Of a stretch of 53,463 nucleotides of DNA, positions 1 through 53,463 are shown piece by piece; the first letter of the stretch is position 1; every line of letters starts with the position of its first letter. Position numbers and translations under genes: made by a program. The DNA is from Fusobacteriota bacterium (GTDB taxonomy: Bacteria > Fusobacteriota > Fusobacteriia > Fusobacteriales > JAAYPW01), in the NCBI GenBank assembly GCA_012519615.1, contig JAAYPW010000124.1, positions 1-53,463 of the forward strand, read 5' to 3'. The notes under the pieces are model-generated. The model saw only the letters and a list, made by a program, of their open reading frames with translations. It had not been told where the DNA came from and did not search any database.

Positions 1-83
1 CCTCTTTCAGTAAATAAAGTCGCATTTATTAGTTTTCAATTTCCTCTATGTAAATTCTCTTCAGAGTTTTTCCATTAACTAAT

Positions 84-102
84 TCGCCACACGATGTGGC
101 GA
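84..102. repeat. GC-rich inverted repeat next to truncated gene
   Basis: Seven bases, TCGCCAC, are followed by a five-base loop and then the exact complement GTGGCGA. The stem is strikingly GC-rich for this AT-rich window. It abuts the stop codon of the truncated HD-GYP-type gene. No U-run follows on either strand, so it does not look like an intrinsic terminator. It could be a subterminal hairpin of a mobile element or the scar of a rearrangement, but no transposase is visible in the 83 bases to the left. Confidence 0.5.
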
Positions 103-570
103 TCAATCGCATTGGCTTTCATCTAACATATGTGCATATATATGGTCATCTTTTATCCTTGTATCTATTAGATTTAACATTGGAGTTTTCTTTCTTATGA
201 AATCTTCTGCCATCTCTTTTGACAATTTATGTAGCCTCTCATGTGCAAAATCAAGTAAATCATTTATCTTACTTTCAGATGTCTTCTTTTCGTTAATTGT
301 TATGTATATTTTAACTAGTGCATCGTTAATTTTTTTACACTCTATAAGAGCTTTCATTCTAATATCATCTGATATTACATCTTCTACTACTACATCATCT
401 ACTCTAGGATCTTCTATATATACTGATTGAACTCCCTGTTGTGGTAATTTAAGAATATACTCCTCTTTTAATTCTACCCCTCGCCCAAGTACAATTTTAC
501 CATCGGATCTATATATCTCCTTTGCAATTACCATTCCTTTCTCTAGATAATTAACACCTAAATTTCTCAT
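103..570 (-). CDS. N-terminal part of an HD-GYP-type protein, truncated
   Basis: The first ~130 residues match the N-terminal region found before HD-GYP phosphodiesterase domains: a GMVIAKEIYRSDG-like beta-rich start, then a helical linker. Similarity runs up to the DDHIYAH segment, which normally holds the first metal-binding His of the HD domain. It then breaks off after eight unrelated residues and a stop. None of the three minus frames continues the HD domain in the remaining bases, so this is a truncation and not a simple frameshift. The ATG at 570 fits the family start; a TTG at 588 is in frame but badly spaced from any ribosome site. It lies 70 bp downstream of folE and is probably in its operon. 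It cannot hydrolyse cyclic dinucleotides as it stands, and may be a pseudogene or a regulatory remnant. Confidence 0.6.
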   Translation of the reverse strand: MRNLGVNYLEKGMVIAKEIYRSDGKIVLGRGVELKEEYILKLPQQGVQSVYIEDPRVDDVVVEDVISDDIRMKALIECKKINDALVKIYITINEKKTSESKINDLLDFAHERLHKLSKEMAEDFIRKKTPMLNLIDTRIKDDHIYAHMLDESQCD

Positions 571-640
571 ATTTTTCTGTAAATACAAAATATGTATCTA
601 CTATTCACCGCCTCTCTTTTATTATTTTGGCGTATGTACA

Positions 641-1201
641 TTACATTTTTTTTATTAATGAGAATGCTTCCTCTCTTGTAGCAATATTTTTCTTAAATAT
701 TCCTCTTACTGCAGAGGTCATTGTTTTAGTTCCTGATTTTTTAATTCCACGCATACTCATACATAAATGTTCTGCTTCTACAACTACAAGTACACCTTGT
801 GCATCTAGTGTTTCCATTAATGCATTTGCCAATGTAGTTGTAAGTCTTTCTTGTAATTGTGGACGTTTTGATGCAACATCCACTGCACGTGCCAATTTAC
901 TTAATCCTGTAACTTTCCCATCTTTAGGGATATATGCAATATGTGCTTTCCCAATAAATGGTACTAAATGGTGTTCACACATTGAATATAAAGGTATATC
1001 TTTTACAATTATCATCTCATCGTGTTCTTCTGTGAAAAATACAGATATCTCATCTTTCGGATCTTTTTGTAATCCAGCAAAAATCTCCTCATACATATTT
1101 GCTACTCTTCTTGGTGTGTCTATTAAACCCTCTCTATCTGGATCTTCCCCAATTGCTTCTAGTATCATTCTTACTGCTTTTTCAATTTTATCTTTATCCA
1201 T
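641..1201 (-). CDS. folE: GTP cyclohydrolase I
   Basis: This enzyme converts GTP to 7,8-dihydroneopterin triphosphate, the first step of folate biosynthesis. The 186-residue length is normal for the bacterial type IA enzyme. Cys75 and His78 in the SMCEHHLVP motif and Cys147 in EHLCMSMRG are the expected zinc ligands, and the [12 protein letters not shown] and [11 protein letters not shown] segments are well conserved. Translation starts at ATG with a GGAGG site ten to eleven bases upstream. It follows ftsH by 29 bp in the same direction. The pabB and pabC genes of the p-aminobenzoate branch lie elsewhere in this window, so the cell probably makes its own folate. Confidence 0.96.
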
Positions 1202-1230
1202 TTTTATCCTCCAATAAATTTTTACTATAT

Positions 1231-3279
1231 TTAAACTACATTTAATATTTCTCTAAATTCTTCCCCTGTAAGTGTTTCTATTTCTAATAATTTTTTGGTA
1301 ACATTTTCAAGTTGTTCCATATTATTTAGTAACATCTCTTTTACAATTTTATAAGAGTCATTTATCATATCGTTTATCTCATTATCTATTGCTTTTGCTG
1401 TCTCCTCACTATAACTTTTTTGTGCAATATATTCACTGTCTAGTGTACCATATTTAAGAGGTCCTAATTTACCCATACCATATTTCGTAACCATATTAAA
1501 TGCTATTTTAGTTGCACGCTCAATATCATTTGAAGCTCCTGTTGTAATATCACCAAATTTTATCTCTTCTGCAGCTCTACCACCAAGAAGTATTTTTATA
1601 TCATTCATAAGTGAAGATCTACTTTCAGAATATTTATCCTCTTCAGGTAACTGCCAAGTAGAACCTAAAGACATCCCACGAGGGATAATTGTAATTTTAT
1701 GTACAGGTGCTGTTTCAGGTAAAAGATGTGCTATTAATGCGTGCCCAACTTCATGGTATGCTGTATTAATTTTCTCTTTTTCTGGCATGATTTTACTTTT
1801 TCTTTCAGGACCCATCATCACTTTTTCGGCAGCTTCTTCTAGATCGATCATCTCAATCTCTTTTCTACCATTTCTTGCTGCTAATATTGCCGATTCATTT
1901 AATAAGTTTGCTAAATCTGCACCAACAAAACCAGGAGTTTTTTTAGCAATAACTTTTAAATCAACATCCTTTGATATTTTTTTATTTTTAATATGCACTT
2001 TTAATATTTCTTCTCTTCCTGCAATATCTGGTCTATCTACTACTACTTGTCTATCGAATCTCCCTGGTCTAAGTAATGCATTATCCAAAACATCAGGTCT
2101 ATTTGTTGCAGCAATAACTATAATATTTTTATCAGTTCCAAAACCATCCATCTCTACAAGAAGTTGATTTAACGTTTGTTCTCTCTCATCATTTCCTCCA
2201 CCATGACCAGTACCTCTTTTTCTACCTACTGCATCAATCTCATCTATAAAAATTATAGCTGGTGAATTATTCTTAGCTTTATTAAATAAATCTCTTACTC
2301 TCGATGCTCCTACCCCTACAAACATCTCTACAAATTCTGAACCAGATATACTAAAAAAAGGTACTTTTGCTTCTCCAGCAACTGCTTTTGCAAGTAACGT
2401 CTTACCTGTTCCAGGACTTCCTAATAAAAGTACACCTTTCGGTATTTTCGCTCCTATCTCAATAAATTTTTGGGGCTCTTTGAGAAACTCTACAATCTCT
2501 TTTAGCTCCTCTTTAGCTTCTTTAACTCCAGCTACATCTTTAAAAGATATATTAATATTATTTTTTCCAGATTTTGCTTTTGTTTTTCCCATATTAAAAA
2601 TTTGTGCACTACTATTTCCGCTATCTTTATGTATTCCTCTAAATATAAAAATCCAAATTAATATTATTATAAGAAATGGTCCCCACGATATTAATAGAGA
2701 AACAAAAAAATTCATTTTTTCTGGTTCTATTGATTTTATATTAATTTTTTTTTCATTAATTTTTTTCATTAATCCGTCATCATGAGCAATTCTATTTGAT
2801 AACATTCTAACTTTATAAACTTTAGTTGCTCCAGATTCATCTATAGATTCTGCATATAGATAATCACCCTTCTCTACAATACTACTAAATTTATCCTCAT
2901 CTAGTTTTTCTATAAAACTTGTGTATGTCAGTATCTCTTTATCTTCAGAGCTTTTATCAAAATACATAGATATTAAAAAAGCAATACCCACAATAATTGT
3001 AATTAAAATGGCATTTTTAAATAATGATTCTTTTTCTGGTCCAGATTTTCCTGGCCCATTTTGATTTTCCTCTTTATTTTTGTCATCATTATTTTTGTCA
3101 TCATTATTTTCTTCATTATCATTTTCTAATTTACTTTCTATATGTATTCTTTCAAAAATATCTTCAATACTATTTTTCTCCTCTTCACGATTATTGTTTT
3201 CAATTTTATTTTCTTCATTATTATTTATTTCTTCATTATTATTTATCTCTTCATTATTATTTTTTTTATTTTTATCCAT
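1231..3279 (-). CDS. ftsH: ATP-dependent zinc metalloprotease FtsH
   Basis: This is the membrane-anchored AAA+ protease that degrades misassembled membrane proteins and unstable regulators. The 682 residues contain two transmembrane helices (about 89-107 and 191-213), Walker A GSPGTGKT at 287-294, Walker B IIFIDE at 342-347, an arginine-finger region near 394-410 and the zinc site HEVGH at 509-513. The unusual part is a ~85-residue hydrophilic N-terminal extension of Asn/Glu/Asp/Lys with repeated NNNEEI units. Most FtsH proteins start just before the first helix. The ATG has no ribosome site of its own. A mini-ORF with an AGGAGG site (3272-3316) overlaps the start and may couple translation. 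tilS lies upstream and folE downstream, an order seen in several low-GC bacteria. Confidence 0.97.
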
Positions 3280-3316
3280 AATATATCGTTATGTACATTT
3301 TATGTAAATGTATCAC
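3272..3316 (-). CDS. Possible 14-residue leader ORF overlapping ftsH start
   Basis: A GTG codon lies five bases after a perfect AGGAGG and opens a 14-codon frame (translation [14 protein letters not shown]) that ends in TAA inside the first codons of ftsH, in another frame. The ftsH ATG itself is preceded only by AT-rich sequence. An in-frame stop lies four codons upstream of that ATG, so ftsH cannot be extended to use the AGGAGG. The simplest reading is translational coupling: ribosomes finishing the leader restart at ftsH. This is an inference from spacing alone. Confidence 0.4.
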   Translation of the reverse strand: MIHLHKMYITIYYG

Positions 3317-3361
3317 AACATCCTCCTTTCTTGTATTTAAATTTTGTAATTCGACACATAA

Positions 3362-4726
3362 CTAATCAGATTTTTTTAATTGCAATAAAACTGCTTTTTT
3401 AGTATGTTCGTTAATAGAATATCCCTCAACTTCGCGTAAACCACCAATCCAAATTATATCATCATTATTTGTTATAATAGGGATATTATCTCTTTCATAT
3501 TTTGGTATTTTACTATTAATCAAGTAATCTTTTAATTTTTTCCTACCAATTAACCCCTTTGGATTAAAAACATCTCCATTTTGGCGTTTTCTTACTTTAA
3601 ATTCTAATTTATTGCTTAATTTATTATAATCAAGATATATTACATTTTTATCTTTTATCAATTTTAAATTAGATATATCTTCTATAATTTCTGCAGACAC
3701 AACATATTTTTTAAATGTTTTTTTTTCACCAATTTTTAAAATAACACTTTGCTCTATTTCTTTATAATTATTAATTTTCTTTAAATAAATTTCATTATAT
3801 TCTTTTACTAATAGGTATTTCTTATCAATTCTTAAATCTTTAGTTCCATTTTCCAAATTAAGAAAATTATAAATATCACTTATTTTATTGTGATTATAGT
3901 TAATATTATTTTGTTTTAGATAGTCTTTTATTAATCTTAACTTAATATATTTTGATTTATTTTTTATTTTTAGATAGTTTATTCTATTTTCAAAAATATA
4001 ATCTTTAATATTTATATTCTCTGAAATAAATTCCTCAGTTTGATTTATCTCCTCTATTAAATTCACAATTTTTTCTTTAAAATTAATATTGTAATTTTTC
4101 TCAATGTACGGAATTAAATCTAATCTTATTTTATTTCTTGTATAAATATTTTCATTATTTGTCCTATCTATTTGATATCGGTAACTGTTTTTATTTAGAT
4201 AGTTAAGAATATCTTTTTTATATACACTCATTATTGGTCTTATAACATATTCTCTTTTTTCTTGAATACTACAAAGTCCATCTAATTTTGTTCCTCGCAT
4301 AAGTCTAAATAGAAAAGTTTCAACATTATCATCTAAATTGTGTGCTAATGCAATTTTTGTTCCATTAACTTTTGATTTTACCTCTTCAAAAAAACTGTAT
4401 CTTATAAGTCGCCCAGCTTCTTCAATACTTATTTTTTTCTCTTTAGCTACTAATTCTATATTTTTTTTTAAAATAAAAGTTTCAATTCCTTCATCTTTCC
4501 CAAGCTTTTTTACAAATTCGGAATCGTTATCAGAATCTTCGCTACGCAACATATGATTTATATGTGCAAAATAAAGTTGTAAATTATATTTTTCTTTAAT
4601 CTCTTTAAGAAAATAGTATAAAAAAACCGAATCAGGCCCACCAGACATGGCAATTATAATTTTATCATTTTTTTCAATTAATTTATCTAATTTTAATTTT
4701 TTTTCTAGATTAGTTATAATATTAAT
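3362..4726 (-). CDS. tilS: tRNA(Ile)-lysidine synthase, start codon unclear
   Basis: TilS uses ATP to attach lysine to C34 of the tRNA-Ile2 anticodon, so that the tRNA reads AUA. The N-type ATP pyrophosphatase P-loop SGGPDS is present, followed by HINHMLR and the family's C-terminal region ending in a basic tail. The first in-frame ATG (4648) sits directly before SGGPDS and would remove the first beta strand. The frame continues upstream through normal TilS-like residues (LIEKNDKIIIA) to a stop at 4742-4744, but that stretch has no ATG, GTG or TTG. I place the start at an ATT (4726) only as a working guess. ATA or ACG a few codons earlier, or a small indel, are alternatives. The gene lies between a SpoIID-like gene and ftsH. 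Confidence 0.85.
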   Translation of the reverse strand: MNIITNLEKKLKLDKLIEKNDKIIIAMSGGPDSVFLYYFLKEIKEKYNLQLYFAHINHMLRSEDSDNDSEFVKKLGKDEGIETFILKKNIELVAKEKKISIEEAGRLIRYSFFEEVKSKVNGTKIALAHNLDDNVETFLFRLMRGTKLDGLCSIQEKREYVIRPIMSVYKKDILNYLNKNSYRYQIDRTNNENIYTRNKIRLDLIPYIEKNYNINFKEKIVNLIEEINQTEEFISENINIKDYIFENRINYLKIKNKSKYIKLRLIKDYLKQNNINYNHNKISDIYNFLNLENGTKDLRIDKKYLLVKEYNEIYLKKINNYKEIEQSVILKIGEKKTFKKYVVSAEIIEDISNLKLIKDKNVIYLDYNKLSNKLEFKVRKRQNGDVFNPKGLIGRKKLKDYLINSKIPKYERDNIPIITNNDDIIWIGGLREVEGYSINEHTKKAVLLQLKKSD

Positions 4727-4745
4727 TCTTTTATCCGTTATCTAA

Positions 4746-4781
4746 AAACTATATATTTCATATAGTTTGATAACTCCCTCC
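4746..4781 (-). promoter_or_regulatory. Ribosome site plus hairpin ahead of tilS
   Basis: A strong GGAGGG (4776-4781) is followed by a perfect nine-base-pair stem (AAACTATAT/ATATAGTTT, 4746-4768). The loop and 3' arm contain an ATG frame of seven codons, MKYIVFR, ending in TAA. The tilS reading frame is closed by TAG just downstream, so this ribosome site cannot serve an ATG in the tilS frame. It could act by coupling, or by the hairpin shortening the distance to a non-ATG start. It has too few U residues after it to be a good terminator. Confidence 0.35.
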
Positions 4782-4823
4782 TTTTTTTATATTTAAATAT
4801 AATTTAATCTACAAAATATTAAA

Positions 4824-6005
4824 TTATCTATTATCTATTATATCATATTTTTCGAAATTTTCAATATTTTTTATTTCAATTGATTTATAATAATATTTTA
4901 AAATATATTTATAATCATAACCTTTCTCTGCAAGCCCATATGCTCCCCATTGTGATAACCCCACACCGTGTCCCGAACCATGACCTTCAAATAAAAAATA
5001 ACTTCCCATATCTTTTACTTTAAAAAGAGTACTAAAAATATTTGTATAACCAAGGAGTTTTCTAATATTATTTCCATTAATATAAGTTGTTTTTTTTCCA
5101 GTCACTTTTAATTGTACTACCCGTTTATTTTTTACAGAGGTTATTGTTACAGTATTTACATCAAACCCCATTATTTTTGAAAATTTATCTTTTGAGATTT
5201 TGTAACTCCAGTTAGCTCGTGGTGATTTTTTCCAATTATCTTTATCATCAACAGCTCTTAAATATGGAACTAATTTTCCACCCCAAACATCTTCATTATT
5301 TGCTGTTACGCCGCCACTTGCTGAATGATATAGTGCATTAATATATTCTCCATTATATACAGCTACTTCACCCTCTGTTTCATTTATTAAAATATTGATA
5401 TTTGCAATTTCCTTATCATGTCCTAAATACATTTGTGAAGAAGTATCATCTCGTAAATCATAATTCGAATATTTTCTCATTTTCATACCATAATAAAGAT
5501 ATGTCCTTGCTGCTACTGCTTGTGCTTTTATAGCTTCGTTGGGAAATTTTATACCTATTTCTGAAGGGACTACACTATATAGATATTCTTCAGCTGTTAC
5601 TATATTAATTGGTATTATTTTATTGCTTTCTATTATAAATTCAAAGTTTCCACGATAATTTCTACATGCTTTATTTTCCAAATTAAATCCCATTATAGAG
5701 ATTATATCATTTTTATTAATATATATTTTATCATACAAATTATTCTTATATTTAATTTTATTTCCTGATTCCTCTAAAGATATTTCATCACCTATATTTA
5801 AAATTTCTTCATAATCATCAGCAATTAATTTTACAGACCCTTCTGTTATTTTTAAATTTAATTTTTTACGATTAAGTGAGGCTAATCCAATACGAAGCTC
5901 ACTTCCAAATGCTTTTAATAATAAACTTTCCAAATCAATCATCTCGTACGAGTAAAAATGCAATGAAATTAGTAAAAAAAATAGAAATGATATCTTTTTA
6001 ATCAT
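4824..6005 (-). CDS. SpoIID/LytB-type secreted protein
   Basis: The protein has a signal peptide (about residues 1-20) and a SpoIID/LytB domain with AQAVAARTYL, LYHSASGGVTANNEDVWGG and the C-terminal GHGSGHGVGLSQWGAYG motif. SpoIID of Bacillus is a lytic transglycosylase that cleaves peptidoglycan strands lacking stem peptides. Homologues are common in bacteria that do not sporulate, where they are thought to act on the wall. The ATG has AAAGGATG nearby. It is the gene upstream of tilS and follows the radical SAM gene by 15 bp. Nothing else in the window suggests sporulation, so a cell-wall role is the better inference. Confidence 0.85.
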   Translation of the reverse strand: MIKKISFLFFLLISLHFYSYEMIDLESLLLKAFGSELRIGLASLNRKKLNLKITEGSVKLIADDYEEILNIGDEISLEESGNKIKYKNNLYDKIYINKNDIISIMGFNLENKACRNYRGNFEFIIESNKIIPINIVTAEEYLYSVVPSEIGIKFPNEAIKAQAVAARTYLYYGMKMRKYSNYDLRDDTSSQMYLGHDKEIANINILINETEGEVAVYNGEYINALYHSASGGVTANNEDVWGGKLVPYLRAVDDKDNWKKSPRANWSYKISKDKFSKIMGFDVNTVTITSVKNKRVVQLKVTGKKTTYINGNNIRKLLGYTNIFSTLFKVKDMGSYFLFEGHGSGHGVGLSQWGAYGLAEKGYDYKYILKYYYKSIEIKNIENFEKYDIIDNR

Positions 6006-6020
6006 GTATTCACATCCTTT

Positions 6021-7685
6021 TTATGTAATGATTTTACTTTCTTTTGTTTCATAATTAAATAGTACTTTTGTTTCTATTTTATCATAATTTTTATTTAAAA
6101 TATTATATTTAAATATCTCAAACTCTGTATTTTTAAAAGCCTCTCTTCTACTTGAAAAATTCATACCAAATATTACACTTTCATAAATATCTTTATTACT
6201 ATTTCTTTCCATCCACTCTGGAAAAAATCCAGTTTTTCCAATTTTAAGATAATCAAATTTTAAACATTCTAGTAAAATTTCATTATTTATTTCTTTCTTA
6301 TCAATAAAATATTCGTATACATAATCGAAATATTTTATTGGTTTATGTCCAATATCGTAATAACTATTTTCATCCCAATAGGTTGAGAATTCTTCATAAA
6401 ACTTAAAATAATTTTCACTATAAAGAACATTTATAATATAATTTAATGTAATATTAAATTTATGTGAATTATAGTAATTATCTACTAGATTTTCTATTTT
6501 TTTTAATTGTAATATTTCTTCATATGTAATAAAGTTATTAGAAATTATCTCATATGGTGGATAATCACGATATTTGTATCCAAATTTAGTAGTTTCAGTA
6601 GAAATTTTTGTCCCTTTTAATATTTTTAAAAAACCAAGTTGAATCATATCTGGATTCATACTATGTACAAAATTAAATGATTTTCCAAAACTATTATAAT
6701 CTTCGTATGGCAATCCTGCAATTAGATCAAGATGCAAATGGATATTCTCATCGATTTTATTAATATTTTCTTTTAATTTAGTTAGATCTGTTTTACGATT
6801 TATTGCTTCTAATGTATTAACATTTATTGTTTGAACTCCTATTTCAAATTGAAAATAGTCATTAGGGATATTTTTTAAAAATAAAATTACCTCTTCATCA
6901 AATAAGTCTCCACTTATTTCAAAATGAAATTTTGTTTCACCGGTATAATTATCTATTAAAAATTTCCATATAGAAAAATAATGTTTTTTATTTAAATTAT
7001 ATGTTCTATCTACAAATTTAACCAATTTTATTTTCTTATCAATAAATAATTTCAAATCATTTTTAATTCGATCCAATGAAAATGATCTTACAGTTTTATC
7101 TATTGAAGACATACAATAACTACATGAAAATGGACAACCTCTTGTAGATTCATAGTAAATTATTTGATTATTAAAAAAATCTATATCATCATAAGGAAAT
7201 GGTACTTCATCAAGATTAGATATTAATTCTTCATATCCATTAAAACATATTTTATCATCCTTCCTATAAAATAGACCTTTTATCTGGTTATAATCATTTT
7301 CCAGAAAGTTTAAAAATATTTTTTCCCCTTCACCTACAAAAATATAATCAATAAAACTATTGTTATTTAATAACTCATTTCCATTATAAGAAACTTCTGG
7401 ACCCCCTAAACCAATTTTAATGTTATTATCTATTTTTTTTAATTCTTTAGAGATTTTCATTACATATTCTATATTCCATACATACGTACTAAACATTACT
7501 ATATCTGATTTTTCTGTATATATTTTATCTAAAATGTCATCTATTGAGTTATTTATAGTCATCTCTAAAATTTTAACATTATAATTTGTTATTTTATATT
7601 TATCATAATATTTTTTTATATATCTAAGTGCAATATTAATATGTACATATTTTGAATTTAATGCAACAAGTAGAATTTTTTTCAT
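6021..7685 (-). CDS. B12-binding-domain radical SAM protein (DUF4080-like)
   Basis: The first ~130 residues form a cobalamin-binding-type fold beginning ILLVALNSKYVHINIALRYI, which is typical of this subfamily. The radical SAM core carries CPFSCSYCMSS, giving the CxxxCxYC triad for the 4Fe-4S cluster, followed by strands with FEISGDLFDEE and FEIGVQTIN. The C-terminal ~200 residues match the region called DUF4080 in such proteins. The substrate is unknown; related enzymes include methyltransferases and ring-forming enzymes. The length of 554 residues is normal. It is encoded just upstream of the SpoIID-like gene and downstream of a terminator after cheR. Confidence 0.85.
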   Translation of the reverse strand: MKKILLVALNSKYVHINIALRYIKKYYDKYKITNYNVKILEMTINNSIDDILDKIYTEKSDIVMFSTYVWNIEYVMKISKELKKIDNNIKIGLGGPEVSYNGNELLNNNSFIDYIFVGEGEKIFLNFLENDYNQIKGLFYRKDDKICFNGYEELISNLDEVPFPYDDIDFFNNQIIYYESTRGCPFSCSYCMSSIDKTVRSFSLDRIKNDLKLFIDKKIKLVKFVDRTYNLNKKHYFSIWKFLIDNYTGETKFHFEISGDLFDEEVILFLKNIPNDYFQFEIGVQTINVNTLEAINRKTDLTKLKENINKIDENIHLHLDLIAGLPYEDYNSFGKSFNFVHSMNPDMIQLGFLKILKGTKISTETTKFGYKYRDYPPYEIISNNFITYEEILQLKKIENLVDNYYNSHKFNITLNYIINVLYSENYFKFYEEFSTYWDENSYYDIGHKPIKYFDYVYEYFIDKKEINNEILLECLKFDYLKIGKTGFFPEWMERNSNKDIYESVIFGMNFSSRREAFKNTEFEIFKYNILNKNYDKIETKVLFNYETKESKIIT

Positions 7686-7735
7686 TTTTTTCCCCTTTAG
7701 ATGTTTACAATTTATATTTATAAAAAATACAAAAA

Positions 7736-7768
7736 GCTAAAAAAGAGTATTTCTTTCTCTTTTTCAGC
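7736..7768 (-). terminator. Rho-independent terminator after cheR
   Basis: On the minus strand a 12-pair stem with one G-U (GCUGAAAAAGAG with CUCUUUUUUAGC) and a nine-base loop is followed directly by UUUUUG. It lies 10 bp beyond the cheR stop. Confidence 0.8.
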
Positions 7769-7777
7769 CTCTATAAA

Positions 7778-8623
7778 TTATTTTTCTTCTTTTTGATATA
7801 TCATTAAATTTTCATTATTAAGCTTTCGGTATATAAAATCTTCGCTAACGCCATTTAAAGTCTCAGAATGACCTAGTATAAAAAAACCTCCTGGGTTTAA
7901 ATTTTTATAAAATTTTTCTACTATTTCTTTTTGTGTATTTTTATTAAAATATATAAATACATTTCTACAAAATATTATATCCATTCGTTCAATAAAATTA
8001 AATTTATCCATTAAATTAAATCTTTGAAACTTAATATTTCTCTTTAATTCCTCTCTTATTGCGATTATCCCCTTTGCATGGTCTTCATCATAATATTTTT
8101 TATATTCTATAGGGACATACTTAAAATCTTTTAATTCATATTTACCAATACGAGCAATATCAAGTACACTACTATTTAAATCAGTTCCCAAAATCTTATA
8201 ATTAAATTTTTGCAATTCCTGCATTTCAGATAAAACCATTGCAATAGTATAAGCTTCTTTACCCATAGATGCCGCGGCACTCCATATATTTATTGTATTA
8301 CTACCTATTTTTTTCTTCATCTCTAGTATCTCTGGTATTATCATCTCTTTAAGAGCGAGAAACTGCTTTTCGTGTCTAAAAAAAGAAGTTTCATTTGTAG
8401 TAACTTCATTGAAAAAATTAATTAACTCAAGATCGTCCATTTTTTTATTTTTAATTAATTCATAGTAATCTCTATATGAATCCATATTAAGTTCTCTTAA
8501 TCTTCTTCTAATTCTATTTTGTAATATTATTTTTTTATTTATAGTATAATTTATACCACTTTTATCATATATGTAATCTCTAAATAACTTAAAATCGTTT
8601 TCATTCATCTCATTATATAACAT
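7778..8623 (-). CDS. cheR: CheR-type protein methyltransferase, diverged
   Basis: CheR transfers methyl groups from S-adenosylmethionine to glutamates of chemoreceptors. The N-terminal CheR domain (about 5-60) has the usual GINYT..K..L..R..RRLRELN pattern. TNETSFFRH and IIFCRNVFIYF are well conserved. The SAM-binding loop is not: families usually read SAACSTGEEPYS, but here it is SAAASMGKEAYT, with the Cys, Thr, Glu and Pro all replaced. No receptor, CheB or CheA lies nearby, so this is an orphan. It has an AAAGGAG site seven bases before ATG. It may be an active, diverged CheR, or a methyltransferase with another target. Confidence 0.85.
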   Translation of the reverse strand: MLYNEMNENDFKLFRDYIYDKSGINYTINKKIILQNRIRRRLRELNMDSYRDYYELIKNKKMDDLELINFFNEVTTNETSFFRHEKQFLALKEMIIPEILEMKKKIGSNTINIWSAAASMGKEAYTIAMVLSEMQELQKFNYKILGTDLNSSVLDIARIGKYELKDFKYVPIEYKKYYDEDHAKGIIAIREELKRNIKFQRFNLMDKFNFIERMDIIFCRNVFIYFNKNTQKEIVEKFYKNLNPGGFFILGHSETLNGVSEDFIYRKLNNENLMIYQKEEK

Positions 8624-8654
8624 TACACATTCTCCTTTAAATATTCTATAGTAA

Positions 8655-9608
8655 TTATTTTATTCTTTTTTGGTTATAAAGATGCTCTTCATAAGTTTTA
8701 GAAAAAATATGTTCTCTATTACTTTTTGCTACAAAATATAAAAATTCTGTATTTTTTGGATAAAATGCTGCTATTATCGATTTTTTTCCTGGATTACATA
8801 TTGGTGCCGGTGGCAAACCATAAATTTTATAAGTATTATATTCTGAATCAATTTTTAAATCGTTATAAGTTAATCTTGTTTTTTTATAATCATATAAGAA
8901 TTCAACAGTTGCACATGATTCTAAACGCATATTTTTTTTGATTCTATTTTGAAATACTGATGATATTATTTCTCTTTCGTTATCATAATATGCTTCTTTC
9001 TCAATAATCGATGCTAAGATTAATTTATTATAAAAATCCACTTTATCCTTATATTGTTTAGCAGGAAATTCATCTAAAAATCTATTTAAAAATTTATCTA
9101 TGATTTTTTCTTCACCTTCATTTTTATGAAAAAAATATGTATCTGGATAAAAAAAACCTTCATAATTACTATTTTCTACAAAAAAATAAAAATCCTTCTT
9201 TTTTTGTAATTTTTCATAAAAAATTTCTTTTTTTATTAATTCTTCAGATTCCAATTTTGCCACTATTTGCTTTATTGTGTACCCTTCCGGAATTGTAATT
9301 TTAATTGTTTTAGATTTTCCAATTATAAGAATTTTTATTATTTCATTAAATGTATATTTTCCATTTAGTTCATAATATCCCGCTTTAATATTATGGCCAT
9401 ATTTTTTATAATTAATGTATACTTTAATTAATCTATTATTCTTTATTCCTAATCTATTTATTATATTATTTAGACCTGTTCCATAAACAATTTCTATCTC
9501 CTGTTTTATAAAAGTATATCTCTTTATATTAAATAAATAAAAATTATATGAAAATATAGCAGTAATCATAATAAATACAATTACTGCTCCTAAAATTGTT
9601 TTTTTCAT
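8655..9608 (-). CDS. mltG: Endolytic murein transglycosylase MltG
   Basis: MltG (YceG) cleaves nascent glycan strands and is thought to end their synthesis. The protein has one N-terminal membrane helix (about 5-25), a LysM-like region (about 30-120), and the catalytic segment LILASIIEKEA with the conserved Glu. Near the end it has YGLPPAPICNPGKKSIIAA, a signature of the family. The 317-residue length is normal. The C terminus (EHIFSKTYEEHLYN) corresponds to the usual F..T..EH..N motif. It lies between a DEAD-box helicase gene and cheR on the same strand. Confidence 0.95.
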   Translation of the reverse strand: MKKTILGAVIVFIMITAIFSYNFYLFNIKRYTFIKQEIEIVYGTGLNNIINRLGIKNNRLIKVYINYKKYGHNIKAGYYELNGKYTFNEIIKILIIGKSKTIKITIPEGYTIKQIVAKLESEELIKKEIFYEKLQKKKDFYFFVENSNYEGFFYPDTYFFHKNEGEEKIIDKFLNRFLDEFPAKQYKDKVDFYNKLILASIIEKEAYYDNEREIISSVFQNRIKKNMRLESCATVEFLYDYKKTRLTYNDLKIDSEYNTYKIYGLPPAPICNPGKKSIIAAFYPKNTEFLYFVAKSNREHIFSKTYEEHLYNQKRIK

Positions 9609-9623
9609 TTTTTTTACCTCAAA

Positions 9624-11216
9624 TTATTTTTTTCCTTCTTTTGCTTTTTCAATTAATGGTCTTTTACCTTTTTTCCCTTTTTTAAATGTTTCAATAATAA
9701 CTTCAGCTTCTTCAAAAGGAACTGTTATAAAAGAAAATTTATCAAAAATTTTACTATCTCTAATATTATCTTTTAATACTCCACTCTCTTTCTCAATAAA
9801 ATCAACTAATTTCTTAGGATTCATCCCATCTATTTTACCTAATGCAACAAATAGTCTTGTTTTACCTTTTTTATTAATATCAAATTTACTCTCTTTAATC
9901 TCATTGTAGTTTTTCTCATTTAGATCATCTTCAAAAGAATATTTTATTAATGACGCTATTACGTCGACTGGATTTTTATCTTTTAAAATTTCATTAGCAA
10001 GTTCAGAAAATTTATCAAATGAATTTTCATTCATTATACATTCTATATCTTTTTTTATTTGAGATTTTTTCTTATTAATTATATCATATATTCCAGGTAA
10101 ATTTTCTTTTCTTATTTCTGTTTTAGCAACTTTTTTTATAAAAAGTAATTTACGATATTCTTCCGGTGTCACAAAAGTAATTGCTGTTCCTTCTTTACCA
10201 GCTCTTCCTGTTCTACCTATACGATGAACATAAGATTCTGGATCTTGTGGTAATGCATAATTTATTACATGAGTTAACTCAGTAACATCTATACCACGTG
10301 CAGCAACGTCTGTAGCAACTAGTATATTTATATTTTTAGTTTTGAATTTTTTAAGTATTCTCTCTCTTTGATATTGCGAAATATCTCCATGAAGAGCTTC
10401 TGCTAAATAACCTCTTTCTCCTAATTTTAGAGCTACTTCATCAACACTTAATTTTGTTCTACAGAATATAATTCCGTAAAAGAACTCCTCAATGTCAATA
10501 ATTCTACATAATGCTTCGAATTTATCTGAGTTAGATACTTCGAAATATATTTGTTCTGTAAGGTTTGTTGTTAGTTGATCTTTTTTAACAGATAAAACTT
10601 CTGGTGATTTCATATATTTTTTTGCTATTTTCATTATTTCATTTGGCATTGTCGCAGAGAAAAATAACATTTGTTTTTCATCCGGAGTTTTTTTAAGTAT
10701 TGATTCTATGTCTTCAACAAATCCCATATTTAACATTTCATCTGCTTCGTCTAGTATAAAATATGATATTTCATTAATTTTCATTGTTTTTCTATCTAAG
10801 TGGTCCATTATTCTACCTGGAGTTCCTACAATTATATCAATACCTGTTTTAAGTTGTCTAATTTGTTGTTCTATTGATTGACCTCCATAAACTGGTAATA
10901 CTTTTAGTTTCTTTTTTCCTTTTAATGAGTTAATCTCTTCTGCAACCTGTACTGCAAGCTCTCTCGTTGGTGCTAAAACTAAAGCTTGTACTTTTTTATC
11001 TTTTGATGGTTCTAATTTTTCTATTAATGGTAATCCAAATGCAGCTGTTTTTCCAGTTCCTGTCTGTGCTTGTCCAATTACATCTTGCCCGCCTTTTAAA
11101 AGTATTGGTATTGTCATTTTTTGAATAGGAGAAGGTTCCTCGAATCCTTTTTTATCAAGCGCTTTTAATGTTGATTCCGATAGTCCTAACTCTTTAAATT
11201 GTATCAATTTTTCCAT
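9624..11216 (-). CDS. DEAD-box ATP-dependent RNA helicase
   Basis: The helicase core shows AQTGTGKT (motif I), PTRELAVQ (Ia), DEAD followed by EMLNMGF (II), SAT (III), ARGIDV (V) and HRIGRTGRAG (VI). After the core (past about residue 365) come a helical linker and a DbpA-like RNA-binding domain (KTRLFVALGKIDGMNPKKLVDFI), then a Lys-rich tail. This layout fits the DeaD/CshA/DbpA group, which unwinds structured RNA in ribosome assembly, RNA decay and cold growth. I do not choose between those names. A GAAGGAG site precedes ATG. Confidence 0.93.
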   Translation of the reverse strand: MEKLIQFKELGLSESTLKALDKKGFEEPSPIQKMTIPILLKGGQDVIGQAQTGTGKTAAFGLPLIEKLEPSKDKKVQALVLAPTRELAVQVAEEINSLKGKKKLKVLPVYGGQSIEQQIRQLKTGIDIIVGTPGRIMDHLDRKTMKINEISYFILDEADEMLNMGFVEDIESILKKTPDEKQMLFFSATMPNEIMKIAKKYMKSPEVLSVKKDQLTTNLTEQIYFEVSNSDKFEALCRIIDIEEFFYGIIFCRTKLSVDEVALKLGERGYLAEALHGDISQYQRERILKKFKTKNINILVATDVAARGIDVTELTHVINYALPQDPESYVHRIGRTGRAGKEGTAITFVTPEEYRKLLFIKKVAKTEIRKENLPGIYDIINKKKSQIKKDIECIMNENSFDKFSELANEILKDKNPVDVIASLIKYSFEDDLNEKNYNEIKESKFDINKKGKTRLFVALGKIDGMNPKKLVDFIEKESGVLKDNIRDSKIFDKFSFITVPFEEAEVIIETFKKGKKGKRPLIEKAKEGKK

Positions 11217-11303
11217 ATTATAAAAAACTCCTTCTAATTAAATTTTTATTTAAAATATTATACCATACTTTTATAAAATTTAATACCTTTTTTTTAAAAA
11301 AAA

Positions 11304-11340
11304 ACAAAAAATAAAAAACGCCTTATTATAATTATAAGAC
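11304..11340 (-). terminator. Rho-independent terminator after hup
   Basis: On the minus strand GUCUUAU pairs with AUAAGGC (seven pairs, one G-U) across a seven-base loop, followed by GUUUUUUAUUUUUU. It lies about 45 bp past the HU stop and before the helicase start. Confidence 0.7.
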
Positions 11341-11382
11341 TTTTAATCTAAATAATTATTAATAAAGCGAATTTTATTTAAA

Positions 11383-11667
11383 CTAGTTGTTTACTTTTTC
11401 AGCTAAGTTTTTCCCGGCTTTGAATTTAACTGCTTTTTTTGCAGGTATTTTAATTTCTTCACCAGTTTTAGGATTTCTTCCCATTCTTTCAGCTGTTTCT
11501 CTTACTTCGAATGTTCCCCATCCAACAAATTGTACATTTTCGTTTGCTGTTAAAGCATCTTCAACAGTTGCTAAAAATCCTTCTACTAATTCCCCAGCTC
11601 TTTTTTTACTTTTTTCACCTATTACTTCTGCATACTTCTCAATAAATTCTTTTTTAGTCATTGACAT
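11383..11667 (-). CDS. hup: HU family DNA-binding protein
   Basis: The 94 residues match the whole HU/IHF fold: helical dimerization part MTKKEFIEKYAEVIG, then the beta-arm region with GWGTFEVRETAERMGRNPKTGEEI, which contains the RxGRNPxTGxxI signature, and the final helix KAGKNLAEKVNN. HU bends and compacts DNA. It is a single gene between two terminator or promoter regions, with a perfect AGGAGG seven bases upstream of the start. Two palindromes lie in its promoter region. Confidence 0.97.
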   Translation of the reverse strand: MSMTKKEFIEKYAEVIGEKSKKRAGELVEGFLATVEDALTANENVQFVGWGTFEVRETAERMGRNPKTGEEIKIPAKKAVKFKAGKNLAEKVNN

Positions 11668-11678
11668 TTTCCTCCTTT

Positions 11679-11732
11679 TTTTTAGTAATTACTAAAAATT
11701 ATATTTAAAAAGTTAATACATTTTGTATTATA
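11679..11732 (-). promoter_or_regulatory. hup promoter region with two palindromes
   Basis: A perfect 20-base palindrome (TTTTTAGTAA and its complement, 11679-11698) lies just before the hup ribosome site. A second perfect inverted repeat, TAATACA/TGTATTA with a three-base spacer (11714-11730), overlaps a TATAAT (11727-11732) that could be the -10 box; TAGACG, 16 bases upstream, is a weak -35. The overlap with the -10 makes the second repeat a candidate operator. The role is inferred from position only. Confidence 0.45.
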
Positions 11733-11772
11733 CATTTTTTTCTGTATTCGTCTAGTATTTTTTTATTTTTTT

Positions 11773-13248
11773 TTAAAAATTAATATGTTTTATATAATAT
11801 TCTTTAAACTTATTATTATCTGATAAGTTTACATATACTATGTTTTTATAAATATCCTTTTTTAATTTTATATTATTATTATTTTTTATAACCTTTAATA
11901 TTCCATTGGATACCATATTTTCACGATAATCTAATTTATCCAACATTATATTCGGCACAATACCAATATTTATTAAGCTTTTTTTATCAATATTTTTACC
12001 AAAATTTCCTGTTATTACTATTTTTTTTATATCTTTTATGGTAATTTCTTCGATTTCCATAATAGTTTCAATAGCTCCCCTTATTGCTGCCTTTGCTAAT
12101 TGAAATTCTCTAATATCATTTTGAGAAATATAAATTTTCTTATCAATATAAAATTTATTATCTCTTATTCTAAAATTATGTTCAGGATAGATTAAATTTT
12201 TTTCTACTAGTTTTCCTGTAGTATCTATAAATTCAGAAATATATAACTCATTTATAAGTGATATAAGCGACGAACCAGATATTCCTTTTAATTCAGTATC
12301 ATTTATCGTTGTATAATTAATATTTTCATCAATATATATTGTTTTTAATGCCCCATCACCTGAACGCATACCGTATTCAATATTTCCACCTTCAAATGCT
12401 GGTCCAGCAGGAGTTGATGCCGTATAGATTGTATTTCCATGAAAAAATAATATTTCACAGTTTGTACCAATATCGACTATAAATACATTTTCTAGATTAT
12501 TATTTAAGGACATATAGTCTAACAATACTGAGTAAGTATCTCCACCTACAAATCCTCCTAATAGAGGAAATGAATGTACTAAAACACCTTTATTTACATT
12601 GATACCTAATTTATTACCTTCTATACTAATACTATTTTTATTGTAAGGCTCAAAAGGTGGTTTTACAATAGTTTTCAGTTCTAAATCCATGAAAATATAC
12701 TGCATAATTGTATTTCCAGCGATGAAAATTTCTTTTACTTTTTGTATAAAGTTAAATTCATTTATTGAATTTACAATTTCCATTCTAATTTTTTCATGAT
12801 TTGATTTTGACTCATTTGCATAATTTAATCTTGAAAGAATATCTCCACCATATTTTTTTTGTGGATTATCTATTTTTATACTGGATATTTTATCTTTTGA
12901 ATTATAGCTAAATATATCTATTTCAATTGTAGTTGTTCCTAAATCAATTCCTATTATAATATCCTCTTTAATATCTAAATTATTTTTATATGTCTTTTTT
13001 TTCTCCGTTATTTCAGAAATAACTATATCACTTCTATGTTCTATTAAACAAGCAAGTCTTATATTATTAGTTATTTCGTCTTTTGTCAAGGTTTTTTTTT
13101 CAGTTTCAGTTAAATCATTAACTTTCCCGCTAACTAATTTCACTTTACACTTTCCACACTTACCTTTGTTTCCGCATAAAAATTCAATATTTTCAGTAGT
13201 TCTCAATATTTTTTCTTTTATATTTTCATCTTTTTTTATTTCAATCAT
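11773..13248 (-). CDS. ASKHA-domain ferredoxin-like corrinoid protein activator
   Basis: The N terminus is a plant-type 2Fe-2S domain with Cys25, Cys31, Cys34 and Cys67 in the CX5CX2C...C arrangement. The rest is an ASKHA ATPase-like fold (DUF4445) with IIGIDLGTTTIEI, GGFVGGDTYSV, IVDIGTNCEI and the GPAFEGGNIEYGMR segment. Proteins of this build (RACo, RamA and relatives) use ATP to drive reduction of corrinoid proteins from Co(II) to Co(I). No corrinoid protein or B12 methyltransferase gene is visible in the window, so the partner is unknown. It starts four bases downstream of the polysaccharide deacetylase stop. Confidence 0.85.
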   Translation of the reverse strand: MIEIKKDENIKEKILRTTENIEFLCGNKGKCGKCKVKLVSGKVNDLTETEKKTLTKDEITNNIRLACLIEHRSDIVISEITEKKKTYKNNLDIKEDIIIGIDLGTTTIEIDIFSYNSKDKISSIKIDNPQKKYGGDILSRLNYANESKSNHEKIRMEIVNSINEFNFIQKVKEIFIAGNTIMQYIFMDLELKTIVKPPFEPYNKNSISIEGNKLGINVNKGVLVHSFPLLGGFVGGDTYSVLLDYMSLNNNLENVFIVDIGTNCEILFFHGNTIYTASTPAGPAFEGGNIEYGMRSGDGALKTIYIDENINYTTINDTELKGISGSSLISLINELYISEFIDTTGKLVEKNLIYPEHNFRIRDNKFYIDKKIYISQNDIREFQLAKAAIRGAIETIMEIEEITIKDIKKIVITGNFGKNIDKKSLINIGIVPNIMLDKLDYRENMVSNGILKVIKNNNNIKLKKDIYKNIVYVNLSDNNKFKEYYIKHINF

Positions 13249-13252
13249 TTAA

Positions 13253-14329
13253 TTACTCCAAAAGCTCATTTATAAATACTAATTCTACATTTTTTTCTTT
13301 TATATAATCTAGCATCTCTATTATTGCCTGTGCTGTAGCTTTATGATAATGTCCAATTGCTATTACTTTTTTCTCTTTTATAGTTTTTTCTACTGCCACT
13401 CTAATTCTCTCTTTTATATATTCAACATCTTTTTCATTATCAAGAAATACAGAGCTTTTATAAGTTTTTATCCCTTTCTCTTTTGCCAATTTATAGCCTA
13501 CACTTTTATTAGAGGTCCAACTATCTATATAATACAAGTTTTTCTCTTTTGCAAGCTCTAGTAAAAAATTCATTTTTTCATGATCTGCAGTAAATTTAGA
13601 GCCCATATGATTATTAAATCCATTAACTTTTCCAACATTTTTTAATGCCTCTTCAAATTTTGTTCTTATCTCTGCATTATCCATATCTGTTCTAATTAAA
13701 CCTTTTGTATTCTTATTTAAGTTTTCGCTGCCAAAGCTTTCCATTGGCATATGTAGAATAACTTCATATCCATGCTCCCTTAATATATCTGATGCCTCTT
13801 TAGTTCGTGGTAAAAACGGAATTGCTGCAAAGCTAATAGAAGCATTAATTTTATTAAATTCATAAGCTAACTCTGTATTCATACCTACATCGTCTATTAG
13901 AATAGCTAATTTATTTGCAATATTATTTAAATAAACAATATTTATTTCCATATATTTTTTCTTTTTATACACTATATCATATTTATTACTATTTTTCTTC
14001 ACTTCTAATAAATTTGAATTTATATTTATAGTTTCACCGTTATTTAACTGAAGTATATATACTTTATATTCAATTTCGTTTTTAACTTTATAGCTATATT
14101 TAGTAATCTCTTTTTCTATTTTTCCTAATTCCTCTTCAATACGCTCTTTTTCTTTTAATGCACTCTCTATTTCCTTTTTTTCGGTTTTATTTTTATCCAA
14201 TTTGTTTTCAGCATTTTCATTTATCATATTACTGTATTTATCTTTTTTTTCAATTTTATAATCTTCAAAAAAGTAATACATTGCAAGTGATGAAATAAGT
14301 ACTAATATAATTATGATTACTTTTTTCAT
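13253..14329 (-). CDS. Divergent polysaccharide deacetylase family protein
   Basis: An N-terminal membrane helix (about 3-20) is followed by a charged coiled-coil stretch (about 25-75, Lys/Glu-rich) and then a divergent polysaccharide deacetylase domain (YibQ/DUF610 type): AILIDDVG, ISFAAIPFLP, VILHMPME, NNHMGSKFT and VIAIGHYHKAT. The family resembles NodB deacetylases and keeps Asp/His positions, but its substrate is not established. It is exported or membrane-anchored. The first four bases overlap the cmk stop as ATGA, so the two genes are probably translationally coupled. Confidence 0.88.
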   Translation of the reverse strand: MKKVIIIILVLISSLAMYYFFEDYKIEKKDKYSNMINENAENKLDKNKTEKKEIESALKEKERIEEELGKIEKEITKYSYKVKNEIEYKVYILQLNNGETININSNLLEVKKNSNKYDIVYKKKKYMEINIVYLNNIANKLAILIDDVGMNTELAYEFNKINASISFAAIPFLPRTKEASDILREHGYEVILHMPMESFGSENLNKNTKGLIRTDMDNAEIRTKFEEALKNVGKVNGFNNHMGSKFTADHEKMNFLLELAKEKNLYYIDSWTSNKSVGYKLAKEKGIKTYKSSVFLDNEKDVEYIKERIRVAVEKTIKEKKVIAIGHYHKATAQAIIEMLDYIKEKNVELVFINELLE

Positions 14330-14985
14330 TTACATCCCCTCTTAATGGTATTTATTATATAATTGGAAATTTCTTCAATTGTTTTATTATCTGTACTAAT
14401 TATAATTGCATCCTCTGCTTTTCTAAGTGGACTATTTTCTCTTTCCGTATCGTTTTTATCTCTTTTAATCATATCTAACAACACATCTTCATAATTAATA
14501 TCTATATTTTTATTAAGCATCTCACTATATCTCCGTTTTGCACGTATATTAATATCTGCATCAAGATAAAATTTATATTTAGCATTTGGAAATATCACAG
14601 TTCCAACATCACGACCATCTAATATCACATCTTTTCCTATTGATATATCCCTTTGTAATACAACCATGTTTTCCCTAACTACATTAATTGCAGCTATACT
14701 AGATACATTATTTGTAACAGCAACATCACGTATTTTTTCACTTACATCTACGTTGTTTAAATAAAATTTATCATCTTTCATATCAATTTTTATATTATCT
14801 AATGCAGCTAATACATGATTTTCTTCATCTTTAGAAATTTTATTTTCAATAAAATATAAAGTCACCATTCTATACATTGCACCAGTATCAATGTATGTGA
14901 AATTAAGTTTTTTTGATATTATTTTTGCAATTGTACTTTTACCACTCCCTGCAGGACCGTCTATAGCAATTACAACTTTATCCAT
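14326..14985 (-). CDS. cmk: Cytidylate kinase
   Basis: CMK phosphorylates CMP and dCMP. The P-loop GPAGSGKST is at the N terminus, followed by YIDTGAMYRMVTL, the DGRDVGTVIFP segment and RAKRRYSEM. I place the start at the internal ATG at 14985, since AGGGAGG lies eight bases before it and MDKVVIAIDGPAG is the usual N terminus. A longer frame adds ten odd residues from inside prmA. With this start the prmA stop and cmk start overlap by one base as TAATG. The resulting 219 residues are normal for the family. Confidence 0.96.
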   Translation of the reverse strand: MDKVVIAIDGPAGSGKSTIAKIISKKLNFTYIDTGAMYRMVTLYFIENKISKDEENHVLAALDNIKIDMKDDKFYLNNVDVSEKIRDVAVTNNVSSIAAINVVRENMVVLQRDISIGKDVILDGRDVGTVIFPNAKYKFYLDADINIRAKRRYSEMLNKNIDINYEDVLLDMIKRDKNDTERENSPLRKAEDAIIISTDNKTIEEISNYIINTIKRGCK

Positions 14986-15911
14986 TATATTAGCCTCCCT
15001 ACTACCACTACCCATTCCTCTTTAGTGTCTATCTCTACAATATCTATACCCATTTTTTTCATTTTATCTTTTACTATTTCAAGTTTTTCTTTTATGATAC
15101 CTGATAATATTATTATACCATTTTTCTCTAATACTTTTTTAATATCTTCAAGCAATGATACAATAATTTCAGCTAAAATATTAGATACTACTAATTGAAA
15201 TTTTTCATTACTAAACAAATTAATTAAATCCCCTTTTTTAACTGTAAAATCAGTTTCTTTAATATTATTTAATTTAAGATTATCAGTAGCAACTTTTACT
15301 GCTACATCATCAATGTCTACTCCACATACTTTATTTGCACCTAGTTTTTTAGATGCAATCATTAATATTCCCGAGCCTGTACCTACATCCAATACATTAT
15401 CACTATTTTTTATATATTTTTCAATCATATTCATACATAAATATGTCGTTGGGTGTGTACCTGTGCCAAATGCCATCCCAGGATCTATTTCAATTATTTC
15501 TTCACCGTTATTCGCTTCATACTCTTGCCATGTTGGTTTTACAACAAGTTTTTCTGTGATTTTTTCTGGTAAAAAATACTTTTTCCATGAATCCGCCCAG
15601 TCTTTTTCGTTTACTGTATCATAAATAACTTTATAAAGTATATCGTTTTCTTTTGCTTTCTCATCTAAGATTTTTAAAAATTCTCGTTTTTTATCTTCTA
15701 AATAATCATTACATGCAAAATATCCCCCAACATATCTTTCATCTTCTAAAAATAATTTTTCATCTTTATAATAATCTAGTGGATCCACAGACATTGGTTC
15801 ACCTAATTGAAGCCCCTGTACTCCGAAATCGTAAAAAATATTAGATATTATATCTTTTCCAATATCATAATTTTCTGATTCATATATTACCTTAATTAAA
15901 AGCCAATCCAT
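14985..15911 (-). CDS. prmA: Ribosomal protein L11 methyltransferase
   Basis: PrmA trimethylates lysines and the N terminus of ribosomal protein L11. The catalytic half shows EIDPGMAFGTGTHPTT, then the SAM-binding NVLDVGTGSGILMIASKKLGA and VSNILAEII, all characteristic of PrmA. The N-terminal ~120 residues fit the L11-recognition domain. The 308-residue length is normal. AAAGGAG stands ahead of the ATG. It is followed by cmk with a one-base overlap and preceded by nadB, 17 bp away. Confidence 0.96.
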   Translation of the reverse strand: MDWLLIKVIYESENYDIGKDIISNIFYDFGVQGLQLGEPMSVDPLDYYKDEKLFLEDERYVGGYFACNDYLEDKKREFLKILDEKAKENDILYKVIYDTVNEKDWADSWKKYFLPEKITEKLVVKPTWQEYEANNGEEIIEIDPGMAFGTGTHPTTYLCMNMIEKYIKNSDNVLDVGTGSGILMIASKKLGANKVCGVDIDDVAVKVATDNLKLNNIKETDFTVKKGDLINLFSNEKFQLVVSNILAEIIVSLLEDIKKVLEKNGIIILSGIIKEKLEIVKDKMKKMGIDIVEIDTKEEWVVVVGRLI

Positions 15912-15928
15912 TTTACAATTTCTCCTTT

Positions 15929-17536
15929 CTAGTCTATATTCTTACTAAAACTATAATAGATTTTCTTTTCAATGTTTTTCTGTGGATAATCAAGTCGATA
16001 ATGCGCACCGCGACTTTCTTTTCTTTTTAAACTTGCTTCTATAATTATATATCCCACTGTTAACATATTAATAAATTCTAATCCATCTACTATAGTTTCT
16101 CCAGAAAATTTATAATTCATTATTTTATGAATTATTAGTTCTATTTTGTTTAATGCCTCTTTTAATCCCTGTTCATCTCTTAAAATCCCTACTTTTTCCC
16201 ACATTATACTCTTAAATTCCGTTATTAATTTATTTAAATCATTATAACAAATATACGGTTTTTTTACTGTATTAAATTTATTCTTATTTTTTTTTATTAC
16301 TATATCTTTTGATTCAAATACAGCTGTCTCTGCTGCTCTTTTTCCAAATACCAATCCTTCCAATAAAGAATTACTGGCTAATCGATTCGCACCATGTACA
16401 CCTGTTCTAGATACTTCGCCTGCAGCATAAATATGTTCTATTGATGTTTTCCCATCTATATCTACTGAAATTCCACCCATCATATAATGGGCTGCAGGAC
16501 TAACAGGAATGTAATTTTTAGATATATCTATTCCGTAATCTTTACAAAATGCTGTTATATTTGGAAATCTTTTATATAAATACTCTTTGTCTAAATGAGT
16601 CATATCTAGATAAACGCATTTAGATTCTGTCATATCCATTTCACTTAATATAGATCTACTAACAATATCTCTTGGTGCAAGTTCTGATTTATTATGATAA
16701 CGGTTCATAAATTTTTCATTATATTTATTACGCAAAATTCCACCTTCACCTCTAAGTGATTCTGATATAAGAAATCTCGGTGTATTTTCTTTATAAAATG
16801 TTGTTGGATGAAATTGTACAAATTCCATATCTGATAATACAGCTCCTGCTCTATAAGCAAGTGCTATACCATCACCAGTTGCAATTTTAGGATTAGATGT
16901 ATTTTCATATACTGCACCTATACTTCCTGTGGCTAGTATTATCCCTTTAAAATTAATAACACTGTAGTTCTTTTCAACCGTATCATATGCTAAGATAGAG
17001 TGTTCCCCTAAAAAATCAACTATAAAATTATATTCTTTAATTTCAATATTTTCATTTTTTAATACAGCTTCCATTAAAACACGCTCTATCTCAGCACCTG
17101 TTGTATCTCCAGCGTGTAAAATTCTATTTTTAGAATGTGCAGCTTCTTTTGTCATAGATAAATTACCGTCATCTGTTCTATCAAATTTAATATCCAAATC
17201 AATTAGTTCTCTAATTCTCTCTGGTCCCTCTTTCACAAGAATCTCCACTGAATTTTTATCGCACATCCCATCACCTGCATATAGCGTATCCTCAATATGT
17301 AATTCAAAATTATCTTCTTTTGCAAGGACAACTGCTATTCCACCCTGTGCATAGTTTGTATTCGTTTCAATTATTTTAGACTTAGTAATAATAGTTACTT
17401 TTTCTGTTTTTGCTATCTCCAACGCCGCTCTTAATCCTGCAATTCCAGTACCTACAACTATAAAATCTTTCTCATAACTATTATATGAATCAATATTAAT
17501 AAATTGCTTTGGATCAAGCATGTTGATTAGTTTCAT
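15929..17536 (-). CDS. nadB: L-aspartate oxidase
   Basis: NadB oxidizes aspartate to iminoaspartate for NAD synthesis, using FAD; in anaerobes fumarate can be the acceptor. The FAD-binding GTGIAGLRAALEIA stands near residue 28, with TNYAQGGIAVVL, FHPTTFY, SESLRGEGGILRN, HYMMGGI and GVHGANRLASNSLLEGLVFG further on. These are typical of NadB. The 535-residue length is normal. nadA and nadC are not in this window, so the pathway would need to be completed elsewhere. The start is one base after the surE stop, which suggests a shared transcript. Confidence 0.95.
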   Translation of the reverse strand: MKLINMLDPKQFINIDSYNSYEKDFIVVGTGIAGLRAALEIAKTEKVTIITKSKIIETNTNYAQGGIAVVLAKEDNFELHIEDTLYAGDGMCDKNSVEILVKEGPERIRELIDLDIKFDRTDDGNLSMTKEAAHSKNRILHAGDTTGAEIERVLMEAVLKNENIEIKEYNFIVDFLGEHSILAYDTVEKNYSVINFKGIILATGSIGAVYENTSNPKIATGDGIALAYRAGAVLSDMEFVQFHPTTFYKENTPRFLISESLRGEGGILRNKYNEKFMNRYHNKSELAPRDIVSRSILSEMDMTESKCVYLDMTHLDKEYLYKRFPNITAFCKDYGIDISKNYIPVSPAAHYMMGGISVDIDGKTSIEHIYAAGEVSRTGVHGANRLASNSLLEGLVFGKRAAETAVFESKDIVIKKNKNKFNTVKKPYICYNDLNKLITEFKSIMWEKVGILRDEQGLKEALNKIELIIHKIMNYKFSGETIVDGLEFINMLTVGYIIIEASLKRKESRGAHYRLDYPQKNIEKKIYYSFSKNID

Positions 17537-17537
17537 A

Positions 17538-18305
17538 TTATTTTTCCTTTCTTTTAAGTAATTCTAAAAAATTATAATCTGTTAAATTAAGATTTATTGG
17601 TGTAACGGATATTGCTCTATTTTTTAATACAGTCGAATCATAATTTTCCACATTGTCCTCTTTTTTAAAATCTATTCCTAGCCAATAATATCTATTACCT
17701 TGTGGATCTGTATTTTCAATTATTTTATCTACATATCTTTTATTTCCTTGATTTGTATATACATATTTGTTTAAATCATCATTCACTTCATGAGGGACGT
17801 TAATATTTAAAAATGTATTTTCTGGAAAATCTATATTATTTATTTTTTCTAAATAACGAATTAAGAATTTTGCTGCTAAATTATAATTAGATTTACCATT
17901 TATCGCCTGTGCAGATATTGCTATTGATTTAATCCCTTGTAAAGCACCCTCTGCAGCTGCTGCAACTGTTCCTGAATAAATTACATCTGAACCAGTATTT
18001 TCTCCTCTATTTATACCTGAAATTATATAATCATATTTTTTTTCACTAAACAGATGAGATACACCAATTTTTATACAGTCTGCAGGTAATCCTGTTATAC
18101 CATAACCAAAAAAATCATTATTTGTAGTATTATAATGTTTTGTTATACGAATTGGTTTATGTAAAGTAACACCATGACCAGTACCACTTGCTTCTTCAAA
18201 TGGAGCAACAACATCCACTTCATAATTAGCATTTTTAAGATATTCAACTAAAATTTTTATCCCTTCTGAATTTATACTATCGTCATTGGATACTAGAATT
18301 TTCAT
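17538..18305 (-). CDS. surE: 5'/3'-nucleotidase SurE
   Basis: SurE removes phosphate from nucleoside monophosphates in a metal-dependent reaction. The N terminus ILVSNDD contains the metal-binding Asp pair, and GTGHGVTL, GLPADCIKIG, ISGINRGENTGSDVIYSGTV and INVP follow in the usual order. The 255-residue length is normal. Its ATG overlaps the stop of the upstream zinc-ribbon membrane gene by one base, which suggests coupling. Confidence 0.96.
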   Translation of the reverse strand: MKILVSNDDSINSEGIKILVEYLKNANYEVDVVAPFEEASGTGHGVTLHKPIRITKHYNTTNNDFFGYGITGLPADCIKIGVSHLFSEKKYDYIISGINRGENTGSDVIYSGTVAAAAEGALQGIKSIAISAQAINGKSNYNLAAKFLIRYLEKINNIDFPENTFLNINVPHEVNDDLNKYVYTNQGNKRYVDKIIENTDPQGNRYYWLGIDFKKEDNVENYDSTVLKNRAISVTPINLNLTDYNFLELLKRKEK

Positions 18306-18703
18306 TAATCCTCCTTATATGCTTCTATTATATTTGATAAAAAAACAAAAGTCATATTTATTATAATAAAAATAAACAGTATAAATAGCATTGTTTTAAT
18401 ATTTTCCACCATATAATCTTGATTTATAATGTAATTAAAGAATAAAAAATAAAATATAGGTATAATATAAAATGAAAATAGATATACTAAACTTAGTATA
18501 ATTTTTTTATTTAAAAATTGAAATACACCAGGGAGTATTATATAAATAGGATTAATCTTTGCTTTTTCATTTTTAATATTTAAATTAACTTCATCTTTAT
18601 TGTTAGATAATATTTTAAATCCACATTCTTTACAGTAAAAAACTGTATCGTCATTTTTAAAGATTAAATCTATATCTTTTCCGCATCTTATACATTTACT
18701 CAT
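18305..18703 (-). CDS. Zinc-ribbon membrane protein, unknown function
   Basis: I do not recognise a named family. The first 30 residues form a zinc ribbon with two CxxC pairs (CIRCG and CKECG). After a polar linker there are two or three hydrophobic segments (about 52-95 and 100-125), so the protein should sit in the membrane with the ribbon in the cytoplasm. The 132-residue frame has a good ribosome site. It is packed between ymdB and surE with a one-base overlap to surE, so it is part of the housekeeping operon, but its job is unknown. Confidence 0.75.
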   Translation of the reverse strand: MSKCIRCGKDIDLIFKNDDTVFYCKECGFKILSNNKDEVNLNIKNEKAKINPIYIILPGVFQFLNKKIILSLVYLFSFYIIPIFYFLFFNYIINQDYMVENIKTMLFILFIFIIINMTFVFLSNIIEAYKED

Positions 18704-18724
18704 ATTTATAACCTCACCATTTAA

Positions 18725-19507
18725 CTATATTTCATCTATACTTAAATTGATTCTATTTATACTAATACATTTCCCAGTTTTTTCATCAATATTAGCTTCA
18801 ATACCGTTTATTCTAAGATTAGTTTCGCATACCTCAAATCGTTGAGGTAAACTTGTTAAAAATTTTTCTAAAACTCTATCTTTTTCTGTACCAATTATAC
18901 CATCAAAACTTCCTGTCATTCCAATATCGGTAATATAACCTGTACCACTTTGTAAAATTCTCTCGTCTGCAGTTAAAACGTGTGTATGTGTTCCATACAA
19001 AAGCGAAACTCGTTCATCTAAATACCACATCATTGCAATTTTTTCTGAAGTTGCTTCAGCATGAAAATCCACAATTATTATACTAGGATTTTCTTCTTTC
19101 ATATTTTCAAGTGCTTCGTCAATTCTTTCAAATGGAGAGTCTATTTCCGGCATAAATACTCTTCCTTGTATGTTAATTACACATATTTTTATATTTTTAT
19201 GTTCATAAATACCATAACCCATTCCAGGTACACCTTTTGGATAATTAAGCGGTCTTATTAATCTAGATTCGCTATCCAAATAAGGGTATATCTCTCTTTT
19301 ATCCCAAATATGATTTCCTGTAGTAATCACATTTACACCAAGTCCATATAATGTTTCCGCTATTTTACTTGTAATACCAAATCCACCAGCTGAATTTTCA
19401 CCATTTACAATTATAAAATCATATTTACTTTTGTTCTTTTCTAAATACTCTTTTAATACTGTTCTACCTGGACTACCAATAATATCTCCAACAATTAAAA
19501 AATTCAA
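18725..19507 (-). CDS. YmdB-type metallophosphoesterase (TIGR00282)
   Basis: The protein matches the YmdB family throughout: LIVGDIIGSPGR, VNGENSAGGFGIT, TTGNHIWDKREI, DFHAEATSEK, LLYGTHTHVLTADERIL and IGMTGSFDGIIG. YmdB of Bacillus is a 2',3'-cyclic nucleotide phosphodiesterase that affects biofilm and motility choices. The start is TTG, with GGAAGGAG seven bases upstream. It follows rny across a short hairpin spacer, an rny-ymdB order that is common in low-GC bacteria, so the two may share a transcript. Confidence 0.93.
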   Translation of the reverse strand: MNFLIVGDIIGSPGRTVLKEYLEKNKSKYDFIIVNGENSAGGFGITSKIAETLYGLGVNVITTGNHIWDKREIYPYLDSESRLIRPLNYPKGVPGMGYGIYEHKNIKICVINIQGRVFMPEIDSPFERIDEALENMKEENPSIIIVDFHAEATSEKIAMMWYLDERVSLLYGTHTHVLTADERILQSGTGYITDIGMTGSFDGIIGTEKDRVLEKFLTSLPQRFEVCETNLRINGIEANIDEKTGKCISINRINLSIDEI

Positions 19508-19546
19508 AATAATTCTCCTTCCTGTTTTATAAAATTAAGTTTAAAA

Positions 19547-19568
19547 GGACGACTAAATAAAGTCGTCC
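19547..19568 (-). terminator. Hairpin between rny and ymdB, partial terminator
   Basis: GGACGAC pairs perfectly with GTCGTCC across an eight-base loop. On the minus strand the stem is followed by UUUUAAACUUAAUUUU, a short U-run. It could stop part of the rny transcript, or protect or process the ymdB mRNA, which begins only about 35 bases further on. Confidence 0.6.
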
Positions 19569-19573
19569 ATTTT

Positions 19574-21160
19574 TTATTTTGCATAATCAACTGCTCTCGT
19601 TTCACGAATTACTGTTACTTTGATTTGACCTGGATATTGCATATTCATCTCTATTTTTTTAGCAACATTTCTTGATAATAAAGTGGCATTATCGTCATCA
19701 ATCTCATCTGGATGAACAATTATTCTAATTTCTCTTCCTGCTTGAATAGCATATGAACTTTCTACACCCTCGATTTCGTTAGCAATTGTTTCTAACGATT
19801 CAAGACGTTTTAAGTATGTAGCAAGTGATTCCCTTCTAGCACCTGGACGAGATGCTGATATAGCATCTGCAGCTTGTACTAAAATTGCCTCTATACTTTC
19901 AAAATCTTCTTCACCATGGTGAGCAGCAACTGCGTTTAATACAGTTGGTTTTTCATTATATTTTTTAAGGAAATCTCTACCTATTATCGCATGTGACCCC
20001 TCTGTATCATGATCCAGTGCTTTACCTATATCATGTAATAATCCAGCTCTTTTAGCTAATTCTACATCAGCTTTTAATTCTGCGGCCATTGTTCCAGCTA
20101 AATGTCCAACTTCTATAGAGTGCATTAATACATTTTGGCCATAACTTGTTCTATAACGTAATCTACCTAATAATTTTATAACTTCTTGATTCATATTAGT
20201 AATACCTAACTCTAGTAAAGCTTGTTCACCAGATTCTAATATAATCGAATTAACCTCTTTTTTAGATTTTTCTACAGCTTCCTCTATTTTTGCAGGATGA
20301 ATTCTTCCATCTACGATTAATTTTTCAATTGCAAGTTTCGCAACTTCTCTTTTGACCGCATCAAAACAAGATAATACTACAGCTTCTGGCGTATCATCAA
20401 TAATAATATCTACACCTGTAACAGCTTCTATTGCTCTAATATTTCTACCTTCTCTACCAATTATTCTACCTTTCATCTCATCATTAGGTAGTTGTACTAC
20501 TGAAATAGTAGACTCAACTACATATTCTGATGCTGCTTTTGATATTGCTGTCGACATAATTCGTTTTGACATTCTATCTTTTTCTTCTTCTAGTTTTGTT
20601 TCATACTCCCTAATTAAAACTGCTGTTTCATGAGTTAACTCGCCTTCTATTTTTTCAAATAAAATTGATTTTGCCTCTTCTTTTGTTAATTCAGACATTT
20701 TTTCTAATTTTACTTCTTGTTCTTTAATTAAATCGTCTATTTTCTCTTTTTCATCCTCTAATTTTTCAAGTTTATCATCTATCTCTTTCTCTTTTTTTTC
20801 AATCTTTTCTAGTTTATTATCAAGATTTTCCTCTTTTTTTATAAGTCTTTGTTCTTTTTTCTGAATTTCAGATTTATTTGCTTTAATCTCTTTTTCCGCT
20901 TCATCTTTTAATTTATAAATTTCTTCACGTGCCTCTATTTCATATTCTTTTTTTGTATTTTCAGCTTTTTTCGCTGCTTCTTCAATTATATGTTTTGCTT
21001 CTTTTTCTGCACTTTCAATTTTTTTATTTGCTTCCTTAAGTTCCTCTAATTTTGTATCTATTAATTTTTTTCTAAGAATATATCCAATAAAACCGCCTAT
21101 TGATGTTGCAATAACGGCTGTTATTAATATCCATATTGCCATTAAATTAATAAAACTCAC
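19574..21160 (-). CDS. rny: Ribonuclease Y
   Basis: RNase Y is a membrane-bound endoribonuclease that starts mRNA decay. It has one N-terminal helix, then a long Glu/Lys coiled coil (about 30-175), a KH domain with [15 protein letters not shown], and an HD domain ([29 protein letters not shown]). The GTG at 21160 overlaps its own ribosome site, GGAGG, so the ATG at 21142 (MAIWILIT) may be the real start and gives the usual RNase Y N terminus. Upstream are two TPR genes; downstream is ymdB. Confidence 0.96.
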
Positions 21161-21163
21161 CTC

Positions 21164-22285
21164 CTAAAATTTATATAACTTTTCTTCTTTCAATACATAT
21201 TCCGAATTAACACTTAAATCATTATATTTTTCAATTATTTTAAATATTACGATTTTATCGTGTTTTTTTATTACCCTTAATTTTGCTACATTTTCATACA
21301 TTGTTGCAAGTTTTTCTCCTGTAACAATATCCACTATATTTTCACTATCCCTCACAAGGTAAAAACTATCACCTATATTTACATTTTCTATCCCTCTTCT
21401 ATTCAAATAAACACTATCGTCAGTAAATTTAACAATTCTAACATTAATTCTATTTTCTTGATTTTGAATATATATTTCACGTAATTTTCTTTTTACCTCT
21501 TTTAAATCCAATATCTCTTTTGATACTTCATACATTCTTATATCATTATTTGTTTCTGCATAAAGTTTAAATAAATTATAGTACACAATTTTTGCTTTTT
21601 GTAATTCCAATGCATCAAGAAATTTTTTCTCTGCTAAATAATAATTTTTATCATCTGCATATATTTGACCTAGTTTTAAATGATATAGGAAGTTTTCCGA
21701 AAATATATCTATTGCTGTTATTATTTTAGTTTGAGCTAGATATCTATTCCCTTTTTTAAGATCTTGAATTGCTTCAAAATATATTCTCTCTGCTTCTCTT
21801 TTATCCTTTTCAATTATATCCAACATTGAATAATAAAAATACTTATCTACAATCATAGATTTTATCCCATAATCATATAGATATTTCATAAAATCATCCT
21901 CTATATCATTTTTATATTTAATAGAGTCATATATATTTATTGCAATATGTATCTCTTTATTTTCAATACAAAAATGGTATAATTCTAATTTATATTTATC
22001 ATCATAATCAAACACTTTATTATAATTATTATAAAAATATTCTCTATGATTATTTTTATATTTTGACTTTAAATACAATATATTGGCTGATTTATAATCT
22101 TTAAAAGAATATAATATCTTTTCTAATATAAAGTTTGATTTTTCATATTCGTTGCTTTCATACATTAATTTAGCTTTTTCATATTCTTCCACATAGTTTT
22201 CAATGGAAAAAGCAGCAGCCGCTATTAAAATATATACAAAAAAATAAAATATACTACTTTTTATTTTGTTTAAGTTGAATCTCAT
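21164..22285 (-). CDS. Secreted or membrane TPR protein with FlgT-C-like end
   Basis: A hydrophobic signal or anchor (about 11-27) is followed by helical repeats resembling TPRs (for example LYHLKLGQIYADDKNYYLAEKKFLDALEL-like pairs near 190-230). The last ~90 residues look like a small beta domain, with the pattern VYLNRRGIENVNIGDSFYLVR and IVTGEKLA seen in FlgT-C-like modules of envelope proteins. The function is unknown. It overlaps the preceding TPR gene by 32 bp; AAGGAG ten bases before its ATG supports the overlap. The downstream neighbour is rny. Confidence 0.7.
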   Translation of the reverse strand: MRFNLNKIKSSIFYFFVYILIAAAAFSIENYVEEYEKAKLMYESNEYEKSNFILEKILYSFKDYKSANILYLKSKYKNNHREYFYNNYNKVFDYDDKYKLELYHFCIENKEIHIAINIYDSIKYKNDIEDDFMKYLYDYGIKSMIVDKYFYYSMLDIIEKDKREAERIYFEAIQDLKKGNRYLAQTKIITAIDIFSENFLYHLKLGQIYADDKNYYLAEKKFLDALELQKAKIVYYNLFKLYAETNNDIRMYEVSKEILDLKEVKRKLREIYIQNQENRINVRIVKFTDDSVYLNRRGIENVNIGDSFYLVRDSENIVDIVTGEKLATMYENVAKLRVIKKHDKIVIFKIIEKYNDLSVNSEYVLKEEKLYKF

Positions 22286-23174
22286 CTAACTCACTCCTTA
22301 TTGCAACTTTCATTGTATCCGAAAGTTTGTTTTCAAGAGTTTTATTAAGTATTTCTACTGCATTTTCGTAATCACCTAAATGCTTATATAAAACAGCCAG
22401 TCTTAAATCTGCAACAGAATATCCTTCATTATTAATTAATTTTTGTTTTTCTGTTATTATTTCATCATTTGATAATTCACACAGATATTCCTGATATAAT
22501 TGAACATTTGTATTATCTTTCTCCAGAGCGATTAAATAATTAACCTTAGAACTTTCTTTATCTCCAAGTTTAGAATAAACTTTTCCAAGATAATGATATA
22601 ATAATCCACTTTTATACCTATTTTCAAATGCTGCTTTAAAACTTTTCTCAGATTTATTGTATTCCTTTTTGTTGAAATACATAATACCAAGTAAGTAATG
22701 TGTATATGCATTTGTAGGTTCGTGTTCTATTACCTTTTCCCATGACTCTATTGCTTTTTGAAGATTATTTTCTCTATAATATATCTCACCTAGTTGATAA
22801 TATACCGATGTGTTAGTATCTTTTATTTTCAAAATTTTATGATAATACTCTTTTGCCTTTTCATCAATACCTGCTTGTAGATACATTTGTGCCAAAAGAT
22901 ACATTATGCTTTCATCACTGTTATTTAATTCTTCTGCTTTTCTTAGGTAATTAATAGCTTCAGCTGTATGTCCTTTTAACGCATAACAAATTGCTAAATC
23001 CTTATATATTAGGTAATCACATAGGATCCCTGCGGATTTAGATAAAAAAACATATAATTCATATTTTTTTATTGCCTCTTCGTATAAAGCTTCATCTTTA
23101 TAAAACTTTGCTAATTTAATACTTCTTTGTCGTTGCTCTTCACGTTTTTCTTCATCTTCTTCAATAATAAACAT
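22254..23174 (-). CDS. Tetratricopeptide repeat protein
   Basis: Nearly all 306 residues are TPR units of about 34 residues with the usual A/G/Y/P spacing, such as AKFYKDEALYEEAIKKYELY, YQLGEIYYRENNLQKAIESW and YLLGIMYFNKKEYNKSEKSF. No signal peptide is seen, so it should be cytoplasmic and act as a protein-binding scaffold. The ATG has only a weak GAAAG ahead and an in-frame stop two codons upstream. A stronger AAAGGAG belongs to a seven-codon frame just before it. It is the first gene of the TPR-TPR-rny group. Confidence 0.8.
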   Translation of the reverse strand: MFIIEEDEEKREEQRQRSIKLAKFYKDEALYEEAIKKYELYVFLSKSAGILCDYLIYKDLAICYALKGHTAEAINYLRKAEELNNSDESIMYLLAQMYLQAGIDEKAKEYYHKILKIKDTNTSVYYQLGEIYYRENNLQKAIESWEKVIEHEPTNAYTHYLLGIMYFNKKEYNKSEKSFKAAFENRYKSGLLYHYLGKVYSKLGDKESSKVNYLIALEKDNTNVQLYQEYLCELSNDEIITEKQKLINNEGYSVADLRLAVLYKHLGDYENAVEILNKTLENKLSDTMKVAIRSELDEIQLKQNKK

Positions 23175-23185
23175 CTTTCACGCTG

Positions 23186-23206
23186 TTACTTTTTTATAAA
23201 TAACAA
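23186..23206 (-). CDS. Possible six-residue leader ORF before TPR gene
   Basis: TTG lies seven bases after AAAGGAG and opens the frame MLFIKK, ended by TAA eleven bases before the TPR gene's ATG. The TPR gene itself has no good ribosome site. This repeats the arrangement at ftsH. The frame is too short to judge by composition. Confidence 0.25.
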   Translation of the reverse strand: MLFIKK

Positions 23207-23416
23207 CTCTCAGCTCCTTTCATTATGTTTTATCTATAAGTATATTTAAACATTTTTTAATATAAAAATATGGAGCCAATATTACTTAAAATATATAAAA
23301 AAAAATGATTAAATTAAAAATTATTATATTATTTTTATTTTTGTATAAATTCCACCTTAAAATTTAACTATTTAAACTAATTAATAAGTTATATTTATAG
23401 CTTTAAATTATTGATT

Positions 23417-23761
23417 TTAGAAATCCTTAATTGCTTCATCCTCTGATTTATAAATTTTAAATATTTCATCTAAACCTACCATCTCAAATATTGTTGCAAT
23501 ATGTGAATTTAAATTAATTAATTTAATATCACCATTATTCTCTCTTACCTCTCTTAATCTACCTCTAAGTATTCCCATTGCTAAACTGTTTATATGAATA
23601 AGATCCTTAAAGTCAATAATGAATTTTGTATTACCATCTTCACTTAATTTTATTAACTTTTCTTTTAATTTAGGTGCAACTAAAGCATCTAATTCTCCTT
23701 TAACACTTACAATCACAATATCTTTTTTTATTACTTCATTTAATTCGAAATTAGTCATCAT
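23417..23761 (-). CDS. STAS-domain anti-sigma factor antagonist (RsbV-like)
   Basis: The 114-residue STAS domain follows the RsbV/SpoIIAA pattern: IVIVSVKGELDALVAPKLKEK, then FIIDFKDLIHINSLAMGIL, with Ser59 at the position phosphorylated by the partner kinase. In such systems the dephosphorylated antagonist binds the anti-sigma kinase and frees its target. It lies four bases after the RsbW-like gene, with GGAGGAG before the start. No sigma factor gene is next to it, so the target could be a sigma factor elsewhere or another protein. Confidence 0.9.
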   Translation of the reverse strand: MMTNFELNEVIKKDIVIVSVKGELDALVAPKLKEKLIKLSEDGNTKFIIDFKDLIHINSLAMGILRGRLREVRENNGDIKLINLNSHIATIFEMVGLDEIFKIYKSEDEAIKDF

Positions 23762-23765
23762 TTCT

Positions 23766-24176
23766 CTACTCCTCCTTTTTTATCTCTTTTATAATATTAA
23801 TTTTTGTACCTTTTTTTCTTTTTATTATCTTAAATTCATTAACAATACTTTTTACAATATTTAAACCCATTCCGCCCTCATCTTTACTTTTAGTATCATC
23901 TTGAAATCCTTCGCCATAATCTTCTATTGTAAAATTAATAAAGTTTGAATCAATATTCACCATAATATATATAGGATTATATTCATTAGCATCTGCATTT
24001 TTATAAGCATGTTCTATTGCATTTGTAGATAGTTCATCAACTACTGATATGAAATGAACTTTATCCAATGTAGAAATTTTTTCTATATCAAGAAAATTTC
24101 TTATAATATTACGTATTATTGATAAATTTTGATAATGGGAATTAATTTCAAAACTCAACTGTCCTTTTTTCATCAA
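23766..24176 (-). CDS. RsbW-like anti-sigma serine kinase
   Basis: This is a GHKL ATPase of the RsbW/SpoIIAB type. It shows VDELSTNAIEHAYKN (the N box), IEDYGEGF (G1) and GGMGLNIVKSIVNEF (G2), with a 136-residue length typical of the family. It should phosphorylate the STAS protein encoded directly after it. Its first four bases overlap the stop of the lipoprotein gene before it (ATGA), so the three genes are probably translated together. Confidence 0.9.
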   Translation of the reverse strand: MMKKGQLSFEINSHYQNLSIIRNIIRNFLDIEKISTLDKVHFISVVDELSTNAIEHAYKNADANEYNPIYIMVNIDSNFINFTIEDYGEGFQDDTKSKDEGGMGLNIVKSIVNEFKIIKRKKGTKINIIKEIKKEE

Positions 24177-24721
24177 GATTCCCCCTTTTCAAGAAAATCA
24201 ACAATAGACCACGAGTTATTATTTAATGAAAATTTAACTAAATAATAGCGTATTTCGTCAAAATAAACAAAAGCTGTTATCACTTCTGCATTTTCATAAT
24301 AAAATTCAATTTCATTATAATACACTTTTATTCCTGTGAAATCATATTTTTCCAACTCTTTTAGTTTTAGTCTATTACTAACAGTATTTTCTAAATATAT
24401 TCCAATATTCTGAAGATTATTTTCTTCTACTGCATATTTAATATTTACTACAATTTTTAATAATTCCTCTTTTTTCAACTCTCTTTTTAACAAATTATTT
24501 TTAATTAATTCATAATTTAAATTAACATTCTCTTCATATTTCATTTTATCTAATACAATTTTCGCATTTTCAATATCCCATATATTATAATATTTTTCGA
24601 AATCCTTATTAATCATTATTGCGTTTTGTATACTTGATTTTTCAGTAACATTTGTACATCCAACAAAAAATAAAAAAGTAAGCATTATTATTTTAGGTAA
24701 AAACATATAAGTTCTAGACAT
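24173..24721 (-). CDS. Small lipoprotein, possibly NTF2-like
   Basis: The signal peptide ends in the lipobox FFVGC, so the mature protein is lipid-anchored from Cys22. The remaining ~160 residues have helices first and then an alternating beta pattern ending NNNSWSIVDFLEKG, which resembles SnoaL/NTF2-like folds. This is a weak guess. It is coupled by ATGA to an RsbW-like kinase gene, with an RsbV-like gene next. The arrangement suggests an envelope protein that reports to a partner-switching pair, but that is an inference. Confidence 0.7.
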   Translation of the reverse strand: MSRTYMFLPKIIMLTFLFFVGCTNVTEKSSIQNAIMINKDFEKYYNIWDIENAKIVLDKMKYEENVNLNYELIKNNLLKRELKKEELLKIVVNIKYAVEENNLQNIGIYLENTVSNRLKLKELEKYDFTGIKVYYNEIEFYYENAEVITAFVYFDEIRYYLVKFSLNNNSWSIVDFLEKGES

Positions 24722-24764
24722 TATATCACCTCATAGGTTATGTAACTATATTTTAACATATAAA

Positions 24765-24797
24765 AATAAAATAAGCAAGAACAATTAGTTCTTGCTT
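24765..24797 (-). terminator. Terminator overlapping the 43-residue ORF stop
   Basis: A perfect ten-pair stem (AAGCAAGAAC with GTTCTTGCTT) with a five-base loop is followed on the minus strand by AUUUUAUUUUUA. The stop codon of the 43-residue ORF lies in its loop. Confidence 0.88.
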
Positions 24798-24916
24798 GAT
24801 AAAAATATTGTTTTTTTGATCTCTTCCAACTCTTCAATGAAATTTAGAATAAAACCATCATTTTCAAGCGATTTATATGTTTTTATCATCGCTTCAATTT
24901 CACTTAACATCTCCAT
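24785..24916 (-). CDS. Unlisted 43-residue protein
   Basis: This short frame has a textbook AAGGAGGG six bases before ATG and ends at TAA in the loop of a strong terminator hairpin. The translation is acidic and helical, beginning MEMLSEIEAMIKTYKSLEND and containing FIEELEEIKK. It resembles no family I know. It sits alone between miaA and the lipoprotein gene, 136 bp after the miaA stop. TATAAT is present upstream (about 24961-24966 on the plus strand), but no convincing -35 was found. The ribosome site and terminator make expression likely; the function is unknown. Confidence 0.7.
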   Translation of the reverse strand: MEMLSEIEAMIKTYKSLENDGFILNFIEELEEIKKTIFLSSKN

Positions 24917-25052
24917 TATTATCCCTCCTTGGATATTTTTTCTTCCTTGATAAGAATCATATTATATATATCGACTTTTATTAACGAAATCTTTAATACA
25001 ATTTCTTTTTTCAGTTAAGTAATTATCTATTAAATTTCATTTTTTTACTGAT

Positions 25053-25952
25053 TTAAAATAAAATATCATTTTCTATTTTCAGTAAAATATCTTCTTCATT
25101 TAAATTATCCAAATTAAACCACTTATAATCTTCTATATTTTTAAACCACGTAAATTGTCTTTTTGCATAATTCCTACTTACTTTTTTTATGTTGTTAATA
25201 GCTTCCTCAAGACTACATTTATTTTCAAAATATTGAAAAATCTCTTTGTATCCTATAGCTTCTATCTTCCTAATATCATTTTTATATATATTATATATTG
25301 ATTTTGCTTCTTCTATTAATCCTTCTAAAACCATATTATCTACTCTACGATCAATTCTATCATACAGAATTTTTCTGTCTCGTTCAAGTGCATATTTATA
25401 AAAAATATATTGATTATTTTTTATATTATTTTTTTGCAGCTCACTTATTTTTTCCCCTGTAATTTTATACACTTCTATAGCGCGAATTATTTTTTTTCTA
25501 TTATTTTTATGTATTTTATTAGAAGCAGTTTCATCTATCTCAGATAATAAATTATATAGTTCATCGTTATTTAATTTAGATAATTCCTCTCTTATTGCAT
25601 CATTTTCTTTTGGTAAATCTGCAAGTCCTTTTGTTATAGACTCAATATATAAACCTGTGCCACCTGTTATTATAACATTTTTATTTTTCTTATAAAGCCT
25701 ATTTAATATATTGTCAACCATATTTTGATACTGACCAACAGAAAATTTTTCAATAGGTGTAATAATATCAAGCATGTGATGTGTTATCCCATCCATTTCT
25801 TTTTGCATTATTTTTGCAGTTCCAATATTTAAATTCTTATATACCTGCATAGAATCAGCAGATATTATTTCTGCATTAAGCCTTTTTGCAAGTTTAATAG
25901 ATAAATTTGTTTTTCCAACACCAGTTGGCCCAGCTAAAACTATTCCTATCAT
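25053..25952 (-). CDS. miaA: tRNA dimethylallyltransferase
   Basis: MiaA transfers a dimethylallyl group to N6 of A37 in tRNAs that read codons starting with U. The P-loop AGPTGVGKTNLS is at the N terminus, with ISADSMQVYKNLNIGTAK, HHMLDII, GTGLYIES, RKIIRAIEV and FTWFKN further on. The 299-residue length is normal. It is nine bases downstream of obgE. No hfq or mutL gene, its frequent neighbours in other phyla, is adjacent. Confidence 0.97.
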   Translation of the reverse strand: MIGIVLAGPTGVGKTNLSIKLAKRLNAEIISADSMQVYKNLNIGTAKIMQKEMDGITHHMLDIITPIEKFSVGQYQNMVDNILNRLYKKNKNVIITGGTGLYIESITKGLADLPKENDAIREELSKLNNDELYNLLSEIDETASNKIHKNNRKKIIRAIEVYKITGEKISELQKNNIKNNQYIFYKYALERDRKILYDRIDRRVDNMVLEGLIEEAKSIYNIYKNDIRKIEAIGYKEIFQYFENKCSLEEAINNIKKVSRNYAKRQFTWFKNIEDYKWFNLDNLNEEDILLKIENDILF

Positions 25953-25961
25953 ATTATCCCC

Positions 25962-27248
25962 TTATTCTACGAAATCAAACTCTATTCCGTTTATTCTAAC
26001 TGTATCACCATCAGTAACTCCGTATTTTTCTAGTTCCTCTTCCAGCCCTTTTTTTCTTAAAATATGTAAAAAGTTTACAATTGAATCATCATTTGCAAAT
26101 ACGTAAGTTCTAAGTACAGATTCTACCATTTTACCGCCCACTTCATAAATACCTTCTTCGTCTAATTCAATAATCCAATCTGGCATACTTTCTAGTTGTT
26201 CTTTAAAAATAATTTCTACATCCATAGATTCCTCAAGTTCTTCTCTTTTAGTATTTATAATTATATCATATGTGTTTTGAATAACCTCTTTTACTCCTCT
26301 ATTCGATATTACCGAAACAGGATAAAGGGTTATCCCTTTTTCCTTAAGATATTTTTCTAGTTTATTATAATTTTCATTTCCTTCATATAATAAATCCATT
26401 TTATTTGCTATTACAAACTGCTGTTTTTTAGACAACTTTTCACTATATTTTTTTAATTCTTCATTAATTTTTTTATAATCATCAATAGGATCTCTACCTT
26501 CAAATCCTGATATATCTACTAAATGATATATTATTTTACAACGTTCTATATGCTTTAAAAATCTATGACCTAATCCTTTACCTTCATGTGCTCCCTCTAT
26601 AAGTCCAGGTACATCGGCAATCACAAAACTTTTTTCGTCATCTACTTTTACTAATCCTAGCTTAGGTTTTAAAGTCGTAAAATGATAATTAGCTACTTTT
26701 GATTTTGCAGCAGAAACTTTATTTATAAAACTTGATTTACCAACACTTGGATATCCAACAAGTGCCACGTCAGCAAGCATCTTTAATTCCATTTTAACCT
26801 TTATTTCCTGACCTAATCTACCTCTTTCGGAATATTTTGGTGTTTTTTTAATTGATGATTTAAAATGGATATTACCTCTTCCACCCATTCCACCTTTTAA
26901 AAATACTTTTCTATCTCCATATTCTCCTAAATCAAGTAATAATGCATTGGTTTCATAATCTCTTATCATTGTGCCAACAGGCACTTTTATAATTCTATCT
27001 TCCCCATTTCTACCATACATCCCTTTTTTTTGTCCATTAATCCCATCTTCAGCTTCTATCTTTTTTATAAATTTAAAGTCTAATAATGTATTAATATTAT
27101 TATCTACTTCAAAAATAATATTTCCGCCATTTCCACCGTCACCACCATCTGGACCACCAAATTGAACGTTCTTTTCTCTTCTAAATGTTGCTGCTCCATT
27201 ACCACCGTTACCACTTCTTAGCTCAATTACTACCTCATCAATAAACAT
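25962..27248 (-). CDS. obgE: GTPase ObgE
   Basis: Obg acts in late assembly of the large ribosomal subunit. The glycine-rich Obg fold (about 1-158, with GGDGGNGGNIIF) is followed by a GTPase domain with GYPSVGKSS, DVPGLIEGAHEGKGLG and ANKMD, and then the Obg C-terminal OCT domain (about 350-428). The 428-residue length fits the family. AGGAGG lies twelve bases before ATG. It follows the DJ-1/PfpI gene and precedes miaA. Confidence 0.97.
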   Translation of the reverse strand: MFIDEVVIELRSGNGGNGAATFRREKNVQFGGPDGGDGGNGGNIIFEVDNNINTLLDFKFIKKIEAEDGINGQKKGMYGRNGEDRIIKVPVGTMIRDYETNALLLDLGEYGDRKVFLKGGMGGRGNIHFKSSIKKTPKYSERGRLGQEIKVKMELKMLADVALVGYPSVGKSSFINKVSAAKSKVANYHFTTLKPKLGLVKVDDEKSFVIADVPGLIEGAHEGKGLGHRFLKHIERCKIIYHLVDISGFEGRDPIDDYKKINEELKKYSEKLSKKQQFVIANKMDLLYEGNENYNKLEKYLKEKGITLYPVSVISNRGVKEVIQNTYDIIINTKREELEESMDVEIIFKEQLESMPDWIIELDEEGIYEVGGKMVESVLRTYVFANDDSIVNFLHILRKKGLEEELEKYGVTDGDTVRINGIEFDFVE

Positions 27249-27273
27249 TTTAAATTAATGCCTCCTACTCTCT

Positions 27274-27825
27274 CTAGTCAATTAACATATCTTTTTTTAT
27301 TTTATCCGATATCTCTTTACTTTTTAATTCTTCAACAAGTTTTAATGCAAAGTGTACTGCTGTTCCAGGTCCTTTTGATGTAATTATATTTTCTGATACA
27401 ACAACTTTATCTTCTGAAATTGTGGCGCCTTTCAATTCACTTTCTATCCCGGGATAGCATGTTGCATTTTTATTATTTAGTAAATTTAATCTACCAAATA
27501 CTAGAGGTGCAGCACAAATTGCAGCAAGTTTTTTTCCTTCATCATAATATTTTTGTATTATATTATTTATTCCGTCATGATTTGCAATATTATCACTTCC
27601 TGGCATTCCACCTGGTAAAATTATGATATCACCATCATTAAAATTAACCTCTTCAAAAAGAAAATCAGCACTTAATCCCATTTTTCTTGTACTTCTTACA
27701 ATTTTTTCACCAGTAATTGAAACTAAATATATATTAATATTTGCTCTTTTAAGTATATCGTATACTGCAATTGCTTCAATTTCCTCAAAACCATTTGCTA
27801 AAATTAAAAATGCTTTTTTTTCCAT
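27274..27825 (-). CDS. DJ-1/PfpI family protein
   Basis: The 183 residues carry the DJ-1/PfpI fold: ANGFEEIEAIAVYDILKRA, ILPGGMPGSDNI, and AAICAAPLVFG with the reactive cysteine in the nucleophile elbow. It ends with TSKGPGTAVHFALKLVEEL. Family members act as deglycases, chaperones or thiol-stress proteins; the exact role cannot be read from sequence. The close match to YajL/DJ-1-type motifs favours that branch over PfpI proteases. It is part of the gene run leading to obgE. Confidence 0.9.
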   Translation of the reverse strand: MEKKAFLILANGFEEIEAIAVYDILKRANINIYLVSITGEKIVRSTRKMGLSADFLFEEVNFNDGDIIILPGGMPGSDNIANHDGINNIIQKYYDEGKKLAAICAAPLVFGRLNLLNNKNATCYPGIESELKGATISEDKVVVSENIITSKGPGTAVHFALKLVEELKSKEISDKIKKDMLID

Positions 27826-27846
27826 AATAAAAACACACCCTTTTTT

Positions 27847-28215
27847 TTATTTTTTTTCCAAATCAGAAATTTTTTCTTTTAATTTTTGATTCTCCTCCAA
27901 TAATATATTTAGTCTACATTTATTTTTAACATCTAAATTTTTCATATTTTTTATCTGATTTTTTAAATTATTGTTTTCTTTTTCAAGAAACTGCACTTGT
28001 AATTTATTTTTTTTAAACTTTTCAAAATCTTTCTCATATTTTTTTACGTAATTTTTATTTTTTTCTTTTTCTTTTCTCACCATATCATAATATATATTCT
28101 GTTTTGCATTAGTAAAAAATTTAAATTTATTCTTAAGATCTAATTTAAATTTTTTATATTTTTTTCGAAATTTCATCTCTTTTATTTTTTTTATTATCTC
28201 TTTTAAACCTTCCAT
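27847..28215 (-). CDS. Lysine-rich coiled-coil protein, unknown
   Basis: No known family was recognised. The product is about 122 residues, very rich in Lys, Glu, Asn and Phe, and forms a long coiled coil. Its last ~50 residues (QFLEKENNNLKNQIKNM...LLEENQKLKEKISDL) show a leucine-heptad pattern like cell-division or bZIP-type coils. GGAG six bases ahead supports the ATG at 28215; an ATG at 28227 is also in frame. It is the first gene after a strong promoter at 28261-28289 and leads into the DJ-1/obgE/miaA run. Confidence 0.6.
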   Translation of the reverse strand: MEGLKEIIKKIKEMKFRKKYKKFKLDLKNKFKFFTNAKQNIYYDMVRKEKEKNKNYVKKYEKDFEKFKKNKLQVQFLEKENNNLKNQIKNMKNLDVKNKCRLNILLEENQKLKEKISDLEKK

Positions 28216-28260
28216 TAAATACTCCATCCAATTATTTTTTAATATTATAATTTTTAGTGT

Positions 28261-28289
28261 ATTATATCACAATATTTTATATTTGCCAA
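28261..28289 (-). promoter_or_regulatory. Strong sigma70-type promoter for coiled-coil/obgE operon
   Basis: TTGGCA (28284-28289, read on the minus strand) is followed by a 17-base spacer and a perfect TATAAT (28261-28266). Transcription would start about 40 bases before the coiled-coil gene. This is one of the three best promoter matches in the window. Confidence 0.75.
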
Positions 28290-28743
28290 TATATATGATT
28301 TAATTAAATATAATTTTTAAAATAAGAGTGTTTATTTTCACTAATTAAATATACGAAAAAATATCATTTGAAATTTGTTTTACAAATTAATATAAAAGAG
28401 AAAACATTTAAAACAAAAATACAATTTTAATTATAGTAGAATTATATTAATATAAAATATAGAAAATGATATTATGATTATAAACACCTTAATTATTAAA
28501 AAATAGCAATATATTAAATCACTCTTTATATATAAAATTAAAATATGTTTAAAATTAGTATTTTTTAAAAAATATATACATGTTTATAAAAATTAAAATT
28601 TAGAGATAATACTTAATTTATAATTAACATTTTTAATTCTTTTATCTACAATTCTTATTTAAAAAAATTTAGTTATAAAAAATAACAAATATTTTTTATA
28701 TTTTTTATTTTTCTTTTAGTAAAAGTGATAAATTTCATATTTA
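28290..28743. other. AT-rich spacer without gene
   Basis: About 450 bases between the obgE-run promoter and the efp terminator. It is almost only A and T. I see no frame with a ribosome site and no stable GC-containing hairpin. Confidence 0.6.
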
Positions 28744-28779
28744 TAAATAAAAAAAATTAGCTATATAATAGCTAATTTT
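28744..28779 (-). terminator. Rho-independent terminator after efp
   Basis: A perfect 11-pair stem (AAAATTAGCTA with TAGCTAATTTT) with a five-base loop, followed on the minus strand by UUUUAUUUAU. It starts eight bases beyond the efp stop. Confidence 0.85.
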
Positions 28780-28786
28780 CATAATC

Positions 28787-29347
28787 TTATTTTGTTCTTT
28801 CTAAATAAAGTCCTGTTCTTGTATCTATTTTTATAGATTCACCTATATTAATGAAAATAGGAACTTGTAATTCATATCCACCTTCAATTGTAGCAGGTTT
28901 TGTCACGTTTCCTGTAGTATCTCCTCTAAGTCCTGGTTCAGTATATGTTACTTCTCTATCTACATGATTTGGTAATTCTACCCCAACTGGTCTTCCTTCA
29001 TATAATAATACATCTATATTCATTTCCTCTTTTAAGAAATTAACAGAATCTCCCAGATCATTATCTGTCAATCCTATTTGTTCATAGTTTTCTTGATCCA
29101 TAAAATGATATTGTTCACCATCATTATATAAATATTGCATAACTCTTCTATCTAATCTTACCTCGTCTATTTTGTCAGCAGCTTTCATTACAGTTTCTGA
29201 AATTTGACCAGTAATTAAATTTTTAAATTTAAATTTTACAACTGCTGCATTTCTTCCTGATTTAGAAAATTCTGATTTTAATACAAGTAATACATCATTC
29301 CCTATTTTTATAGTACTACCTGCTTTAAATTCTTGTGCTATTCTCAT
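28787..29347 (-). CDS. efp: Elongation factor P with Arg32
   Basis: EF-P relieves ribosome stalling at proline runs. The 186-residue protein has the three beta domains of the family, with YTEPGLRGDTTGNVTKPA and the C-terminal IGESIKIDTRTGLYLER. The tip of domain I reads SGRNAAVV with Arg at position 32, as in Pseudomonas and Neisseria EF-P. The lysine type, found in E. coli and most bacteria, has Lys there. The arginine type is activated by rhamnosylation by EarP, and earP is the gene directly upstream, 21 bp away, so the pair is self-consistent. AGGAGG precedes ATG. Confidence 0.97.
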   Translation of the reverse strand: MRIAQEFKAGSTIKIGNDVLLVLKSEFSKSGRNAAVVKFKFKNLITGQISETVMKAADKIDEVRLDRRVMQYLYNDGEQYHFMDQENYEQIGLTDNDLGDSVNFLKEEMNIDVLLYEGRPVGVELPNHVDREVTYTEPGLRGDTTGNVTKPATIEGGYELQVPIFINIGESIKIDTRTGLYLERTK

Positions 29348-29368
29348 TTTAAAAAAACCTCCTATTTA

Positions 29369-30538
29369 TTATATTAAATTTATCTGTTTATTTATAAATT
29401 TATCTAAATTATCTGCTAAATCACAATTTTCCAATAAATATTTATTTATATTTGGATATATTGTATTTTTTTCAAATAATAAACTTAGATATTTAAAAAA
29501 TACATCATATTTTGTATTAATATTATATTTATTCTCCAATCTATTATTAAATTCATGAAAAATTTCTAAAACAATTTTATATTCATCATCATTTTTAAAA
29601 TAATCTTTATAAAACTCTAAAAAAGCATCTACCTTCTCCATATGTAAATTTTTTTCTTGTAAATAAGAGTGCCATATAAACGGTTTCTCACTTAAAAGTG
29701 CTCGTATAAAAGATTCCTCGCCTCTTACAATATTTAAATTACTTGTTAACATAAATATATCAAAATCATTTTGGTCATAAAATGGTAAAAATATATACTC
29801 AATATTTTTATCCATAAAATAATCTACTCTTTCATGAATAGCTAAATTTATTTCAAAGCTTTTTTTTGTTTTTTCTCCAAATAATAATAATATAAAATTT
29901 TGTTTTATATTATTAAGAGACATAATTAAACTACTAAAATTATACTCATATGTAAATATTGATATGATTTTTTTGTTATTAAAATTTATTTCTTGAGTAA
30001 TATTTATTGATTTTTTTACTAGTTCATCTCTTTTTTGACTAATACTATTATCATTTTTTTTACTAAGAAATTCATATCCTAAGACAATTCCGCCAGTTTT
30101 ATTAGTGAAACCTTGCATAAAAAAATATTTTTTAATATTTTCTGTTCCCGTAAGAGACTCTACTAAATGATAATCCTCTACCCATCTTTCTGCTGATAAG
30201 TATTCCAAGTTTAAAACTAAAGTCTTTTTATTTTTTATATTATTCATATAATTTTCATTAGGATAAGTTGCAAATGCTTCAATTATAATATCAGAAGTTT
30301 CAATATTTCTTATTTCATCTATTGACAATTTATCCATATTAATATATGTAATTTTTTCTATGATCTGAATATTTTTACTATTATCAATTTTTTTATTTAT
30401 CATTGATAATTCGTTAAAGCCATTTATAAGAATTCTAACAGTGTAATTTTTTGTAATTAAATCCTTTGCTAATCTATATACAACTCCAATATCTCCAAAG
30501 TTATCTATTATTTCACAAAATATATCAATTTTTTTCAC
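29369..30538 (-). CDS. earP: EF-P arginine rhamnosyltransferase EarP
   Basis: EarP moves rhamnose from dTDP-L-rhamnose to Arg32 of EF-P. The N terminus IDNFGDIGVVYRLA holds the two aspartates (12 and 16) that match the catalytic and sugar-binding residues of Pseudomonas EarP. LNLEYLSAERWVEDYH and the C-terminal nucleotide-sugar segment IVRGEESFIRALLSEKPFIWHSY match the family closely; the usual RGEDS reads RGEES here. The fold is GT-B. The start is GTG after AAGGGA. A promoter at 30602-30630 drives earP-efp. The rml genes for dTDP-rhamnose must be elsewhere. Confidence 0.93.
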   Translation of the reverse strand: MKKIDIFCEIIDNFGDIGVVYRLAKDLITKNYTVRILINGFNELSMINKKIDNSKNIQIIEKITYINMDKLSIDEIRNIETSDIIIEAFATYPNENYMNNIKNKKTLVLNLEYLSAERWVEDYHLVESLTGTENIKKYFFMQGFTNKTGGIVLGYEFLSKKNDNSISQKRDELVKKSINITQEINFNNKKIISIFTYEYNFSSLIMSLNNIKQNFILLLFGEKTKKSFEINLAIHERVDYFMDKNIEYIFLPFYDQNDFDIFMLTSNLNIVRGEESFIRALLSEKPFIWHSYLQEKNLHMEKVDAFLEFYKDYFKNDDEYKIVLEIFHEFNNRLENKYNINTKYDVFFKYLSLLFEKNTIYPNINKYLLENCDLADNLDKFINKQINLI

Positions 30539-30601
30539 TTTTTTCCCTTCTTATATGATAAATTTAATTTAAAAGTCCATTTTATAAGTATTTTACATAA
30601 A

Positions 30602-30630
30602 ATTATACTACAGATTTAGAAAAAATTCAA
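30602..30630 (-). promoter_or_regulatory. Promoter of earP-efp
   Basis: TTGAAT (30625-30630 on the plus strand, read in reverse), 17 bases, then TATAAT (30602-30607). The predicted transcript start lies about 55 bases before the earP GTG. Confidence 0.7.
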
Positions 30631-31263
30631 GAAAAATTTACTAACTATTGTAATTTAATATAAAATAAATTATTTTTATATTAATATCAATTCAAAAATA
30701 GGAAGATATTTTTTTCAAATATAATATATAAACATGAACTTCTCACCAAACACCTCTACAATAAAACTATGAGATGTAAATTTAAAAAATAAATAATTAT
30801 TTCTTTATTGTCTAATACAAATTATATTATTAATTTAAATTATCTATAAAAAAATTAAACTTAAGAATAATTTTTACATATTTAAGTTAAATTTTAATTT
30901 TAAAAATTTGATATAAAATAATCTACTGAAAATCGGAGTTCTATCTTATCTTGGAATTTTTGAAAATCAAAAATTATACATATTTTTATAATGATTTTAT
31001 TCTATAAAATGAATTTATAAAATTATTAGAACTTTTTGTGATATTATTATGTACTACTTAAGAGATAGGTAAATTGTTTTATTTTCCCTTAATATTTTTT
31101 TATCTTTTAATCATTATTTTTGTTTTATAAAAATTATATTTATATTTAAGCAAATAATATTACAATATATATTTTATTTTATATAAAGATTTATTAAAAA
31201 AAATAAGATGAATTAAAAATACATTTTTATGTAATTTCAACTCACCATATTTTAATATCATTA
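30631..31263. other. Long AT-rich spacer between ftsL and earP
   Basis: About 630 bases without a credible gene. Two short patches are less AT-biased (about 30733-30780 and 30923-30955), and a perfect nine-pair inverted repeat, AATTTTTGA/TCAAAAATT, lies at 30955-30975. No terminator with a clear U-run was found after ftsL. A small RNA or the decayed remains of a gene are possible but not supported further. Confidence 0.5.
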
Positions 31264-31674
31264 TTATTTAACAGAAATATAATTAATTTGTTCGATAATC
31301 GACATATTAAACTGTTGTTTTGCTTGTTCCTCAATTTTATTTAGATTTATATTTTTATCATAATTTAATTTTAATAAGTTTGTTTTTTGAATTAATTCTT
31401 TTTTTTCTGTTTTCATTTTAGATATTCTTATTGAAGATTTTATTTCACATACTTTTAAATTAATATAAAGTACAGATGCTAAAATAAATATAGCTGCATA
31501 TATCAATATTTTATTGTAGGTTTTTTTTATTTTATTTTTATTGTTCCTTTCCTCTAGTTGAATGCCTCTAATTACTTTTTCATCTGAATTTGTATTTATT
31601 TTTACATCTAGCATATCATGTTGTGTATATTTTTCATCATATTTTTCTTCTGCTCTATAAGCTAAGTTTCCCAT
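31264..31674 (-). CDS. ftsL: FtsL-like cell division protein
   Basis: The protein has a hydrophilic N-terminal part (about 1-60), one membrane helix (ILIYAAIFILASVLYINL, about 61-80) and a short coiled coil ending in an IEEQAKQQFNMSIIEQINYISVK-like tail. That topology, and its place directly after mraZ-rsmH, identify it as FtsL or a close relative of the septal FtsLB complex. Sequence conservation in FtsL is always low, so the call rests on topology and context. Unusually, the dcw cluster ends here: no ftsI or murE follows, only a 725 bp spacer. Confidence 0.75.
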   Translation of the reverse strand: MGNLAYRAEEKYDEKYTQHDMLDVKINTNSDEKVIRGIQLEERNNKNKIKKTYNKILIYAAIFILASVLYINLKVCEIKSSIRISKMKTEKKELIQKTNLLKLNYDKNINLNKIEEQAKQQFNMSIIEQINYISVK

Positions 31675-31678
31675 TGTT

Positions 31679-32608
31679 TCACACCCTTTCTATGATTCTT
31701 AATTTAGACGAATGAGCCCTATTATTGACATTTACTTCATTTGTATTCGGTATTATTGGTTTTTTTGTAATAATTTTTACTTTTGGTTTTGTATTACATA
31801 TACAAATTGGTATATCACTAGGGCAGACACAACTTCTTTCCAACTCTCTAAATTTATTTTTAACAATTCTATCTTCTAGAGAATGAAATGTTATTATCCC
31901 CAGTCTACCTTTGACATTTAAAAAATCAACTGCTTTATCAATAGTTTTTTCTAAAATTTCTAACTCCCTATTTACTTCTATTCTAATTGCTTGAAATGTT
32001 TGTTTTGCAGGATGCTTTAAAGATTTTACTTTTTTAGCAGCTACTATTGCTTCAACAAGTTCAAAAGTTGTTTCTATTTTTTTTAGAGTTCGTCTTTTTA
32101 CAATCTCGTGTGCGATTTTTTTTGCAAATCTGTCCTCGCCATATAAAAATATAATTTTAGTAAGTTCCTCTTCAGAATATTCATTTACAACTTCATACGC
32201 ACTTAAACTTTGAGTTTGATCCATTCTCATATCCAGTTTTGCATCAAATCTATATGAAAATCCTCTTTCTGCATTATCCAATTGCTTTGATGACACACCA
32301 ATATCCATTAAAATACCGTCTACCTTATCGAAACCAGCCATGTATAACACAATATCTAGATTTACAAAATTTTCTTTAAATACCTTAAGGTTCTCACTAT
32401 ATTTTTTTAACCGCTCTTTTGCAAAATTAATTGCATCATCATCTTGATCAATGGCAATAAGTGTACCATCACTATTTAATGTCTTTAAAATCCCTTCACT
32501 ATGCCCACCACCGCCAAGTGTACAATCAACGTATATTCCACTTTTATTTTGTACTATATTATCTAAAACTTCATTGTAAAGTACCGGTAAATGATAATTA
32601 TTCTGCAT
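31679..32608 (-). CDS. rsmH: 16S rRNA (cytosine1402-N4)-methyltransferase
   Basis: RsmH methylates N4 of C1402 in the ribosomal P site. The start HLPVLYNEVLDNI, the SAM motif YVDCTLGGGGHSEGIL, DGILMDIGVSSKQLD, RGFSYRFDAKLDMRMD, IRIEVNRELE and ITFHSLEDRIVK are all family signatures. The 309-residue length is normal. It lies between mraZ and ftsL, as in most bacteria, 19 bp after mraZ and 4 bp before ftsL. Confidence 0.97.
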   Translation of the reverse strand: MQNNYHLPVLYNEVLDNIVQNKSGIYVDCTLGGGGHSEGILKTLNSDGTLIAIDQDDDAINFAKERLKKYSENLKVFKENFVNLDIVLYMAGFDKVDGILMDIGVSSKQLDNAERGFSYRFDAKLDMRMDQTQSLSAYEVVNEYSEEELTKIIFLYGEDRFAKKIAHEIVKRRTLKKIETTFELVEAIVAAKKVKSLKHPAKQTFQAIRIEVNRELEILEKTIDKAVDFLNVKGRLGIITFHSLEDRIVKNKFRELERSCVCPSDIPICICNTKPKVKIITKKPIIPNTNEVNVNNRAHSSKLRIIERV

Positions 32609-32627
32609 TCAAAACTTCCTTTCAAAA

Positions 32628-33056
32628 TTATAAATCCATTAAATTTTCAGCTATATCTTCAAATGTATCTTCAGCTTTACTAATATAGTCTTCCCAATTT
32701 TCCTTACTCCAAATCTCAATCCTATTAAATGCTCCTGTTACAACAACTTCTTTTTCAATATTTGCATATTTCTTTAAAGTATCACTTAACTTAATCCTAC
32801 CTTGTTTATCTAGAATATCGTTTGTTGCACCAGAAAATAAAAATCTTATGAAAGCTCTTGCATCTTTTTTTGTAAGTGATAATTTTTTCATTTTTTCTTC
32901 AAATTCTTTCCATTCTTCTATTGGAAATAGAAATAGACAGTTATCTAAACCACGTGTGATTACATATTCATTATTAATTAATCCATCTCTAAATTTAGAA
33001 GGTAACATTAATCTACCTTTCTCATCTACATTATGATTAAATTCTCCCATAAACAT
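32628..33056 (-). CDS. mraZ: Transcriptional regulator MraZ
   Basis: MraZ is an AbrB-like regulator that controls the division and cell wall cluster. The start MFMGEFNHNVDEKGRLMLPSKF matches the family exactly, so I use the ATG at 33056, with AGAGAG eight bases upstream; the GTG at 33065 overlaps the ribosome site. The second half repeats the fold with DKQGRIKLSDTLKKYA. Three GTGGK boxes spaced ten bases apart stand just upstream (33081-33110), the expected MraZ operator, so it probably regulates itself together with rsmH and ftsL. Confidence 0.96.
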   Translation of the reverse strand: MFMGEFNHNVDEKGRLMLPSKFRDGLINNEYVITRGLDNCLFLFPIEEWKEFEEKMKKLSLTKKDARAFIRFLFSGATNDILDKQGRIKLSDTLKKYANIEKEVVVTGAFNRIEIWSKENWEDYISKAEDTFEDIAENLMDL

Positions 33057-33080
33057 AATAATCACTCTCTTTTTAATTTA

Positions 33081-33110
33081 TCTTACCACTTTATCCCACT
33101 TTTTACCACT
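33081..33110 (-). promoter_or_regulatory. MraZ operator: three 10-base direct repeats
   Basis: On the minus strand, GTGGTAAAAA, GTGGGATAAA and GTGGTAAGAT stand end to end, giving GTGGK at an exact ten-base period. MraZ is known to bind short GTGG-containing direct repeats upstream of its own gene. The boxes lie about 25 bases before the mraZ start and just downstream of a likely promoter (TTGATT, 17 bases, TAAACT). Confidence 0.85.
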
Positions 33111-33306
33111 CTATGATAAGTTTACCTCATTTTTAAAAAAAAATCAATAGTAATATTAAATTTTTTTTTTTTATATTTTAATAATATTTATTTTAAAACT
33201 CTATTTTATTGATATTTTTATCATTATTATTTATAATTTTCTATTTAAATTATTTTGCAATTATGATATAATATTTCATAATATATTATATAAAGAGAGG
33301 TTCATT

Positions 33307-34323
<1,017 letters not shown>

Positions 34324-34925
34324 AAAATTAAATAATATTGATTTTCATAATCGAAGATTTAATTCTACACTTAAACATTTTTTTAATAAAAATAGTAATA
34401 TATTATTAGAAAATTATATCGATTTATCTAAAATATCTTCTAATGATACATATAAATGTAGAATTCTCTATGGAAAATTTGGAATAGTTGATATTTCTTT
34501 TGAATTATATAAACCAAAATTAATTCATAACTTAAAGATTGTAAATTCTGATTTAATTAATTATGAATTTAAATATGAAGATAGAGATAATTTAACTAAT
34601 TTATACAATAAAAAAGAAAATTGTGACGATGTTTTAATTGTAAAAAATGGATATATTACTGACACTTCATATGCAAATGTTGTTTTTTTCAAAAATGGAG
34701 ATTGGTTTACACCAGATACATACCTATTAAATGGTACAAAAAGACAATTTTTATTACGTGAAAAAAAAATATCTGAAATGCCTATTCACATTTCAGATAT
34801 CTATAAATATGAGTTTATCTCTATTATTAATGCTATGCTTTCACCAGGTGAGATTAAAATTTCTACTAAAAATATTTTATTTTAAAATTATAAACCACAG
34901 TATATAAAAAAGTATAACCACAAAA

Positions 34926-36981
34926 TCAATTTATTAAGAAAAATTTCGCTTTCATCGGTTCTATTGTTATATCTATTGTATTCTCTTTCACAGTTATTAC
35001 CTCGTTTGTTTCTAAATCAGTTAAAGAATTAATTGAAATATTAGATATCTTTTGATTTAATCTTTCTGATTTTTCATTAGAAACATTCATTACATATATA
35101 ATTTTATTATTCCCATCAATCTTTAAATCTGCATAAAGATATTTTTCTGCATAGATATTTTTTCTTTCACCATTCCATAAAGCACTGTTATTTTTACGAA
35201 TTTTCATAAGATTTTTTGTATAATTAATTAAATCTATTTCTAATTCATTAAAATTATTTATTCTACCAGATGTTCTTGAAACATGGTCATCATAATATCC
35301 TAGATCTTTCTCATTCACAAACCCTTTAACCTCGTCACCATATTCATCTCCATAATATAGAGTAATCGGTCCTGTATAAGCAGTTAGAAAGCTTATAGCA
35401 AGTTTATGTCTTTCCCAGTACTCATTTTTTTTAGCACGTTGAATTAAGTCACCAAATCTAACTAAATCATGATTTGACATAAACATATTAGGTTGTGCAT
35501 AGCTGGGATAATTATCATTTACACTATTAAATGTATTATTTAATTTCGATACAGGTTGATTCATTCCATGTGACTCTCCCAATTTTTCTTGTGTTGCCAA
35601 TACTTGTACAAGTGAATATCTCATTGGAAAATCAAAGCACGATCTAAGTCCATTTTGGCTATATCCCTCATTATTTATAATATCTCCTCCACCATCCCAG
35701 ATCTCTCCAACCATATATCCTAGTGTCCCCCACTCTTTACCACTATTTTTTCTTTCTTTAGATATATTTTCCACTTTTTTACGAATATATTTCCAATAAT
35801 TTTTTTATTTTGAAATAATTGATATGCTTGATCCAATCTCCATCCATCAATCTCATATTCTTTAATCCAATATTCTGCCACATCCTCAAAATAAGCTAAG
35901 CTATCAGGATAAATTACCTCACTTCCATACCATTGTTTAGCTCCATCTTTTACTCCGTCAATTTTGTTACTACCATGATGACCAAATACCCCATCTAAAA
36001 AAATATATATCCCTTTGTTATGTGCTTTAGTGATTAATTCTTTTAACTTCTCATTTGATCCAAATTTTGGGTCAACATTATAATAATCATCAGCATAGTA
36101 TCCAGTTGATTGACCTTTTAATTCTCCTGATTTAGAATGAAAAATAGGTGTCATCCAAATTGCGTTCATCCCTAAGTCCTCTATATAATCTAATGCATTT
36201 ATAACCCCTTCTAAGTCTCCATTATGATGACTAGGTCCATACCCTGTACCATAACCACCTACAATTCCATCTATATATGTAGGAACCATTATTTGATAAA
36301 TTCTTAATTCGTTAAATGCTCCTATCTTTTCAAGAACCTCATACTCATCTTTATAAAAAATTATTTTTTCTGATTCAGTTTTACCTATATTATTTATTGC
36401 TACAACTTTAAAAGTAAATTTATCACCTATATCTAGATTAATTCCATAAATTATTTTCTCATTTATACTATTTAATGTAAACTTTTCATCATTTATATAA
36501 TAGTACATCTCTGTAATTTCACTATTACTTAGAATTTTCACATTAATTTCTACATTATTATAAAATTCTCCCCCACTAGAATTAATATTTATTATTGGCT
36601 TACTTTCAATAAACGGATCATCAGTAACATAGCTATAATCACTGAAAAACCATGCTGTTTTAGTAATGTTTTCCGCATCTATACCTTGATTTGGTATCTG
36701 ATTTCCATTACTATCTTTAAAAATTATTTTAGCATTTTTTATATTACTATTAAATTCATAATAATACCAATTTTCTTTCCCTTCATAAATTTTCATTTTT
36801 GGAGCACTATCCCAATCAATACTTTCTCCACTATTTGTACCATAATAATATATAGATACATCACTCCAATTACTTGGCTTTTCAAAATATACCTTTAGTG
36901 ATTCGTTTCCACCCGAAGAACCACATGCTGATAATATTATTAAAAATACAAGTATAATTATATTTCTAATATTTTTTTCAT
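34926..36981 (-). pseudogene. Lipoprotein alpha-amylase with two frameshifts at A7 tracts
   Basis: Read with two corrections, this is a ~690-residue GH13 amylase. It has a lipoprotein signal ending LSAC, a starch-binding module (about 30-120, VYFEKPSNW...IYYY...IFKDSNGNQIPNQG), a chitobiase C-terminal-like beta domain (about 135-225) and a GH13 barrel with FLDGVFGHHG, GWRLDQ (nucleophile Asp), VGEIWDGG (acid Glu) and MSNHD. The first frameshift is at A7 (36972-36978), just after the ATG that follows AAAAGGGG; the second is at A7 (35800-35806), before the nucleophile-acid stretch. In both, one extra A or a -1 slip restores the frame. It may be a pseudogene, a slippage-controlled gene or a sequencing error. 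It follows glgP and its terminator. Confidence 0.85.
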
Positions 36982-37010
36982 ATTCTACCCCTTTTATATA
37001 GATTTTTTGT

Positions 37011-37045
37011 AAAAAAAAGGGGCTTTTTTTAAATTGCCCCTTTTC
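37011..37045 (-). terminator. Rho-independent terminator after glgP
   Basis: AAAAGGGGC pairs with GCCCCTTTT across a 13-base loop and is followed on the minus strand by a long U-run. It lies just past the glgP stop, before the amylase start. Confidence 0.9.
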
Positions 37046-37050
37046 TATGA

Positions 37051-39504
37051 TTAATTTACTTTTGTTTTTTTAATATTCCAAATTTCATCTGCATATTGTT
37101 CAATTGTTCTATCACTTGAGAACTTACCTGATGCAGCTATATTAATTAATGCTTTTTTAGCCCATCCTTTTTTATCTCTATACGCTTTATCTACATCTTC
37201 TTGTGCTTTTGCATATGAAGCGAAATCTTTTAATACATAGTATTGGTCAGCAGGGTTACCTTCTACACCATACATTAATGAATTATATATTTCTCTAAAA
37301 ATTTCAACACTATCTATATTATAAGTACCATCTATTAATTGATCTATTACTTTTTTCACATCTGGATTGCTATTGTAGATATCCCATGGATTGTACGAAT
37401 GATTGTTGTTTAATTCAGTTACCTCTTCAGAAGTTAATCCAAATATAAATGCATTTTCATTTCCAGCTTCCTCTACAATTTCCACATTTGCACCATCAAG
37501 CGTTCCTATTGTTAATGCACCATTCATCATAAATTTCATGTTTCCAGTTCCTGATGCTTCTTTACCAGCAGTAGAGATTTGTTCTGATACGTCTGATGCA
37601 GGGAATATTTTTTCTGCTAAAGATACTCTATAGTTTTCTAAAAATACTATTTTAATTTTATCTTTAATTGATGCATCATTATTTACTTTGTCTGCTACAG
37701 TTGTTATTAATTTAATAATATCTTTTGCTCTTCTATATCCTGATGCTGCTTTTGCACCGAATATGAATGTTCTAGGATATATATCTAAATTTGGATTTTC
37801 TTTTAATTTATTATATAAGCTCATTACATGAAGTATGTTTAAAAGTTGTCTTTTATATTCATGTAATCTTTTTATTTGTACATCAAATATTGAATCTGGA
37901 TTAATTTCAATTCCGTTATGTTCTTTTACATATTTAGCAAATTCTACTTTACTTTCATATTTTATTCTCATTAATTCATTTAATGTATTTTCATCATCTT
38001 TATAATTTCCAAATTTACTAATATCTGATAAATTTGTTATCCAGCTATCACCTATTCTATCAGTTAAAACTTTTGATAACGCAGGGTTAGATTTTAAAAG
38101 CCATCTTCTTTGAGTTACACCGTTAGTTTTATTATTAAATTTTTCTGGATATAGTTGATACCACTCATTTAATTCTTCATTTTTAAGAATTTCTGTATGT
38201 AGTGCTGCTACCCCATTTACCGAATGAGACCCTACAATTGCAAGCCATGCCATTTTAACCATTCCATCTGCAATTATTCCCATTCTGTGATATTTTGCCC
38301 AGTCATTAGGATATTTTTCTTTTAATTCTTCTAGGAATCTTCTGTTTATCTCTTCTATAATTTGATATACACGTGGTAATAATGAACTAAATAGATCAAT
38401 CGGCCATTTTTCTAAAGCTTCTGCTAATATTGTATGGTTTGTATAAGCACATACTTTTTGAGTTATTTCCCATGATTTTTCCCATGATAACCCTTTCCAG
38501 TCAATTAATAATCTCATTAATTCTGGTATAGCTACAACTGGATGTGTATCATTTAATTGCATTGCAATTTTATCTGCAAACAAGTCATAGTTTTCTCCAT
38601 ATTTTTTAACATATTTATTTAAAATATCTTGTAAGCTCGCTGAAACAAAGAAATATTGTTGTTTTAATCTAAGAGCTTTTCCTGAAGGTCCATTATCATT
38701 CGGATAAAGTACTCTTGAGATATCTTCTGCTTGGTTAGCTTTCTCTACTGATCTTAGGTATTGTTCGTCATTAAATAATTGTAAATCAAATTCCCCATCT
38801 AATGATTCTGCTTCCCATAATCTTAGTGTATTAACTGTTTTGTTTCCGTATCCAACTATTGGCATATCATATGGTATAGCTTTTATATTTTCAGTATTTC
38901 CTCTTAAATACACTTTTTTACCTGTTTCATCTTTTTTTATTATAATATGTCCACCAAATTTTACAGTTACAGCTTCGTCTTGTTTTTTTATTGACCAAGG
39001 ATCCCCATTTTTTAACCAATTATCTGGTATCTCTAGTTGATAGCCATCTCTTATTAATTGGTGGAACATCCCATATTTATATCTTATTCCATATCCATGA
39101 CCTGGTAATTCTAATGTAGCAAGCGAATCTAAGAAACATGCAGCTAATCTCCCTAATCCACCGTTTCCTAATCCAGCATCTGCTTCTTGATTTTCAATTT
39201 CATTATAATCAAAACCTAATTCTGTAATTACTTCTTTAACGTTATCGTTTATTAAAAGATTAATAAGATTGTTACTAAATGCTCTTCCCATTAAGAATTC
39301 TGCTGATAAATAATAAGCTTGTTTACTATCATTTTTGTCATATGTTTTCTCTGTACTTATCCAATTATCAATTAAATAATCCATTGCAGCTCTTGATACA
39401 GCATCAAATATATCTCTTTTATTTGCTGTTTCAAAAGTTTTTCCAGTGTGTTCTTTTAACTTACCTAAAACATTTTCTTTGAAACCCTGTTTGTCAATAA
39501 TCAT
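37051..39504 (-). CDS. glgP: Glycogen/starch phosphorylase
   Basis: This PLP enzyme releases glucose-1-phosphate from alpha-1,4-glucans. The whole 817-residue family length is present, with YYLSAEFLMGR, LGNGGLGRLAACFLDS, GYGIRYKYGMF, NDTHP, NGVTQRRW, IFGAKAASGYRRAK and the PLP-lysine region SGTGNMKFMMNGALTIGTLDGANVEI. The ATG at 39504 is chosen because GAGGAGG lies eight bases upstream; the longer frame would start inside the -10 box of the promoter at 39566-39593. It fits a starch-use locus with the amylase and the carbohydrate-binding lipoprotein around it. Confidence 0.97.
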   Translation of the reverse strand: MIIDKQGFKENVLGKLKEHTGKTFETANKRDIFDAVSRAAMDYLIDNWISTEKTYDKNDSKQAYYLSAEFLMGRAFSNNLINLLINDNVKEVITELGFDYNEIENQEADAGLGNGGLGRLAACFLDSLATLELPGHGYGIRYKYGMFHQLIRDGYQLEIPDNWLKNGDPWSIKKQDEAVTVKFGGHIIIKKDETGKKVYLRGNTENIKAIPYDMPIVGYGNKTVNTLRLWEAESLDGEFDLQLFNDEQYLRSVEKANQAEDISRVLYPNDNGPSGKALRLKQQYFFVSASLQDILNKYVKKYGENYDLFADKIAMQLNDTHPVVAIPELMRLLIDWKGLSWEKSWEITQKVCAYTNHTILAEALEKWPIDLFSSLLPRVYQIIEEINRRFLEELKEKYPNDWAKYHRMGIIADGMVKMAWLAIVGSHSVNGVAALHTEILKNEELNEWYQLYPEKFNNKTNGVTQRRWLLKSNPALSKVLTDRIGDSWITNLSDISKFGNYKDDENTLNELMRIKYESKVEFAKYVKEHNGIEINPDSIFDVQIKRLHEYKRQLLNILHVMSLYNKLKENPNLDIYPRTFIFGAKAASGYRRAKDIIKLITTVADKVNNDASIKDKIKIVFLENYRVSLAEKIFPASDVSEQISTAGKEASGTGNMKFMMNGALTIGTLDGANVEIVEEAGNENAFIFGLTSEEVTELNNNHSYNPWDIYNSNPDVKKVIDQLIDGTYNIDSVEIFREIYNSLMYGVEGNPADQYYVLKDFASYAKAQEDVDKAYRDKKGWAKKALINIAASGKFSSDRTIEQYADEIWNIKKTKVN

Positions 39505-39565
39505 TCGCAATTCCTCCTCGTTTATGATAATTTTATTATATTGCATTAAATCTTTTTTCCTATCC

Positions 39566-39593
39566 ATTATATCATTTATTCATTAAAAGTCAA
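39566..39593 (-). promoter_or_regulatory. Promoter of glgP
   Basis: TTGACT (39588-39593, read on the minus strand), 16 bases, then a perfect TATAAT (39566-39571). This fixes the glgP start downstream of 39559. Confidence 0.8.
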
Positions 39594-39648
39594 GCTTTTT
39601 AATTTTTTTGTTATTTTTTACTAGGTTTTTCAATGCTTTGAACAAGTT

Positions 39649-39678
39649 GCTTATTTAATTTGTTTAAATTAAATAAGC
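39649..39678. promoter_or_regulatory. Long palindrome upstream of glgP promoter
   Basis: GCTTATTTAATTT and its perfect complement are separated by four bases. The 13-base arms lie about 55 bases upstream of the glgP -35 box. No U-run follows on the minus strand. Possible roles are a regulator site for sugar control or a weak plus-strand terminator with nothing to terminate. Confidence 0.55.
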
Positions 39679-39690
39679 TGTTTTCTTAAT

Positions 39691-39789
39691 ATGATTTATA
39701 TTTTATGATTTATATTTTATGATTTTTCTTTTATCTTTTATCTTTTGCTAATAACTAAACTCTAATAACTAAATTCTAAACTCTAAATT
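39691..39789. repeat. Two sets of 14-base tandem repeats
   Basis: ATGATTTATATTTT is repeated 2.6 times (39691-39727). After 20 bases, CTAATAACTAAAMT-type units appear three times, also at a 14-base period (39748-39789, the last copy diverged). The two units are unrelated in sequence, yet share the period. They lie in the glgP upstream spacer. Confidence 0.8.
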
Positions 39790-39832
39790 TAATCTATTAT
39801 AAAATTTTATTGTAATTTTCTACATTTCAAAT

Positions 39833-39874
39833 AAAAAAACCTGTAAAATAGCTTTTAAACTACCTTACAGGTTT
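39833..39874 (-). terminator. Rho-independent terminator after dockerin lipoprotein
   Basis: AAACCTGTAA pairs with TTACAGGTTT over ten bases, with an 18-base loop, and is followed on the minus strand by UUUUUUU. Confidence 0.88.
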
Positions 39875-39895
39875 AATATTTATTAATTTATATTA

Positions 39896-41695
39896 TTATT
39901 TACCTACTCTTGCTAATGGTACTGTTATTTTGTCATAATCCTCTTTTTCTGCTGATGTTGATGAATCTGCTGAATATTCTGTTGTTGCATTATCTATCAT
40001 TGAAGGATCCCATGGTAATACATCCATTGTTGATTCACCATATGTAGAAAATACCGCTACTGATATACCTGTTGTTTCAATATAAGATTTATCAATATTT
40101 AATGATGCTAAAGGCACTGTAATTTGATAAGCTGTCATTTTTGTCCCTCCTGATTTTATGTCTTTTAAAGTATAAGTCGACATATCAGAACTTGTTTTCC
40201 CACCGAAATTTCCATCTGAACCTACTGCAGCCCATATATTAGCACTCACTGATTGTTGAAAATATATATCTCTTACTACCCCTGTTTCTTTAAAACTAAG
40301 ACATATATCCTCTTCGTATCCAAAATACCCATTACTATCTGTTATGAAAAATCCTGGTGTCCCTATATTTAATCTAGGATGGTGCATTATTATTGTATCT
40401 ACGCCATCTTCAAATGTAAAGAATTTCCCTTTTGTCCATACATTACAGCCATCTGCCATAAGTCCATTTCCTGTTGCTCTTTTACCTGTATTTAGTGCCC
40501 AACCCATTGGTAAAAATTGAGAACCTGCATATGATTTATCATTATCTATTGTATCTACTTCATCAATATGAGGTATCTCTACCATTAAATAGAGATTTGT
40601 ACTATCCCATGCAGCAAATAATGCATATAGATCCGGATCTGGATATTCGTGGTAACCTAACCAGTTTCTTGGTGTATCAGCTGCTATTCCTTGTGCAATT
40701 TTCATACTTTCAGACCAATCAGAAAATCCTGTAATAGTTTTATTTTGACCAACTTGTCCATTTGGATTTGTAGCGTATCCTTCAACATTGTATGCTTCTC
40801 CCCCTGAACCACTGCTACCTTTTTCATTTACTGTTATACTGTGACTAGCTGTTTTACCGTCATAAGTAGCTGTAATTATAGCACTACCTTTTGCTTTTGC
40901 TTTTAATGCACCTGCTTCTACTGCTACCACTGATGGATCCGACGATACAAATGTTGCCTCACTTGTTATCGCGTTCGAAGTTCCATTTGAGTAGCTAGCA
41001 TTTACTGTTATATTTATAGTATCGCCTACAAATGCTGTTGATGACCCAGTTACAGTTATCCCTTGTAATAGAACCGCTTCTGGTTTTGTTTTACCGTAGT
41101 TATTTGCTAATACTGCTAAGTCACTGGCGTTCACAATTGCATCCGGTGTGCTAAATGCGTATAAACTTGCCCAATTACCCGTCCCTTTTGTTGCTGGTGC
41201 AATATCACATATATTTGTACCTGTTTTATTATAATTTTCTTTAAATATATTAAAATCAAATATATCTATTTTCTCATCATTATTAAAGTCACCAAGTAAT
41301 GTTTCACCTGCTCTTTTAAATTTACCACTGTTTAACACTGCTTTTTCCATTTTAGACTCTGTTATTACATCTTTTAAAACTATCTCTGCATTCGTTGCAA
41401 AACTTAGGTCTAATATTACATCGCCTATATTAATATCTTCCCCTTTTTTTGCAATTGCAACTGTAGTATTTCCATTATTAACATTACTAATATACAGATA
41501 GTCAGAATTAATATCAATATTCTCATATTCACCCTTAATTTCAAACTCTACCCCTAAGATAGCCTCTTTTGCAACTAATTTTTTGTCCTTGTTTACATAC
41601 ACACTATTAAATTCGTCCTTATTGTCACTTTGACAAGAAGCAAATAGAGCTACTATTAATGTAGTTAACAATAAAAACTTTTTAATGTTTTTCAT
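39896..41695 (-). CDS. Cohesin/dockerin/Big2/CBM9-like surface lipoprotein
   Basis: The lipobox FASC anchors the protein from Cys21. Next is a cohesin-like beta domain (about 30-125), then a type I dockerin with two calcium loops (GDFNNDEKIDIFDF and the DAIVNASDLAVL segment, about 130-200). A bacterial Ig-like Big2 domain follows (about 210-295), then a Ser/Gly linker. The C-terminal ~290 residues resemble a CBM9/DOMON-like sugar-binding module (SDWSESMKIA, YALFAAWDSTNLYLMVEIPH). It looks like a surface carbohydrate-binding protein, not an enzyme. It lies upstream of glgP, and both have own terminators. A cohesin and a dockerin in one chain is unusual. Confidence 0.75.
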   Translation of the reverse strand: MKNIKKFLLLTTLIVALFASCQSDNKDEFNSVYVNKDKKLVAKEAILGVEFEIKGEYENIDINSDYLYISNVNNGNTTVAIAKKGEDINIGDVILDLSFATNAEIVLKDVITESKMEKAVLNSGKFKRAGETLLGDFNNDEKIDIFDFNIFKENYNKTGTNICDIAPATKGTGNWASLYAFSTPDAIVNASDLAVLANNYGKTKPEAVLLQGITVTGSSTAFVGDTINITVNASYSNGTSNAITSEATFVSSDPSVVAVEAGALKAKAKGSAIITATYDGKTASHSITVNEKGSSGSGGEAYNVEGYATNPNGQVGQNKTITGFSDWSESMKIAQGIAADTPRNWLGYHEYPDPDLYALFAAWDSTNLYLMVEIPHIDEVDTIDNDKSYAGSQFLPMGWALNTGKRATGNGLMADGCNVWTKGKFFTFEDGVDTIIMHHPRLNIGTPGFFITDSNGYFGYEEDICLSFKETGVVRDIYFQQSVSANIWAAVGSDGNFGGKTSSDMSTYTLKDIKSGGTKMTAYQITVPLASLNIDKSYIETTGISVAVFSTYGESTMDVLPWDPSMIDNATTEYSADSSTSAEKEDYDKITVPLARVGK

Positions 41696-41863
41696 TACAC
41701 AACCTCCTGTTTTATTTTATTTTTTTGGTTAAATTTTAATCACTGTACGATTTATTGATAAGCAAATTTATTTCAAAAAAATATTTTTCGATATAAATAT
41801 CTTTGATGAAAACATTTAATACTATTCTATTATATATATGTGTATCAATTTATTATTAAAATT

Positions 41864-44647
41864 CTAGGTTCTATTTAAAAAATATTCTACTTTTTCGTAT
41901 AATATTTGTTTTTTTAATGGTTTTGAAATATATTCATTTGCACCAACTTCAAGCAATCTTTTCCTATCTATATCAGAGTCATATCCGCTTACTGCAATAA
42001 TTGATAACTCTTTTTTATTTTTCTCTTTCTCCTCTTTTCTTATAATTTTTATTGTTTCATATCCATTTAGAGTTGGCATTTGTACGTCTATTATAAGTAA
42101 ATCAATTTTTTCTGTTTTCATAATTTCCAAACATTCGTATCCGTCTCGACCAGTGAAAACTTCATACCCAGCATTTTCTAGTAATAGTTTACCCGATTTT
42201 AAGTTTATTTCATTATCATCTATAAATAAAATTTTGGAATTAATTGTTATTTCTTTTGAATTAAATTTACAATAGTGTTTTATTTTAGAAATTAAATCCT
42301 TTCTTTTTATTGGTTTTGTCATATATCCGGATATACCCATATTATTAATTTCGTTTAAATTATACTTAACATCAACAGAAGTAAATAAAATTACTGATGT
42401 AACCTCGGGATTAATATATTCTTTTATTCTTTCCATAGTTTCTATTCCATTCATATTAGGCATATGCATATCCAAAAGTATTAAATCGTATTTATTATTT
42501 CGAACTTTTTCTATTCCACTCATGCCATTTTCTGAAAAATCTAAATTTACACCTTCTGGTGTAAGCATTTTATCTACTATTTTACAATTAATCACGTTAT
42601 CATCAATCATAAGTATTTTCCTCCCATTTAAAATGAGATTATTTTTCTGATTATTTAATATATATTTTTCTGAAATTTCTACTGGTATATTAAAATAAAA
42701 TTTTGACCCAATTTCTTGTTTATTATGATTAATTTCTCCTCCCATTAGATTAATAAATTTTTTTGAAATTGCTAATCCTAGACCTGCACCTTGATATTTT
42801 TTTGAATAACTAATATCACCTTGCATAAATGGTTTAAATAACACCTCCTCATTCTCGGAACTAATTCCCACTCCTGTATCTATTACGTTTACCACTAGAT
42901 TTGCTTTATTATTTAATATATATTCTGTTTTTATCTCTAAATAAATATATCCTGTATCTGTAAATTTAAGTGAATTCCCTAGTAGATTAGTAATAATCTG
43001 ATTTAATTTACCGCTATCAACTATTATAAACGGTGGAACATCCGATTCTATATAATATATAATCTCTATGTTTTTTTTATGTGCATTTACAATAAATAAA
43101 TCAATTATTTTTTTTATATAACTCTCAAGTTCGATCTCGTTATATTCTAATTCTATTTTTCCCTGTTCTAATTTAGATAAATCAAAAATATCATTTATTA
43201 TTTTATGTAATAAATTCGAAGAATACTCAATGGTGTCTACATACTCTTCAACTTCTTTACTAAGAGTTTCTAATTTAATTAAATCGATCATTCCAAAAAT
43301 CCCATTTAGAGGTGTTCTTATTTCGTGACTCATATTTGCTAAAAAAAGATTTTTAGAGGCATTTGCTCTTTCAGCAAATTCTTTTGCTAAAGTTAATTCT
43401 AAATTTATTTTTTTATTTTTTTCTTCAAATTCTTTCTTTGATAAAATCATACTATTCATGCTTTTTGCTAATTCATAAAATTCTTCATATACCATTTTTT
43501 GTTCATCTATTAAAATATTTTCATTTTGATTTTTTTGAAAATTATCTTTAAAAATTTCAATTTGTCTTACAATTTTTACTGAAAATAAAAAATATATAAC
43601 TACACTTAATAAAAATATTGTAACAAATATAATAAAAAATATCAGATTCTTTTTTATATAAACATTTAATACAATTTTTTTTGCATTTTGAATATCATGA
43701 TCTATATAATCAATATATTCTCCAATTCCAATATACAAGTTCCAATCTAAAATCGGATATACATAACTAAGTTTATTTTTCTCATTTTGGTTTGTAACCT
43801 TTGGCATATTATATTTTACAAATCCCCCACCTAATTTTGCAATTTTTATAAGTTCTTGGACTACTTTTATACCGTTTTTATCCTCTACATTATACATATT
43901 TTGTCCTTTACCGGGACCTAACAATGTATTTCCATCCCAGTCAGATATAAAAATATCATCGTTTTGCTCTTCAGCTAATTTTGAAATCTTATAGATTATA
44001 TTCTCTTTTAGTTTTTTTTCAAAACTAGTAATACTTTCAGATGTGCCTAAAATCCAGTTTTTATTTTTTAAAGTAGTATAATACACTATATTTTTGCTAA
44101 TACCATCACCTAACATGTGTTCAACATAACCCTCGTCATTATTTTCTGAAAATAAAATTATCTCTTTAATTAATTTTCTATTTTCAACATTTATAATATC
44201 AAATAAATTCTCTCCCTCTAATTTCACATTTCTTGGATTAATTAAAAGTGTACCATCTTTTTTTAATATAAAAAAATTATTTTGTTTTTTATCATATCTT
44301 AAAATATTAATAAAGCTTTTAATTTTATTTAAAAACTCTTTTTCATTGGAATTTCTATCCTTATCTAATTCTATAATAGTTTGTTTAACAATATTTACAT
44401 TTTTTTTTAGATTTTCTCTTAAATTTTCTTCTAAATAAGTTTTTTCATAAATAATATATCGGTTATATTCTAAAATTTTATTTTTTATCTCATTCTCTTT
44501 TTTTTCTAATAAATATGCACTTTTATCCTCAGAAATTTTCTTGTAATCAATATATTCTATGATTGATAATGTTATAAATGATGTCATGAAAAATAAAAAT
44601 AATACAGTTAGAGAAAAAAACATATAAAATTTTTTAAATTTTTTCAC
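41864..44647 (-). CDS. Hybrid sensor histidine kinase with two receiver domains
   Basis: A sensor of 927 residues. TM1 (about 7-30) and TM2 (about 335-357) flank a periplasmic Cache-like region with two sub-domains (FFILKKDGTLLINP and ISDWDGNTLLGPG). After a coiled coil come the HisKA domain with SHEIRTPLNG and the ATPase domain with NLLGNSLKFTD, DTGVGIS and GAGLGLAI. Two receiver domains follow, with DMHMPNMNG and DVQMPTLNG and the lysines of TKPI and SKPL. There is no HPt domain, so a phosphotransfer partner must be elsewhere. The start is GTG with AAAGGGGG upstream. Its place beside the starch genes suggests, without proof, a link to sugar sensing. Confidence 0.92.
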   Translation of the reverse strand: MKKFKKFYMFFSLTVLFLFFMTSFITLSIIEYIDYKKISEDKSAYLLEKKENEIKNKILEYNRYIIYEKTYLEENLRENLKKNVNIVKQTIIELDKDRNSNEKEFLNKIKSFINILRYDKKQNNFFILKKDGTLLINPRNVKLEGENLFDIINVENRKLIKEIILFSENNDEGYVEHMLGDGISKNIVYYTTLKNKNWILGTSESITSFEKKLKENIIYKISKLAEEQNDDIFISDWDGNTLLGPGKGQNMYNVEDKNGIKVVQELIKIAKLGGGFVKYNMPKVTNQNEKNKLSYVYPILDWNLYIGIGEYIDYIDHDIQNAKKIVLNVYIKKNLIFFIIFVTIFLLSVVIYFLFSVKIVRQIEIFKDNFQKNQNENILIDEQKMVYEEFYELAKSMNSMILSKKEFEEKNKKINLELTLAKEFAERANASKNLFLANMSHEIRTPLNGIFGMIDLIKLETLSKEVEEYVDTIEYSSNLLHKIINDIFDLSKLEQGKIELEYNEIELESYIKKIIDLFIVNAHKKNIEIIYYIESDVPPFIIVDSGKLNQIITNLLGNSLKFTDTGYIYLEIKTEYILNNKANLVVNVIDTGVGISSENEEVLFKPFMQGDISYSKKYQGAGLGLAISKKFINLMGGEINHNKQEIGSKFYFNIPVEISEKYILNNQKNNLILNGRKILMIDDNVINCKIVDKMLTPEGVNLDFSENGMSGIEKVRNNKYDLILLDMHMPNMNGIETMERIKEYINPEVTSVILFTSVDVKYNLNEINNMGISGYMTKPIKRKDLISKIKHYCKFNSKEITINSKILFIDDNEINLKSGKLLLENAGYEVFTGRDGYECLEIMKTEKIDLLIIDVQMPTLNGYETIKIIRKEEKEKNKKELSIIAVSGYDSDIDRKRLLEVGANEYISKPLKKQILYEKVEYFLNRT

Positions 44648-44806
44648 TATTATAACCCCCTTTAGGATATTATTTCATAATATATTATACTATAAAAATA
44701 TATAAAATCCTTTTTTATTTTAATATGTTCTATAATATTCATATAAAACTAAATATTTTCAAATAACAATTTAATACATAATTATTATAAAATATTTTTA
44801 TTATAA

Positions 44807-44832
44807 ATAAAAAAAGGCATATACAATATGCC
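44807..44832 (-). terminator. Terminator 350 bases past the cupin gene
   Basis: GGCATAT pairs with ATATGCC over seven bases across a three-base loop, followed on the minus strand by UUUUUUUAUUU. The nearest upstream gene on that strand ends at 45180, an unusually long distance, so a non-coding transcript between the two is possible. Confidence 0.75.
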
Positions 44833-45179
44833 CAATAAAACTATATTAATATTTATCCATTTAATCGTAAATTTATTTAAAAATTACAAGATTATAACCA
44901 AATATTAAATATAAAATTTTTTTTAATCTAATATTTACCCAATATTACTTTAAATTTTCTTAATAATTTCAATTTTAATATACATATAATTACATTTGTA
45001 TTTTTAAATAGCAATCTTTTTTAATATTAATTAGCACTATATTTTCCATTATAATAAATATTTATGATTTTTTAAATAAACTCTTACAAATAGAAAATGC
45101 ATAATAAGATTTATATCTATAGATATTCATAGTAACAACTACATATTATAATTATAATTTACTCTATAGTAAGATTATT
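44833..45179. other. AT-rich stretch ahead of a terminator
   Basis: No frame with a ribosome site was seen. It is either the long 3' region of the cupin gene transcript or a small RNA gene that ends at the terminator at 44807-44832. Confidence 0.4.
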
Positions 45180-45977
45180 TTACACATCCTTTAATTTAAG
45201 CTCTAACTCTAAAATTTGTAAATTTACTGCTCCTATACTTTTTATAACCCTTACCTCTTCGTCTATAATACAAACTGCTTCATTTTCTGATACTTTAAAT
45301 TTCTTTCCACCTGTTTCTATAAGTGCAACTCCCTCAATTACTAAAAATACTGTGTCAATTCTTTCAGGATAATCAATCTCTCCTTGATTTCCATCTTTTA
45401 TATAAAAAAATGTAATATTACTTATATTCTCATAAAATTCATCAAATATTTTTACCGGATTAATTTTTTGAGTTCTTATTTTCTTTATTATATTAAATTT
45501 ATAAATATAAATAAAAAACAAAATTAATTCTAAAATTAGTACAATAAAATATATGATATATTGCCTTGAATTATATCCAAAAACTAAAAAAATAAAATAA
45601 GGAACAATTAGAAAAAATAACGTGTAATTTCCACTATTATATTTTTTATTTTTTAATGGTTTTAACATTTTATACAGAAAAAAAATAATTATTAGTGCCA
45701 ATACTGGTTTATAGTAAATAGTTTTTAATAGAATTGTTTCGAGTACTAGTAAAAATCCAATTAATATTGATTTTAATATTAATATTTTGTAAAAATTTAA
45801 GATAGTTTTGGTTATTATATTTTTTATTTTATTATTATTATTATTAAATTCTGGAATATTTACTACAATATTTTTTATTTTTCTATATTTATTTTTTTTA
45901 AAAAATACTATATTTTCAATCGCATATATAAATAAAATAATCAAACATATTATAATTTTATCAAAATATATCTCCAT
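45180..45977 (-). CDS. Polytopic membrane protein with C-terminal cupin-like domain
   Basis: I do not recognise the family. About five hydrophobic segments fill residues 5-175 (for example IICLIILFIYAIENIVFF and ILIGFLLVLETILL). An Asn run from AAT codons lies near residue 45. The last ~75 residues (DTVFLVIEGVALIETGGKKFKVSENEAVCI) have the cupin pattern of a small cytosolic beta barrel. The ATG at 45977 is preferred, with AAGGTGAG upstream; the longer frame adds 22 residues. It lies between two terminators, so it may be transcribed alone. A cupin fused to a membrane domain suggests a ligand-sensing or binding role. Confidence 0.65.
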   Translation of the reverse strand: MEIYFDKIIICLIILFIYAIENIVFFKKNKYRKIKNIVVNIPEFNNNNNKIKNIITKTILNFYKILILKSILIGFLLVLETILLKTIYYKPVLALIIIFFLYKMLKPLKNKKYNSGNYTLFFLIVPYFIFLVFGYNSRQYIIYFIVLILELILFFIYIYKFNIIKKIRTQKINPVKIFDEFYENISNITFFYIKDGNQGEIDYPERIDTVFLVIEGVALIETGGKKFKVSENEAVCIIDEEVRVIKSIGAVNLQILELELKLKDV

Positions 45978-46041
45978 CCGATATTTCTCACCTTCTTTCC
46001 GAAATTCGTTCATTACATCTATAAAAAAGTATATTATATAC

Positions 46042-46084
46042 AAAAAAAAAGAGAAACCAAGCTACATAAAGCAACTTAGTTTCT
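46042..46084 (-). terminator. Rho-independent terminator after esterase-like gene
   Basis: A ten-pair stem with one G-U (AGAAACUAAG with CUUGGUUUCU) is followed on the minus strand by CUUUUUUUUUG. It ends about 60 bases before the cupin gene's start. Confidence 0.9.
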
Positions 46085-46102
46085 AAAATATATTTTTCTT
46101 TC

Positions 46103-47491
46103 TTATTTTATTGTTTCAATATATTTATTTATTAAATCATAATTTATATTCAGTTTTCTTGACATATTTTCATATTTAATATTGATAATGGAATTTTCCT
46201 CTTTAGTAAAATTTAAATTACCATTATTATCAATATTTATTGCATTTGTATTATATATATAATAGTTTACATCATTATTTACAATATATTTAGTATTATC
46301 CGAATCAATTGCAAATACATTTAATCTAAATTGGACTTTATTATGTTCTTTAATGTTTATTATCTCTAAATTAGCTTCTAAATCAATAATCTTGCTACTT
46401 TTGCCATTAATAAATTTATTTATTGGATTAATCAATCTTTCGCCTACTATATTAGTTGATGATTCTGTGTAATATAAATTATTACAATATTTATAATTTG
46501 ATTTCTTAAGTTTTTCAACTAATTTTAACTCGTCATTATAATTCCAATTATTTATATCGGCATCAATCCATATAGAACTACTGTTTGAAAATGGTTCATA
46601 TATTATTTTATTTCTACTTGGCCATAAAACTGGAGCAATTAGTGTAATATTTTCAAACTCATTATTTTTAATCTCATACCACATAGAAAATAATCCTGCT
46701 TCTTTATATCCTATAAGCATTCTGTCTTTTTTTTCTTTTAAGTAACCAAAATATTTGCTTTCTAATTGTGGAATTATTTTTTTAGTCAGTTTATAGCTAT
46801 AATTTATTGAATTAGTTCTTTTTATATTATATTTATTTTCTATAATTTGGTCATGATACGGGATAATATTTTCATAGTAACTATTATCATCACTTTTTAT
46901 AATTGATACTATTATAATATTATCTTTATATTCATTATTTATACTTTTTAACAAACTAGATATATTCCAATTTTCATCATCACTTCCAATAAAAACATTA
47001 CTTGAACCAAGAATATATATAATCTTTGAGTCAGATTTATTATAGTTTTCAGGTAAATATATATGTACTATTTCGTCGTCAAATTTATCTATAATAATAT
47101 TTTTTTCTTTTGTTTCAATATATAATTCATGTATTTTTCCTTTTTCTCCATTTTTATATACTACATTTATAGTATATTTTTTAGGATTACCTACACTAAT
47201 ATTTGTTTTATAATTATAATTATGGTTTAATATTGGTTGATATTTTTTTATTGATATTTTTTCAGTATTTGTTATTTCTGATAATTCTATATAATCAATA
47301 TATTGTATATTTTCTGTTGCCCAATTTATTTCAACATTTTCTCCAATTGTTTTATGACTAATATCTTTTAAATCCTCTTTAATATAACTATTATCTATTT
47401 TTATTACTATTTTATCTATATTCTTTTTTCTACAACTAATAAATAATGTCATTCCAATTAATAAAAATATCAATAAAAAAATTTTTTTCAT
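46103..47491 (-). CDS. Esterase-like lipoprotein lacking catalytic serine
   Basis: A lipobox (LFISC) anchors the protein from Cys20. Residues ~30-125 look like a fibronectin-type beta domain. From ~130 to ~365 it follows the esterase D/Fes-type alpha/beta hydrolase fold (KIIYILGSSN, IIPYHDQIIENKYN, KIIPQLESKYF, LFSMWYE, ITLIAPVLWPSRN). The nucleophile elbow, normally GSSMGG or GxSxG, reads GYKEAG, so the serine is gone. The C-terminal ~90 residues resemble a Big-type Ig domain. It is thus probably a binding protein derived from an esterase. It is 34 bp after topA. Confidence 0.7.
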   Translation of the reverse strand: MKKIFLLIFLLIGMTLFISCRKKNIDKIVIKIDNSYIKEDLKDISHKTIGENVEINWATENIQYIDYIELSEITNTEKISIKKYQPILNHNYNYKTNISVGNPKKYTINVVYKNGEKGKIHELYIETKEKNIIIDKFDDEIVHIYLPENYNKSDSKIIYILGSSNVFIGSDDENWNISSLLKSINNEYKDNIIIVSIIKSDDNSYYENIIPYHDQIIENKYNIKRTNSINYSYKLTKKIIPQLESKYFGYLKEKKDRMLIGYKEAGLFSMWYEIKNNEFENITLIAPVLWPSRNKIIYEPFSNSSSIWIDADINNWNYNDELKLVEKLKKSNYKYCNNLYYTESSTNIVGERLINPINKFINGKSSKIIDLEANLEIINIKEHNKVQFRLNVFAIDSDNTKYIVNNDVNYYIYNTNAINIDNNGNLNFTKEENSIINIKYENMSRKLNINYDLINKYIETIK

Positions 47492-47524
47492 ATATTATAC
47501 TCCTTGTACTATTTAAAATAAAGA

Positions 47525-49759
47525 CTATTTTTTAGTAAGTTTTTTTATATTTTTACACTTTGGATAACCAGAACATGCTAGAAATTGACCGTATCTACCA
47601 TTTTTTAGAACAAATGGATTCCCGCATTTTTCACAATTTCCTTCTCTATTTAAAATTTCCTCTTCTGTCCTTTTTATCTGCTCTATCTCATCATTAATAT
47701 TTATAATTTCATTTTCTAAATCAATTTTTTTCAAAAGTAATTTAGGAAGAGGCTTTCTTTCTTGACACTCTTTATAGTTTTCACATTCTAAATATAGTCC
47801 AAATCTACCTGACTTCAAATACATTTTGCCCTTACATTTTTCACATTTTACATCTGTTAATTTTTTTAGACTGCTGTTTTTTAGCGTATTCATTTTTTCT
47901 TTTAAATTAATCTTCCCATTATACATCTCTTCTGCTGGAATATTTATCCCTTTCACAGATATTCTTTCCTGACATTCTTCGTAATTTTCACATTCTAAGT
48001 ACTTCCCATATCTACCCGATTTTAAAATCATAGGTTTATTGCATTTTTCGCATAGAATATCAGAGTAAATTGTCTTACTAGATATTTTTTCTACCTCTTT
48101 TTCAAGTTTTACTAAGTATTTACTAAGATCTCCATAAAATTGTTCTAATACTTTTTTCCATTCTAAATCCCCATCTTCAATTTTATCTAAGTCTTCTTCC
48201 ATTTTTGCTGTAAATTTAATGTTCATTATATTTGGAAAATGTTCTACTAATTGCGTTATAACTTCAAATCCAAGCTCTGTTGGGACAAAACTCTTTTTCT
48301 CTATTCTAACATATTCTCTTTTTTTTAAAGTTTCTATAATTGACGCATATGTTGAAGGTCTTCCAATTCCTTCAGATTCCAATTTTTTCACAAGTGAAGA
48401 CTCTGTTAATCTAGCTGGTGGTTTTGTCTCCCCCTCTACAATATCAAGTTTGTTAAGTTTATACTTATCACCTTCATTTATATTAGGAAAATCTGCTGTT
48501 ACAATCTCATCCTCATCTTTAAAAAGTTTATAATATCCATCAAATATTATTTTATTTATAGCTCCCCTGAATTGATATTCACCATGTTCTAGTATGATCT
48601 CAAATTGCTGGTATTCCATATTTGAAAATTGTGATATCATAAATCTATCCCATATTAGTTTATATAGTTTATATTGATCTAATTTCACTTTTCCCTTAAT
48701 ACTTTCTGGCATAATCATAATATTTGTAGGTCTAATTGCTTCATGGGCATCTTGTATTTTACCTTTTGATTTTGGTTCCTTATAATCACCTACATATTTT
48801 TCTCCAAACATATTTTTGATATATTTTTGTGCTTCTTTCTTAGCTTCATCGGCAATTCTAAGTGAATCTGTTCTCATATATGTGATTAAACCTATTGAAT
48901 TTTTATCTAAATCTATTCCTTCATAAAGTTCTTGAGCTACTTTCATAGTTTTAGCGGCACCATAACCAAGATAAGATGATGCTAGTTGCTGTAAAGTACT
49001 TGTTTTTAAAGGTAATGGTGGTTTTTTTGTTCTCTCACTAATTTTTGTTGATATAACATCAAATTCTTTTTTATCTACATCTTTTACAAGTTTATCTATT
49101 ATTTTTTTATCCATTATCCTTGTTATTTTATCATTTTTAATTTTATATAGTGGAAATAATGAATCCTTAATAAATTCACCTTTTACCTCCCAAAATTTTT
49201 CAGATATAAATTTTTGAATTTCGTTTTCTAAATCACATATTAATTTAAGTGCAACAGATTGTACGCGACCTGCACTCGTATTTGAGTTCACAAGAGTCCA
49301 TAGCAACGGACTAATTTTATAACCAACAAGTCTATCTAAAATTCTTCTTGCTTGCTGAGAATGCACTTTATTTAAATCAATTGGTTGGGGATTTTTCACT
49401 GCATCTTTTATTGCTGATTCAGTTATCTCGTTAAACTCTATTCTCACTTTTTCATCTTTTATTCCTAAAATATTATTTATATGCCAAGCAATCGCTTCCC
49501 CTTCTCTATCTTTATCTGATGCAAGGTATATTTTATCAGCTTTTTTTGCTGCTTGTTTTATCTTTTTTATTACATCTCCCTTACCTTTTATAGTAATATA
49601 ATGGGGTTCAAAATTATTTTCTATATCTACACCTATTTTACTTTTAGGCAAATCTCTTACATGTCCGTAAGACGCTAATATTTCATAATTTTTACCTAAT
49701 ATTTTCTTAATTGTATTTGCTTTTGCTGGTGATTCTACTATTACTAATTTTTTTGTCAC
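47525..49759 (-). CDS. topA: DNA topoisomerase I
   Basis: TopA relaxes negative supercoils. The Toprim domain begins VIVESPAKANTIKKILG with the acidic SDKDREGEAIAW. The active Tyr294 stands in GLITYMRTDS. Three zinc fingers with paired CxxC motifs follow near 570-740 (CEKCNKPM, CEKCKGKM and CEKCGNPF). The 744-residue length is normal. The start is GTG with AGAGGTG upstream. It follows the smg/DUF494 gene by 50 bp; smg-topA pairs are also found in proteobacteria. Confidence 0.98.
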   Translation of the reverse strand: MTKKLVIVESPAKANTIKKILGKNYEILASYGHVRDLPKSKIGVDIENNFEPHYITIKGKGDVIKKIKQAAKKADKIYLASDKDREGEAIAWHINNILGIKDEKVRIEFNEITESAIKDAVKNPQPIDLNKVHSQQARRILDRLVGYKISPLLWTLVNSNTSAGRVQSVALKLICDLENEIQKFISEKFWEVKGEFIKDSLFPLYKIKNDKITRIMDKKIIDKLVKDVDKKEFDVISTKISERTKKPPLPLKTSTLQQLASSYLGYGAAKTMKVAQELYEGIDLDKNSIGLITYMRTDSLRIADEAKKEAQKYIKNMFGEKYVGDYKEPKSKGKIQDAHEAIRPTNIMIMPESIKGKVKLDQYKLYKLIWDRFMISQFSNMEYQQFEIILEHGEYQFRGAINKIIFDGYYKLFKDEDEIVTADFPNINEGDKYKLNKLDIVEGETKPPARLTESSLVKKLESEGIGRPSTYASIIETLKKREYVRIEKKSFVPTELGFEVITQLVEHFPNIMNIKFTAKMEEDLDKIEDGDLEWKKVLEQFYGDLSKYLVKLEKEVEKISSKTIYSDILCEKCNKPMILKSGRYGKYLECENYEECQERISVKGINIPAEEMYNGKINLKEKMNTLKNSSLKKLTDVKCEKCKGKMYLKSGRFGLYLECENYKECQERKPLPKLLLKKIDLENEIININDEIEQIKRTEEEILNREGNCEKCGNPFVLKNGRYGQFLACSGYPKCKNIKKLTKK

Positions 49760-49808
49760 AATAACACCTCTTAATTCAATATATAATCACTAATTTACAA
49801 AGATGATT

Positions 49809-50222
49809 CTAATTTAAAAATTTACTTTTTAGAACTTCTTTTTTGTTTAAAATTAATTTTAAATCATCAATTGTAATTTCATGTGCTTTTAAAATCAATT
49901 CATTTAATATTGTCTCAAATTCTTTAGATGATATTAATTTATCTTTTTTTAATTTAAATAAAAAATGTTTTGCATCTTCCTGTAAATTCTCTATTTCTAC
50001 TGGATGTAATACTCTCATTTTTATATCCTTTTCATACTCTACGTTTACTACTTTAAAAATATTTTCTAGTATATTAGATATTTCGTTAATTTCATAACCT
50101 TTTTCTATAAGACTTTCAACAATTTTTTTCTCAACTTCATATATATCAGCTTCATCTGGTTGAATCATAAGTTTTTTTACAATTTCTGATAATACCTCTA
50201 TAAATTTATCATCTTGAGTCAT
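49809..50222 (-). CDS. smg: Smg (DUF494) family protein
   Basis: The C-terminal half reads MRVLHPVEIENLQEDAKHFLFKLKKDKLI then ELILKAHEITIDDLKLIL, which fits the Smg/DUF494 pattern (RIL-P-E--KL----FL--L---G-L). The N-terminal part is helical. The function is unknown; Smg is often next to topA and dprA, as seen here with topA. I use the ATG at 50222, ten bases from GGAGG; a TTG at 50228 is only four bases away from it. Confidence 0.8.
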   Translation of the reverse strand: MTQDDKFIEVLSEIVKKLMIQPDEADIYEVEKKIVESLIEKGYEINEISNILENIFKVVNVEYEKDIKMRVLHPVEIENLQEDAKHFLFKLKKDKLISSKEFETILNELILKAHEITIDDLKLILNKKEVLKSKFLN

Positions 50223-50316
50223 TTCCAATACACCTCCATTATAATTTTATATTAATTTATAGTGTCAAATTTTTTTATAAAATTATATTAAAAAATATCT
50301 TAGAAAGAATATATTA

Positions 50317-50556
50317 TTATCCAATATCTATATTTTCAATATCAATTTCATTTAAAATTTCTTTTAATTTTATAATCTCTTCTCTAGAAAATGTTATACC
50401 TTTTCCCATTTTTTCATGATTTTCATCCCATTCTCTAATATCTAATTTGGCTTTTCTATTATTCCACGATACACAGTTTACTTCTTTTGCCCAACCTTTT
50501 TTATTTTCACTAAGTGTTCCTAATTTTTTTTCTATATTAAATACAATTTCTGCCAT
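50317..50556 (-). CDS. YdbC/PC4-like DNA-binding protein
   Basis: The 79 residues match the YdbC group of small PC4-like proteins: MAEIVFNIEKKLGTLSENKKGWAKE, then NCVSWNNRKAKLDIREWDENHEKMGKGI and a final helix. PC4-type proteins bind single-stranded DNA as dimers. The ATG at 50556 has AAAGGAG seven bases before it; the longer frame adds 13 residues. It lies alone, with about 90 bp to the smg gene. Confidence 0.85.
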   Translation of the reverse strand: MAEIVFNIEKKLGTLSENKKGWAKEVNCVSWNNRKAKLDIREWDENHEKMGKGITFSREEIIKLKEILNEIDIENIDIG

Positions 50557-50718
50557 ATTTATTCTCCTTTTTAATTTATATATTTTATATTTCATTATTT
50601 ACCTATAATTTTACCATATAAAAAATAAAAAATCAATTTTTTAATTATAATTTATTTAATTATTGACTACATTATTTTTTTTTGATATAATTAATATAAA
50701 ATTATAAGGAGTATGTTA

Positions 50719-51354
50719 ATGAACCGTTCCAAATGTCCGTTATGCGGACAAAACTCAAAGCTTTTTTTTATTAAAAATAGTTTAAATTACTATAAATGTG
50801 AAAATTGTTATGGAATATATTTAGATAAATCTAATCATCTATCTCCATTAGAAGAAAAAAGTCGATATGAAAAGCATAATAATGATGTTTCTGATAATGG
50901 ATATCGTAAATTTGTCTCTCCGATAACAGATAATATTCTTATGAAACAAAATACAAAACAAATTGGATTAGATTTTGGATCAGGGAAAAATTCTGCAACT
51001 TCTGCTGTTTTAAAAGAATATGGCTATAATATTAATTTATATGATCCTTTTTTTAATAAAAACAGTGCTTTTTTAAATTTAAAATATAATTATATAATTT
51101 GCTGCGAGGTAATGGAACATTTCTTTAATCCTGCAACTGAATTTAATCTTCTATATAGTTTATTATGTGAAGATGGGAGACTATACTGTATGACTGATAT
51201 TTATAAAGAAAGTACTAATTTTTCCAGCTGGTATTACAAGGAAGATTTAACTCATGTTTTTTTCTATCAAGATAAAACATTATATTGGATTAAAGAACAA
51301 TATAATTATAAAAATGTATTTATTGATAAAAGGCTAATTATATTTGAAAAATAA
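50719..51354 (+). CDS. Zinc-ribbon class I SAM methyltransferase
   Basis: A zinc ribbon (CPLCG and CENC) opens the protein, then a SAM-dependent methyltransferase fold with IGLDFGSGKNSAT (motif I), INLYDPFF, IICCEVMEHFFNP (motif IV) and LCEDGRLYCMT. The layout resembles small-molecule or surface-sugar C-methyltransferases, but the substrate is unknown. The ATG at 50719 is eight bases from AAGGAG; the ATG at 50713 is too close. It is one of only four plus-strand genes and has a separate promoter. Confidence 0.88.
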   Translation: MNRSKCPLCGQNSKLFFIKNSLNYYKCENCYGIYLDKSNHLSPLEEKSRYEKHNNDVSDNGYRKFVSPITDNILMKQNTKQIGLDFGSGKNSATSAVLKEYGYNINLYDPFFNKNSAFLNLKYNYIICCEVMEHFFNPATEFNLLYSLLCEDGRLYCMTDIYKESTNFSSWYYKEDLTHVFFYQDKTLYWIKEQYNYKNVFIDKRLIIFEK

Positions 51355-51454
51355 TATAATAATATTCCAATGTTATAATCTTAAAATATTATTAAAGTTT
51401 TTCTAAAATATTACGATAATTAGATTAGAACTAAATTTATAGAAGGTGATTCCA

Positions 51455-51742
51455 ATGACGGGTACATATTTAAATATTATTAATAATTACAATTTAAATA
51501 GCTTTACATTATCAAATAATAATATTAATAATAATTTATCTACTAAGTTAGATTTAGATTCAAATGAAGTTTCGAATAAAAATCTAGAAGAAAATTATTA
51601 TGTAGATTTTTTAGAAAAAAATAATATAGAAAAACTTTCTAAAAAAATTCAAGAAACTCAGCTATATAAACTTGATTCCGCTAAGGTAATCGCTGAAAAA
51701 ATTATTTTACCAAATAGTCAACAATTTAACATACTTACTTAA
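51455..51742 (+). CDS. Small Asn-rich protein, FlgM-like tail possible
   Basis: The 95-residue frame has AGAAGGTG six bases before ATG. Its first half is Asn/Leu/Ser-rich and looks disordered. The second half is helical and ends LYKLDSAKVIAEKIILP, which resembles the last helix of FlgM anti-sigma factors (Y-VD--KIAE-I). The match is too short to name it. It is about 100 bp after the methyltransferase and is followed by a bidirectional terminator. Confidence 0.6.
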   Translation: MTGTYLNIINNYNLNSFTLSNNNINNNLSTKLDLDSNEVSNKNLEENYYVDFLEKNNIEKLSKKIQETQLYKLDSAKVIAEKIILPNSQQFNILT

Positions 51743-51750
51743 TATAAATA

Positions 51751-51785
51751 AAAAAAGTATATAATTAAAATTATATACTTTTTTT
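51751..51785. terminator. Bidirectional terminator between convergent genes
   Basis: AAGTATATAATT pairs with AATTATATACTT, flanked by an A-run on one side and a T-run on the other, so it should work on both strands. It separates the small plus-strand gene from the HD-GYP gene. Confidence 0.9.
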
Positions 51786-51787
51786 AT

Positions 51788-53463
51788 TTAATCTTTATAT
51801 TCACTAAGTACATGTATAAATTCATCAATATTTTTAAAGAATATTTCTACAAGTTTTGGGTCAAAATGTTTTCCACTTTCAGATTTAATATACTTTAAAA
51901 TATCACTTAAATCCCATTTTTCCTTATAAACACGGTCTGAATTTAAAGCATCAAAAACATCCGCTAAAGCGGTTATTCTCCCATATATATGTATATCTTC
52001 CCCTTTTAACCCTTTTGGATATCCACTACCATCCCATTTTTCATGATGTTGTAATGATATCAGAGCTGCAATTTCCAGAAGATTTCTACTCGATTTTTTA
52101 AAAATATCATTTCCAATAATAGTGTGCTTTTTCATTATTTCAAATTCCTCTTTTGTTAAATCCTCTGGTTTATTTAATATATAATCCGGTATCCCAATTT
52201 TACCAATATCGTGAAGCATTGCTCCTTCTTTTAATAAAGAGATCTCATCACTATTCATCCCTATTTTTTCTGCTAATATACCTACATATTCAGAAACCCT
52301 CTTAATATGATTGCTCGTTTCTAATGACCTTTTCTCGCTTGCTTTACTTAATGTAATTAAAATTTCTTTATTTGTATCTTCAATTTCTTTATTTAATTTT
52401 ATAAATTTCTTTTCTCTTTCATTTACAATACTACTCATCTCATTTATACTCTCTGTTAATATTTTTAACTCAGTAACTGTTTTTACATTTAGTTTACTTT
52501 CGTAATCCCCTTTTTTAATTTTATCAATACCTTTTATAATTTTATCGAGCGGTCTAAATATTATTTTTAGTGTAAAATATAAAAAGACTAATAATACAAC
52601 TGAAAAAATTATCTGATATGGTACAAATTTTTTAATACTATCTTTATACAAACTTTCTACCCCTTTATAATTATCACAAATACCAATTGTTACTATTGGA
52701 TTATTATTATAATCACTTAAAGTAAAATAATTTACTATCATTTTCTGCTCCCCTATTTTTAATAAATCATAGTTTAAATTATTTTGTTTGTCAATAGTTT
52801 TATAACTCATTACTCCTTTATTTAGTGTAGAAAAACGAATTTTATCGTCTTTTAGTACAATTATTTCTCTTGCTGTTAACTTTTTTAAATTATCTAAAAA
52901 AGCAAGATCTATTTTTTCCTTAACAATAATAACTCCATAATTTTTTACGTCGTCCATAAATAGAGATGAAACTCCCTTAAGATATACATCCCCATACTCC
53001 TCTTCTATAATCTCAAAATTATTAGAGGACATTTGACTAAATTTATTTTTTATACCTAAAGCATCGTTTAAATACTGTTTTTTAGAGTATTCAATTAGAT
53101 ATTTATATTTTTTATTATATGATGTATCCACTAAGATATTTAAATTATTATCAAATATTTCGATATCCTTTCTTAAATTTCCACCATCGATACCAAAAGC
53201 ATCTCTTCTCATTTCACTTCCTAGTTTCTGATAATAATACTTGTCAATAGGAATCATCTTTAGATCAATCATATTTGTATTAAATAATATATTTAAATAT
53301 TGCTTTTTTTTTACCGCTAAATATAAAAATCTATTATTAGAAAATTGTTTAGCATGAGTACTTAAAAAAGTTTTTTCAGAATTAATATAATTTTTTGCTA
53401 TATTTGTAGCTAGTATATTTTTATCTACAGTTTTTTCTAAAGTTTCTTTCATAAAGAACCCGC
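51788..53463 (-). CDS. Membrane HD-GYP phosphodiesterase, 5' end outside window
   Basis: The C-terminal HD-GYP domain is complete, with HIKRVSEYVG, LHDIGKIGIPDYILNKP, KHTIIGNDIF, SLQHHEKWDGSGYPKGLKG and ALADVFDALNSDRVY. Such proteins hydrolyse cyclic di-GMP or 3',3'-cGAMP. Before it are a membrane helix (about 270-292), a HAMP domain and a coiled coil, and a long Cache-like periplasmic region (about 20-265). The first ATG is at 53452, but the frame is open to the window edge, and a sensor of this type needs a first membrane helix, so the start is probably outside. Confidence 0.93.
   Translation of the reverse strand, partial: GFFMKETLEKTVDKNILATNIAKNYINSEKTFLSTHAKQFSNNRFLYLAVKKKQYLNILFNTNMIDLKMIPIDKYYYQKLGSEMRRDAFGIDGGNLRKDIEIFDNNLNILVDTSYNKKYKYLIEYSKKQYLNDALGIKNKFSQMSSNNFEIIEEEYGDVYLKGVSSLFMDDVKNYGVIIVKEKIDLAFLDNLKKLTAREIIVLKDDKIRFSTLNKGVMSYKTIDKQNNLNYDLLKIGEQKMIVNYFTLSDYNNNPIVTIGICDNYKGVESLYKDSIKKFVPYQIIFSVVLLVFLYFTLKIIFRPLDKIIKGIDKIKKGDYESKLNVKTVTELKILTESINEMSSIVNEREKKFIKLNKEIEDTNKEILITLSKASEKRSLETSNHIKRVSEYVGILAEKIGMNSDEISLLKEGAMLHDIGKIGIPDYILNKPEDLTKEEFEIMKKHTIIGNDIFKKSSRNLLEIAALISLQHHEKWDGSGYPKGLKGEDIHIYGRITALADVFDALNSDRVYKEKWDLSDILKYIKSESGKHFDPKLVEIFFKNIDEFIHVLSEYKD

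Follow-up and report, generated by a model that had tools for sequence, protein, structure and literature searches.

An earP-efp gene pair predicted to rhamnosylate EF-P at arginine 32, very probably an old resident of the Fusobacteriota

Activation of elongation factor P (EF-P) by the rhamnosyltransferase EarP is best known from beta- and gammaproteobacteria. A contig of 53,463 nucleotides from a member of the Fusobacteriota, analysed over its whole length and referred to here as the window, carries an EF-P gene with an arginine at position 32 and an earP gene directly before it. This raises the question whether this fusobacterium modifies its EF-P in the same manner and how its lineage came by the two genes. 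A first-pass annotation made from the window alone had placed the pair in the rhamnosylation branch, with which profile, structure-sequence and site matches now agree, and had considered it a probable acquisition by transfer. The reading favored here, to which a probability of about 0.92 is given, is that the pair forms an earP-efp operon which rhamnosylates Arg32 of EF-P and that it is an old fusobacterial resident with a mostly vertical history. As EarP has been reported from certain Fusobacteria (PMC5615199, citing Lassak et al. 2015), its occurrence outside the Proteobacteria is not new. The system in the window is thus a known one in a known phylum, represented by a new member from a separate family (f1) and on an unstudied branch. 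A literature search yielded no biochemical or structural data on any fusobacterial EarP.

The earP-efp locus

The earP gene (EF-P arginine-32 rhamnosyltransferase) occupies positions 29369-30538 of the reverse strand, starts with GTG and encodes 389 aa. Its product matches PF10093 with 303 bits (cut-off 25; E 5e-90) over profile positions 1-371 of 372, and matches EarP structures in the PDB from Pseudomonas aeruginosa, P. putida and others with E values of 1e-39 to 1e-33. The cut-off of the NCBIfam equivalog TIGR03837 (347 bits) was not reached by the window EarP (283 bits), which is therefore filed under PF10093. The same applies to every fusobacterial EarP tested (256-303 bits), for which reason we infer the donor specificity of these proteins, whereas four proteobacterial EarPs score 387-545 bits.

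The invariant catalytic residues D13, D17 and E273 of P. putida EarP (PMC5615199) correspond in an alignment to D12, D16 and E274 of the window protein, so that the third catalytic acid is present in addition to the two N-terminal aspartates noticed at first pass. All three acids are invariant across 58 aligned EarPs. The residues lining the dTDP-rhamnose pocket are kept as well (equivalents of F191, Y193, F252, Q255, F258, R271, S275, R278 and Y291), and P. putida D274 is replaced by Glu. This replacement, together with the scores below the equivalog cut-off, would fit a divergent glycosyltransferase of the EarP fold that places a different deoxysugar on Arg32. Such an enzyme is very improbable, as the equivalents of F191, Y193, R271, E273, S275 and Y291 show no variation among the 58 EarPs; the supply of the sugar donor and a flavoenzyme found in relatives, which also bear on this point, are discussed below.

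The efp gene follows on the same strand (28787-29347, reverse strand; 186 aa). PF08207, PF01132 and PF09285 are each found above cut-off, and TIGR00038 scores 237 bits against a cut-off of 186. Judged from the sequence matches, chance is excluded as the source of the identification of earP and EF-P. The tip loop of EF-P comprises seven residues (SGRNAAV), with Arg32 lying within KSGRNAAVV and Ser instead of Pro at position -2. According to translation and alignment, the AGA codon at 29252-29254 (reverse strand) encodes the predicted acceptor of alpha-L-rhamnose. Both genes are separated by only 21 nt (29348-29368, reverse strand), which contain an AGGAGG-type ribosome-binding site. As, in addition, earP directly precedes efp on one strand and in constant order in all 58 loci examined, the two genes are regarded as one operon; no promoter or terminator signal exceeding chance was found for it. 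That the operon is a decayed remnant whose EF-P is left unmodified is extremely improbable. Both frames are intact, every catalytic residue is present and the gene order is conserved; moreover, when lacking its modification, the EF-P of P. putida or of Shewanella was inhibitory rather than helpful in an E. coli reporter (PMC6544042).

The locus shares its gene pair and gene order with the EarP system of Pseudomonas, Neisseria and Shewanella (PF10093, TIGR03837; PDB 5nv8, 6j7j-m, 5wxi), and likewise the D/D/E triad, the donor pocket, the seven-residue SGRN-type loop without Pro at position -2 and the presence of rmlABCD elsewhere in the genome. It differs from that system in an identity of only about 30% between the EarPs, in the TIGR03837 score mentioned above and in its position on a separate fusobacterial branch. 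By analogy with work on Pseudomonas, from which catalysis, stereochemistry and the rescue of stalled ribosomes are inferred, EarP, an inverting glycosyltransferase of the GT-B type, would bind the N-terminal domain of EF-P and move L-rhamnose from dTDP-beta-L-rhamnose, the product of the host enzymes RmlA-D, onto the guanidino group of Arg32. The rhamnosyl-arginine tip would then support the CCA end of the P-site tRNA and thereby relieve ribosomes stalled at polyproline. This fusobacterium very probably activates its EF-P by rhamnose on one arginine, as far as can be judged from its genes.

Two further features were noticed elsewhere in the window. An alpha-amylase gene (34926-36796, reverse strand) is present as two overlapping frames, an N-terminal one (35720-36796) and a C-terminal one (34926-35774), and is probably frameshifted. 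Two perfect AAT/TAA microsatellites with 11 and 8.7 copies (33400-33502, forward strand) encode poly-Asn runs in a pabB-like gene and are possibly a site of phase variation.

The host and its supply of dTDP-rhamnose

The host genome (1.80 Mb, 98% complete, 0.15% contamination) is placed in one order with Ilyobacter polytropus, Sebaldella termitidis and Haliovirga abyssi. The host is therefore a member of the Fusobacteriales, and its family is its own within the genome collection searched. For such a host, a dTDP-rhamnose pathway and a lack of epmA and epmB had been predicted. Both predictions hold: rmlA is found on contig C41 (461 bits) and an rmlC-rmlD-rmlB cluster on contig C153 (215, 246 and 449 bits), all of them above the curated cut-offs and together a complete dTDP-L-rhamnose pathway, while neither EpmA nor EpmB gave a match over cut-off in the host genome (best EpmB score: 25 bits). 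Read from their sequences, the sub-threshold candidate for EpmA is LysS with its N-terminal domain and that for EpmB is a methylthiotransferase of the MiaB/MtaB type. Lysylation by EpmA/EpmB acts on the same loop tip of EF-P as EarP, but requires Lys34 and a Pro at position -2, whereas the loop in the window has an arginine tip.

Among genomes of at least 95% completeness, rmlD was found above cut-off in 41 of 42 genomes with EarP vs. 20 of 32 genomes without it (Fisher p 9e-5, with related genomes not being independent). The one genome with EarP in which rmlD had no match over cut-off is 99% complete (G019). This co-occurrence supports rhamnose as the sugar donated, although rhamnose has other uses too and the rml pathway may supply surface glycans, and together with the full rmlABCD set of the host it speaks against the transfer of a different deoxysugar. 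In many Fusobacterium-like genomes (G007, G017, G005, G039 and others) rmlD lies inside open frames of 470-490 aa, which suggests a fusion of the RmlC-RmlD type.

Distribution and history of the pair

A census with PF10093 revealed EarP in 53 of 98 Fusobacteriota genomes, namely in the host's own family, in Haliovirga, in most Fusobacteriaceae (f4) and in one genome from another order of the class (G097). No EarP was found in this census in any genome of f3 (Leptotrichiaceae including Sebaldella), in the f4 genera g21 and g27, or in f5. A search of the genome contigs with the single window EarP returned one relative only. Outside the phylum, EarP was encountered in four genomes (G177, G219, G242 and G356), of which G242 looks gammaproteobacterial, judged from its lipA/lipB neighbours. 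Two of them, G356 and G177, contain a second, unlinked EF-P-like gene (L156 on G356:C35 and L175 on G177:C44). Within the phylum, the earP-efp pair of Ilyobacter polytropus (L104:4998-6843) resides on a 962-kb plasmid replicon, pILYOP01, downstream of type II CRISPR genes. In G025, whose genus otherwise possesses EarP, the earP gene is broken into two frames that overlap, and a TGA stands in frame (L030; G025:C2:809625-810760), which is a frameshift or an assembly error.

The history of the pair was assessed by comparing an rpoB tree, EarP trees and an EF-P tree with the loop masked, in which the proteobacterial sample is thin (five named records and G242). In the EarP trees, a long branch with full support sets the fusobacterial proteins together apart from the proteobacterial ones, and the best tree places the window EarP among the Fusobacteriota in a seven-row starred set (support 96/86). 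Distances between EarPs follow those between the rpoB sequences (Mantel r 0.74; 0 of 5000 permutations), and the pairwise divergences of EarP and EF-P are correlated as well (r 0.73). The trees and the divergence tracking rpoB indicate an old presence of the pair in the phylum and mostly vertical inheritance. It would have been lost or displaced jointly in some lineages. Not all of its history is vertical: g25 groups with Haliovirga in both the EarP tree and the EF-P tree (starred support 99/93 and 99/95, respectively), but not in the rpoB tree, so that at least one joint transfer took place within the phylum.

The trees of EarP and EF-P are also what bears on the acquisition by transfer proposed at first pass. 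A fairly recent gain, in which the lineage of the host took over the pair from one of the beta- or gammaproteobacteria, would agree with the first description of EarP from proteobacteria and with the proteobacterial (betaproteobacterial) origin stated in PMC5615199, and neither for EarP (p 0.0985) nor for EF-P (p 0.249) is a clade joining the window protein to the proteobacterial ones rejected by approximately unbiased (AU) tests. Nevertheless, such a gain is very improbable. The best trees put the window pair among the Fusobacteriota, and the window EF-P is 66% identical to Ilyobacter-type EF-Ps, to which it scores 280 bits in phmmer searches vs. at most 170 bits to proteobacterial EF-Ps. Furthermore, the GC content of the pair (23%) is close to that of the whole window (25%), and EarP extends across most Fusobacteriaceae, Haliovirga and another order of the class. 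A recent transfer into the host is hence supported neither by the census nor by the trees or the tracking of rpoB. What stands of the original proposal is an older event, as an ancient exchange between Fusobacteriota and Proteobacteria, in either direction, is likely from the sequences; a single such exchange would separate the fusobacterial from the proteobacterial pair. In the loop-masked EF-P tree, the proteobacterial Arg32 EF-Ps are nested among the fusobacterial ones. As AU tests reject none of the EF-P alternatives on the direction of the exchange (p 0.25-0.48), no transfer from Fusobacteriota to Proteobacteria is claimed.

A linked flavoenzyme and a longer EF-P loop in relatives

In 30 loci from the genera g4, g6, g9, g15 and g19, a gene of the Oxidored_FMN type abuts earP on the same strand. 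It belongs to the Old Yellow Enzyme (OYE) family, being homologous to the PF00724 domain, with YqjM/NamA as the closest structures. In five loci of g7 and g11 the OYE gene lies one to four genes upstream of earP, with a gene resembling S4-domain pseudouridine synthases in between. In all three genomes of g10 the OYE domain forms an in-frame N-terminal fusion with EarP (G021, L116:781-3081, reverse strand; G064, L117:2194-4392, forward strand; G072, L118:1594-3903, forward strand; all PF00724). The Pfam OYE domain rules out that the 767-aa EarP frames of g10 are chance open frames in GC-rich DNA. The tandem His motif of OYE is invariant in 34 copies. As the OYE-linked genera form a single rpoB clade (starred support 96), a single origin fits. 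The gene was absent from the examined stretches of the window and of the Haliovirga, Ilyobacter-type, g23, g25, g26, f6 and proteobacterial loci.

Fusion and linkage suggest that the flavoenzyme acts together with EarP, which would be new. A literature search yielded no paper on EarP joined with a flavin oxidoreductase, and the linkage seems less known. In the part of the Fusobacteriaceae concerned, it could mean an altered sugar chemistry and would there speak for a deoxysugar other than rhamnose; for the host, the lack of an OYE gene in the window speaks against this, and rhamnose remains the preferred donor.

The lineages without EarP exhibit a different EF-P loop. All 48 EF-Ps read from EarP-bearing Fusobacteriota have the seven-residue Arg32 loop. 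All 23 read from Fusobacteriota without EarP (L073-L082 and L160-L173 among the loci; Leptotrichiaceae, genera g21 and g27, and f5) have a loop of 11 residues, four more, for example QSTSGKRQRAA or QSTSGKKARAA, and none of them has the Arg32 loop. Long-loop and Arg32 EF-Ps fall into one clade in the loop-masked tree (starred support 100/99). Within it, the EF-Ps of g21 and g27 group with those of the Leptotrichiaceae (starred support 100/99), contrary to the rpoB tree, and AU tests reject a clade of g27 and g13 EF-Ps (p 5e-5) as well as the monophyly of f4 EF-Ps (p 0.005). This conflict points to a transfer of long-loop efp, which the two EarP-less genera have probably acquired in this way; the simplest reading is that the incoming gene displaced their short-loop pair.

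The long loop recalls EfpL (YeiP), for which a longer loop has been proposed to take the place of a modification (PMC11611912). The same may hold for the fusobacterial loop of 11 residues, which by analogy with EfpL would function unmodified. EfpL is a paralogue with a nine-residue loop and an unmodified Arg33, whereas the fusobacterial long-loop protein is the sole EF-P match in each genome searched; it passes TIGR00038 and scores 121-133 bits with the EfpL profile, far below the cut-off of 216. No paper linking EF-P and polyproline with Leptotrichia and no description of the loop switch were found in the literature search, and the switch, too, seems less known.

A tentative scenario, rather doubtful as a whole, would connect these observations. 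In the Fusobacteriaceae clade, the OYE flavoprotein, whose gene stands immediately ahead of earP and in one genus is fused to it, would be a second EF-P maturation enzyme that acts on the sugar donor, on rhamnosyl-arginine or on EF-P; in Fusobacteriota without EarP, an unmodified loop of 11 residues would replace the modified loop, having spread at least once by efp transfer; and the genome of the window would represent the state without a flavoenzyme at the locus. If this were true, the flavoenzyme would add a step not known in Pseudomonas.

As the system of the window is itself a known one, its value is comparative, and what merits further attention in its relatives is the switch of the EF-P loop and the linkage of earP to a flavoenzyme gene. 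The existence of a fusobacterial branch casts some doubt on the betaproteobacterial origin stated for EarP but does not decide the matter, and the linked or fused flavoenzyme may be an as yet unstudied EarP partner in Fusobacterium-like genera. As one order appears to harbor two EF-P solutions on a closely related EF-P body, a short loop that is rhamnosylated and a long one that seems to do without modification, it may offer a natural experiment on the purpose of the modification.
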